Of a stretch of 48,407 nucleotides of DNA, positions 1 to 48,407 are shown piece by piece (the first letter of the stretch is position 1; every line of letters begins with the position of its first letter). The notes beneath the pieces are model-generated. The model saw only the letters and a program-made list of their open reading frames with translations, was not told where the DNA came from and ran no database searches. Both the position numbers and the translations under genes were made by a program. The DNA comes from Geobacteraceae bacterium GWC2_55_20. Its GTDB lineage: Bacteria > Desulfobacterota > Desulfuromonadia > Geobacterales > Pseudopelobacteraceae. The stretch is from contig MGZK01000038.1 of NCBI GenBank assembly GCA_001802125.1, positions 1 through 48,407 of the forward strand. Reading direction: 5' to 3'.

Positions 1-2208
1 CGGACGTTGATGTTCTGGCTGATTCCGGAGCCGGCCAACATCGCCTGGTTCATCGTTTTCCACCTGTTTATGGGCGGGGCCGGGACATTTTTCCTCTGCC
101 GGGTAATCGGTTGCAGCCTGCCGGCTTCTTTCCTGGCCGGGCTCATATTTGCCGCAGCGCCGGAAATCGCGACACTGATCAATGCTGGGCATGTGCAGAA
201 AATCGCCACCATCAGCTTTGCGCCCTGGGCTTTCTACCTGCTGGAGCGGGGACTGCGCTCCAAAAGGGCCGTGGTCTGGTTCATGGCCTGTGCCGTTACG
301 CTGGCTTTCCAGTTCTTCAGCATGCACTGGCAGATAGCCTACTATACCTGCCTGGCGCTGGGGGTCTACGGCGTCGCACGCAGCGTGATGATCGTGCTGG
401 ACCAGAATCAGGAGCGTGGCCGGGCAACCGTGAAAATGCTGGCACTCAACCTGACGCTGCTGTTCTTCTTCCTGTCTACCGTGGCGATCTCGCTGATGCC
501 GCTCGCATCCTGGTCCACCGAATCTACCAGGGGGGGCGGGGCCGGGAGCAGCGCCAGCGGCATGCAGGTGGAAGAGGCCATGTCCTGGTCCATGCCGCCC
601 GAAGAGCTGGTAACGTTTGTGGTCCCCGGCTTTTTCGGGCTTTCACGGGAGGAGGGGGCCGGAAACGCGGAATCCGTGGGTTCCTATTACTGGGGCAGGA
701 TGTTCTTTACCCAGACCAGCGATTACATGGGACTGTTGCCCTGGTTGCTGCTGCCGCTGGCGCTGATTTTCAAGCGTGACCGCTTCACCTGGCTGGCGCT
801 GGCCGGGATTGCCGTCGGCCTGCTGTTCTCGTTCGGGAAATACACCCCGTTTTACTGGATTCTTTTCGAGCATTTCCCCGGCATCAACCATTTCCGGGTT
901 CCCAAGATGATGATGATCATTCCGCTCTTGGGGCTGGCATTTCTGGCCGCCCGCGGTCTTGACTGTCTGCTGGACGAGGAACTGCGGTCAACTAAAGCGT
1001 TCCGGCGCTACCTGTGGTGGGTGGCCGGCCTGGCCGGAGCGGTCGCTTTACTCTACCTGTCCCAAATAGCCGCCAGGGACTTCTGGCTGAGGCTCTTCGG
1101 TGAGCAGATCTACCAGCCGACACGCTATGAACAGGGACCGCAGTTGGTGGCGCGTCGCTGGAACAACCTGGTCAGGGAAACCGGTCTGGCGGTGATCCTG
1201 GTGCTGATTCACTGGCTGGCGCTGCGTTTTCTGCCGCGTCCCGGTCGGCGCGCACTCTTTATCGTAATCCCGCTGGTGTTGCTCTACCTGATCGACATCA
1301 GCCGGATCAACTCCCAGTTCATACTCCTGCAGCCCGCGCCGCGCCGTGATTTTGCGGCGAAGACCGAAATCATGCGGCAGCTTACTCCCATGTCCAAGGA
1401 GTACCGGGTCGCGCCGCTGACAGAAGAAGATCCGATGCGCTATGTTTCCCAGAAGATTCCGGTGCTGTACACTTCAAACCCGGTTCAACTTCGGCGCTGG
1501 CAGGAGCTTTTGGAGCAGTTTTCAATTACCAGCGCCGTTCCGGACATGCTCAACGTGCGCTATCTGGTGATGCCGGCCGAACAGTACCTGCAGGAGAAAG
1601 GGCTGCTGGGCGAACGCTATGCGGTTGTTTATCGCTCTTCGGATGGAAAGCAGCTGCTGCTGGAGAACCGGACGGTGCTGCCCAAAGCCTGGCTGGTGCC
1701 GTCGGTAGTGGTTGAGCCGAACAGCGACAAGCTCCGTGGGCTGCTGAACCATCCCCAGTTTGCCCCGGCTCGATTCGGCATGGTGGAAGCGCCGCCCCCC
1801 ATTCCGGTCCGCATCTATGACGGTTCACCGAGTCAGACACCTGGCAGCGTAACGGTAACACGTTACGAATCGGATAATGTCGTCATCGAGACACGCGTGT
1901 CAGCTCCGGCGCTACTTGTTACCGGAGACAAATACTTCAAGGGGTGGCGTTCGTTTGTTGACGGCACTGAAGTGGAAAACGTGCCGGTAAACCACGTGCT
2001 GCGCGGTGTCTACCTGATGCCCGGTTCGCACCGGGTGGAATTCCGTTTTGATCCGCTGCCGTTCAAGATCGGCAAGTACCTGACCTTGGGATCGTTTGCC
2101 GTCTTTGCGGGAATGCTGCTGCGCGAGTGGCTCCTGCGGCGCAGGAGGATTGAGAGATGGGCGGTATCGCAGTTAGTCGAAACGGTGAAAAGTGCTGACT
2201 CAAGATGA
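1..2208 (+). CDS. YfhO-family multi-spanning membrane protein, 5' end cut by window edge
   Basis: The reading frame is open from base 1, so the first in-frame start (TTG at 7) is probably internal and the N-terminus lies outside the window. The visible ~735 residues hold many hydrophobic helices in the first ~440 residues, another near residues 690-710, and a soluble stretch between them. The pattern of a multi-helix N-terminal half, an extracytoplasmic domain rich in beta structure and a final helix followed by a basic tail (LLRRRR) fits the YfhO/GT-C-like family, known in Gram-positives for glycosylating lipoteichoic acid and of unknown substrate in Geobacter relatives. The Gly-Phe-Phe-Gly and PGINHFRVP-like segments (residues ~210 and ~295) are typical of the family. 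It overlaps the next gene by 17 nt, suggesting co-transcription. The exact sugar or lipid substrate cannot be read from the sequence. Confidence 0.8.
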   Translation, partial: RTLMFWLIPEPANIAWFIVFHLFMGGAGTFFLCRVIGCSLPASFLAGLIFAAAPEIATLINAGHVQKIATISFAPWAFYLLERGLRSKRAVVWFMACAVTLAFQFFSMHWQIAYYTCLALGVYGVARSVMIVLDQNQERGRATVKMLALNLTLLFFFLSTVAISLMPLASWSTESTRGGGAGSSASGMQVEEAMSWSMPPEELVTFVVPGFFGLSREEGAGNAESVGSYYWGRMFFTQTSDYMGLLPWLLLPLALIFKRDRFTWLALAGIAVGLLFSFGKYTPFYWILFEHFPGINHFRVPKMMMIIPLLGLAFLAARGLDCLLDEELRSTKAFRRYLWWVAGLAGAVALLYLSQIAARDFWLRLFGEQIYQPTRYEQGPQLVARRWNNLVRETGLAVILVLIHWLALRFLPRPGRRALFIVIPLVLLYLIDISRINSQFILLQPAPRRDFAAKTEIMRQLTPMSKEYRVAPLTEEDPMRYVSQKIPVLYTSNPVQLRRWQELLEQFSITSAVPDMLNVRYLVMPAEQYLQEKGLLGERYAVVYRSSDGKQLLLENRTVLPKAWLVPSVVVEPNSDKLRGLLNHPQFAPARFGMVEAPPPIPVRIYDGSPSQTPGSVTVTRYESDNVVIETRVSAPALLVTGDKYFKGWRSFVDGTEVENVPVNHVLRGVYLMPGSHRVEFRFDPLPFKIGKYLTLGSFAVFAGMLLREWLLRRRRIERWAVSQLVETVKSADSR

Positions 2209-2899
2209 CTTGAAGCTGTTTGATCTGCAGCTTTTCCAGCCCCGGCACGGCTATCGCTACTCGCTGGATGCCCTGCTCCTGGCGCGCTTCTGCGCTTTAG
2301 TCAAGCCGAGTGGGCGTATTGCCGACCTGGGAGCCGGTTGCGGAATCATTTCGCTGGTGCTGGCCCGGGTCAACCCGGAAGCTTCGGTTGTGGCGATCGA
2401 GAAGAACCATGGCATGGCGGAACTGATCGAGCGCAACATCAATCACAACGGTCTCGCCCACAGGGTCTCGCTGCAGTCCGCAGACGTGATCGACCTGCGC
2501 GGAAAGCACCCCGACTCGACCTTTGACCTGGTCGTTTCAAATCCGCCCTACCGCAAACCCCAAAGCGGCAGGATCAGCCCGCTTGCTGGACGTGATGCCG
2601 CCCGTCACGAGACTACCGCCGGGCTGGCGGATTTCCTGGCTGCAGCCAAGTATCTGGTCAAGCCCTCGGGCAGGATCTGTTTCATCCAGCTGCCGTCGCG
2701 GCTGGCCGAGTTCATGGCGCTGGCGGTACAGATGAAACTGTCGGTTCTGCGGCTGCGGATGATTCACAACAACGCCGGATCTCCGGCCACCATGTTCATG
2801 GCCGAACTCGCCAAGGGGCGGCGCAGCGCCCCGGTGATCGAGTCGCCGCTGTTAGTCAGGGATATGCAGGGTGAGTATACCGATGAGGTGTGGAGGTAG
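2192..2899 (+). CDS. trmN6: tRNA1(Val) adenine-37 N6-methyltransferase-like protein
   Basis: This 235-residue Rossmann-fold methyltransferase has the AdoMet-binding DLGAGCG motif at residues 45-51, an acidic ribose-binding residue in VVAIEKN (~70), and the N6-adenine catalytic motif NPPY at 117-120. The N-terminal DLKLFQ..HGYRYSLDALLL segment is typical of the YfiC/TrmN6 family, which methylates A37 of tRNA1(Val). Length matches the family (about 230-250). It starts at a GTG that overlaps the upstream membrane protein by 17 nt, with only a weak ribosome-binding site, so translational coupling is likely. A strong terminator follows at 2966. Related NPPY methyltransferases acting on other RNA or protein substrates cannot be fully excluded. 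Confidence 0.82.
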   Translation: MLTQDDLKLFDLQLFQPRHGYRYSLDALLLARFCALVKPSGRIADLGAGCGIISLVLARVNPEASVVAIEKNHGMAELIERNINHNGLAHRVSLQSADVIDLRGKHPDSTFDLVVSNPPYRKPQSGRISPLAGRDAARHETTAGLADFLAAAKYLVKPSGRICFIQLPSRLAEFMALAVQMKLSVLRLRMIHNNAGSPATMFMAELAKGRRSAPVIESPLLVRDMQGEYTDEVWR

Positions 2900-2965
2900 T
2901 GAACATACTTCCGTTTGGTCGTGTGATTGCCGTTTAAGGATGGATTTTATATCAGCAGGATAAAT

Positions 2966-3000
2966 GCCGTACCGATCTGCAATGGTCGGACGGCTTTTTT
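2966..3000 (+). terminator. Rho-independent terminator after the methyltransferase
   Basis: A stem pairs GCCGT(A)CCGA with TCGGACGGC, with one bulged A and a loop of about 10 nt, and is followed immediately by six T. It ends the YfhO/trmN6 transcription unit. The rest of the 2900-3311 gap holds the repeats and promoter listed separately. Confidence 0.85.
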
Positions 3001-3059
3001 GTTGAAACTTGATGTGAGGGCATGCGTCCGGTAATTGTATTTCGTTAAGGTGAAGGTTT

Positions 3060-3161
3060 CTTTACACAGTATAAAGATTCTTTCCAACTTTTTATTGTCG
3101 TTGCATATCAGGTGGTTACAATAGTTTATTTAAAAAGTGTAAAGTTTCTTTCCAATTCTTA
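3060..3161 (+). repeat. Upstream repeats, possible enhancer sites for the Rhs gene
   Basis: Two direct copies of a 26-bp element (3068-3093 and 3136-3161) share 21 of 26 positions around the core TAAAG-N-TTCTTTCCAA. The core word GTGTAAAG at 3137-3144 also occurs inverted as CTTTACAC at 3060-3067. The array lies roughly 110-210 bp upstream of the start site predicted from the sigma-54 element at 3244, the usual distance for binding sites of a sigma-54 activator. Function as a binding site is inferred. Confidence 0.5.
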
Positions 3162-3243
3162 TTCCTGGTTAAGGGTGTCATGAAGTGTGGCATGTATGGT
3201 ATTATCTGTTGATCTATCTGTAATTATTGGTATTGTCGCGTAT

Positions 3244-3259
3244 CGGCACGTTACCTGCT
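3244..3259 (+). promoter_or_regulatory. Sigma-54 (-24/-12) promoter candidate for the Rhs gene
   Basis: CGGCACGTTACCTGCT matches the consensus TGGCACG-N4-TTGCW at GGCACG and TGCT, with the required 10 nt between GG and GC. Start of transcription would fall near 3270, leaving a leader of about 40 nt with a GGAG ribosome-binding site at 3301-3304 before the ATG at 3312. Confidence 0.6.
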
Positions 3260-3311
3260 CAGGAGGCTGAACATCATTGTGCCACGGGGCTAAAGGTAAA
3301 GGAGTTTTGAT

Positions 3312-6300
3312 ATGCAGCGTCGATTTTCCAGGTTTACCTCCATTTTCCGTTGCATAACAATTTCCCTGTTTTTGTTGGCTTGTTCGGTTCCGGCTTCTTT
3401 TGCCGCCACCTGCGACAATCCTTACAACTTTGACTTGGTCATCGGATTGGAATTTGTAGCGGTTCAATGCGTCGGCGAAGGAATGAATGACAATTCCACG
3501 ATACATTACGTAGTTAACATGATTGGCTGCGATGGTGCAAAAGTATATCTCAATGGTTCGTTTGGTGATGACTATGGGACTCCAGGATACATAGCTACTA
3601 GCTTGAAGGATAGTGTTAATGGCTACCGTGTCTTTCGCAACAAGGAAGGCACCCACATCATGGCAGTTTTTGGGTCTTATAACGGTCATGTCGACGGGAT
3701 TTACGTTAATAGCTACGCACCAGGGCAAATTTACACCGACGTTTTCAAGAACGCTCTTATCCTGCCAGCCACCCCCAACTGCGATGGTGGCGACCACAAT
3801 GATGGTTGTAATGAACGAAATAGTAGTTCAACCGTCAATCTCGGAACAGGCCGTCTCTCCCACGATCAGCGGATATTCACATTAAACAGCGGCTTACCCC
3901 TTGCCCTGGACATTTCACTATACTACCGCAGCATCCCCTTTGCCCCCAGCGCCATAGGAGATGGCTGGAGCCATAGCTATGAAATGTCACTTCAAAATGG
4001 CGCGGGAACTTCCAAAGTGTTCTGGTATCATGGGAAACGCCGCATTTACAACAAATACACTACCGCCTATGTCTCGCCCAAAGGAGATTACTCCTCGCTG
4101 CTCCAAAACGCTGACGGCACCTGGACAATAACCGAACCGGACGGCCTGAGACGCAACTTCGACGTTTCGGGCAACATAACATCTCTCGTTGATCGATATG
4201 GAAACGCCCTTACTTTCAACTACACATCCGGAAAACTTACGACAGTTACCGATCCTGGTAATCGTACCGTCACTTTCGGTTATGATCCCACCAGCGGCAA
4301 GCTCGTAACCATCACCGATCCGAACAATAAGAGTTACACTCTCGACTACCCGAACGGAAAACTCGAAACCTTGACGCTCCCTGGCGGCGATCAATGGGGG
4401 TATACCTATAACGCCTCAAACGGATTGCTTGAAACCAAGACCGATCCGGATCTTTTCTCAAGCAGTTATGTTTATACCGGGCAGAAAGTTACAGCCGCCA
4501 CCGACCCAAATCTGAAAGCCAGCGGATACTCCTTTGCGGCGCCGACGGCGGCCGGCAAGATTCCGGATGCCTACCCGATCCAGGTCGCCATACTAAAATA
4601 CTTTACACTTGCCGATAAAGATCTGAACAGTTGGGTATTTACCTATGATGGCTTGATCGAAAAAATTCGCAGTAAGAAGGACCCGCTTAACTACACCACC
4701 AATTATACCTACTACCCCAATGGGCTCAGAAAATCAGTCACTGAACCGCCCATGAACGGCGTCAGCTACACCACTTTTTACACATATGACCTGCTGGGCA
4801 ATGTAACCAACGAAACTGAACCGCTCGACACATCGGCTCTGGGCATTGATCCCGACCTGGTTGTCGATCCCGCAACCGACAGCCGCATCAATACCAAGTT
4901 CGCCTTCAGCTACACCTACGACCTGACCAACACAAATCCCGCCTTCAAGAACCTCATCACCCGAATGGACGATAAACGCGGGCCGAATATTCTTACAACC
5001 ACTTACAGCTATAGCACCGACGCCGAGGGTTATCTGGTCACTGCCGTCACCGATCCGGCCATGGCGACCACCGTCATCCGTCACTACAGCAATGGCAAGA
5101 TAAAGGACATTACCGACGCAAACCTGAAACAGACCACATACAACTATTATGACGACACTCCGCAAAATCAGGCAGCAAAGGTGGTCGGATTCCTGAAGTC
5201 GATAGTCACACCGGATGGCGTCACCACAAGCTATTACGATCCCTCCAATGTCAATGTCGCCTATGACGCCAACGGCAACAACATCTGGCATGTGATCCTG
5301 GATAAGGACGGAGTGCCGCGCAAAACGGTGATATCCACCTACGACGACAGAAACCGCCTGCAGACCGTTACCACCCGCGCCCCGGGCCAGCCGGACATCA
5401 TCACCACCTACGGCTACGATGCCAACGACAACCTGAACTCCGTCAAGGACGCCGAACAGAAGGAAACAAAATACCTCTTCGACTTTAATCGCCAAACCAC
5501 CAAAATCACCGATGCCAGACTGAAATCAACCGACCTGGTTTACGGCGGCAGCGGATGCCCCTCCTGCGGCAACGGCGCCGACAAACTCACCAGCGTCACC
5601 GATGCCAACCAGCACTCCACCACCTATTCCTACGACAAGGTTGGTCGCCTGGAATACGAGACCGATCCGCTGGGCAAGAAGTACCACTACACCTACCACC
5701 CCAACGGCAAGCTCGATAAGAAGTACAACGCCACTTCCGGCACCGATGTGCTGCAGGTAAGCTACAACCACAACAATCGCGGCCAGCTTACCGGCAAGCA
5801 GTATGCCGACGGCTCCAGCGTCTCATACGGATACGACGAAAACGGCAGGATTCAGACCGCGAGCAATGCCAACATCAGCTATACCTTCAGCAATTACACC
5901 GGCGGAAGTTACAAAGGCCGGCTGAAGAGCGTCAAAGACAACACCAACAACCGGACCGTCAGTTACGAACAATACAACGCCCTTGGACAGCGCAAACAGG
6001 TAACCGTCAGCGATGTCAACGGCTCAAGAACCACCACCCACCAATATGACGACGCCAACCGCCCCTGGATCATCACCGCCGGAACCAAGGTCTTTACCTA
6101 CCTCTACGACAAATTGGGCCGACGCGATACCATCAGCTATCCCAACAGTGTCACAGCCAAACACGACTACGACAACCTGGACCGACTGACCGGCATCAAA
6201 CATTCTACGGCCACGGCAACAATCACATTCGCCAACTACTCAGGCTTCGACAAGACCGGCAGCCGCAAAAGCAAGATCACATCAAACGGCGCCGAAACCT

Positions 6301-7466
6301 ATCAATACGACGAAATCTACCGCCTGACCCAAACCGACACCCCCAAAGGTCCGGAAAAATACAGCTACGATGATGTCGGCAACAGGACCGGCGGTCCCGG
6401 CCCCAAGGAATCACTCCCGATCATCACCTACGCCTACGACGACGCCAACCGCATGACCCACGGCAGGCAACTCGTTTACGACTACGACGACGCCGGCAAC
6501 CAGACCGCCAGAAGCATCCCCAATACTCCGGACAAGGGGTGGACACTGACCTGGGACCTGGAGAACCGGTTGACCCGGATGGAGAAATTCAGGAAGGTCA
6601 ACAACATCATCGTCGAGAGCAGAACCATCGACTTCAAGTACGACCCCTTCGACAGAAGGATCGAGAAGAAGGTCACCACACTCATCAATGACGTCACGAA
6701 AACCACCACCTGGAGCTACCTGTACGATGGCGATAATATCGCTGCGGAGTACTTCGGCACAACCGCGACCTATTACATCCACGGCCCCGGCGTCGATGAA
6801 CACCTGGCAATGGAGCGCGGCGGTGTCGATTACTACTATCATGCCGACGGCTTGGGGAGCGTCACGGCGATAACCGATTCCTCTTCCTCCCCTGCCATAG
6901 TACAAAGCTACAGTTACGACAGTTTTGGAGTGCCGAGACAGACGACCAGCTTCCCAAATTCGTTTATGTACACTGGCAGGGAGTGGGATAAGGAGGCTGG
7001 GCTGTATTACTACCGGGCACGGTATTATGATCCGATGGAGGGGCGGTTTGTTTCTAAGGATCCGATTGGGTCCAAAGGTGGAGATGTTAATCTTTACGGG
7101 TACGTCCATCAAAATCCCATAAATAAAATAGACCCATTAGGGCTCAAAGAATCATGCGTTTGGGGCGGATTTTCTGGTTCTATTGCATTTGGGATAGGTC
7201 TACAAGTGGTTGCAGAATGCGGTAGATGTGTTGATGATTGCGGCAAAGTAACTTACAGAAGACGCAATTGTCTGTGTTTTTGTTATGGCTTAGGAGCGAG
7301 TGCGAGTGGGCAAGCAGGAAGGGGGGATTCCTCCTTCGACCAGTCTGGATGGAACGTGTCTACACCATATGGGTCTGTTTCAGGAAGTGGAACATCAGTT
7401 ACTGGAGGAGGTTATGGACCTGGTGCCGGAGTATTCTACTGTAATTGTAGTTGCAGCTATAACTAA
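3312..7466 (+). CDS. Secreted Rhs/YD-repeat protein with variable C-terminal tip
   Basis: This 1384-residue protein starts with a Sec-type signal peptide (basic RR, hydrophobic stretch, ASFAA near residue 31). Residues ~30-165 are an unassigned exported domain. Residues ~170-250 match the DUF6531 entry domain of Rhs proteins (NLGTGRLSH, GWSHSYE). Tens of YD repeats (YDxxGN.., YxYD..) follow to about residue 1170. The Rhs core runs from ~1174 (HADGLGSV, YTGREWD, YYRARYYDPMEGRF) and ends at DPLGL (1274-1278). The last 106 residues are a unique tip rich in Gly, Ser and Cys (CGRC, CLCFC, CNCSC). In the family the repeats form a shell around a C-terminal toxin or effector and the tip is swapped between strains; toxicity here is inference. 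It is preceded by sigma-54-like and repeat elements and followed by AT-rich small genes. The frame is intact. Confidence 0.92.
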   Translation: MQRRFSRFTSIFRCITISLFLLACSVPASFAATCDNPYNFDLVIGLEFVAVQCVGEGMNDNSTIHYVVNMIGCDGAKVYLNGSFGDDYGTPGYIATSLKDSVNGYRVFRNKEGTHIMAVFGSYNGHVDGIYVNSYAPGQIYTDVFKNALILPATPNCDGGDHNDGCNERNSSSTVNLGTGRLSHDQRIFTLNSGLPLALDISLYYRSIPFAPSAIGDGWSHSYEMSLQNGAGTSKVFWYHGKRRIYNKYTTAYVSPKGDYSSLLQNADGTWTITEPDGLRRNFDVSGNITSLVDRYGNALTFNYTSGKLTTVTDPGNRTVTFGYDPTSGKLVTITDPNNKSYTLDYPNGKLETLTLPGGDQWGYTYNASNGLLETKTDPDLFSSSYVYTGQKVTAATDPNLKASGYSFAAPTAAGKIPDAYPIQVAILKYFTLADKDLNSWVFTYDGLIEKIRSKKDPLNYTTNYTYYPNGLRKSVTEPPMNGVSYTTFYTYDLLGNVTNETEPLDTSALGIDPDLVVDPATDSRINTKFAFSYTYDLTNTNPAFKNLITRMDDKRGPNILTTTYSYSTDAEGYLVTAVTDPAMATTVIRHYSNGKIKDITDANLKQTTYNYYDDTPQNQAAKVVGFLKSIVTPDGVTTSYYDPSNVNVAYDANGNNIWHVILDKDGVPRKTVISTYDDRNRLQTVTTRAPGQPDIITTYGYDANDNLNSVKDAEQKETKYLFDFNRQTTKITDARLKSTDLVYGGSGCPSCGNGADKLTSVTDANQHSTTYSYDKVGRLEYETDPLGKKYHYTYHPNGKLDKKYNATSGTDVLQVSYNHNNRGQLTGKQYADGSSVSYGYDENGRIQTASNANISYTFSNYTGGSYKGRLKSVKDNTNNRTVSYEQYNALGQRKQVTVSDVNGSRTTTHQYDDANRPWIITAGTKVFTYLYDKLGRRDTISYPNSVTAKHDYDNLDRLTGIKHSTATATITFANYSGFDKTGSRKSKITSNGAETYQYDEIYRLTQTDTPKGPEKYSYDDVGNRTGGPGPKESLPIITYAYDDANRMTHGRQLVYDYDDAGNQTARSIPNTPDKGWTLTWDLENRLTRMEKFRKVNNIIVESRTIDFKYDPFDRRIEKKVTTLINDVTKTTTWSYLYDGDNIAAEYFGTTATYYIHGPGVDEHLAMERGGVDYYYHADGLGSVTAITDSSSSPAIVQSYSYDSFGVPRQTTSFPNSFMYTGREWDKEAGLYYYRARYYDPMEGRFVSKDPIGSKGGDVNLYGYVHQNPINKIDPLGLKESCVWGGFSGSIAFGIGLQVVAECGRCVDDCGKVTYRRRNCLCFCYGLGASASGQAGRGDSSFDQSGWNVSTPYGSVSGSGTSVTGGGYGPGAGVFYCNCSCSYN

Positions 7467-7485
7467 TGAAAAAGTAGGTATTATC

Positions 7486-7818
7486 ATGGAAAATATCTTC
7501 AAAATTATTATCACTATTATTGTTGTGTCTATATCTGGTTTGTTTATCACTGCAGCTTTCACAATGCATGACAGTAATGTCCTAATAATCAATACACTGC
7601 TAGCAATCAATCTATTAGCTATTCAATTCTGCTGGATTAAAGCGATTAATAATTTATCTCCAGAAGGGAAAACACAGTTCTGGAGAATTGTTATTTGGTC
7701 AAAATTGGCAGCTGGACGAGATGTGTTTACGTCATGTGGCTGGAAGTACTGGATATTAGTTAGATTTCTTGCAGCATTGTTTGCGATATTAATGATTGTT
7801 AAAATAATATTCATTTAA
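7486..7818 (+). CDS. Small three-helix membrane protein, candidate immunity protein
   Basis: This 110-residue protein has three hydrophobic segments, at about residues 4-26, 32-52 and 88-110, joined by a polar cytoplasmic-looking loop with several Lys, Arg and Trp. I recognise no family. The ATG at 7486 has only a weak ribosome-binding site. Although the frame is open upstream into the Rhs gene, the hydrophobic protein clearly begins here. It lies 19 nt after the Rhs stop and 12 nt before the Sel1 gene, and is markedly AT-rich (17 G/C of 60 at 7501-7560), unlike the surrounding genes. A small membrane protein directly after an Rhs tip is a common place for an immunity protein against a membrane-acting toxin; this is inference from position only. 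Confidence 0.65.
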   Translation: MENIFKIIITIIVVSISGLFITAAFTMHDSNVLIINTLLAINLLAIQFCWIKAINNLSPEGKTQFWRIVIWSKLAAGRDVFTSCGWKYWILVRFLAALFAILMIVKIIFI

Positions 7819-7830
7819 ATCACTATTGTT

Positions 7831-8409
7831 ATGAAGGATGTAAATCCCAAAGAAGACGCACATGAAATTGCCGCTGAACTATATGACCAAGGAAAAAATA
7901 AGGAAGCATTTCAGAAATATTTTGACTTGGCTAGCTCTGGGTCGATTACTGGACAGTTGATGGTTGGTTGGATGTACCATTCAGGCTTGGGTGTTGAGCA
8001 AAACTCTGAGGAAGCAGAACATTGGTATCAAAAGGCAGCTTATGCTAATTCCGCTGAGGGACAATATTATCTCGGTGCATTATACAGATCGAATCAGCAG
8101 TATCATCAGGCAGTTGAATGGATTTCCAAGGCTGCTGATCAAAAGTACATGCCAGCCTTATATCGATTAGGGAGAATGTACGATATAGGTGAAGGTGTAA
8201 ACATAGATCTTGCGAAAGCATATGAATATTTTGAGCAAGCAGCAAATATGGGACATTTATTTGCAAAAAGAGAGATCGCTGTGAAGATGATTAAAGGCCA
8301 TTTCGGCCCTATAAATATTATAAAAGGGGTATTGATGTTTGTCCGTGTTCTTTTTGCCGGTGCCAGATTAGCATCAAAAGATGCTGATACTGATATGATT
8401 CGTAAGTAG
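7831..8409 (+). CDS. Sel1-repeat (TPR-like) protein
   Basis: This 192-residue protein has no signal peptide and is built of tandem ~36-residue Sel1-like repeats from about residue 40 to 145 (LMVGWMYHSGLGVEQN.., AEHWYQKAA, YLGALYR, YRLGRMYDIGEGV, AYEYFEQAA). Such helical repeats mediate protein contacts. The C-terminal 45 residues are basic and hydrophobic (IIKGVLMFVRVLFAGARLA) and may touch the membrane. Sel1 proteins often accompany Rhs and other polymorphic toxins, as immunity or adaptor factors. Base composition is AT-rich like the gene before it, suggesting joint acquisition. No clear ribosome-binding site precedes the ATG, so translation may be coupled to the upstream gene. Confidence 0.82.
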   Translation: MKDVNPKEDAHEIAAELYDQGKNKEAFQKYFDLASSGSITGQLMVGWMYHSGLGVEQNSEEAEHWYQKAAYANSAEGQYYLGALYRSNQQYHQAVEWISKAADQKYMPALYRLGRMYDIGEGVNIDLAKAYEYFEQAANMGHLFAKREIAVKMIKGHFGPINIIKGVLMFVRVLFAGARLASKDADTDMIRK

Positions 8410-8510
8410 CAGGGCAGTCGCCGGGGTAAGAGGTGAACCAGACCATGACACAATCCGATGTTATTCGACAGCGCATTTCACAGCGAAACAAATAGAATCA
8501 GGGAGACACC

Positions 8511-9674
8511 ATGCGAAGCCTGCTCCTGTTCATGACACTGGTCTTTATGCCAAACATTCTGTTAGCCGGCTCCGACGGCATCTATGGCATGATCAAGCAA
8601 CCCGGTGCATCCTGGGATGGCACCGACGCCAATCCGCTTGCAACCCCGACCACCGGTTACGACTTTGCCTACGGCGACGAGTCAACAGTTGTCTATACCC
8701 TTCCTTGGTCATTCACGTTTTACGGCCAAACGTACAGCCAGATCACGGTTGACACCAACGGCAACATCTGGTTCGGCTATGCCGGGCCTTTGAACTCGTT
8801 TGACCTTGTTTCAAACACCAATGGCCCGGTAATTGCCGCCTGGAACAGCGATCTGTCTTCGTACTTCTCCGGAGGCGCGTTTGTTCAGCACAAGAATGAC
8901 CTACCTCTGGGGGAACGGGTCGTTGTCGAATGGCAGGCAGAATCCTACACCGATGAAGGGTTGGCATTGCCGAACAACTTCGAGATAGTTCTTTTTCAGA
9001 ATGGTGACATCCGCGCCGATTATAAGTCCTTTGCCGCCGTGAACGCCAAGGACTCCGGCAGCGGAATCTCCAGTAACGATAATACCCATTATCTCTCGAT
9101 AACCAGTGCATTCCTTCCGGTCTATCAACTCTCCGGAAACTCATACGGCTTTACGACAACCAGATTGCCATTACAGGTCATCTTCATCGGTACCGGCGGC
9201 GGAATCGTCACCAGCAATCCGGCCGGTATCGCATGCAACACCGGCTGTTCATCCACCTTTCTCACCGGAGAGCAGGTCACTTTGCATCCCGCGGCGGATC
9301 TGGTCTCTACCTTCAGCGGTTGGTCGAACGGCACATGTACCGGCCTTGGAGATTGTCTGCTGACACTGGGTGTGGCGGAAACGGTAACAGCGGGCTTTGA
9401 GAGGGATACCACCCATCAGGTATACGTGCCGGGAGTGCCGCCTACGTATTATTCAACCATCCAGGGCGCCTACAATATTGCAACTGATGCATCCGAAATT
9501 AAGATATGGGCCACGACTTACAACGAGTCGCTTGACTGCAACAGACCGATCACGGTCAATCTGCAGGGTGGATATGACCGGGACTATGCTGCACTGGTTG
9601 GCGAATCTGTTCTGTTTGGACAAATTATCATCAGTGACGGGAGCTTGATCGTGGACAGTATTGTGCTGCAATGA
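8511..9674 (+). CDS. Secreted protein with NIDO-like region and InlB-type Cys repeat
   Basis: This 387-residue protein has a signal peptide (residues 1-~19, ending LLAG). Residues ~45-215 resemble the nidogen-like extracellular fold found in surface adhesins (FTFYGQ..., VDTNGNIWFG, VEW..., FEIVLFQNGDI). Residues ~225-300 form a divergent InlB-type repeat with paired Cys (GIVTSNPAGIACNTGC, FSGWSNGTCTGLGDC), a module common in Geobacter cell-surface proteins. The last ~85 residues (YSTIQGAYN.., INLQGGYD-type) look like the first strands of a pectate-lyase-like helix, which usually continues further, so the protein may be shortened at its C-terminus. A ribosome-binding site (AGGGAG) precedes the ATG. 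It stands alone, with a terminator downstream. It probably acts at the cell surface or outside the cell. Confidence 0.75.
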   Translation: MRSLLLFMTLVFMPNILLAGSDGIYGMIKQPGASWDGTDANPLATPTTGYDFAYGDESTVVYTLPWSFTFYGQTYSQITVDTNGNIWFGYAGPLNSFDLVSNTNGPVIAAWNSDLSSYFSGGAFVQHKNDLPLGERVVVEWQAESYTDEGLALPNNFEIVLFQNGDIRADYKSFAAVNAKDSGSGISSNDNTHYLSITSAFLPVYQLSGNSYGFTTTRLPLQVIFIGTGGGIVTSNPAGIACNTGCSSTFLTGEQVTLHPAADLVSTFSGWSNGTCTGLGDCLLTLGVAETVTAGFERDTTHQVYVPGVPPTYYSTIQGAYNIATDASEIKIWATTYNESLDCNRPITVNLQGGYDRDYAALVGESVLFGQIIISDGSLIVDSIVLQ

Positions 9675-9698
9675 GGCATATAACAAGTCCAATAAACG

Positions 9699-9734
9699 AA
9701 AGGGGCACCCGGTAGATACGCCGGATGCCCCTTT
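9699..9734. terminator. Bidirectional terminator between convergent genes
   Basis: An AAAGGGGCA-CCCGG / CCGG-TGCCCCTTT hairpin with an 8-nt loop lies between the convergent genes ending at 9674 (plus) and 9759 (minus). In the minus-strand RNA the one imperfect position is a G-U pair. The T tracts are short on both sides. Confidence 0.7.
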
Positions 9735-9758
9735 AACATTTCATACAAAGACTGAAAA

Positions 9759-10625
9759 TCAGTTCTTTATCAGCAGGATCATTTCCATCTGGTCGCCATC
9801 GCCGATATGTATCGGGAAAGAAAGCGCCGTGTGGCCTTCTGGAACCGGCAGCCCGCCTGCGGGCGGATGGACCGTGACCGGTGGGTTGATGTTCAGTATC
9901 ACTCCCATCTGTGAAGCCTTGGCGGCTACGTTGCCGCAGACCACGTTGACGAATTCCATCACCGTATCTTCCAGCACTTCCGGCGGCTCGTCCGCAACCG
10001 ATTCTTCACGCAGTATGGCTTTGGCAATGGATTGCTGCAGACCTTCGGAAACCGAGACCAGGTATCGCGCCTCCAGGTCGCCGCTGAAATCCATGGCCGC
10101 CATCATGAAGTTGGGGGCGATCACCTCGGCACGGACGCATTTTCCCGGCCGGAACTGCAGGTCCAGCACACGGGTGATCATCTTGTAGGTAAGGTCGGCC
10201 GTCATCTCCCAGATCTTGCTGTTGGCAATGCCGTCAGGCAGCTCGATGCCGTCGGATACATACATGGCCTGGTCGGCCTTGAAATCCGCCAGATGCTGTT
10301 GAAGGTTTTCACTGCTGATGGCTCCGACCTGAACCAGCGCCTCTCCGATATACAGATGGGTGTTCTTCTGTCTGGTGATGACATCGTTTAACTGGGTAAG
10401 CGTCAGGAAACCCATTTCAACCAGCATGTCACCCAGTTTCATGTCCTTGGACATCTGGGCGTTGTGAGCCCGCTCGATTTCGGTCTGGGTTATGTAGCCC
10501 ATAGATACAGCCATTTCACCCAGTTTGAGGTTCTTCTGGTCCTGAAGCTCGATTGCGTTGACCAGGGCATCTCTGGATACAATGCCCTGTTCCACGAGAA
10601 ACTGTCCGAAAAATTTAACCGCCAT
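9759..10625 (-). CDS. MshEN-repeat/CheX fusion: putative c-di-GMP-responsive CheY-P phosphatase
   Basis: This 288-residue soluble protein has two parts. The N-terminal 115 residues are four 24-residue motifs at 5-28, 34-57, 63-86 and 92-115, each separated by exactly five residues; motifs 2 and 3 begin KLG and end in Gln, with Gly at motif position 10. This geometry (24 + 5 + 24) is that of the MshEN c-di-GMP-binding domain, here doubled. Residues ~130-288 are a CheX-type domain with the phosphatase signature D220-x3-E224-x2-N227 and a downstream Pro-Pro. CheX proteins dephosphorylate CheY-P. The gene lies 103 nt behind a CheY-like regulator on the same strand and has an AAGGAG ribosome-binding site. 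Dephosphorylation of that regulator under c-di-GMP control is inference; in all motifs the usual RLG arginine is replaced (Lys in two). Confidence 0.8.
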   Translation of the reverse strand: MAVKFFGQFLVEQGIVSRDALVNAIELQDQKNLKLGEMAVSMGYITQTEIERAHNAQMSKDMKLGDMLVEMGFLTLTQLNDVITRQKNTHLYIGEALVQVGAISSENLQQHLADFKADQAMYVSDGIELPDGIANSKIWEMTADLTYKMITRVLDLQFRPGKCVRAEVIAPNFMMAAMDFSGDLEARYLVSVSEGLQQSIAKAILREESVADEPPEVLEDTVMEFVNVVCGNVAAKASQMGVILNINPPVTVHPPAGGLPVPEGHTALSFPIHIGDGDQMEMILLIKN

Positions 10626-10728
10626 GTCTGCAACTCCTTGTCGCTGCTGGAAAGCCGGGAATTAGTCCTGCTGAAGTCTGCTCAAAATAACATGTGTATC
10701 AGGGGGGCGGTGCTTTCGACCGTCCGGA

Positions 10729-11088
10729 TCAGAGCTCACGCAGAATTCTCAGTACGTTGTCCGTTTCAAACGGTTTTGATATAACATTCTTTGCGCCCAG
10801 TTTCAGCGCCTCGGTGAACTTGTCGCCAACCCCTCCCAGGGAAGTCACCATCACGACCTTGACTTCCTTGTCCATTACAGACAGGGTCCTCAGAGCCGTG
10901 AGGCCATCCATGCCGGGCATGTTCATGTCCATGCAGATGATATCCGGGTTTTCGGAATGGTTCATCTTGATCGCTTCCGCGCCGTTCTTGGCGTGCCCGA
11001 CACATACAAAGTCGCCAGACTCACTGATTATTTTTTCAAGCTGGCGAACAACCGAAAGGCTGTCATCAACTACCAGTACCTTCTTCAT
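10729..11088 (-). CDS. CheY-like single-domain response regulator
   Basis: This 119-residue receiver domain has the acidic pair DD near residue 8, the phospho-acceptor Asp in CMDMNMPGMDG (~53), the switch Thr in MVTS and the conserved Lys in SKPF. It has no output domain. The frame extends 23 codons further upstream, but the start at 11088 (MKKVLVVDDS) fits the family and has GAGG and GTGGAA sequences upstream. It is first in a minus-strand pair with the MshEN-CheX gene and sits behind a good sigma-70 promoter at 11167-11195. By family knowledge it is phosphorylated by a kinase such as CheA and acts by binding a target; the CheX neighbour is the likely phosphatase. Confidence 0.88.
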   Translation of the reverse strand: MKKVLVVDDSLSVVRQLEKIISESGDFVCVGHAKNGAEAIKMNHSENPDIICMDMNMPGMDGLTALRTLSVMDKEVKVVMVTSLGGVGDKFTEALKLGAKNVISKPFETDNVLRILREL

Positions 11089-11166
11089 TTCCACAATTCC
11101 TCCCGTAGAGCCGTGCAATCGTATCCGGCCGGGCCGGTTACGGACGTTTAGCGCCAATCTGGGGCG

Positions 11167-11195
11167 AATGTATCTGAAACATGATGAAATGTCAA
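11167..11195 (-). promoter_or_regulatory. Sigma-70-type promoter for the CheY/CheX pair
   Basis: On the minus strand a perfect TTGACA (11195-11190) is followed after 17 nt by TACATT (11172-11167). Transcription would start near 11160, about 70 nt before the regulator's start codon. Confidence 0.65.
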
Positions 11196-11270
11196 AAGTA
11201 TGTTTGGCTTTTCATGGCCGCATTAATTGTGCTACAGTCGCTAAAATTTTATTCAAGGAGATCTGTACAA

Positions 11271-12293
11271 ATGCCTAAGATCAATTTATCAGCATGGTTT
11301 TTCAAAGGATTTGCATTGGCGGCGCTGGTTGGAAGCGGAACATTCGCGTATGCCGCTGAAGCGGAAGTGAAGAAGGAGGCTGCGCCCGCATCTTCCCCCG
11401 CCGCGCCGGCGGTGGGTATCCAAGGACCGGTGGCCAAGGTCAACGGCGTCTCGATCGATGCCGTCGAGTTGCGTCGCGCCACCAAGGTTCTGCTGCGAGG
11501 TCAGGCCGCGCCAGCCGGACAACAGGCTTTGGTGGACAAACAGGCTTTGGAACAGCTGGTGTCCGCCGAACTGCTCTACCAGGCGGCCGCCAAGATCGAA
11601 GTGAAGGACCTGGACAAGCAGATCGATGCGAAACTGGCACAGGGTAAGGCCCGCTTTGCCAATGAGCAGGATTTTGCCAAGGCGATCAAGGATCTGGAGA
11701 TGAACGAGAAGGACCTGCGGGAATATACCCGCAGGGATCTGTTGATCTCCAAGTTTGTAGAAACTAACATCGTGCCCAAAATCAAGGTGACCGAGGAAGA
11801 CGCCCGCAAATTCTACGATCAGAATCAGGACAAATTCACACGCAGCGAATCGGTCAAGGCCAGTCATATCCTGATCGGTGTTGATTCCAAGGCTTCCGCC
11901 GATGACAAGAAAAAGGCCCGCGAAAAGGCCGAGAAACTCCGCAAGGAACTGGCCGGCGGCGCCGATTTTGCCACCCTGGCAAAAGATAATTCGACCTGCC
12001 CCAGCAGCCAGCAGGGGGGCGACCTGGGCTTCTTCGGCAAAGGTCAGATGGTGCCGCCTTTCGAACAGGCCGCTTTTGCAATGAAACCTGGTGAGATCAG
12101 CGATGTCGTTGAAACCCAGTTCGGATACCACATCATCAAGCTGATCGAGAAGAAGGGTGCCGAATCGGTTTCTTTCAAGGATGCGCTGCCGAGGATCGAG
12201 GAGTACCTGAAGGGGCAGAAGATAAACGCTGCCGTGATGGAATATGTTGCCGAAGCCAAAAAGAGTGCCAAGGTGGAGATACTGCTCAAATAA
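11271..12293 (+). CDS. Exported parvulin-type peptidyl-prolyl isomerase (SurA/PrsA-like)
   Basis: This 340-residue protein has a signal peptide (residues 1-~27, ending FAYA-A) followed by an Ala/Pro-rich linker. Residues ~45-180 are a helical SurA-type chaperone region beginning VAKVNGVSI. Residues ~195-290 are a parvulin isomerase domain (ASHILI, DDKKKAREKAEKL, GGDLGFFGKGQMVPPFEQAAF, ETQFGYHIIKL). A C-terminal helix follows. It would assist folding of exported or outer-membrane proteins in the periplasm. The start at 11271 has AAGGAG at 11255-11260, and it places the signal peptide at the N-terminus, whereas upstream in-frame starts would not. It is monocistronic, with a terminator at 12328. 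No convincing promoter was found in 11089-11270 on this strand. Confidence 0.9.
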   Translation: MPKINLSAWFFKGFALAALVGSGTFAYAAEAEVKKEAAPASSPAAPAVGIQGPVAKVNGVSIDAVELRRATKVLLRGQAAPAGQQALVDKQALEQLVSAELLYQAAAKIEVKDLDKQIDAKLAQGKARFANEQDFAKAIKDLEMNEKDLREYTRRDLLISKFVETNIVPKIKVTEEDARKFYDQNQDKFTRSESVKASHILIGVDSKASADDKKKAREKAEKLRKELAGGADFATLAKDNSTCPSSQQGGDLGFFGKGQMVPPFEQAAFAMKPGEISDVVETQFGYHIIKLIEKKGAESVSFKDALPRIEEYLKGQKINAAVMEYVAEAKKSAKVEILLK

Positions 12294-12327
12294 CCGCTGA
12301 GCGGTCGCTTCTTTCGAATCATAAATC

Positions 12328-12359
12328 AACGGCCATTCCGATTTTCGGATGGCCGTTTT
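12328..12359 (+). terminator. Rho-independent terminator after the PPIase gene
   Basis: AACGGCCAT(T)CCGA pairs with TCGGATGGCCGTT around a TTTT loop, with one bulge, and the right arm runs into TTTT. The remaining sequence to 12478 holds no recognisable element except a weak hairpin. Confidence 0.8.
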
Positions 12360-12478
12360 CATAATCCACCGTCGCTGTTGTTGCGTCCGCCACGGTTTAT
12401 GTGGTGGTCTGGAACGGTTTATCATGTTAATGTCGAAACCTGGCTGTTGATTCGGACCGGATAGGGACCGCGCTGCAT

Positions 12479-14305
12479 ATGGAGATAATAAAGTATTCAT
12501 TCAAAGGTGTTTACTGCACCTATGCTCTTAGAATAGTTGCGATCTATGTTCTGTTCGGCAGCGCCTGGATACTTCTTTCCGACAGTGTCCTGGGGTGGCT
12601 GGTGCATGACCCGGCCATGCTGACCCGTATCTCCACCTACAAGGGGCTTCTGTTTGTCACGCTCACGGCCCTGCTGCTCTACTTGCTTATCAAACACTAT
12701 GTTTCGCAGATAAACTTCCATACCACCCAGCTGAAAAAATTGTCAGGGTTCCAGCAGGCCATCCTCGATAACGCCGCATACGCGATTATCTCCACCACGC
12801 CGGATGGAGTCATCACCAGTTTCAATCGCGCCGCCGAGATCATGCTCGGCTATGACGCCGATGAACTGATCGGCAAGCAAACCCCGCTCCTGTTCCATCT
12901 GCCCGAGGAAGTTTCCGCCAGGAGCAATGAACTGTCGCGCCGGTTTAACGAGCCGATCGAGGGGTTTGAGGTTTTTGTGATCCTCTCCGGACGTCATGAG
13001 CCTAACGAGCGTGACTGGACCTATGTCAGAAAGGACGGCTCATTGCTCGCGGTCAGGCTCGGTATCACCGCGATGCGGGATGAGGCCGGGCAGATTACCG
13101 GGTACCTCGGTCTTGCCAGCGATATATCGGAGCATCGGCAGCTTGAAGAGCAGATGCGACAGCAGCAGAAGATGGAGGGCATCGGCCTGCTGGCGGGGGG
13201 GATCGCCCATGACTTCAACAATATTTTAGCCCCGGTTTTCGTGTATGCCGAAATGATCCGCAAACCGTTCGCGGAAGACGATCCGATTCACAAGCGGGCC
13301 TCGGCCATTCTGGAATCGGCGATCAAGGCCAAGAATCTGGTCAGGCAGTTATTGAGTTTCAGCCGCAAACAGGTGCTGGCGATGCAGCAGCTGGATTTGA
13401 ACGAGGTCGTTAGTTCATTCAGCGATATTCTGCGCAGAACCATCCGCGAAAACATATCCATCCGTACCTCTTTCAATGCCATCAACTGTCCTGTCTTGGC
13501 CGATCGTACCCAGATCGAGCAGATTCTGCTGAATCTGGCGGTAAACGCCCAGGATGCGATCGACGGCAACGGATCAATACTGATCGAGACCGGTAATGTG
13601 ATGCTCGATGACGAATATTGTGAACAACATTCCGGAATCGTGCCCGGACAATACGTGATGCTGAGCGTTGCCGACAGCGGCTGTGGCATCAGCGTCGAGG
13701 CGATGCCGCACATTTTCGAGCCGTTCTACAGTACCAAGGCGGTTGGTCACGGAACCGGCCTGGGGCTCTCCACGGTTTACGGAATCGTCAAGCAGCACGA
13801 AGGAACAATAGATGTCCAGAGTGACGGGGGGCAGGGTACCAGCTTCAGAATTTATCTGCCGTTGGCGGCAGGCGATGATGCCGGATCACAAGTCACGCAT
13901 TTGGCCGAAGCCGCCAGCGGGAGCCGTCACGCCACCATATTGCTGGTGGAGGATAACGAAATGGTGATGGACATGACCCGTGAACTCTTGGAGAACAGAG
14001 GCTATCATGTGCTGACGGCCCATATGCCGGAGGATGCCATTGCCATTGCTCTCCTGCATGCTGATAAGATCGACCTGCTTTTGTCGGACGTGGTTATGCC
14101 GCAGATGAACGGCCCGCAACTGTACGGGCGAATCTGTGAACATATCCCCGGTCTGAAGGTATTGTACATGTCGGGCTATACCAGTAACGAGGTCATCAAG
14201 AACGGCGCCATGAACGGCGATGCCGGTTTCATCTCCAAGCCATTCTCGACGTCGGAACTCTATGACCGGATCGACGGGATGCTGGCGCAGGCCGGCAACA
14301 GATAA
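12479..14305 (+). CDS. Membrane hybrid sensor histidine kinase (TM2-PAS-HisKA-HATPase-REC)
   Basis: This 608-residue protein has two membrane helices (about residues 14-36 and 51-72) with almost no periplasmic loop. A PAS domain (~95-215) is followed by the kinase core with the phospho-acceptor His244 in AHDFNN, an N-box (NLAVNAQDAI), G-boxes ([20 protein letters not shown]), and a C-terminal receiver with Asp537 in LSDVVMP. Such proteins autophosphorylate and pass phosphate to their own receiver, often onward by relay. Its kinase-REC half closely resembles those at 27109 and 39391. It is followed by a REC-kinase and an NtrC-type activator on the same strand with gaps of 23 and 1 nt, so it may feed that pathway. 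The ribosome-binding site is weak. Confidence 0.9.
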   Translation: MEIIKYSFKGVYCTYALRIVAIYVLFGSAWILLSDSVLGWLVHDPAMLTRISTYKGLLFVTLTALLLYLLIKHYVSQINFHTTQLKKLSGFQQAILDNAAYAIISTTPDGVITSFNRAAEIMLGYDADELIGKQTPLLFHLPEEVSARSNELSRRFNEPIEGFEVFVILSGRHEPNERDWTYVRKDGSLLAVRLGITAMRDEAGQITGYLGLASDISEHRQLEEQMRQQQKMEGIGLLAGGIAHDFNNILAPVFVYAEMIRKPFAEDDPIHKRASAILESAIKAKNLVRQLLSFSRKQVLAMQQLDLNEVVSSFSDILRRTIRENISIRTSFNAINCPVLADRTQIEQILLNLAVNAQDAIDGNGSILIETGNVMLDDEYCEQHSGIVPGQYVMLSVADSGCGISVEAMPHIFEPFYSTKAVGHGTGLGLSTVYGIVKQHEGTIDVQSDGGQGTSFRIYLPLAAGDDAGSQVTHLAEAASGSRHATILLVEDNEMVMDMTRELLENRGYHVLTAHMPEDAIAIALLHADKIDLLLSDVVMPQMNGPQLYGRICEHIPGLKVLYMSGYTSNEVIKNGAMNGDAGFISKPFSTSELYDRIDGMLAQAGNR

Positions 14306-14328
14306 AAAATCTTCGGGATTAATGGATA

Positions 14329-15582
14329 ATGAATAATACGAACAATACTGCTTCCAAAACCATTCTTATAATTGATGACGAATACTACGTGCGCGATTCG
14401 ATCGCGGCCTATCTGTATGACGTCGGCTACCGGGTGTTGATGGCGGAGAACGGTTTGACCGGTCTGGAAACCTTTCACAGGGAATTGCCGGATGTCGTCT
14501 TGACGGATCTGCGAATGCCGGTAATGGACGGATTCGGCGTGGTGGAGTCGGTCCGTGACGAGTCGCCCTACACGCCGATTGTGGTCGTATCCGGCCTGGG
14601 GGATCTTGATGAAGCGATCCGCGCACTCAGTCTCGGCGCCTGGGACTATATCAGCAAGCCGATCATAAATTTCGAAGAGTTGAAAATCACGATGGAGCGT
14701 GTGCTGGACCGGGCACGGTTGCTGTTAGAAGTCCGCGAGCACCAGCAGAATCTGGAAAAACTTGTTGAAGAGCGCACCCGCCAGGTCCAGGTCACGCAAA
14801 GCCGCCTGATCCAGGCCCACAAGCTGGCCTCGATCGGCATGCTCGCCTCCGGAATCGCCCACGAGATCAATAATCCCAATAACTACATCGCCTTCAACAC
14901 GGATCTTCTGACGGAAATCTGGCGTGATGCACTGCCTGTGCTGGCCGCCCATGCCGGACAGCAACCGGATTTCACCCTGAGCGGTATTCCGTTCGATGAA
15001 ATACCGGCCACCACCGAACGGCTCCTGGCCGGCCTGGCGGACGGGTCGCGCCGGATCAACACGATTGTCAGTCAGCTCAAGCAGTATGCACGGCCCGGTT
15101 CCGGCGCCTGTCCATCCGGTTTTGACATCAATCGGGCGGTCTCGAACGCCGCGGCGTTGCTCGACCACCATATCCACCGCCAGACCGATGCCTTCAGGCT
15201 GGAGCTTGGCAATGATCTGCCACCGGTCAGCGGATCGATGCAACAGATCGAGCAGGTGCTGATCAATCTGATCGCCAATTCCCTGCAGGCCATTTCAGCA
15301 CGGAACCAGTCCGTGGTGGTCAGCACGTCCTTCGACAAAGGGAACGGTGAGGTCGTGGTTGTGGTGGCCGACCAGGGGTGCGGGATGAAAGCAGAAACGC
15401 TTGCACGACTGAAGGAGCCGTTCTTCTCGACCCGCCATGACGACGGTGGCACCGGTCTGGGAATTTCGATCAGCGACAGTATCGTTAATGAACAGGGTGG
15501 TGCCTTGACTTTCGAAAGTGAGCCGGGTAAAGGGACCAAGGCGGTTGTCAGGTTGAAAATCGCGTTGCGTAACGGAGCGTAA
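14329..15582 (+). CDS. REC-HisKA-HATPase soluble histidine kinase
   Basis: This 417-residue cytoplasmic protein has an N-terminal receiver (Asp60 in LTDLRMP, SG.., SKP), a coiled-coil linker (~125-165), His178 in AHEINNP, an N-box (NLIANSLQAI) and G-boxes (DQGCGM, GGTGLGIS). This ZraS/NtrB-like kinase family usually partners a sigma-54 activator, and the next gene, one nucleotide away, encodes exactly that. The N-terminal receiver suggests it takes phosphate from another kinase, plausibly the hybrid kinase 23 nt upstream, making a relay. No signal peptide or membrane helix is present. Confidence 0.9.
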   Translation: MNNTNNTASKTILIIDDEYYVRDSIAAYLYDVGYRVLMAENGLTGLETFHRELPDVVLTDLRMPVMDGFGVVESVRDESPYTPIVVVSGLGDLDEAIRALSLGAWDYISKPIINFEELKITMERVLDRARLLLEVREHQQNLEKLVEERTRQVQVTQSRLIQAHKLASIGMLASGIAHEINNPNNYIAFNTDLLTEIWRDALPVLAAHAGQQPDFTLSGIPFDEIPATTERLLAGLADGSRRINTIVSQLKQYARPGSGACPSGFDINRAVSNAAALLDHHIHRQTDAFRLELGNDLPPVSGSMQQIEQVLINLIANSLQAISARNQSVVVSTSFDKGNGEVVVVVADQGCGMKAETLARLKEPFFSTRHDDGGTGLGISISDSIVNEQGGALTFESEPGKGTKAVVRLKIALRNGA

Positions 15583-15583
15583 A

Positions 15584-16993
15584 ATGAAAAGTGATCCGAT
15601 CGAACCCGCCATACTGCTGGTGGATGATGAAGAGGAGCTGTTGTTCAGCAGCCGGCTGATCCTGATGCGGGCGGGATTCAAGAATGTGTTGACCCGGTCC
15701 GACAGCCGCCGCGTGATGGATCTGCTGTCGGAACAGCCGGTCGCGCTGGTCCTGCTCGATATGACAATGCCGCATGTTACCGGCAGCGAGTTGTTGAAAC
15801 AGATCAAGGCCGCCTATCCGGATCTGGCAGTGATCATGGTGACCGCTGTCAATTGCCTGGAGACAGCGGTTGCCTGCATGCGTAACGGCGCCGACAACTA
15901 TCTGGTCAAGCCGGTGGAAAAGGACTGCCTGATTGCAACGGTGCGCACCACTTACGAGCTGGCCCGGACACGTTGCGATCTGGAGACGTTGCGCCGCTGT
16001 CTCGCGCAGGGAACGCTCGGCAGGGAAACCGCGTTCAGCAAAATAGTGACCGCCTCCCCCAGGATGCGCAATATCTTCCTCTACCTCGAATCGGTGGCGC
16101 CCTCCCGGCAACCGGTGCTGATCACCGGCGAGACCGGCACCGGCAAGGAACTGGCGGCGCGTGCCGTACATGAGTTGAGCGGACGTGGCGGTCCCTTTGT
16201 CGCGATCAACCTTGCCGGACTGGACGATACGATGTTCAGTGACACTCTCTTCGGTCACCAGCGCGGCGCCTTTACCGGCGCCGAACGGACCAGGGAAGGT
16301 TTGATCCGCCAGGCGTCCGGCGGCACTCTTTTTCTGGACGAGATCGGCGACTTGACACCTTCATCGCAGGTCAAACTGCTGCGACTGCTGCAGGAGGGCG
16401 AATATCTGCCGCTGGGAGCGGACAAACCGCAAAAGAGTGACGTTCGGGTTGTGGCCGCCACCCATGCCGACCTCAAGAGTCTGATGGAGAAAGGCTGCTT
16501 CCGTCCCGACCTCTTTTACCGGCTATGTGCCCATCGGGTCGAATTGCCGCCGTTACGGGAGAGGTGCGAGGACATCCCGCTGCTTCTGACCCATTTTATC
16601 GAGAAGGCCGCCGCCGGCCTCGGTAAAGCATGCCCGGCAGTTCCCCTTGAACTCAACCGTTATCTGAAAGCATACCGCTTTCCCGGCAATATCCGCGAAC
16701 TGGAGGCGATGGTTCACGACGCCGTCGCCCGCCATGCCGGGCGTGTCCTGCCGTTGGAGCCCTTTATCGTGGCGATCGGACGTGAGCTGGTTGCTTCATG
16801 CGACAGCACCGTCTTTGAGAGCCGCTGCCCGGTCTGCCCCTTTTGCAATGGATTCCCCACACTGAAGGATGCCGAGAATCAGCTGATTCGCGAGGCGTTG
16901 CGCCTGGCCGGCGACAACCAGCGCCTGGCCGCTACCTACCTGGGGATTACCCGCCAGGCCTTGAACAAGCGCCTGACGCGCTCGGAACCGTAA
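15584..16993 (+). CDS. NtrC-family sigma-54 activator with four-cysteine linker
   Basis: This 469-residue response regulator has a receiver domain (Asp59 in LLDMTMP, Lys in LVKPV), an AAA+ domain (Walker A GETGTGKE at 182-189, the sigma-54 contact loop GAFTGA at 228-233, Walker B GGTLFLDEIGD, R-finger region LREREDIP-like) and a C-terminal Fis-type helix-turn-helix (LAATYLGITRQALNKRL). It activates sigma-54 RNA polymerase from distant sites. Unusually, the linker before the helix-turn-helix carries Cys406, Cys415, Cys418 and Cys421 (C-x8-C-x2-C-x2-C), suggestive of a metal or Fe-S site. GGAG precedes the ATG. The likely target is the che operon promoter at 17183, just downstream. Confidence 0.93.
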   Translation: MKSDPIEPAILLVDDEEELLFSSRLILMRAGFKNVLTRSDSRRVMDLLSEQPVALVLLDMTMPHVTGSELLKQIKAAYPDLAVIMVTAVNCLETAVACMRNGADNYLVKPVEKDCLIATVRTTYELARTRCDLETLRRCLAQGTLGRETAFSKIVTASPRMRNIFLYLESVAPSRQPVLITGETGTGKELAARAVHELSGRGGPFVAINLAGLDDTMFSDTLFGHQRGAFTGAERTREGLIRQASGGTLFLDEIGDLTPSSQVKLLRLLQEGEYLPLGADKPQKSDVRVVAATHADLKSLMEKGCFRPDLFYRLCAHRVELPPLRERCEDIPLLLTHFIEKAAAGLGKACPAVPLELNRYLKAYRFPGNIRELEAMVHDAVARHAGRVLPLEPFIVAIGRELVASCDSTVFESRCPVCPFCNGFPTLKDAENQLIREALRLAGDNQRLAATYLGITRQALNKRLTRSEP

Positions 16994-17020
16994 CGCAGCC
17001 CCTCCATAATATACCCCTGC

Positions 17021-17048
17021 GACAAAAGTTGCGGCGTCAACTTCTGTC
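17021..17048. promoter_or_regulatory. 11-bp inverted repeat, candidate activator binding site
   Basis: The arms GACAAAAGTTG and CAACTTCTGTC (10 of 11 positions complementary) flank a 6-nt spacer. No T tract follows, so it is not a terminator. It lies about 150 bp upstream of the -24/-12 element at 17183 and directly after the NtrC-type gene, where an upstream activator site would be expected. Confidence 0.5.
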
Positions 17049-17068
17049 CTTTCGAATAATTCCACTGT

Positions 17069-17088
17069 TTACAGCTGATTAGCTGCAA
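17069..17088. promoter_or_regulatory. Second inverted repeat upstream of the che operon
   Basis: TTACAGCT and AGCTGCAA (7 of 8 complementary) flank GATT. It lies about 100 bp before the sigma-54-like element. Its sequence differs from the dyad at 17021, so it may bind a different protein. Confidence 0.35.
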
Positions 17089-17182
17089 TAGTGCCTCCGG
17101 CTGTCAATCATCGTCGCTCCCCTCCATATAACCTTAAACTGATAACTTCTCTGAATTATTATTGAAAATATTAAGCACGCGT

Positions 17183-17198
17183 TGGCATGCGCAGTGCT
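17183..17198 (+). promoter_or_regulatory. Sigma-54 (-24/-12) promoter candidate for the che operon
   Basis: TGGCATGCGCAGTGCT matches TGGCAYG-N4-TTGCW, with TGGCATG and TGCT present and exactly 10 nt between GG and GC. Transcription would begin near 17210, about 30 nt before the STAS gene start. An NtrC-type activator gene lies immediately upstream. Confidence 0.65.
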
Positions 17199-17241
17199 CT
17201 GTATACCGGCAAGTGTAACCTGCCTGAATACGGAGAATGTG

Positions 17242-17553
17242 ATGACAGATATATGGAATGAAAATGGTAAGTATTTGGTGCGGGTAGATGGTGACTGGAT
17301 CGCCGGTACCGTGGCTGAACATCTGCAGCAGGTCGCGCTGCAATCGCTCAGGATTTCCGACCGTGCCCTGCACTATGTCGCGGGTAATCCCGACGGGCAT
17401 ATTGTGACCGAGATCGACCTGAACGGCATTACCTCGATCGACAGCAGCGGATACAGCATCCTGGCCCTGTGGCTCAGGCATCTTGAGAAACATGGCTTCT
17501 ATCCGGTTGCCATACATGACGATGTGACTTTTATTCGCAGAATTAATGCTTGA
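17242..17553 (+). CDS. STAS-domain protein (anti-sigma-factor antagonist-like)
   Basis: This 103-residue single-domain protein has the STAS core VTEIDLNGITSIDSSG; Ser69 in D67-S-S-G is the position phosphorylated in SpoIIAA-type antagonists. The frame opens earlier, but the ATG at 17242 has GGAG at 17232-17235 and lies downstream of the predicted transcription start. It opens the chemotaxis operon, 32 nt before a second STAS gene and then cheA. In the family, STAS proteins bind a partner kinase or anti-sigma factor and switch by Ser phosphorylation. No such kinase is visible in the window, so the partner is unknown. Confidence 0.82.
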   Translation: MTDIWNENGKYLVRVDGDWIAGTVAEHLQQVALQSLRISDRALHYVAGNPDGHIVTEIDLNGITSIDSSGYSILALWLRHLEKHGFYPVAIHDDVTFIRRINA

Positions 17554-17585
17554 GGCAACAATCACTCTAATCGAATGGGGATGAT

Positions 17586-17924
17586 ATGAATACCGAAGCC
17601 GGCGAATCGTTAAAAACATGCCTGGATGGCGAATGCTCGATGAGTACCGTAGCCGGGAAGTATCCGGCGCTGATGAACTGTCTTGCCCGTCTTTTGGATT
17701 CCGGCGCTTCCGGCGAACGGAATGATTGCTCAACGAGCGGCGCTCTGCTGGTGGACCTGACGGGCGTCACCGACATAGATGCCTGTGGCTGCCAGTTGCT
17801 GGCGCTATTCCTGAGCGGTCTGAAACAGAACAATATAAGTGCGCAACTGACCAACATTCCAGATACGATCAGATCCAAAATCCATTTTTTGGGATTTGAC
17901 AGTGAATTCAATCTCTCACATTGA
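17586..17924 (+). CDS. Second STAS-domain protein, phospho-site replaced
   Basis: This 112-residue protein has a STAS core at about residues 54-85 (LLVDLTGVTDIDACG..LLALFLSG). The phospho-acceptor position of DSSG proteins is Cys67 here (D65-A-C-G), with Cys69 close by and further Cys at 12, 17, 32 and 48, so Ser phosphorylation is not possible at the usual place. It resembles the MlaB-like STAS proteins found beside cheA in several deltaproteobacteria. It sits 32 nt after the first STAS gene and 17 nt before cheA. Its role could be a scaffold or a redox-responsive version of its neighbour; that is speculation. Confidence 0.78.
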   Translation: MNTEAGESLKTCLDGECSMSTVAGKYPALMNCLARLLDSGASGERNDCSTSGALLVDLTGVTDIDACGCQLLALFLSGLKQNNISAQLTNIPDTIRSKIHFLGFDSEFNLSH

Positions 17925-17941
17925 TCACCAAGGAATTCCGC

Positions 17942-20065
17942 ATGACTCAGTCCGATCAGAATAACAACATAGATCTCAATCAGTTCAACCAGGTCTTTTT
18001 CGAGGAATGCGCCGAGCACCTGGCCGAGATGGAACAGATACTTGTGTCGCTTCCCGATGAGGGGCCTGACGAGGAACAGCTGAATGCAATCTTCAGGGCG
18101 GCCCATTCTATCAAGGGGGGGGCGGGGATTTTCGGCTTTCAGGATATGACCGTCGTCACCCATGTTCTGGAATCCCTGCTGGACCGCATGCGCAATCATG
18201 AGATCCCCTTCAGTACTGCCATGGTCGATCTTTTTCTTGAAGCGGGTGACGTGATTTCCATGCAGCTGGCCGGGCACCGTGACGGAGCCTTCGTGCGGCA
18301 GGAGGCCATTGAGCAGATCAGTGCCAAACTGCAGCAGGTTATCGATGCCGGCAGCTTAGATGCTCCGGCCGGGAGCGCTTCTGCGGCAATGATACCGGTT
18401 CCCGAGGAAATCGCTCAATCAGGTACCGTTGCCTCAGAGCACTCCGATCAGCGCTATGAGCTCGTGTTCACCCCTGACCCCGATATCTTCAGGCGCGGCA
18501 TCCGCCTGGAAAACCTGTTTGCCGAACTGGAAGAGCTGGGTGAGTTGACCGTAACCGCCGGGTTACCGGCAACGACCGATTTCAATTCAATTGATCCGGA
18601 AATCTGTGTCTGCAGTTGGCGCATGACTCTGGTCACAACTGCCGGCGAAGCGGATATTCGCGACATTTTTGAATTCGTGGCCGATCTGGATCAGCTGCAG
18701 CTGCGTACGGTATCGGAAAATGTCAGGGAAATTAGTGCCAGCGATGATTCCAAAGCAATTGCCACGGTGACTCCGCCAGAAAATACCCGCTTGATGCCCA
18801 CCGGCGAATCCGCTGCCGATCCCGCAGGAGCAGCGACCGGCAGGAGGGCCTACGACAAAAACGAGCTTGCTGCCGGAGCCTATGGCCGCCGCACCAGCGA
18901 GGCCGAGTCGTCGATCCGTGTCGGCGTTACCAAGGTGGACCAGTTGATCAACCAGGTCGGAGAGCTGGTGATTACCCAGCTGATGCTGGCCCAGACCGCA
19001 ACCGTTCTCGACCCGGTACTCCACGAAAATCTTCACCGGAGCCTGTTGCAGCTGGAGCGCAACACCCGTGACCTGCAGCAGAGTGTCATGTCGATCCGCC
19101 TGGTGCCGATCAGCATCGTCTTCAGCCGTTTTCCCCGCATGGTGCGTGAACTGGCCGCGAAGCTGGGCAAACAGGTGGAACTGAAAACAGTCGGGGATAC
19201 CACCGAGCTGGACAAGGGGTTGATTGAAAAGATTACCGACCCGCTCACCCATCTGGTGCGCAACTGCATGGATCATGCGCTGGAGACTCCCGAGGCGAGA
19301 ATCGCGGCCGGGAAAGAGCCCTGCGGCACCATCACGCTGCGCGCCTCGCAGATTGGCGGCCGGATCGTTATCGACGTGATTGACGACGGCGCCGGTCTGA
19401 ATCGCGCCAAAATTCTCGCCAAGGCCGCCGAACGCGGTATTCCGGCCTCCGACAACATGAGTGACGAGGAGGTCTGGCAGCTGATCTTTGCTCCGGGCTT
19501 TTCCACCGCCGAATGCGTTACGGATATTTCCGGACGCGGAGTCGGTATGGACGTTGTTTTGAGAAATGTACAGTCCATGAGCGGCAGGGTCAATATATCG
19601 TCCGAGCCCGGCAATGGTACGAGGGTCACCATCAGCCTGCCGCTGACACTCGCTATTCTGGATGGGCTTTCGGTTGCGGTCGGCCAGGAGAAATTCATCA
19701 TCCCGCTCAACTCGATCGTGGAATCGCTCCAGCCCGCACCTGAAAGCCTGAAGACAGTCAACGGTGGAAACGTGGTTCATGTGCGTGGTGAATACATCCC
19801 GATCATTGCGTTGTACGAGCTGTTCAACATGGATGCGCTGGTCAAGGAACCGGGAAAAGGAATTCTGATCCTGATCGATGTCGAGGGCGAAAAGGCGGCG
19901 CTTCTGGTGGATGCCCTGCTTGATGAACACCAGGTGGTCATTAAGAGTATCGAAACAAATTACCGCAAGGTCGAGGGCACGGCCGGAGCCACCATTCTGG
20001 GCGATGGCCGGGTTGCGCTGATACTGGACGTAAACTCATTGTTTCGGATGAGAAAACAGAAATAG
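17942..20065 (+). CDS. cheA: Chemotaxis histidine kinase CheA
   Basis: This 707-residue kinase has an Hpt domain with phospho-acceptor His55 (AHSIKGGAGIFGF), a middle region (~170-270, FTPDPDIFRRGIRLENLFAELEELG type) in the place of the P2 regulator-binding domain, a dimerisation region (~320-385), the ATP-binding domain with N-box around Asn441 (NCMDHALE) and G-boxes (DDGAGL, GRGVGMDVV), and a CheW-like domain at the C-terminus (~570-707). It takes signals from the MCP arrays via CheW and phosphorylates CheY and CheB. The N-box has DHA where DHG is usual, while Asn, Asp and His are kept. The ATG at 17942 has AAGGA seven nucleotides upstream; a TTG 21 nt earlier overlaps the STAS gene and is less likely. 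Confidence 0.94.
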   Translation: MTQSDQNNNIDLNQFNQVFFEECAEHLAEMEQILVSLPDEGPDEEQLNAIFRAAHSIKGGAGIFGFQDMTVVTHVLESLLDRMRNHEIPFSTAMVDLFLEAGDVISMQLAGHRDGAFVRQEAIEQISAKLQQVIDAGSLDAPAGSASAAMIPVPEEIAQSGTVASEHSDQRYELVFTPDPDIFRRGIRLENLFAELEELGELTVTAGLPATTDFNSIDPEICVCSWRMTLVTTAGEADIRDIFEFVADLDQLQLRTVSENVREISASDDSKAIATVTPPENTRLMPTGESAADPAGAATGRRAYDKNELAAGAYGRRTSEAESSIRVGVTKVDQLINQVGELVITQLMLAQTATVLDPVLHENLHRSLLQLERNTRDLQQSVMSIRLVPISIVFSRFPRMVRELAAKLGKQVELKTVGDTTELDKGLIEKITDPLTHLVRNCMDHALETPEARIAAGKEPCGTITLRASQIGGRIVIDVIDDGAGLNRAKILAKAAERGIPASDNMSDEEVWQLIFAPGFSTAECVTDISGRGVGMDVVLRNVQSMSGRVNISSEPGNGTRVTISLPLTLAILDGLSVAVGQEKFIIPLNSIVESLQPAPESLKTVNGGNVVHVRGEYIPIIALYELFNMDALVKEPGKGILILIDVEGEKAALLVDALLDEHQVVIKSIETNYRKVEGTAGATILGDGRVALILDVNSLFRMRKQK

Positions 20066-20104
20066 TCTTTGCATGAACATCATCAAACGGAGGTAATTCA
20101 AATT

Positions 20105-20596
20105 ATGCAGACAGGTCAGGAACTTATCGGCAAAAACGGGACGGGTGTCGCCTCGGAGTACCTCACCTTCACCCTGGGAAGCGAGGAGTACGGGATCGAT
20201 ATCCTCAAGGTTCAGGAGATCCGTGGATACGATACGGTTACCCATATCGCCAACGCTCCGGAGTTCATCAAGGGTGTGATAAACCTGCGCGGTGTGATCG
20301 TACCGATCGTTGACATGCGGATCAAGTTCAAGGTTGGCGTTCCGAGCTACAACGAATTTACCGTGGTGATCATCATGAACGTTCTGGGCAGGGTAATCGG
20401 AATGGTGGTTGACGGTGTTTCCGACGTTGTGGCCCTTAGCGGAGACCAGATCAAGCCGGCTCCTGAAATGGGGGCGGCGATGGATACGGATTATATCACC
20501 GGGCTCGGTACGCTGAACGACCAGATGCTGATCCTGGTGGATATCGAAAAGCTGATGAGCAGTGAAGAGATGCAGGTCATGGAACAGGTAAACTGA
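20105..20596 (+). CDS. cheW: Chemotaxis coupling protein CheW
   Basis: This 163-residue protein is a single CheW domain ([56 protein letters not shown]), linking receptors to CheA. The frame opens 12 codons earlier, but CGGAGGT at 20088-20094 lies ten nucleotides before the ATG at 20105, so that start is chosen. It is 39 nt after cheA and 29 nt before the mcp gene, in the canonical order. Length is typical for the family. Confidence 0.94.
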
Positions 20597-20625
20597 TCAA
20601 ATACAAGGGGAAAGGCGGTAACAGC

Positions 20626-22365
20626 ATGAAAATCAAGAGCTTTAAAAATTGGAAAATCCTCAACAAGATACTGAGCATCTCAATCACCACCATCGCTTTG
20701 CTGATACTGGGGGTCACTTTTTATCTGCTGCCATACATGGAACACAACCTGCTGGCGGAAAAAGAATTGGCGACCAAGGGCGTTGTTGACGTGGTCTATG
20801 CGATTCTCGAAGGGTATGAGGTGCAGGTGAAAGCCGGCGCCCTCCCGTTGGCGGAAGCCCAGAAGAGGGCTCTGGAGAGAATCAGGACCATCCGGTATCA
20901 CGGCAACGAATACTTCTGGATCAACGATCTGGAACCAAAGGTGCTTACCCATGGTGCAAACCAGGATCTGATCGGCAAGAACGTGGCCGATATTAAGGAT
21001 CCCAACGGCAAGCAGATCTTCGTCGAATTTGTCAAGGTGGCGAAAGATAAAGGGGAAGGAATCGTCGAGTACCAATGGGCAAAGGCCGGCTCTACAAAGC
21101 CCGTGGACAAGATCTCCTACATCAAGCTGATGAAGGAATGGGGCTGGGTCGTCGGCAGCGGTATCTACGTCGATGACGTCAAAAAAGAGGTGGCAAAGAC
21201 GCGCATCAAGATTCTCGGAGCTACAGCAGTGCTGGCCCTGGTGATCTTTGCCTTTGCCTGGCTGGTTGCCCGCCGGATCAAGGAAGCCCTTGACAGGGCC
21301 ATCAGCGTGTCGGAACAGATCGCGGCCGGAGACCTGACCGTCAAGATCGAGATCGACAGCCAGGACGAGACCGGACACCTTTTGGGGTCATTGAAAGAGA
21401 TGAATGAAGGTCTGGCGCGAATAGTTGGTGAAGTGCGCAGCGGGGCCGATTCAATTGCCACGGCCACCGAGCAGATTTCGGCCGGCAACGCCGACCTTTC
21501 CCAGCGGACCGAAGAGCAGGCTTCGGCGCTCGAAGAAACCGCCTCCAGCATGGAGGAACTGACTTCCACCGTCAAGCAGAACGCCGACAACGCCCAGCAG
21601 GCCAACCAGCTGGCGATCAGCGCCAGCGGTGTAGCGGTAAAAGGTGGCGACGTGATCAATAAGGTCGTGCGCACGATGGAATCGATTACCGACAGTTCCC
21701 GCAAGATATCGGATATCATCGGCGTGATCGACGGCATCGCCTTCCAGACCAATATCCTGGCGCTGAATGCCGCAGTGGAAGCGGCCCGGGCCGGCGAACA
21801 GGGGCGGGGGTTTGCCGTGGTGGCCGCCGAGGTGCGCAGCCTGGCCCAGCGTAGCGCCGCCGCTGCCAAGGAGATCAAGGCCCTGATCGAGGATTCGGTC
21901 GGCAAGGTCCAGGATGGCAGCAGGCTGGTGGAAGAGGCCGGGCATACCACCCAGGAGATCGTTACCAGCATCAAGCGGGTGACCGATATCATGGCCGAGA
22001 TTTCCGCCGCTTCGCTGGAGCAGTCCAGCGGCATCGAACAAGTCAATACCGCCATCACCCAGATGGACGACGTCACCCAGCAGAATGCCGCCCTGGTCGA
22101 GCAGGCCGCCGCTGCCGCCGAGTCGCTTGAGGAGCAGGCGCTGCAACTGGTGCAGGTCGTGACGCGCTTCAAATTGGAGGAGTCCCGCCAGTCACAAAAG
22201 GTCTCGGCCGACAAGAAGCCCCGGCGGATTCAGCCGCTACATCCAGAACTTCCCGGCAAAAAGGCCGGTCGGTCGGGCGTGGTCAATAATCAGAAAAAGG
22301 GTGATTCGCTCAAACTGGCCGCACCCAAAGCAGCGGATGAGGATGAGGACTGGAAAGAATTTTGA
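20626..22365 (+). CDS. Methyl-accepting chemotaxis protein, sCache sensor, CheR-docking tail
   Basis: This 579-residue receptor has a membrane helix at ~14-35, a periplasmic single-Cache domain (~40-190; [22 protein letters not shown]), a second helix at ~193-213, a HAMP domain, and the long cytoplasmic coiled coil with its hairpin tip near 373-400 ([23 protein letters not shown]). The extreme C-terminus is an acidic linker ending DWKEF, which fits the x-W-x-x-F pentapeptide that tethers CheR. cheR is the next gene, 49 nt away. Such Cache receptors usually sense small organic acids or related metabolites; the ligand cannot be told. It lies between cheW and cheR and is probably the main receptor of this system. 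Confidence 0.94.
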
Positions 22366-22414
22366 TGGATTGAAGTTGGAACGTGCTTTTACTGTTGACC
22401 ATGGGGAGTTGTGA

Positions 22415-23287
22415 ATGTCGGCGATAAGCGCTATTAAAAAACCGGCATTCGGAAATGAGTCCGGTGAAAGGGAACTGTACCTGTTCCCTTTCACCGATGA
22501 CGATTTTCACCGTATCAGAGGCCTGATTTACCGGGTCGCGGGCATTTCCCTGGCTCCGTCCAAGAGAGATCTGGTCTACAGCCGTCTGGCCCGCCGCCTC
22601 AGGGCCCGGCTGATTGATTCATTCAGCGAGTATATCCGGCTTCTGGAGAGCGGCGACAAGCTGGAACGAGAGGAGTTCATCAACGCCCTCACAACCAACA
22701 TGACCTCCTTCTTCAGGGAGGCCCACCATTTTCCGATTCTCGCGAAACACCTGGGCGCCATCCCCAGATCCAATCATGTCAACATCTGGACATGCGCCTC
22801 CTCCAGCGGCGAGGAACCCTATTCGATCGCCATGACGGTAGTGGAACAGTATAAGAGCTTCAACGCACCGGTCAGGATTCTGGCTACCGACATCGACACC
22901 AATGTTCTGGACAAGGCCAGGCGTGGTGTCTATTCGCTGGATCAGCTCCAGAAGGTTTCCCCTGAACAGCTCAAGCGTTTCTTTCTGAAAGGTGACGGCA
23001 AAAACGCGGGCTTCGCAAAAATCAGGCCCGAGCTCCAGCAGATGATCACCTTCAGGCGATTCAACCTGCTGGATGAACAGTGGGGTGTTAATGAGAAGTT
23101 CGATGTGATATTTTGCAGGAACGTTATGATCTATTTCGACAAGGAAACCCAGTACCGGATTTTGAAAAAGATGCAGCCCTGCCTGCATCCGCACGGACTG
23201 TTCTTTGCCGGTCATTCCGAGAGCTTTCATCATGCGTCCGACCTGTTCAAGGTGTGCGGTAAAACGGTCTATTCACCCAATAACTAA
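22415..23287 (+). CDS. cheR: Chemoreceptor methyltransferase CheR
   Basis: This 290-residue protein has the helical CheR N-terminal domain (~25-90; [18 protein letters not shown]) and the AdoMet-binding domain ([59 protein letters not shown]). It methylates glutamates on MCPs for adaptation. The ~20-residue extension at the N-terminus is not conserved. GGGAG precedes the ATG. It is five nucleotides from cheD. Confidence 0.94.
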
Positions 23288-23292
23288 CCGAT

Positions 23293-23859
23293 ATGCACCG
23301 GGGAAGATATTTTTCGACCAGCAGTTATTATGACCGTCTTTCCGATTCAACTGCGATCAAGATCCTTCCCGGCCAGTATCATGCAACCGCTGACGGCACC
23401 GTCATCACCACCGTATTGGGATCATGCGTGTCGGTATGTCTCTTTGACACTATCAGCGGAGTAGGTGGAATGAATCATTACATGTTGCCGGGTGATAGCG
23501 GGGAGCTTGTCAGAATCTCCTCCGGTTCGGCGCGTTACGGAACCCACGCGATGAAACTGTTGCTCGAACATGTGCTCCAGCTGGGCGCGGAGCGCTCACG
23601 GCTTGAGGCAAAGGTTTTCGGCGCCGGCAAGGTGATGGACGGCATGAGCGATGTGGGGCGGCAGAATGCCGATTTTGCCGTGCGTTATTTAAGAGACCAG
23701 AAAATCAGAATTGCCGCGGTTGATGTGGGCGATATTTACCCCAGAAAGATCTGCTTTTACCCGGCCACCGGTCAGGTGTTCGTAAAACGGATTCAAAATC
23801 AGGAACTTTCACCGGAAATATTGCGGGATATCTTCACAAGCGGCCGCCAAAAGCAATAA
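23293..23859 (+). CDS. cheD: Chemoreceptor glutamine deamidase CheD
   Basis: This 188-residue protein has the CheD catalytic Cys45 in LGSCVSVC and His62 in GGMNHYMLP, followed by KVFGAGKVM and the conserved [10 protein letters not shown]. CheD deamidates Gln to Glu on MCPs and in some bacteria is drawn away by CheC and CheY-P. It follows cheR by five nucleotides with no clear ribosome-binding site, so translation is probably coupled. It is slightly longer at the N-terminus than usual. The CheX relative at 9759 could take the CheC-like role in this genome, but no CheC is seen here. Confidence 0.93.
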
Positions 23860-23891
23860 TGTAACCTGACACTGATAAACGGGATATCGAT

Positions 23892-24983
23892 ATGCCGATC
23901 AAGGTTCTTATCATAGACGATTCAGCGCTAATCCGGAGTCTTTTGACCGAAATCATCAACAAACAGCCGGATATGGAGGTGGTTGGGACCGCCCCCGACC
24001 CGCTGGTTGCCAGGGAAAAGATCAAGGCGCTCAACCCGGACGTGCTGACGCTGGATGTGGAGATGCCGAAGATGGATGGCCTGGCCTTCCTGGAAAAACT
24101 GATGCGTCTGCGTCCGATGCCGGTAGTGATGGTGTCTTCGCTGACGGAGAAGAGTTCCTCGATTACCCTGCATGCGCTGGAGCTGGGAGCGTTTGATTTT
24201 GTTACCAAGCCCAAGATCGACATCCGCAACGGCCTGCAGGAGTATGCCGAGGAACTGACCGGCAAAATCCGTGGTGCGGCCAGGGCGCGTATGCGGCGGC
24301 CGACAGCGATCAGTGCCGCGCATATTGCGGTCGAACAGAAAAACAGCGCCGACGTTGTCCTGGCCGCCGAGCACCGCACCTTTTCCTCTACCGAGAAGGT
24401 CATCATCGTGGGCGCTTCCACCGGAGGCACCGAGGCTTTGAAAACTCTTCTGGTGGATATGCCCGCCGATTGTCCGGCTGTTCTGATTACCCAGCATATG
24501 CCGGAAACGTTTACCAAGACCTTTGCAAAACGGCTCGACAGCCTCTGCAGGATAGCGGTCAAGGAAGCCGAACATGGCGAACGGGTTCTGCCTGGGCATG
24601 GTTACCTGGCTCCCGGTAATCGCCACCTGCTTCTGAAGCGGAGCGGCGCAAATTACATCGTGGAACTCTCGGATGGCCCCCCGGTGAGCCGTCACCGGCC
24701 GTCCGTGGATGTGCTGTTCCGTTCCGCCGCCAACTGCGCCGGCAAAAACGCGATCGGAATCATCATGACCGGAATGGGAGATGACGGCGCCGCCGGCATG
24801 CTGGAAATGCACCAGGCCGGCGCCTATACCCTGGCGCAGGATGAGGAGAGCTGCGTGGTATTCGGCATGCCGAAAGAAGCCATAGCCCATGGAGGAGTTG
24901 ACGAGGTGGTTCCGCTTCAGGATATGTCCAGGCGTCTGTCGGTCTGGTTGTCATCCCAGGGCAAGCGAGGATTCAGGGTGTAA
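23892..24983 (+). CDS. cheB: Chemotaxis response regulator methylesterase CheB
   Basis: This 363-residue two-domain protein has a receiver with Asp55 in [12 protein letters not shown] and a C-terminal methylesterase with the catalytic triad Ser176 (GASTGG), His202 (TQHMP) and Asp298 ([11 protein letters not shown]). Phosphorylated by CheA, it removes receptor methyl groups. Start and length are normal. The last 29 codons including the stop are repeated at 26995-27081 (79 of 87 bp identical), evidence that a second cheB-like gene once lay downstream. A stand-alone CheB esterase domain is also encoded at 33153. Confidence 0.95.
24897..24983 (+). repeat. Copy A of an 87-bp direct repeat (end of cheB)
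   Basis: This stretch aligns without gaps to 26995-27081 with eight mismatches. Weaker similarity continues on both sides, upstream into cheB from ~24858 and downstream to a shared GTTTGTCAG/GGTTGTCAG. The two copies flank the kinase gene at 25028-26953. Confidence 0.85.
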
Positions 24984-25027
24984 CATAAGGTTTGTCAGAT
25001 GCCGGAAAACTCAATGCAAAAGATCGT

Positions 25028-26953
25028 ATGCACATGAGCAGACATACTGTAATAGCAGGCTCTTTGGCCTTTATCCTGCTGGCCGGGTTGTCAACGATCC
25101 TCTATGACGATTCGAGCCACCTGAACCTGTTGCTCAAGCAGCGGCTGGTGGAAAAGGAAACCCTGTTCGACGAGCTGCGCAAGATGAAGAACAGCCCCGT
25201 CGAAAAGATGGTGAAGGATTACAGTTACTGGGATGAGCTGGTTAAATACGTCGGAGCACCAACTGACAAGTGGGCGCTGGATAATCTCGACTCCAGTTTT
25301 GCCACTTACAACTACCAGTCCCTTTGGGTCTATCGCATGGATGGCATTCTGATTCGTTCCGTCCGGAAGGACGGTTCAGGTGGCCGGCCTGGGGCTCCGT
25401 TTCCCTTGCCTGTGAGCCGGGTTAAGTCCCTGGTTGATCGTGGCAACAACTTTGCCCAGTTTTACATCGCGACTCCACAGGGAGTGATGGAGGTTTGCGC
25501 GGCGCCGATCCGGTCGTCAAAAAACTCCGCTGAAGGGGGAGCGTCCGGCCTTTTGCTGGCAGGAGTGCTGCTGGATGAAAAATATCTTGGCGAATTGTCG
25601 TACTCGGCACACAGCACAGTTTATCTGAGGGAGCATGCGGCTGCCACAGCCGAAGCGGTGACTGATCCCAGCCAGGGTATCATTGTCTTTTCCCGTGACC
25701 TTCCGGGGCTTGATGGCAGACCGTTGAAAATGCTGTCGGTCAGGATGGATGCGCCGGACATTCGTCACATCGCGCGGCAAAAGAAAAAGAATGCGCTGAT
25801 CGGTACGGGTCTGATTGCGGCGCTGTATATCCTGGCAGGTTTTCTGCTGCTGTCGCGGCAACGCCTGAAAATAGCCAACCTGAATCTGGATGTTGCGCAA
25901 GTGGCTGCCCGGATGGGAAGCTGGCAGCGGCATATAGAAAGTGGCGCCTGTTGCTGGTCGGACAACCTTTACATCCTCTTCGGGCTTTCCAGGTCAAGCG
26001 CCAAGCCAAGCCTGGAAACTTTTTATACCCTGGTGCATCCCAAAGATCTCCCCCGCGTCCGATCCGTTATCGAGCAGGCGGTCAAGGCGAAGGATGGATA
26101 CGATGTAGAGTTTTTACTGATTCGGCCGGACGGTGAAATCCGTACCATGCGTTCCAAGGGGAGTGTGATGCTGGTGGATGGAATGCGGGGGCGTATAGCC
26201 GGATACACTCAGGATGTCACCGAGTTGGCTAGAATGACTAATGAACTGGTTGCTCTGAACGCCTGGAAAGACGGACTGATAACCATGCTGAGTCATGACC
26301 TCAGAACTCCGCTGACTCCATTGACCATCCTGCTCCCCATGATCGGTAAGCGGGTTGAAAACCATGAATTAAGAAAGATGGTGGAACTCTGTTGCGCATG
26401 TACCGACAATATCAAGAAACTATCGGACAATGCCAATTTGCTGGTAACACTCTTTGCCACGATTGAAAAGGGCGAGCTGGAGAACATCGCACTTGCTTCA
26501 GTGGTGGAACTGTCCATTGCCGAGAGTGCCGGGATCTTGGCCCAAAAACATCTTACTTGTCAAAATGATCTTGATCCCACGCTTGTAGTCCGGGGCATAC
26601 CGGGCCAACTCAAAGAACTCTTCAGCAAACTGATCTCGAACGCCATCCGTTTTTCAAAGGAAAACGGGAGCATCCGGGTCTCGGCCGAACAGCATTACGG
26701 GATGGTGACTATTGCGGTGCATGATAACGGAATCGGTCTGGAGCATGACCACTTGGAACGCATCTTTGATGAGTTCTTCAAGGTGGACGAGTCGCGTCAT
26801 GACTTGGATGCCCCAGGTCTCGGGCTTGCCATCTGCAAGCGGATTGTTCGTAATCATGATGGCAGGATCTGGGCTGAAAGCCCAGGGCCCGGCATGGGGA
26901 CAACCATCGGATTTACAATTAATGAAAATAGGCGAAGCGCCGATAGTAATTAA
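25028..26953 (+). CDS. CHASE4-PAS sensor histidine kinase
   Basis: The product is about 641 residues. A membrane helix (~5-25) is followed by a periplasmic region with the CHASE4-like motif DYSYWDELVKYV (~60), a second helix (~262-284), a PAS domain (~295-400), a HisKA domain with His423 in SHDLRTPLTPL, and an ATP-binding domain (SNAIRFS, DNGIGL, GLGLAICKRIV). There is no receiver. The start is uncertain: ATG at 25028 or 25034 or TTG at 24992, none with a good ribosome-binding site. The C-terminal third resembles the kinase at 30204 strongly (EFFKVDESRHDL). The gene is bracketed by the 87-bp cheB-tail repeats, so it may have arrived or duplicated together with them. Its place after cheB suggests it modulates the che pathway, perhaps through the CheY-like protein at 32764. 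Confidence 0.88.
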   Translation: MHMSRHTVIAGSLAFILLAGLSTILYDDSSHLNLLLKQRLVEKETLFDELRKMKNSPVEKMVKDYSYWDELVKYVGAPTDKWALDNLDSSFATYNYQSLWVYRMDGILIRSVRKDGSGGRPGAPFPLPVSRVKSLVDRGNNFAQFYIATPQGVMEVCAAPIRSSKNSAEGGASGLLLAGVLLDEKYLGELSYSAHSTVYLREHAAATAEAVTDPSQGIIVFSRDLPGLDGRPLKMLSVRMDAPDIRHIARQKKKNALIGTGLIAALYILAGFLLLSRQRLKIANLNLDVAQVAARMGSWQRHIESGACCWSDNLYILFGLSRSSAKPSLETFYTLVHPKDLPRVRSVIEQAVKAKDGYDVEFLLIRPDGEIRTMRSKGSVMLVDGMRGRIAGYTQDVTELARMTNELVALNAWKDGLITMLSHDLRTPLTPLTILLPMIGKRVENHELRKMVELCCACTDNIKKLSDNANLLVTLFATIEKGELENIALASVVELSIAESAGILAQKHLTCQNDLDPTLVVRGIPGQLKELFSKLISNAIRFSKENGSIRVSAEQHYGMVTIAVHDNGIGLEHDHLERIFDEFFKVDESRHDLDAPGLGLAICKRIVRNHDGRIWAESPGPGMGTTIGFTINENRRSADSN

Positions 26954-26960
26954 CTTATGA

Positions 26961-27091
26961 CCGGTATTCCCGGTGAAGCCTTGGCGGAGGTGGCGTTGAC
27001 GAGGTGGTTCAACTTCAGGATATGTCCAGGCGGCTGCCGGTCTGGTTGTCATCCCAAGGTAAGCGAGGTTTCAGGGTGTGAAGGGGTTGTC
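26961..27091 (+). pseudogene. Decayed remnant of a second cheB (3' end only)
   Basis: 26995-27081 encodes 28 residues and a stop that match the end of the intact cheB product at 26 of 28 positions ([26 protein letters not shown]). Five of the eight base differences, not counting the changed stop codon, are at silent sites or are adjacent changes in one codon. Similarity continues back to ~26961 (GGTATTC, GAAGCC) but with deletions that destroy the frame, and forward to ~27091. There is no catalytic region, so it cannot function as CheB. Confidence 0.82.
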
Positions 27092-27108
27092 AGCAGGAAG
27101 TGAATAGC

Positions 27109-30100
27109 ATGGGAGTCGTAATGTCATCGGACTATTACAAAAAAATCAGGCTCAGATTCATATTATCGGTTTCCGGTGTGTTGCTGGTGCTGGCGGGACT
27201 TTTCTGCTGGAACAGCACACGTGAATACCGGCTTGTGATCCTCGATGCCGAAAAGCGGTCTTCCAGTTATGCCGGAGCTCTCAAGGAACATGCCGAGCGT
27301 GTTTTTTCGCAGTCTGACAATACCCTCAAGCAACTGGCCGCGGAGATAGAAGAAAACGGCGGTATCCGATACTCCCTGCAGCCACGCTTCCACACACTGC
27401 TCACTAAAAGTGTGAATGACAGTTCCAGCTTCAATTCCGTGTTCGTGATTGACGAGCATGGCAAGGTCGTTGTCCATTCCCAGGAATACCGCATGAAGAG
27501 CATCGACCTGTCGGATCGGGATTATTTTGTCCATCATCGTGATAACCACTCTTCCGGACTGTTCGTTTCAAAACCATACAAGAGTCGAATTGACGGCGTA
27601 TGGCGCTTCAACTTTTCCCGTCCGCTGAGAAACCCGGACGGCCGTTTTATCGGTTTGATAGCCGTGGGATTTGATGTCGGCTACTTTCAAAAATTCTATA
27701 AAACCATCGATGTCGGCAAGAAAGGCCGCATCATTCTCTCCACGGTCACCGGCAATCTACTCGTTAATGAACCGTTTTCCGAAAAGGCCTTTCATGCCGA
27801 TTTCAAACAGGCCATTATTTTTAGAAAATACCTGGGCAACTCCTCTTCGAGCACGTTCCATACCGATTCTTCCCCCATAGATCAAACCGCGCGAATCGTC
27901 TCCTACAGCAAGCTATCCGGTCTGCCGCTCGTTTCCATTGTCTCATTCGACAAGGACGAGGTGGTGTCGCCCTGGCTCGAAACGCTCTATATGCAGGGAG
28001 GCATTGCCGCGCTGCTGATCACGCTGGCCGCGCTGCTCTCGTTCCTCTTTCTCCGTCAACTCCGGCGCCTCGAATCATCCTCGATCAAGCTTGAGGATCA
28101 ACAGGAAAAACTGTCTGCCAAGGCAGACAGGATCATGTCCGTGGCCAAGGAATGGCAGGGAACCTTCGATGCCGTTGAGGATGCGATCATGGTTCTGGAT
28201 ATGGATCGCCGAATTGTCAGCGCAAACCGGGCCACACAGGCTATCTTCGGCAGACCCCCCGTGGAAGTGATCGGTCAGAACTGTTGTCAGGCAATCTACT
28301 ACAAGAATACACCGCCAATGGACTGCCCGTTCGAAATCATGCTGAAAACCGGCAAACGAGCTTCCGTACAGACCAACTTGCATAACAGGTGGTACGAAAT
28401 CGCGGTTGATCCGATTTTTTCCGATAGCGGAGAGATCATCAAGGCGGTGTATATAGTCAAGGATATCGATGATCTGAAAAAAGCCGAACAGGGCGGTCAG
28501 AACCGTGCCGAGATCCTGGAACATATTGCCCGCGGCGAGCCTTTGTCCCAATTGCTCGCTTTCATTTGCATTGCCATCGAAGCGGAGAGTCCGGGCGCAA
28601 TCTGTTCGATCATGCTGGTTGATGATGCCGGTTTGCGCCTGCTGCATGGCGCGGCGCCCAGTCTGCCGGATTCCTACAATGCAGCGGTCGACCGTACCAG
28701 GATCGGCGAAGGGGTCGGCTCTTGCGGTACCGCCGCGTTCCGCAAGGAGCGGGTCGTGGTAGAGGATATCGATGTCCACCCCTTCTGGAGCGGGGTAAAG
28801 CCGGCCAGGGAGGCGGGACTCCGCTCGTGCTGGTCGGAGCCGATCCTTTCCGCCGCCGGTGAATTGTTGGGTACTTTTGCAATTTACCATCTCCGGCCGG
28901 CGTCTCCGGGAACGGCTGAAATCAGTCTGATTGAACAGGCATCGGCTTTTGCCGGGATTGCCATCGAGCGGAGCAGAAGCGAGCTGGAACGGGAGGAGCT
29001 GGAGCACCGCTTGAGCCAGTCGCAGAAGATGGAGGCAATCGGTCACCTGGCCGGTGGGGTGGCCCACGATTTCAACAACCTGCTGACTCCGATCATTATC
29101 TATGCCGACATGCTCAAGAGGGCGTTGCCTGACGACGAGAAGCTGCTTTCAAGGGTTGACGGCATCATCGGCGCCTCCCACAAGGCGCGTGATCTGACCC
29201 AGCAACTGTTGAGCTTCGGCCGCAAACAGGTGATGCAGATGCAGGTGATCGATCTGAACGATGCAATTTCATCGTTTTACGCCATCATGCGACGGACACT
29301 GCGCGAAAGCATCGATATCAATCTTCAGCTTTCCTCACAGGTCGCGGTCATCCGGGCCGATCGCTCAAAGCTCGATCAGGTGATCCTCAATCTGGCCATT
29401 AACGCCCAGGATGCCATCGATGATACCGGCGAGATTGTCATAGAAACCGGGCAGGTGATGATCGACGATGAGTATGCCCGGTTGCACCCGGGCATGAGAG
29501 CCGGAGATTATATCCTTTTGTCGTTCATGGACAACGGTTGTGGCATGAACGATGAGACCATGCGGCATATTTTCGAGCCGTTTTTTACCACCAAGCCGGT
29601 GGGGCACGGAACCGGGCTGGGCCTGGCCAACGTGTACGGAATCGTCAAACAGCATAACGGATATATATCCGCGGTCAGCAGGGAGGGTAGCGGTACGACA
29701 TTCAAGATTTACTTTCCGTTGGTGGACGAGCAGCCTGGACGTGCAGGCGTTGTTCTGGCCGGTCCGGCTTCCGATTATACCGGTAGCGAAACAATCCTGC
29801 TGGTGGAGGATAACGCAATGGTGCGCGGCATGACGGCCGAATTGCTGGAGGGGCTTGGTTACAGGGTTTATGTGGGGGGACACCCGGAACAGGCCCTGGA
29901 ACTTGTCAGGCAGATCCCTGAAAAAATCGACCTGCTGATAACCGATGTGGTCATGCCGGGCATGAACGGCCAGCAGCTTTTCGAACGCATCAGCGCCGAA
30001 CGTCCAGAAATTGACAGGGTTCTGTACATGTCGGGCTACACCAACAATATCATAGTGAATGCCGGAGCATTGGAAGAGGGGATCCATTTTTTGCAGAAAC

Positions 30101-30159
30101 CGTTTACCATGGACGCATTGATGGCCAAGGTCAGGGGCTTGCTGGAGTTAGGCCGTTAA
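27109..30159 (+). CDS. dCache-PAS-GAF hybrid histidine kinase with receiver
   Basis: The product is about 1016 residues from the ATG at 27109 (AGGA upstream; ATG at 27121 with GGGAG is nearly as good). A helix (~15-33) precedes a large double-Cache periplasmic domain (~40-290; DRDYFVHHRD, GVWRFNFSRPL, FIGLIAVGFDVGYF) and a second helix (~300-320). Then come PAS (~355-470), GAF (~485-630; [22 protein letters not shown]), HisKA with His653 in [10 protein letters not shown], HATPase ([19 protein letters not shown]) and a receiver with Asp946 ([11 protein letters not shown]). It senses an external small molecule and an internal cue and relays phosphate. It is a close paralogue of the product at 39391, which lacks the Cache domain. 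It lies directly behind the cheB remnant. Confidence 0.92.
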   Translation: MGVVMSSDYYKKIRLRFILSVSGVLLVLAGLFCWNSTREYRLVILDAEKRSSSYAGALKEHAERVFSQSDNTLKQLAAEIEENGGIRYSLQPRFHTLLTKSVNDSSSFNSVFVIDEHGKVVVHSQEYRMKSIDLSDRDYFVHHRDNHSSGLFVSKPYKSRIDGVWRFNFSRPLRNPDGRFIGLIAVGFDVGYFQKFYKTIDVGKKGRIILSTVTGNLLVNEPFSEKAFHADFKQAIIFRKYLGNSSSSTFHTDSSPIDQTARIVSYSKLSGLPLVSIVSFDKDEVVSPWLETLYMQGGIAALLITLAALLSFLFLRQLRRLESSSIKLEDQQEKLSAKADRIMSVAKEWQGTFDAVEDAIMVLDMDRRIVSANRATQAIFGRPPVEVIGQNCCQAIYYKNTPPMDCPFEIMLKTGKRASVQTNLHNRWYEIAVDPIFSDSGEIIKAVYIVKDIDDLKKAEQGGQNRAEILEHIARGEPLSQLLAFICIAIEAESPGAICSIMLVDDAGLRLLHGAAPSLPDSYNAAVDRTRIGEGVGSCGTAAFRKERVVVEDIDVHPFWSGVKPAREAGLRSCWSEPILSAAGELLGTFAIYHLRPASPGTAEISLIEQASAFAGIAIERSRSELEREELEHRLSQSQKMEAIGHLAGGVAHDFNNLLTPIIIYADMLKRALPDDEKLLSRVDGIIGASHKARDLTQQLLSFGRKQVMQMQVIDLNDAISSFYAIMRRTLRESIDINLQLSSQVAVIRADRSKLDQVILNLAINAQDAIDDTGEIVIETGQVMIDDEYARLHPGMRAGDYILLSFMDNGCGMNDETMRHIFEPFFTTKPVGHGTGLGLANVYGIVKQHNGYISAVSREGSGTTFKIYFPLVDEQPGRAGVVLAGPASDYTGSETILLVEDNAMVRGMTAELLEGLGYRVYVGGHPEQALELVRQIPEKIDLLITDVVMPGMNGQQLFERISAERPEIDRVLYMSGYTNNIIVNAGALEEGIHFLQKPFTMDALMAKVRGLLELGR

Positions 30160-30203
30160 TTTAAAAACAGGAAATAAACGTTGATGGCAGTACAAGGACC
30201 GGC

Positions 30204-32771
30204 ATGATGAAGCCTGTTACAAAATACATACTGGCCAGTTCCCTGATCGCGATTCTGGGCATCACGATGTTCGGTTTTTACTCGCTCAACCGCTATCATG
30301 ACAGTGAAGCAACGCATGAGCGCGAGAGACTGGAAATCAGCATTCGTACGTTCTGGCAGCTGCTTGCGGCCAAGGGAGAGGAATACAGGGTCGTCGATGG
30401 AAAACTTCTGGCCGGTGATTATGAGGTCAATGGCAACTTCGAGCTACCGGACAAGATTCAGGCAATCTTCGGCGGGGTAGCCACGATCTTCATGGGGGAC
30501 GAACGGGTCTCGACCAATGTGCTGGATGCTGGAGGGAAGCGTGCCCTGGGGACCAGGCTGGTGGGGGCGGCCCACGATGCCATATTCAAACAGGGGGTCT
30601 CTTATCGCGGCACGGCCACCATCCTCGGCTCTTCCTATCTGACCGCCTACGACCCGATCCGCAATCGACAGGGCGAGGTTGTCGGCGTTCTTTTTGTCGG
30701 GGTCAAGGAGGGCGAATATCTGGCCCGCCTGCATGTGATGAAAATGCACCTGACACTGGTGCTGTCGGGAATAGTGGCCGGTTCCGTGCTGTTGATGACG
30801 CTGATGGGGCTGTCGATGAGGCGGGTTGAGGCCGAAAATGAAAATCAGGGGAGGTTTCAGCAGACGCTTCTGGATACCATTCCGACCCCGGTCTTCTTCA
30901 AGGATGCCAACTGCCGTTATCTCGGCTGCAACAAGGCCTTTGAAGCGTACGTCGGCTTCACCAGGGAACAACTGGCCGGCAAGACTCCACACGATCTTTG
31001 GCCGAAGGAACTGGCTGACCGATATCAGCAGCAGGACCGGGCCCTGCTGGAGAATCCCGGCATGCAAGCCTATGAAACCGTTGTCAGGTATGCCGACGGC
31101 ACACTGCGTGACGCCATATTCAACAAGGCCACCTTCAACGGGAGCCATGGCGCCGTGGGTGGATTGGTGGGGGTAGTGATTGACATCACCGAGCGCAAAA
31201 AGGCCGAGGTAGCACTGGAATTTCAGAACCTGCTGCTGTCCACACAGCAGGAAGCTTCGTTAGACGGGCTTCTGGTGGTTGATGAAAATGCCAGAATACT
31301 GTCGTTCAACCGCCGCTTCGTCGAAATCATGGGGATTCCGCCACACCTGGCGGAGTCGAAGGACGATGGGCCGGTTCTGGAGTATGTTACAAGTCGCATG
31401 GTTGATCCGGAAGGATTTCTGGAGAAGGTCAGATACCTGTACCTGCATCGCCAGGAGAGCTGCCGCGATGAACTTGTCCTGCTGGACGGAAAGACCCTAG
31501 ACCGTTACACTGTGTCGTTGATCGGCGCCGATGGCCGCTATTACGGGCGGCTCTGGTCGTTTCGGGATATAACCGAGCGCAAGGTGGCCGAAGAGGAAGC
31601 GAAAAGCGCTTACCAGCAGTTGTTGGACATTGTCGAGTTCCTGCCGGACGCCACTTTCGTGGTGGACCGGGAAAAACGGGTGATCGCCTGGAACCGGGCC
31701 ATGGAAAATATGACCGGACTGAAAAAGGAGGATGTGATGGGGAACGGCAATCACATCTATTCGATCCCATTCTATGGAGAACCAAGACCAATTCTGATTG
31801 ATCTGATTGACGAGGATCTGGACGTGGTAAGCCGCGATTACACAACCATCAAAAGGGAGGGGGCAACCCTTTCCGCGGAAGCGCGCGTTCCGGCGTTCCG
31901 CAATGGAGAGACCCGCTACTTCTGGGGTACCGCCACGCCGCTGTTTGACAAGTCGGGTAACCGGACCGGCGGTATCGAGTCTATCCGCGATATTACCGAA
32001 AACCGCAGGGCGGAGCACGAAAAGTCCCGTATGGAGGCGCAACTCCACCATGCCCGTATGATGGAGTCCTTCATGGTCAGACTGGGACATGACCTTAAAA
32101 CCCCGCTTACACCACTGTTTGCGCTCCTGCCGCTGGTCAGGCAACGGGTCGCCGATCCCAATCTTAAAAAGATGCTGGATATCTGCTGCAGGAACATCCG
32201 TTCCATCAAGGAACTGACTGATAAAACCAGGATGCTGGTCAAGCTTTCGTACGATATCAAGCCGTATGAACTGGAATACATTCCGCTTTATTCAGCGGCC
32301 AATGAATGTCTGGCGGTTAGAGCCGGTTTGCTTGCCGACAAGAATATCGATTTCCGGAATGAAATTGACCCCGCGCTTGTGGTTCAGGTCGTGCCGGACC
32401 AGATAAAAGAGCTGTTTGCCAATCTGATCTCGAATGCCGCGTACTATTCTCCGGAAAACGGACTTGTCCGGATTAGCGCGGAACAGTGCGCCGAAACCGT
32501 AACCGTGTCGATAACAGATAACGGTATCGGTGTTGCTCCGGATCATCTGGAGCTGATCTTCGACGAGTTTTTCAAGGTGGATGAATCCCGTCATAACCTG
32601 GAAGCATCCGGTCTCGGTCTCTCGATTTGCAAGCGGATTGTCCGGAACCACAACGGCAGAATCTGGGCCGAAAGCGCCGGGTTGGGGCAGGGTACCAGTA
32701 TTTTATTCACAATAAATCAACGGTTTGCCGGTATCGGTAATGGCGAAAAGGAGATGGTGGCTAATGGATAG
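30204..32771 (+). CDS. Cache and triple-PAS sensor histidine kinase
   Basis: This 855-residue protein has two membrane helices (~8-28 and ~183-205) around a periplasmic Cache-type domain (TIFMGDERVSTNV, GTATILGSSYLTAYDPIRN, VGVLFVGVKEGEYL). Three PAS domains follow (~218-335, ~350-460, ~470-600), then HisKA with His629 in GHDLKTPLTPL and an ATP-binding domain (DNGIGVA, GLGLSICKRIV). The Cache segment resembles those binding C4-dicarboxylates or similar ligands in PAS kinases. It overlaps the next gene, a CheY-like receiver, by eight nucleotides, so that receiver is its probable phosphate acceptor. Its third PAS resembles the PAS of the kinase at 42351, and its kinase core resembles that at 25028. 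AAGGA precedes the ATG. Confidence 0.92.
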   Translation: MMKPVTKYILASSLIAILGITMFGFYSLNRYHDSEATHERERLEISIRTFWQLLAAKGEEYRVVDGKLLAGDYEVNGNFELPDKIQAIFGGVATIFMGDERVSTNVLDAGGKRALGTRLVGAAHDAIFKQGVSYRGTATILGSSYLTAYDPIRNRQGEVVGVLFVGVKEGEYLARLHVMKMHLTLVLSGIVAGSVLLMTLMGLSMRRVEAENENQGRFQQTLLDTIPTPVFFKDANCRYLGCNKAFEAYVGFTREQLAGKTPHDLWPKELADRYQQQDRALLENPGMQAYETVVRYADGTLRDAIFNKATFNGSHGAVGGLVGVVIDITERKKAEVALEFQNLLLSTQQEASLDGLLVVDENARILSFNRRFVEIMGIPPHLAESKDDGPVLEYVTSRMVDPEGFLEKVRYLYLHRQESCRDELVLLDGKTLDRYTVSLIGADGRYYGRLWSFRDITERKVAEEEAKSAYQQLLDIVEFLPDATFVVDREKRVIAWNRAMENMTGLKKEDVMGNGNHIYSIPFYGEPRPILIDLIDEDLDVVSRDYTTIKREGATLSAEARVPAFRNGETRYFWGTATPLFDKSGNRTGGIESIRDITENRRAEHEKSRMEAQLHHARMMESFMVRLGHDLKTPLTPLFALLPLVRQRVADPNLKKMLDICCRNIRSIKELTDKTRMLVKLSYDIKPYELEYIPLYSAANECLAVRAGLLADKNIDFRNEIDPALVVQVVPDQIKELFANLISNAAYYSPENGLVRISAEQCAETVTVSITDNGIGVAPDHLELIFDEFFKVDESRHNLEASGLGLSICKRIVRNHNGRIWAESAGLGQGTSILFTINQRFAGIGNGEKEMVANG

Positions 32772-33156
32772 CAGGATAATGATTGTAGATGATGAGGATA
32801 TGATCAGGGAAGCGGTCGAGATTCTGCTGGAGACGGAGGGGATGGATATTGTCACCGCCGCCGGCGGAGAAGAGTGCCTGGGTCACTTGAAGGCCGGCTT
32901 CAGGGGAGTGATCCTGATGGACATCATGATGCCCGGAATGGATGGCTGGGACACGATCCGCGAGATCGTGGAACAGGGGTTCTACGAAGGCAATGTCATC
33001 GTGATGCTGACGGCGATGGACGCTCCGGATGAAAAGATGGAGGGGCTGCAGGAGTATGTCTCCGACTATATAACCAAACCATTCAATGCCGGCGACCTGC
33101 TGGATTCTCTCCGCTATTACCAGAGCCTGCTGCAGCCCGAGACCGGGATTGTATGA
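32764..33156 (+). CDS. CheY-like receiver protein
   Basis: This 130-residue single receiver domain has Asp9 and Asp10 in IVDDED, phospho-acceptor Asp53 in LMDIMMPGMDG, Thr in MLTAMD and Lys in TKPF. The start at 32764 overlaps the kinase gene by 8 nt and has AAGGAG about ten nucleotides upstream. The stop overlaps the next start in ATGA. It is the only free-standing receiver in the che operon, which has no cheY next to cheA. Together with the CheB esterase domain encoded after it, it forms a split version of CheB. Confidence 0.88.
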   Translation: MDSRIMIVDDEDMIREAVEILLETEGMDIVTAAGGEECLGHLKAGFRGVILMDIMMPGMDGWDTIREIVEQGFYEGNVIVMLTAMDAPDEKMEGLQEYVSDYITKPFNAGDLLDSLRYYQSLLQPETGIV

Positions 33157-33746
33157 CGGCTAATAATATAGTTATGATCGGGGTTTCGACCGGCGGACCG
33201 ATCGCTCTCAAACACCTGTTTGCCGCTCTGCCACCGCTGAACGCGGCCCTGGTGATAGTCCTGCACATTCCACCCGGAATGGATTACCGCATAGCCAGAA
33301 GTCTTGCCGCTTTGGCCTCGATGCCGGTTACCCTGGCGGAGGATGGAGAGTATCTACACAGTGGCCGGATTTACCTGGCTCCGGGTGGATATCACCTCAC
33401 GCTGGAAGGGAACAGCCGTGTAATCCTGACGGCAGGCCCCAGGGTCAATTTTGTCCAGCCTTCCGTTGACGTGGCGATGAAATCACTGCTCAAGCCATTG
33501 CGGCGGAAACGTATTATCGGTGTGATACTGACCGGCATGGGCAAGGATGGCGCCGAGGGAGTCCGGCATATCAAGGCGATCGGAGGGGTGAACATCGCTC
33601 AGGACCAGGAGTCGTCTGCAATCTACGGCATGCCCTGGGCTGCCCTGGAAACCGGATCGGTGGATTTTGTTTTTCCTCCCGACAAAATCAGCCAAAAGCT
33701 GGTGGAGCTGCTTTCCGGCCCGGCAAATAATTTAACCGGGGGCTGA
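33153..33746 (+). CDS. Stand-alone CheB methylesterase domain
   Basis: This 197-residue protein contains only the CheB catalytic domain, with Ser12 (GVSTGG), His38 (VLHIPPG) and Asp132 (TGMGKDGAEG) all present. It lacks the N-terminal receiver that normally inhibits the esterase until phosphorylated. It overlaps the preceding receiver gene by four nucleotides, so the two polypeptides are made together and may reassemble a regulated enzyme. It is the last gene of the che operon; no terminator is evident in 33747-33878. Its sequence is well diverged from the full-length CheB at 23892, so it is not simply the missing half of the cheB remnant. Confidence 0.9.
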   Translation: MTANNIVMIGVSTGGPIALKHLFAALPPLNAALVIVLHIPPGMDYRIARSLAALASMPVTLAEDGEYLHSGRIYLAPGGYHLTLEGNSRVILTAGPRVNFVQPSVDVAMKSLLKPLRRKRIIGVILTGMGKDGAEGVRHIKAIGGVNIAQDQESSAIYGMPWAALETGSVDFVFPPDKISQKLVELLSGPANNLTGG

Positions 33747-33839
33747 ATTAGAAAGCCGTCCGCTTTAAATCTGTAATAAGTCTGATATGATACAGAGACA
33801 GTTATGCTGCTGGAGATGGATGGCCCTGTTTTGCTTTGA

Positions 33840-33853
33840 TGTAAGCGCTTACT
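33840..33853. promoter_or_regulatory. Cre-like palindrome before the second MCP gene
   Basis: TGTAAGCGCTTACT contains a perfect 12-bp palindrome (33841-33852) with central GC flanked like LacI-family and cre operators (TGWAANCGNTNWCA); only the last base differs. It lies about 25 nt before the MCP start and just upstream of AAGGAGG. An operator role is inferred. Confidence 0.35.
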
Positions 33854-33878
33854 GTTTTGCTTTTCCAAGGAGGTTGCC

Positions 33879-35564
33879 ATGAGTTTCAGAACCAAGTTGT
33901 TACTGTTTGTTTTTGTCGGTGTGTTTGCGGCTCTTACCGTTCTTTCCGGCATTGCCGTCTACCGGATGCAGTTACTTTCGGACGCCTCTCTGGCAAATCA
34001 GAAAAAAGCGTTGCTGGATGACTATGATGCCCTGGTCAAGAGCCAGGTGCATACCGCGGTCAGCCTGATTGCCACTGTCGAAGAGCGCTCCCGCAAGGGT
34101 GAAATCTCCGCCGATGATGCCAGGAAGCAGGCCGCCGACCTGGTCCGTCAGCTGCGATATCAGAAGGACAACTATTTCTGGATCGATACGGTTGACGGCG
34201 TGAACGTTGTCATGCTGGGTAAGCCGTCCGAAGGGAAAAGCAGGCTGGATCTGCAGGACAACAAGGGAAAATTCCTGATCAGGGAGATCATCGAGAACGG
34301 TCGCCGGGAAGGCGGCGGTTACACCGATTACTGGTTTCCCAAGGCCGGCAGCGACACGCCGATGCCAAAGCGGAGTTACTCGCTGGAGTTCAAGCCCTGG
34401 GGCTGGGTGGTGGGTACCGGCAACTATGTCGATGATATCGACAAGGTCATGGATGAACACAAAAGCACCGCCCGGAGTTCGTTTGTTGCCAATATCGCAT
34501 TTTTTGCGGTATCAGCCATCGTGATTATGCTGGGCTGCCTCGGTTTCGCATTCTGGTTCGCCAACGACATCACCCGCAAAATCGGGGGTGATCCGCTCTA
34601 CGCGGTCGAAGTGGTCGAAAAGGTTGCCGGCGGTGATCTGGGTGTCGCTATTGTCATTCAGGGGAATTACCCTGGGAGTCTGCTGCAGTCGATCAGGGAT
34701 CTTGTGGCAAGCCAGCGCCGCATGATGGAAAAGATCAAGGAATCCGCCGGGAGTCTGGCTTCGGCTTCCATGGAGCTCATGGCCACGTCCGACACCATGT
34801 CGCATACGACGGAAGACATCGTCTCGCAGGCAAGCACCGTGGCAACGGCGGGCGAGGAAATGTCGGCCACATCGGGAGATATTGCCTCGAATTGCATCTC
34901 CGCGGCGGAAAATGCCGGACGCGCTTCCGAAATGGCCAAAGCCGGCGCCGAGGTCGTGATGGGGACGGTCAGGGGGATGGAGCGAATCGCCGGCCGGGTC
35001 AAGGAGACAGCAGCATCGGTTGACGCGCTGGGGAGCAGCTCGGTGCAGATCGGGAATATCATCGGTACCATTGAGGATATAGCCGACCAGACCAACCTGC
35101 TGGCGCTGAACGCCGCCATCGAAGCCGCCCGGGCCGGCGAGCAGGGGCGCGGATTCGCCGTTGTCGCCGATGAAGTCCGGGCTTTGGCAGAGCGCACCAC
35201 CAGGGCTACCAAGGAAATCGCCGCGATGATCAAGGGCATCCAGAGTGAAACACGAACGGCTGTGGCTTCAATGGAGGAGGGGGTCCAGGAGGTGGCCAAG
35301 GGGAGTTCCGAAGCGGTGAAGTCGGGAGAGGCGCTGGGAAACATACTGAGCCAGATCAACGAAGTTACGGCCCAGATCAACCAGATTGCCACCGCGGCAG
35401 AGGAACAGACCGCAACCACCCGCGAAATCAGCAACAATGTTCACATGATCAACGAGGCGGTGTCCGGCAGTGCGCGGGGTGTTCAGGAACTCTCCCTGGC
35501 GGCGGGCAGCCTGTCAACACTGGCCGAGGAACTCAAGGAAATGGTCGCCTATTACAGACTCTAA
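33879..35564 (+). CDS. Methyl-accepting chemotaxis protein, sCache sensor
   Basis: This 561-residue receptor has a helix at ~7-28, a periplasmic single-Cache domain (~35-195; [21 protein letters not shown]), a second helix at ~200-224, a divergent HAMP, and the signalling coiled coil with its tip near 404-430 ([23 protein letters not shown]). It ends YYRL and has no CheR-docking pentapeptide, unlike the MCP at 20626. AAGGAGG precedes the ATG. It follows the che operon by 132 nt and precedes a kinase gene by 37 nt with no terminator between, so it may head a second transcript through 39301. The Cache domain is similar to that of the first MCP but the signalling half is of a different subtype. 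Confidence 0.93.
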
Positions 35565-35601
35565 CCCTCGCTATCAACAAAACTGATCCGGAGAAACAAT
35601 T

Positions 35602-36789
35602 ATGCCGCTCCGTTACGCCGCCGAACAGATTGAACAGCATAAAAAGGCCCTGGTTGATATTCTGGATACGCTTCCCTCGATTATCGTCAGGGTTGACCGG
35701 GATGGGTGCGTCGATCTCGTCAACAGGCGCTTCGAGCTGTTCAGCGGCGTTTCAGCCGGCAACGCGCTGGGGATGCGGATCGTGTCGCTGATACCGCAGT
35801 TCGCCGATCAACTTGAAAATGTCGGCCAGGTTATCGACAGCCAGACGCCGATGGAATTTGACAAACTTCTCTGTCGCAAAGGCAGTCAGTTGTCGTATTA
35901 CTCTCTGGAAATTTATCCGCTCAAATCCGAAGGCGAGGCAATGGCGGTCATCCGCATCGATGACATTACCGAGCATGTCCGTATCGAAGAGATCATGGCC
36001 CATACCGAGAAGATGATCACGGTCGGTGGCCTGGCCGCGGGGATGGCGCATGAAATCAACAATCCGCTGGGCGCCATCATGCAGAACGCCCAGAACATCG
36101 AGCGGCGCGTGTCTTCCGGCATTCCGGCCAACCTGAAAGCGGCCGGCGAGGTCGGCGTCAGTCTGGATCTGGTGCGGGCCTACCTGGAGAAGCGCGGCAT
36201 ATTCGAGTTTATCAGCCATATCCGCACAGCCGGCGTGCGCGCATCCAATATCATCAACAATATGCTTCACTTCAGCCGGCGGAGCGAACCGCAGATCGAA
36301 TCGGTCGATCTGTCCGAAATGCTTGACCGGACGCTGGAACTGGTCGCCAGCGACTATGATATGAAGAAGCTGTACGATTTCCGCAATATCGACCTGGTCA
36401 GGGAGTACGCCCCCACCATGCCGCCGGTCAGCATGGTGGTACAGGAGATGGAGCAGGTTTTCATGAACATCCTCAAGAATGCGGCCCAGGCCCTGTCGGA
36501 ATCGGGGAAAGAGGGCACTTCCCGTATTACGATGAGGACATATGCCGATCATGGCATGGCTGTGATCGAGATCGATGATAACGGACCGGGTATCGACGAC
36601 TCTATCCGCACGCGGATTTTCGAGCCGTTCTTTTCAACCAAGGAGGTCGGAGTGGGCACCGGTCTTGGTCTGTCGGTTGCCTATGCCATTGTCACCAAGG
36701 GACACCACGGCTCACTAACTGTTCGCTCAAAACCTGGCCAGGGCACCTGTTTTACGATTGAACTGCCGGCGGGGGAGGAACTGCGATGA
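35602..36789 (+). CDS. Soluble PAS histidine kinase
   Basis: This 395-residue cytoplasmic kinase has a PAS domain (~12-130; [18 protein letters not shown]), HisKA with His150 in [10 protein letters not shown], an N-box ([10 protein letters not shown]) and G-boxes ([22 protein letters not shown]). An insertion of about 40 residues after the H-box (~170-205) is typical of this kinase type. Its stop overlaps the start of a receiver gene by four nucleotides (ATGA), and that gene in turn overlaps a REC-GGDEF-EAL gene, so the three probably form one signalling line ending in c-di-GMP turnover. Confidence 0.91.
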
Positions 36790-37178
36790 AATATTCCGAG
36801 ATTTCCATACTGCTGGTAGACGACGACGAAATGATCCGCAACTGTATCTGCGCCTTTCTGGAAGACGAGGGTTTCATGGTCCACCAGGCTTCCAGCGGAG
36901 AAGAGGCGCTGGATTCGATTGTCTCGATAAATCCCACCGTCTGCATTTCCGATTTGCGTCTGGCCGGCATGGATGGCGAGAGCTTCATCCGCCGGGCCTG
37001 CAGGCTCTGTCCCACTACCGCCTACTTGCTGCACACCGGCATGGACTACCCGCTTTCAGACGAGCTGCGTGCCATTGGAATGACACCGGCAGATGTCCTG
37101 CAAAAGCCGATCCACGAGCTTTCCACACTTACCAGGAGAATAGTCGCGGTTGCCACGGCGGGAGGCCGAATCGGATGA
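36786..37178 (+). CDS. Single-domain response regulator
   Basis: This 130-residue receiver has DDD at residues 12-14, phospho-acceptor Asp56 in CISDLRLAGMDG, Thr in LHTGMD and Lys in LQKPI. No output domain is present. It overlaps the upstream kinase and the downstream c-di-GMP gene by four nucleotides each, giving equal and coupled expression. It may act as a phosphate shuttle or sink between the kinase and the REC domain of the next protein. Confidence 0.88.
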   Translation: MKYSEISILLVDDDEMIRNCICAFLEDEGFMVHQASSGEEALDSIVSINPTVCISDLRLAGMDGESFIRRACRLCPTTAYLLHTGMDYPLSDELRAIGMTPADVLQKPIHELSTLTRRIVAVATAGGRIG

Positions 37179-39301
37179 GCGTGCTTGGGAAAAGTCCGGT
37201 TTTGTTGACCATCGATGATGAAGAGGCGATACGCGGCAGCGTGGCGGCCTATTTCGAGGATAGCGGTTTTACCGTGATCCAGGCCTGTGACGGCCGCGAC
37301 GGGATCGACAAGATCACCAGCATGCGTCCGGATATTGTTATCACCGATCTGCGCATGCCGATCGTGGACGGTTTGGAGGTCGTCGATGCGGTCTGCCGTA
37401 TGGATGACAACCTGCCGGTAATCGTTCTTTCCGGCACCGGCGTGCTGGACGATGTTATTCAGGCCCTGCGGCGGGGAGCCTGGGACTATCTGGCCAAGCC
37501 GGTCAAGGATCTGGTCGCCCTGGAGCTGGTTGTCAACCGCTGTCTGGAACGCGCCCGGCTGATCGGTGAAAACCGTGACTACCATGAAAATCTGGAACAG
37601 CTTGTCGTCCAGCGCACCGCCGAACTGCGCAAGCTGACAACCGCGGTGGAACAGAGCGCCAATAGCGTGATCATCACCAGCGCGGATGGTGTCATAGAGT
37701 ATGTCAACCCGAAGTTTACCGCCGTATCCGGGTACACCCCGGAGGAAGCGATCGGGAAGACGCCGCGCCTGCTGAAATCCGGCCGGCAGAACGACGCCTG
37801 TTATGCCGGGATGTGGGATACCATCAAGTCCGGGAAGGAGTGGCAGGGAGAGTTTTGTAACAAGGCCAAGGACGGCCGGCAGTTCTGGGAGCTTTGCAGT
37901 ATTGCGCCGATCAAGGATGAGTCCGGTGTGATAACCCACTTCGTCGGGATCAAGGAAGATATCAGCGAGCATAAACGCCATGAGGAACAACTCTACTACC
38001 AGGCCAATTTTGACGGGTTGACCGGCTTGCCCAATCGTCATTATTTCCAGAAATACCTGGCCCTGCAGCTTGAATTGATAAATCGCGAAAATCAGCTGCT
38101 GGCGTTGCTGGTGCTGGATATCGACAACCTGAAGTTCGTAAACGATACCTTCGGGCATGAATTCGGCGACCTTCTGCTCAAGGAGATAGCGCGCCGGCTG
38201 GAAATGTCCGGTGGTTTGGGCAGCTTCATATCCCGTTTCGTCGGTGATGAATTTATCATCGTTCTCCCGCCGACAACGGAAGCCAATCAAGCCGTCCAGT
38301 TTGCGGAAATGATTCACAGTGCCATGAATGAAGCATTTGTGATCAAGGGCTCCGAAATCATGTCAACCGCCAGTATCGGCGTGGCGGTCTATCCCGAGGA
38401 CGGAAAATCCGTCGAAAGCCTGCTGAAAAACGCCGAGGCGGCCATGTACCAGGCCAAGAAGGATTGTAAGAATGCGGTCTGTTTCTACACCAGCGAACTG
38501 AATTTTCAACTGGAACAGCGCTTTGCCATGGAATCGAAGCTTTACAAGGCGCTGGAGCGTGATGAATTCAGCCTGCTGTATCAGCCGCAGATAGGACTGC
38601 CCGACGGCGGCATCATCGGTATGGAGGCGCTGTTGCGCTGGACGCCGAAGGGCGAGGAAGTGGTCTCTCCCAGCCAGTTCATTCCGCTTTTGGAGGAGAC
38701 CGGCCTGGTCGTTGCCGTGGGGGAATGGGTGCTGTTGAGGGCCTGTACACAGGCGGCGGCATGGCGCAAACAGGGGCTGCCGCCGATGCGGATGTCAGTC
38801 AATATTTCGGCGCTGCAGTTCATGCGCAGCGATCTGGACGAAACAGTCAAGCGCGTGCTGGATGTCACCGGTTATGACCCGGCTTATCTCTGCCTGGAGC
38901 TGACAGAGAGCATGATCATGATCGACAGTATGCGCACCATGGAAAAACTTACCGCGTTGACAGACATCGGAATAACACTGTCACTGGATGATTTCGGCAC
39001 CGGATATTCATCGCTGGAATACCTGGGGCGTCTGCCGATCCAGGAGTTGAAGATCGACCAGTCTTTCGTACGGCGGATGCTGACCACAAAAAACGATGCG
39101 GCCGTGGTCAACACGATCATCGCGATGGGACGTGGGTTGGAGATGGATTTGGTGGCGGAAGGAGTTGAAACCGAAGATCAACTTGCATATCTGGCGGAAA
39201 AAGGCTGCACGGTCATTCAGGGCTATTTTTTCAGCCGTCCGCTGACCGCCGATGATTTTGCTTTGTACTGTATGGATCGAAAATGCCGGGATGCAGCCTG
39301 A
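37175..39301 (+). CDS. REC-PAS-GGDEF-EAL c-di-GMP enzyme with degenerate GGDEF
   Basis: This 708-residue protein has a receiver (Asp58 in ITDLRMPIVDG), a coiled-coil linker, PAS-PAC (~152-275), GGDEF (~280-440) and EAL (~450-700). The GGDEF active site reads VGDEF (356-360), losing the first Gly, so cyclase activity is doubtful. The EAL domain keeps its signature residues: E484-A-L, Asn in SVNIS, Glu in LELTES, Asp-Asp in LDDFGTGYSS, Lys in LKIDQSF, Glu in AEGVET and Gln in QGYFFSRP. It is therefore likely a c-di-GMP phosphodiesterase regulated by phosphorylation, perhaps with the GGDEF domain as a GTP sensor. The ATG at 37175 overlaps the upstream stop; the frame is open earlier but overlaps two genes. 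Confidence 0.93.
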   Translation: MSVLGKSPVLLTIDDEEAIRGSVAAYFEDSGFTVIQACDGRDGIDKITSMRPDIVITDLRMPIVDGLEVVDAVCRMDDNLPVIVLSGTGVLDDVIQALRRGAWDYLAKPVKDLVALELVVNRCLERARLIGENRDYHENLEQLVVQRTAELRKLTTAVEQSANSVIITSADGVIEYVNPKFTAVSGYTPEEAIGKTPRLLKSGRQNDACYAGMWDTIKSGKEWQGEFCNKAKDGRQFWELCSIAPIKDESGVITHFVGIKEDISEHKRHEEQLYYQANFDGLTGLPNRHYFQKYLALQLELINRENQLLALLVLDIDNLKFVNDTFGHEFGDLLLKEIARRLEMSGGLGSFISRFVGDEFIIVLPPTTEANQAVQFAEMIHSAMNEAFVIKGSEIMSTASIGVAVYPEDGKSVESLLKNAEAAMYQAKKDCKNAVCFYTSELNFQLEQRFAMESKLYKALERDEFSLLYQPQIGLPDGGIIGMEALLRWTPKGEEVVSPSQFIPLLEETGLVVAVGEWVLLRACTQAAAWRKQGLPPMRMSVNISALQFMRSDLDETVKRVLDVTGYDPAYLCLELTESMIMIDSMRTMEKLTALTDIGITLSLDDFGTGYSSLEYLGRLPIQELKIDQSFVRRMLTTKNDAAVVNTIIAMGRGLEMDLVAEGVETEDQLAYLAEKGCTVIQGYFFSRPLTADDFALYCMDRKCRDAA

Positions 39302-39324
39302 ACGCCATATTTTATGGGTGAAAT

Positions 39325-39353
39325 TTGGTGAAAATATGGTAATTATTTAATAG
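39325..39353 (+). promoter_or_regulatory. Weak sigma-70-like promoter before the hybrid kinase
   Basis: TTGGTG and TAATAG stand 17 nt apart in an AT-rich stretch, 37 nt before the ATG at 39391. The -10 match is poor. Confidence 0.25.
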
Positions 39354-39390
39354 CAGTTAATTTGCATAAAATGTTATCCGGGATTGTTAT

Positions 39391-42012
39391 ATGCCTGCAG
39401 ACCACCATAATCGGATCAGGCGCCGCTTATTTGTTGCAGTGGTAATTATTCTGGCAGTTGTGGCTGTTCTTTTCTGCCGGAACAGCCCGAATGAATGCAA
39501 ACTGGTCATAGCCAGCTCCATCGCCGGACTCCTGGCAATTTTCACGGTTGCCCTTTCGTTTCTGTTCCTTCGCCAACTTCGAAATACCAAAAATTCCAAC
39601 CTCCAGATGGACTCGCAGCAACTGGAACTGCAGCTTAAAGCCGAGATGATCGATTCCGTCACCGACGTTATTCTCCTGGTGGATGAGAAAGGCCGTCTGG
39701 TCCAGTTCAACAATGCCCTGTGTAATATTACCGGCCATAGCCGGCAGCAGTTGGAGTCCTTCAAAATCCAGGATTTCATGCCGGTTGAAAACGGAACCCT
39801 GGTGGAAGAACGCATTCAACATGTCCTTGATAAAGGCGATGCGCTCTTTGAATCGGTCTATCTGCACGCATCCGGAAGACGGATTCCGGTTGAATGGCGC
39901 ACCAGATCGGTTGAAATCGGACAGCGCCGTCTTGTTCTCAGTGTCTTGCGCGACATCAGCGATCGCAAGGATTTTGAACAAAAACTCAAGGTGGTGGCGT
40001 CCGAGTGGCTGGATACTTTTGATGCGATTGAGGATGCCGTATGGCTTCTGGATATGGATCGAAAAGTGCTGCGAGCCAACAAGGCCACCCTGGGCGTATT
40101 CGGGAAAGCCCCGCGGGAAATTATCGGACATGGTTGCTGTGAAGTTGCCCATTATGGTTTGTCCGATTACAGCTCATGCCCGTTTGATCGGATGGTGCAG
40201 ACCGGTAAACGGGCTTCGATGCAGGTCATTGTCGGATCAAAATGGTTCGAAATCTCGGTCGATCCGGTTTTTGACGAGAATGGCGAGATAGTCAAGGCGG
40301 TGCATGTAGTCAAGGATATTAATGAACTGAAGAAGGCGGAGTTGCGTGAGCAGGTCCGTTCCGAAATCATGGAGAGGGTTGCCCGGGGCGAACCGTTACC
40401 CGAACTACTATCGTTTATCGCCAAATCCATCGAAAAGGAACGGCCGGGAGCGCTCTGTTCAATTCTGCTGGCCGTGGACGACGGGCGGCGCCTGGTAACC
40501 GGCGCGGCTCCCAGCTTGCCGGATGAGTACAACGTTGCGACCGGTCGCATCAGGGTCGCGGAGGGGGTCGGGTCATGCGGCACCGCCGCTTTCCGCCGGG
40601 AACGGATCGTCGTGGAAGATATCACCGGACACCCGTTCTGGAAAGGATTCACTCCGGCTCAGGATGCCGGACTGCGTTCCTGCTGGTCGGAACCGATTAT
40701 CTCCTCCACCGGTTTGCTTTTGGGGACCTTTGCAATTTACCACAAGGAACCGGCTGCCCCGAGCGAAGAAGAGGTCAAGGTGATCGAGTTGGCCGCTTCG
40801 TATGCAGGCATTGCAATAGAACGGAGCAGGAACGAGTCTGAGCGTAACGAACTGGAACAGCAGCTGAGCCAGTCCCAGAAGATGGAGGCGATCGGACACC
40901 TGGCGGGCGGGGTTGCCCATGATTTCAACAATCTGCTGACTCCGATCATCATCTATGCCGACATGCTGAAGCGTGTTTTGCCGGACGACGAAAATCTGCG
41001 CATCAAGATCGACGGCATAATCAAGGCCTCCGGAAAAGCCAGGGAGCTGACCCATCAACTACTGAGCTTCAGCCGCAAGCAGGTAATGCAGATGCAGAAC
41101 GTCAACCTGAATGAAATCATCACTTCCTTCAGCTCGATCATGCACCGGACGCTGCGGGAAAGCGTCGAAATCAATCTGCAGCTATCTTCGCAGGCCGCGA
41201 TCGTGCTGGCCGACCGCTCCAAAATCGAACAGGTGATACTCAACCTGGCCATCAACGCCCAGGATGCAATCGCCGAGACCGGCCGGATCACGATCGAAAC
41301 CGGTCAGGTGATGATTGACGATGAATATGCGCGCCTGCATCCCGGTGTCAGCACCGGCAATTTTATACTGTTGTCATTCAGCGACAATGGCAGCGGCATG
41401 AGCGATGAAACCTTGAAACATATTTTTGAACCGTTTTATACAACCAAACAGGCCGGTCACGGGACCGGGCTAGGATTGGCCAACGTCTACGGGATTGTAA
41501 AGCAGCACAACGGTTTCATCTCGGTTCAGAGCAGGGTCGGCAGAGGAACCACCTTCAAGATCTATCTGCCGTTGAGCAGCAATGAGCCGGACCGCGGCTA
41601 TCCGCACAAGGAGGTTGCCGCGACGAATCATTGCGGCAGCGAGGTGATACTGCTGGTCGAGGATAACGAGATGGTGCGGGTGATGACGACCGATCTGCTG
41701 CAGGGGTTAGGCTACCGGGTTTACGTCGAAGGGCATCCCGAACATGCCTTGGAGCTGGCCAGGCGAATTCCGGAGAAAATCGACCTGCTGATAAGCGATG
41801 TGGTGATGCCTGGCATGAACGGTCAGCAGCTTTTCGAGCGTCTCAACGTGGAGCGGCCGGATATCGACAAGGTGCTGTACATGTCGGGCTATGCCAATAG
41901 TGTTTTCGTGGAAAACGGCATACTGGAAGAGGGTCCCCTTTTCCTTCAGAAACCGTTCACGGTTGATATGCTGATGGAAAAAGTCAATGCTCTGCTTCAT
42001 CCGTCGGAGTGA
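39391..42012 (+). CDS. PAS-PAS-GAF hybrid histidine kinase with receiver, Cache-less paralogue
   Basis: This 873-residue protein has two adjacent helices (~9-28 and ~36-57), two PAS domains (~80-200 and ~205-320), GAF (~335-480; [10 protein letters not shown]), HisKA with His510 in [10 protein letters not shown], HATPase ([19 protein letters not shown]) and a receiver with Asp803 ([11 protein letters not shown]). From the second PAS to the C-terminus it parallels the kinase at 27109. Its N-terminus reads as that kinase's first helix (LFC.NS...LVI) joined directly to its second helix (SFLFLRQLR), without the Cache domain, plus an added PAS. It thus probably senses internal cues only. It is a likely single-gene transcript. 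Confidence 0.92.
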
Positions 42013-42084
42013 TGACGGAAAAATCCCGGAGTTCTGTTTGAAATATTACCGCAGCTGCTACGAAGTCCCATCAGGAGGAGCATC

Positions 42085-42321
42085 ATGCAATCGTCTCAAA
42101 ATCGTCGCGTGCTGGATGCCACCGGCCTCAAATGCCCTCAGCCGGTACTGAAACTTTCCGTAATATCACCGGATATGAAACCTGGAGAGCTTCTGGAGAT
42201 AATCGGCGACTGTCCTACTTTTGAAAAGGACATCACGGCCTGGTGCCTTCGTCTGAAGAAGACTCTGTTGTCCATGCGTGATGATGGCGGCTACCGCAAG
42301 CACGCCTTGATCCGCTTTTAG
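42085..42321 (+). CDS. TusA/SirA-family sulfur-carrier-like protein
   Basis: This 78-residue protein has the family motif LDATGLKCPQPVLKL with the active Cys in CPxP at about residue 17. TusA proteins carry sulfur as a persulfide for tRNA thiolation, molybdenum cofactor or sulfur metabolism, and many relatives have unknown roles. AGGAGG lies about 8 nt before the ATG. It is followed after 29 nt by a hybrid kinase with a Cys-rich N-terminus, probably in one transcript. It is not adjacent to mnmA (5 kb away), so a role in the same tRNA thiolation pathway is possible but not shown. Confidence 0.85.
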   Translation: MQSSQNRRVLDATGLKCPQPVLKLSVISPDMKPGELLEIIGDCPTFEKDITAWCLRLKKTLLSMRDDGGYRKHALIRF

Positions 42322-42350
42322 CGGATATCTGTTTTAAGAGGGAAATACGC

Positions 42351-44534
42351 ATGGTTGAAAATGGAATGCCACCTCCAAAATGCATTCTTTCCGATCAGTA
42401 TTCGGCACATTCGGCAGCTGAACGGATCCAGCCATTGCAGGCGCGATGCGCCGGAATCCCGCCCTCCGACCCGATCAGGCTGTATTCCTTGTGTCTGGAT
42501 TGCGACCTGCTGCACCGGCATGGCGACCGGGCGCTCTTTGCGCAAATTGCATCCAGACTTGCGGAGTGTCACGCGGAAACCGTCAGCAGAAGATCTAAGG
42601 TAAAGGCCGATTGTGCTGCCGTTCAGCAGATGCTGGAGCTTCTTTCCATAGGGGATCCGGATGCGCGGCTTGTCCTGCCCGGGGATTCGGACGTGTTCCG
42701 TCCGCTGGTGCCTTTATTGAACCAGGTGGCGGATTTCACGAAGGATCTGATTGAGGAGAGTCATGAAACGGCCATCGGATTATGTGAGCATTATGAAACA
42801 TTGCTTCTTCTGGCAGGTGGCAACCTTAGCGTCCGTGCCAGCATAAATTCCCCGGTGGAGCTGATTGCCAAACTGGGCGAGTTGATCAACAGTCAGTCAA
42901 ATACCTTTCTGGATGTCATCAAGCGCCAACGAACCCAGGAGCATGAGTTGCAGTCGCTGAATCAACAGCTCCAGTCCATCATTGATTTTCTGCCGGATGC
43001 AACCTTTGTCATTGATGCTGAACAGCGCGTGATCGCCTGGAACAAGGCACTTGAAGAGATGACCGGACATGTCAAGGAAACCGTTCTGAACAAGGGTGAT
43101 TTTGCCTATGCGATACCTTTCTATGGCCTGCGCCGGCCGGCCCTGATCAATTTTATCGACAATGAGGAGGGACTGTCGGATTTCAATTACAAGTATTTCA
43201 AAAGGCAGGGAAATTCGATCATTGCGGAGTCTTTCATACCGGCAAACAACAGGTTTGATGACCGGCATCTCTGGATTGCCGCATCGCCCTTGTATGATCT
43301 TGACGGCCAAAAAATCGGCGCCATCGAGTCGATCAGGGATATCAGCGATTACAAAAGAATCGGGCATGAAAAAGAGCTTCTCAGGGAACAGCTCTACCAT
43401 GCGCAGAAGCTGGATTCGATCGGCCAGTTAGCCGGCGGCATCGCCCATGAATTCAATAACATCCTGGCCGCCATACTTGGTTACGCCAGTCTTATCGAAA
43501 CGCGACTGGATAGCGGCTCGCCTCATCTGCCCGCAGTACGGCGCATAATCAGCTCGGCGGAAAAGGCGGCCTCACTGACGCGCGGCATGCTGGCATTCAG
43601 CCGCAAACAGAACTTGTCCGTAAAGACCGTGGATCTCAACCTGCTGATTTCGGATATGATGGAGATGCTCTGCCGACTGGCAGGCGAAGACATCAGTGTC
43701 GAATTTGATCCGTCTTTGCAGGATCTGTTGCTGCAGGCTGATCATGGGCAACTGCAGCAGGTTGTGCTGAATCTGTACAACAATGCCCGTGATGCCATGC
43801 CGGACGGCGGTTTTCTGAACATTTCAACCGGCGCCGGAACATTTACCGGGCAAGATCCCGAGGCCCCGCCCTGGATTCCCGCTGGCAGCTATGTGAAGCT
43901 GACAGTCAGTGATACCGGCAGCGGCATCGAGCCGGAACTGGTTGAGCGGATTTTCGATCCGTTCTTTACCACCAAGGAGGTGGGCAAGGGCACCGGGCTC
44001 GGCCTTTCGATCGTATTCGGCATTGTGCAACAGCACAATGGGTACATAAAGGTAACCAGCAGACCCGGAGAAGGCACCGCCTTTTCGATCTGGTTTCCGA
44101 AAGTTGAAAGCGGCAGGGTTAAAACCGCTGAACAGGCGATCTGTCCATGGCGGCAGAATCGTGGCAGCGAAACCATACTGGTAGGTGAGGACAACGATGA
44201 TGTCCGCGAAATGATTGTCGAACTGCTGCGGGATTTGGGGTATCACATCGTTGAGGCCAGGGATGGCTCCGAAGCGGTTTCGATAATTAAGCAATCCGGC
44301 GGCACGATCGATCTGCTGCTTCTGGATGTGATCATGCCCCGGATGAATGGTCAGGAAGCGTTGGCCGCCATCCATCAGACATATCCCCAAATCCCCTGTA
44401 TCTTTCTCAGCGGCTACAGCGATGACATCCTGCAGCAGAAGGGGAAGCTGGCGGGCGAGTTTGTGCATCTTTCCAAACCCATCCTTCCCGAGATGCTGGC
44501 CGCGGCGGTCAGGTCGGCGCTGGATGGGCACTGA
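42351..44534 (+). CDS. Soluble hybrid histidine kinase with Cys-rich N-terminus
   Basis: This 727-residue protein has no membrane helices. The first ~85 residues contain Cys11, Cys33, Cys48, Cys51 and Cys73, including a CLDC pair (48-51), and match no domain I know. A helical HAMP-like segment (~135-190) follows, then PAS (~205-340), HisKA with His366 in AHEFNNILA, HATPase (DTGSGIE, GKGTGLGLSIVFG) and a receiver with Asp659 (LLDVIMPRMNG). The first residue of the usual VVDD/VEDN motif in the receiver is GEDN. The PAS is closely similar to the third PAS of the kinase at 30204. The Cys-rich part could bind metal or respond to thiols; the TusA-like neighbour makes a sulfur link attractive but unproven. 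Confidence 0.9.
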   Translation: MVENGMPPPKCILSDQYSAHSAAERIQPLQARCAGIPPSDPIRLYSLCLDCDLLHRHGDRALFAQIASRLAECHAETVSRRSKVKADCAAVQQMLELLSIGDPDARLVLPGDSDVFRPLVPLLNQVADFTKDLIEESHETAIGLCEHYETLLLLAGGNLSVRASINSPVELIAKLGELINSQSNTFLDVIKRQRTQEHELQSLNQQLQSIIDFLPDATFVIDAEQRVIAWNKALEEMTGHVKETVLNKGDFAYAIPFYGLRRPALINFIDNEEGLSDFNYKYFKRQGNSIIAESFIPANNRFDDRHLWIAASPLYDLDGQKIGAIESIRDISDYKRIGHEKELLREQLYHAQKLDSIGQLAGGIAHEFNNILAAILGYASLIETRLDSGSPHLPAVRRIISSAEKAASLTRGMLAFSRKQNLSVKTVDLNLLISDMMEMLCRLAGEDISVEFDPSLQDLLLQADHGQLQQVVLNLYNNARDAMPDGGFLNISTGAGTFTGQDPEAPPWIPAGSYVKLTVSDTGSGIEPELVERIFDPFFTTKEVGKGTGLGLSIVFGIVQQHNGYIKVTSRPGEGTAFSIWFPKVESGRVKTAEQAICPWRQNRGSETILVGEDNDDVREMIVELLRDLGYHIVEARDGSEAVSIIKQSGGTIDLLLLDVIMPRMNGQEALAAIHQTYPQIPCIFLSGYSDDILQQKGKLAGEFVHLSKPILPEMLAAAVRSALDGH

Positions 44535-44558
44535 TACCGATCCCGGCACTCCCCATTT

Positions 44559-45533
44559 TCACATGCCGCTGGAAATCAACCTGTTTCTGCCCGATGAAAG
44601 CCCTTCAAAGCGGAATCGCCCCAGGTATGTTCCCGATCTGAACAATCCGGCCTCTCCCGGTGGAAGGTACTCTGTTCCGGTGTTGCCGAGCCGTCCTGAA
44701 AAGCGGTTATAGATACCGCCATCGAAGTTTTCCTCAGTGATCGGAAGCTGGAACTCGGCCATTTTTGTGTTGCCGGATTGAACCGGGAAAGTAGCTGCCG
44801 TGGTCGCATCCATGAGGGAAGCTGCCGAAACCAGTTGACGATAGCCGCCATGGTTCGCGGTCATCTTTGCCGACAACTGAAGCCGTGCAACGCCCGAACC
44901 GTTCAGGTGCAGGTCGTACCATGGCTGCCAGCCTGTTTCCGCGGTGGCGTAACGCACGGTCAGCCTGCCGCGCGGCGGGGAGACACTGATGCGAACGGTG
45001 CCGCCGCTTTTGCCTCCCCTTTTCAAAACCGCAATGCGGTTTTCCACCTTTTTTATCTCCTGGGTTGTCTTGCGGCGGGTTGTGTAGACCGCTTCGAGCT
45101 GGGCTATGGCAAAGTCGGTCCCCTGTCGGATGGTCTGCATCGGGTCCGGGTTCGCCTTGGTTTTGCGGGGCGATTTGCCGCTTTGCGACTTGGCGGCCGC
45201 CTTGAAGATCTCTTCGCGTGTCGCCAGCGCCTGCAGGCGGTCTTCCAGTCGCTGGCGCTGCTCGATCAGCGCCTCCAACTCGCGGCTGTTTTTGCCATCC
45301 TGCCGCGCAGCATTGATCTCCACTCCCAGAATTACACTGCCCGCCGCCGGAACAACTTTCAAGGTGCCTTCCAGCAGGCCCGGTTCGAGCGGCACTTCCG
45401 CCACACCTTTCAATGCCGATGCATCACGCTCAATAATCGCGCCGTCCCTGTAGAACGTGATGCTGTTACCGGCCTGGGCAACGTTCGCTAAAGCTGAATA
45501 AGCAAGCAGGCATGCAATGATTTTTTTGCGCAT
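44559..45533 (-). CDS. Exported DUF4139-type protein, probably C-terminally truncated
   Basis: This 324-residue protein has a signal peptide (residues 1-~21, ending AQA-G), an N-terminal beta region (DUF4140-like, VPLEPGLLEGTLKV), a coiled coil (~85-175) and the start of a DUF4139 domain (RYATAETGWQPWYDLHL, then EFQLPITEENFDGG). Family members usually run to about 500 residues or more, with the last part continuing after the ..LFRSGTYLGRFRFEG.. segment. Here the sequence stops about 15 residues later, 24 nt short of the convergent kinase gene. A rearrangement may have removed the end. GGGGGA precedes the ATG. It is probably periplasmic or outer-membrane associated, of unknown function. Confidence 0.75.
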   Translation of the reverse strand: MRKKIIACLLAYSALANVAQAGNSITFYRDGAIIERDASALKGVAEVPLEPGLLEGTLKVVPAAGSVILGVEINAARQDGKNSRELEALIEQRQRLEDRLQALATREEIFKAAAKSQSGKSPRKTKANPDPMQTIRQGTDFAIAQLEAVYTTRRKTTQEIKKVENRIAVLKRGGKSGGTVRISVSPPRGRLTVRYATAETGWQPWYDLHLNGSGVARLQLSAKMTANHGGYRQLVSAASLMDATTAATFPVQSGNTKMAEFQLPITEENFDGGIYNRFSGRLGNTGTEYLPPGEAGLFRSGTYLGRFRFEGLSSGRNRLISSGM

Positions 45534-45578
45534 AAATTCCCCCTGTAATGCAAGTATTGTCGTTTATGTGCGGTACGG

Positions 45579-45607
45579 TTGCGTATGAGGTTAGTTGAAG
45601 CTATACT
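45579..45607 (+). promoter_or_regulatory. Sigma-70 promoter of the HEAT-like gene
   Basis: TTGCGT (45579-45584), exactly 17 nt, then TATACT (45602-45607). Transcription would start near 45614, about 23 nt before the ATG at 45637, with GAAAGG as ribosome-binding site. Confidence 0.65.
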
Positions 45608-45636
45608 CTCACAAAACTTTCTGAAAGGCGACTTCC

Positions 45637-47187
45637 ATGGAAATAGAAGAGGAAGTAACAGTCAAGGACATAGTCAATTTTTATATAAAAATCAATGACG
45701 CATCCAAGGCCAAGAAGGAAATTGCCCAGTTGTCTTCAAAAGACAAGGCCGGCGCATTCGAGATCATCGCCGCCTCAAACGCAACCAAGGATTTCAGGGT
45801 CGAGGTCGCACGTTATTTTATCTATGACCTGGATGCCAGGGTCCGCAGGAAAGCGGAACATTTCATGGAAGATCTAGTTCCGGGCTGGGTAACCGACCCG
45901 GCGGAAAGCATACTGAAACTGCTTAAGTCAGCCGACGGCAAGGGGCCGGCCGGACGCAACTCGGCGGTCAAGTTCCTGTTCGGGATCGTGGATTCCAGCA
46001 GCCTGCGCGAAACGTTCATGACGCTGCTAAACAGCCGCAACCGCTCTTTGATGATGGAAATCATCACGATACTCGAGGATTACATTGACTGTTCCCGCGA
46101 CGAGCAGGAGCAGGTCAGGATCTTTGATGCCTGTCTGGAAATTGTCGTGTCCGACGATGCCGACAACAATATCAAGCATCACGCCTCCAACCTGTTGAGC
46201 GTGTTCTTCAAAAAGGTCAGCTCGACCGAACTGGGCGCAACCCTGAAAAGGAAATATATCGAAAGACAGGTGGAAAAAGCGGAGGCGGTCTACCGCTATC
46301 TCTGCAGCGGCGCATCCGGTCTGAACAGCACCTTTCTGGCGGACCTGCTGCGTCCCCTGAACGACGGTGGCAGCGTCTATCAGATCAAAATCCTGACCTA
46401 CTTCAGGATGATCCTGGAAAAAGCCAGGATTCCCGAGGAGGCCGATACGGTATTGGACACCTATCCCGACTACTGGAACCAGGATGAACCGCCCAAGGAC
46501 GAAAAAGTCCGCACGATCTGCTCCAGGATACTCCGGGCGGTTGACGAACTGTGGGAAATGACCGCAGATGAGGAGGTCCGGGCGCTGATCATCAGGATCA
46601 GGTTCGGCGAATACGCAAACAAGCGCGAACTGCTGGAGCAGATCCGCAGCAAGGCCGAAGGGGAGCGCTTAAGCAGCGCCGCCCAGGAAAAGCTGTCGCT
46701 GATGCTGCAATGTTTTCTGCATCCCGAGCAGGAAGATGTCCTGAAGCTGCAGGCCTCGCAACTGCTGCTATTCAAGATCGGCGACCCGGCCAGCAGGCTG
46801 TCCGCGCTGCGCTACCTGGCGTCGTACCTGGAAAACAAGAACCTGAACTATGCCGAAAAAGGGAGCATTGTGACCGTGGTGGATGAGCTGCTGGCTGAAA
46901 AAAAGCTGGGCGGCCCGGTTCGCGAAAAGGCGCAATACCTGCTGTTCATTGCCGACCCGGAGCGTTTGAAGGGTGAAGATGATCTGAAGTCGGTGCTGGC
47001 CTATCTGCGCGGCATTGCCGAAGGGGAGGGGTTTGCGTCGGAAAACGCCCGGCAGCGGGTACTGCAGTCGTTGACTGCGGTGATCGCAATGGCGAATATA
47101 AATGAAAAACTGAAAAAAGCGGCCCAGTACCTGGAGTTCAAGATCCGCAACCCGAAGGACAGCCCGACCTGGGAAGCGTTGACGTGA
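45637..47187 (+). CDS. All-helical HEAT/ARM-like repeat protein, unknown function
   Basis: This 516-residue acidic, soluble protein has no signal peptide or membrane helix. It consists almost wholly of predicted helices in loosely repeated pairs of about 35-40 residues (for example DARVRRKAEHFMEDLV, NSAVKFLFGIV, VREKAQYLLFIADPE, ASRLSALRYLASYL), as in HEAT or ARM solenoids. No catalytic motif is visible. Such solenoids act as binding platforms. It has its own good promoter and a strong terminator, so it is monocistronic. I recognise no named family; a function cannot be given. Confidence 0.85.
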   Translation: MEIEEEVTVKDIVNFYIKINDASKAKKEIAQLSSKDKAGAFEIIAASNATKDFRVEVARYFIYDLDARVRRKAEHFMEDLVPGWVTDPAESILKLLKSADGKGPAGRNSAVKFLFGIVDSSSLRETFMTLLNSRNRSLMMEIITILEDYIDCSRDEQEQVRIFDACLEIVVSDDADNNIKHHASNLLSVFFKKVSSTELGATLKRKYIERQVEKAEAVYRYLCSGASGLNSTFLADLLRPLNDGGSVYQIKILTYFRMILEKARIPEEADTVLDTYPDYWNQDEPPKDEKVRTICSRILRAVDELWEMTADEEVRALIIRIRFGEYANKRELLEQIRSKAEGERLSSAAQEKLSLMLQCFLHPEQEDVLKLQASQLLLFKIGDPASRLSALRYLASYLENKNLNYAEKGSIVTVVDELLAEKKLGGPVREKAQYLLFIADPERLKGEDDLKSVLAYLRGIAEGEGFASENARQRVLQSLTAVIAMANINEKLKKAAQYLEFKIRNPKDSPTWEALT

Positions 47188-47212
47188 AGAGAAAAGCTGT
47201 AGAGCAACATGC

Positions 47213-47248
47213 AAAAGCCCCGCCTGCGGCTGTGCAGGCGGGGCTTTT
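47213..47248. terminator. Strong bidirectional terminator
   Basis: A perfect 15-bp stem (AAAAGCCCCGCCTGC with its complement) and a 6-nt loop lie between the convergent HEAT-like gene and mnmA. A and T tracts on both sides let it act in both directions. Confidence 0.93.
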
Positions 47249-47275
47249 GAAATTACTTCAGCTTGTTGTTGATTG

Positions 47276-48322
47276 TCACCCCACGATCCTGCCCCCCCCC
47301 AACACCTCGTCCCCACGGTAGAAAACCAGCGCCTGGCCGGGCGTAACCGCCTTCTGCGGTTCGTCAAAGCGGACTTCGCAGCCGCCATCGGCGGTCAGGC
47401 GCACCAGGCAGCCCACCGGCTGGTGGCGGTAGCGGATCTTGCAGTTGCCGGCAAACTCCTGCGCCTGCGGCGCAATGATCCAGCTGACATTTTCGGCCTT
47501 TAGTCCTTCCGCAAATACGTTGGGCTGTTCTCCCACAATCACCACGTTTCGCTCCGCGTCAATGGCGGTCACATACAGCGGTTCGCTCCAGGCGATCCCC
47601 AGCCCCTTGCGCTGACCGATGGTATAGCGGTGGGCGCCCTGATGCCGGCCGACTGTCTGGCCGTTGACATGAATGATATCTCCCGGCGTTCCGACCAGCT
47701 GTCCGCTGCCTTCCAGAAATGCGACGTAATCGTCATCGGGGATGAAGCAGATCTCCTGGCTGTCGCTCTTTTCGGCTACCGGCAGGCCGAATTCGTGCGC
47801 CAGCCGCCGCACTTTGTCCTTGCTCTCGATTTCTCCCAGCGGGAAAAGTACCCGGCTCAGCTGCTGCTGCGACAGGGTGTAGAGGAAGTAGGACTGGTCC
47901 TTGCGGATGTTGCGGGCAGTGCGCAGGTGGCAGGTACCGTCCGGATCGGTGGTTTTACGGACGTAGTGGCCGGTGGCCAGCATCTCCGCGCCCAGCTCGC
48001 GCGCCTTGTCCAGCAGCAGGCCGAACTTTATGAAGCGGTTGCAGCGCACGCAGGGGTTGGGGGTGTGGCCGCTACGGTATTCGTCGATGAAATCGCCGAT
48101 GATCAGCCGGCTGAATTCCGGCTCGAAATCGGCCACGTGATGGGGAATCCCCAGATGTGATGCCACCAGGGCGGCGTCCTTGACGGCCGAGCCGGTGCCG
48201 CCGGCATGTGGCGCGAACAGCCGCATGGTGATGCCGATGATCTCGTGTCCCTGCTGTTTCAACAGCGCGGCGGTGACCGAGGAGTCCACGCCGCCGCTCA
48301 TCGCTACCGCTATTCTGCCCAT
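47276..48322 (-). CDS. mnmA: tRNA-specific 2-thiouridylase MnmA
   Basis: This 348-residue enzyme makes 2-thiouridine at position 34 of Lys, Glu and Gln tRNAs. It has the ATP pyrophosphatase loop SGGVDSS at 9-15, the Cys pair NPCVRCN (Cys91, Cys94), GHY at ~118-120, and the second catalytic Cys192 in SQEICFIP, followed by the C-terminal barrel ([13 protein letters not shown]). The length is normal. GGGAG lies upstream of the ATG at 48322, within the end of another gene whose stop overlaps mnmA by 13 nt, so the two are probably co-transcribed. Sulfur is usually supplied by a cysteine desulfurase, in E. coli through TusA. Confidence 0.96.
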
Positions 48323-48407
48323 TGATCTTCTCCCAGGATGATGCGCACCGCCTGGTTGGCCTGGTGGTGCGCGGCGATACCGACCCGTGGCGCCATCAGG
48401 CCGCTGC
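48310..48407 (-). CDS. 3' end of an unidentified gene upstream of mnmA
   Basis: On the minus strand a frame is open from the window edge to a TAG at 48312-48310. It encodes about 31 residues ending ILGEDQWAE. The overlap of 13 nt with mnmA and the ribosome-binding site placed within it are typical of a co-transcribed partner. The fragment is too short for me to assign a family. Confidence 0.55.

Follow-up and report, generated by a model that had tools for sequence, protein, structure and literature searches.

Results and Discussion

Organization of the locus

The gene at positions 9759 to 10625 of the window, the whole stretch of 48,407 nucleotides that was analyzed here (Geobacteraceae bacterium GWC2_55_20, contig MGZK01000038.1), encodes a protein that joins motifs of the MshEN c-di-GMP-binding type to a CheX phosphatase domain, raising the question of whether c-di-GMP directly controls the lifetime of phosphorylated CheY (CheY-P). 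Such control was proposed in a sequence-only reading of the locus. Its parts were all found, namely an MshEN-type array, a CheX domain whose catalytic triad is intact and a CheY dedicated to it, and from these parts we infer the control itself.

The open reading frame proved real and lay on the minus strand, which the earlier reading had not given, with an ATG at 10625 and a stop codon at 9759-9761. An AlphaFold2 model of the 288-aa protein had a mean pLDDT of 88.0 and a pTM of 0.58. The neighboring CheY-like gene, correctly recognized earlier, was located upstream of cheX on the same strand, with 103 bases between the cheY stop and the cheX ATG; its start at the ATG at 11088 was picked by eye, while the open reading frame list has a TTG at 11157. 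The two genes appear to form a two-gene operon. Promoter-like and terminator-like sites were found on either side of it (Table 1), and shuffled sequence yielded such sites in similar numbers. Riboswitch control was looked for, and no Rfam match was found anywhere in the window at gathering scores.

Table 1. Coordinates of the features of the cheYX locus, its surroundings and its distant counterparts. Positions without a locus label refer to the window.
Feature	Position	Strand	Remarks
MshEN4-CheX fusion protein	9759..10625	minus	288 aa; NF053729 and PF13690 matches; AlphaFold2 model
Motif M1, residues 5-28	10542..10613	minus	Phe (F5) at Arg position 77/77; Q28 77/77
Motif M2, residues 34-57	10455..10526	minus	K34, G36, H54, Q57; first half of the predicted canonical c-di-GMP site
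Motif M3, residues 63-86	10368..10439	minus	K63, G65, Q86; second half of the predicted canonical site
Motif M4, residues 92-115	10281..10352	minus	Tyr at Arg position, Phe at Gln position; Gly lost in two distant groups
CheX domain, residues 134-288	9762..10226	minus	Catalytic D220 9966-9968, E224 9954-9956, N227 9945-9947
Single-domain CheY-like regulator, 119 aa	10729..11088	minus	PF00072 2.6e-25; ATG 11088 after GGAGG
Promoter-like TTGACA-17-TACATT before cheY	11167..11195	minus	Weak: 1 in region, 1.4 expected by chance
Terminator-like 14-bp hairpin after cheX	9699..9734	minus	3 terminator-like sites in region, 2.0 expected
Chemosensory cluster (STAS, CheA, CheW, MCP with Cache, CheR, CheD, CheB)	17586-24983	plus	
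Kinase after cheX-cheY	L195 204-2330		Hpt and HATPase matches, weak CBS match
Kinase after cheX-cheY	L194 117-2246		By eye
Lachnospira eligens fused protein	L204 6001-7308		NC_012780.1 327730-329037; relatives P0139-P0258

The MshEN-CheX layout is a documented kind of fusion, named in 2016. In the main text of Wang et al. (PMC5013675), the phosphatase CheX is named in one phrase among MshEN partners and without detail; the likeness to the window protein lies in the same two domains in one protein, and the description of layout, linkage and receiver fusion belongs to the present work. New here are the arrangement in four motifs with a predicted inner site, the exclusivity of the CheY partner, the triad loss in copies that have no neighboring cheY, the branch with a dead CheX and the receiver fusion. 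No experimental test of an MshEN-CheX protein was found in the titles and abstract starts among the literature matches listed.

The motif array

Four motifs with five-residue spacers were present exactly where the earlier reading had placed them. Scored against a relaxed form of the published motif with 11 positions, taken from the Methods section of PMC5013675, M1, M2, M3 and M4 reached 10, 10, 11 and 9, for a total of 40/44, against a top score of 30/44 among 2000 shuffles of the same protein. The NCBIfam model of the MshE-related c-di-GMP motif (NF053729) matched over two stretches at 4.7e-28 and 96.7 bits (cut-off 38), and each neighboring motif pair alone also exceeded the cut-off.

The sequence-only reading had proposed searches with two Pfam profiles as a check; CheX (PF13690) matched at 51.1 bits against a cut-off of 27, and MshEN (PF05157) gave no row at E <= 1 for the window protein. 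A PilB-like protein encoded in the same genome served as a control; in it, PF05157 matched residues 62-148 at 3.9e-16, following a motif pair located at approximately residues 10-61 by its NF053729 match. PF05157 therefore appears to model a subdomain that comes after the motif pair and is missing from the window protein, so that the missing PF05157 match tells us little about them.

M3 carried the full set of ligand residues, with a basic or large residue at position 1, Gly at position 3, hydrophobic residues at positions 17 and 21 and Gln at position 24, and the set was complete in M2 except for position 21 (H54). M1 departed from it at position 1 (Phe), and M4 at positions 1 (Tyr) and 24 (Phe). 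Scanning the genome collection gave 126 confirmed relatives. The best 80 were kept, and alignment A3 was made of 77 rows, the window protein and 76 of these 80; L142, L147, L165 and L172 were omitted because they were partial or interrupted. Gly at position 3 was found in 77/77 rows in each of the four motifs, as was Gln at position 24 in each of M1, M2 and M3. Residue 54 was His in 71 rows and Asn in the other six, and some members had a non-basic residue at position 1 of M2 or M3.

The predicted ligand site

The earlier reading had arranged the motifs as two MshEN modules in tandem, M1+M2 and M3+M4. Sequence scores alone leave this pairing undecided; the models and the conservation in distant relatives spoke against it, and it was rejected. 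The MshEN-type region was found to have the four-helix bundle fold. For each of two models, at most 50 entries of the Foldseek top 1000 were listed. In the model of the window protein, all 10 matches to MshEN, GSPII or PilB N-domains among those listed mapped within residues 28-90. In a second model, of a protein 29% identical, all eight such matches listed started at residues 28-32, six ending by residue 91 and two extending to 122 and 124 with rmsd values of 7.7 and 5.9. Across the two AlphaFold models, the listed matches started at residues 28-33, placing the solved c-di-GMP bundles on M2+M3 in both, and M2+M3 of the model superposed on 5htl with an rmsd of 1.4 over 58 residues. The ligand residues of M2+M3 were kept in relatives 20-29% identical, and the Gly of M4 was gone in both distant groups looked at. 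Modeling and conservation together suggest that the inner motifs M2+M3 form the predicted c-di-GMP site.

Two doubts about ligand binding had been voiced with the motifs. The one over Lys in place of Arg in M2 and M3 was mostly removed by published data on PilF GSPII-B, which carries Lys and Leu at the Arg positions and bound c-di-GMP at 6 nM, so that Lys for Arg is no argument against binding. The other, over Phe and Tyr in M1 and M4, stands and would matter less if M2+M3 were the site. The window protein resembled the MshEN domain of Vibrio cholerae MshE (5htl) and GSPII-B of Thermus thermophilus PilF (8pdk) in its 24-residue motifs, 5-residue spacer, G3 and Q24, and the latter also in Lys at motif position 1. 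It differed from both in having four motifs, no PF05157 match, no ATPase, an aromatic residue at position 1 of the outer motifs and His at the position of Leu29.

The CheX domain and its CheY partner

The C-terminal region was found to have the CheX fold, and PF13690 covered residues 175-273 at 1.5e-13. The D-x3-E-x2-N pattern described earlier was confirmed as D220, E224 and N227, kept in 77/77 rows of A3. E224 and N227 aligned to the Glu and Asn of Thermotoga maritima CheX (1xko) and to those of Borrelia burgdorferi CheX in the CheX-CheY complex 3hzh. In CheX-type phosphatases, as described in PMC3035606, the inserted Asn positions water and the acidic residue meets the receiver Lys. Unlike the CheX proteins of T. 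maritima (1squ, 1xko) and B. burgdorferi (3hzh), the window CheX is fused to a motif array, and its gene is paired with a cheY of its own away from any conserved che cluster.

In the CheY partner, D8, D9, D54, T82 and K105 were conserved in all covering sequences (74, 74, 76, 77 and 77 of 77, respectively). In 77 of the best 80 of the 126 relatives, cheY immediately preceded cheX on the same strand; two of the three exceptions (L142 and L145) were located at the end of a contig, and the third (L171) represents a second copy. Across the 277 genomes of the class, which the named relatives suggest is Desulfuromonadia, 118 matched the cheX product at E <= 1e-20, most over nearly the whole query. 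The cheY gene was found at E <= 1e-34 in 112/277, all 112 of which also had cheX, and at the same threshold in 0/159 of the class genomes without cheX. Six class genomes had cheX only: in G269 cheY was split over two frames, in G064 and G066 cheX was near a contig end with its triad intact, and in G062, G090 and G136 cheY was not found. The partnership of CheX and CheY is firm, and the two genes are best explained as encoding a dedicated response regulator and phosphatase pair.

Distribution, distant relatives and receiver fusions

The best 80 of the 126 relatives were mostly titled Geobacter, Geobacteraceae, Desulfuromonadaceae or Deltaproteobacteria, with two Nitrospirae MAGs and one Chloroflexi. 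The MAGs labeled Chloroflexi and Nitrospirae (L157, L163 and L170) were 52-55% identical, which may reflect mis-binning or transfer. In an evenly drawn sample of the phylum, 12/395 genomes matched at E <= 1e-25, and in two of these the match was confined to residues 3-119. A plasmid search with the window CheX returned nothing beyond Lachnospira eligens records (2/72,556).

More distant proteins of 326-328 aa with the same layout and D-x3-E-x2-N were found in two genomes (G651 and G482), in both of which the CheX match was below the Pfam cut-off; the array of the G482 protein (L195) scored 69.1 bits with NF053729, above the cut-off. In both, a receiver gene followed 24 bases downstream and then a kinase gene, in the order cheX-cheY-kinase, and this kinase is likely the cognate one in that distant family.

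In L. eligens, the array, CheX and a receiver were found in one chain of 435 aa (WP_012740644.1; MshEN4-CheX-REC), annotated as a "response regulator". It was 24% identical to the window protein over 302 columns (E 1e-18), with a CheX match below the Pfam cut-off, and residues 40-86, corresponding to M2+M3, gave the better of its two NF053729 stretches. The same N-terminal array and a CheX with D-x3-E-x2-N were shared with the window protein, from which it differed by the receiver at its C-terminus and a decayed M4. A protein search with it was limited to the best 120 of 1463 matches, the few named ones being Lachnospira and Butyrivibrio, and 98 of the 121 sequences (the 120 matches listed and the query) were 425-445 aa and were taken as the fused set.

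Among the matches listed, these 98 fused proteins were 20-25% identical to the window protein and kept K/R, G and Q of M2+M3 in 98/98 each, with residue 54 as Asn in 96 and His in two; the Gly of M4 was kept in 0/98 and Q28 of M1 in 72/98. The D/E/N triad of CheX was likewise complete in 98/98 of those listed, and so were the D/D/D/K residues of the receiver, with the Thr position occupied by Thr in 89 and Ser in nine. This conservation is the strongest sign that M2+M3 would be the ligand site and that the receiver would be the substrate of CheX.

Joint loss of catalysis and predicted site residues

The triad was broken in the cheX copies of G062, G090 and G136 and in the second copy of G208 (END, EEK, EGG and GND replacing DEN), with E224 still kept in G090. 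Gly 3 and Gln 24 of M1-M3 stayed in these four copies. Among copies with 500 bases or more of upstream sequence, and with relatedness ignored, the triad was broken in 4/6 without an adjacent cheY versus 0/44 with one. The second copies L076 and L100 had no adjacent cheY and kept DEN.

A search with the second copy of G208 returned 17 proteins, eight of which (P0121-P0128) had a broken triad. In all eight, position 1 was non-basic in both inner motifs, being Ser or Thr in M2 and Leu, Met or Val in M3, and Lys replaced Q86 in three. The residues of M1 and M4 stayed, the start of M1 being uncovered in P0122 and P0123. Since the triad and the basic residues of M2 and M3 were lost in the same branch (8/8), catalysis and the predicted site decay together. 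This joint loss fits a coupled device, and the eight likely descend from one event. The possibility that this branch serves as a pure c-di-GMP receptor with its array kept was dropped because position 1 of both inner motifs was non-basic in all eight. Single copies with a broken CheX triad, alike in length and with no adjacent cheY, were seen at L093 4001-4864, L086, L091 and L092.

Proposed mechanism and alternatives

From the computed domains, the kept catalytic and ligand residues, the strict coupling to cheY and the fused form, we consider it probable, with considerable room for doubt, that a c-di-GMP receptor array tunes the dephosphorylation of a dedicated CheY by CheX. CheX would dephosphorylate its cognate CheY by inserting E224 and N227 into the CheY active site. 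The N-terminal array would serve as the c-di-GMP receptor, with M2+M3 forming the site and M1 and M4 flanking it, and ligand binding would alter the phosphatase rate or access to CheY-P, in a direction that cannot be inferred. The cellular c-di-GMP level would thereby set the CheY-P lifetime. A CheA-type kinase would feed CheY, and the output would be flagellar or otherwise chemosensory.

The array could instead have ceased to bind nucleotide and act as a structural or docking module that dimerizes CheX or ties it to a partner, which we regard as unlikely. The outer motifs without Arg, M4 without Gln, the polar residue in the guanine pocket and the members with a non-basic position 1 in M2 or M3 would suit such a module, as would the precedent of PilF GSPII-A and the conservation of M1 and M4 in proteins with a dead CheX. 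Against it, M2+M3 retained the MshE-type contacts (Gly 3, Gln 24 and a mostly basic position 1) across three groups of 20-29% identity, in contrast to the drift of M4, and the contact residues of M2+M3 decayed where catalysis was lost. That same decay, with the basic residues of M2 and M3 gone in 8/8 of the dead branch, also argues against a reversed flow, in which CheX would mainly read phospho-CheY and CheY-P would tune an N-terminal receptor acting on another target. The D/E/N triad in 77/77 rows of A3 and 98/98 fused proteins among the matches listed argues for catalysis, and the triad was broken only where cheY was not adjacent, making the reversed flow quite improbable.

A different ligand, 3',3'-cGAMP in place of c-di-GMP, with the polar H54 or N54 taking adenine in one half-site, has in our judgment only a very slight chance of being the natural one. 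cGAMP signaling is described in G. sulfurreducens (PMC8835794), MshEN binds cGAMP weakly (KD 3.3e-4 M), and residue 54 was His or Asn throughout A3 (77/77) and the fused proteins among the matches listed (98/98). Backbone amides give MshE its guanine specificity, however, and Q54 was found in L181, in which the triad is intact. The same site with N54 was present in Lachnospira. We know of no cGAMP signaling in Lachnospira.

If c-di-GMP tunes CheX as proposed, it would work by way of a phosphatase and affect the off-rate of a CheY-type signal, rather than working on motor, pilus or transcription targets, and a biofilm messenger would probably set the duration of a chemotaxis-type signal. The fused "response regulator" of Lachnospira and relatives would then represent the same logic in gut bacteria. 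More tentatively, and with somewhat less than even confidence, we suggest a cross-phylum module by which c-di-GMP would directly control how long a receiver stays phosphorylated, occurring as a cheY-cheX pair in the Geobacter-like class, as a cheX-cheY-kinase run in a different family of the phylum and, in Lachnospira and relatives, as a single protein that combines sensor, phosphatase and the receiver it acts on, with a side branch losing catalysis and the basic residues of the site together. The cheYX system is small, predicted to be soluble and strictly paired, so that two proteins suffice for its reconstitution in vitro.

Genomic context, kinase and output

The cheYX pair was located outside any conserved che cluster. 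A survey of three Geobacter genomes from 2008 (PMC2577667) reported one cheX in each and most stand-alone CheY genes outside che clusters. The chemosensory cluster in the window begins approximately 6.5 kb beyond cheY and encodes a CheA of 714 aa with Hpt and CheW domains. None of the nine open reading frames scanned in it was a stand-alone CheY or a CheC/CheX, making the cluster a candidate user of the cheYX pair. As the source of the kinase it was rejected; a relative of the window CheA was near cheYX in only 5/80 loci, 44 of the 80 being longer than 18 kb, and we therefore claim no cognate kinase for the window pair. Two CheA-like matches elsewhere in the genome looked by eye like ordinary CheA proteins.

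FliG was found in 105/118 genomes with cheX versus 89/159 without (Fisher 1e-9, phylogeny ignored), and within the window's own family in 58/64 versus 8/12 (p 0.046), with eight weak matches (E 3.8e-5 to 9.8e-4) scored as absent. As phylogeny was ignored and 13 cheX genomes were without FliG, a flagellar output is only a lean.

The window's own genome gave 34 GGDEF, five CheX and 21 NF053729 matches at E <= 0.001. A GGDEF domain was seen in the window itself, at 38003-38473 on the plus strand, inside an 847-aa open reading frame (open frame 860 aa). By eye, a 1384-aa RHS/YD-repeat-like protein was recognized at 3312-7466 on the plus strand, with a SEL1-like open reading frame near it at 7831-8409.
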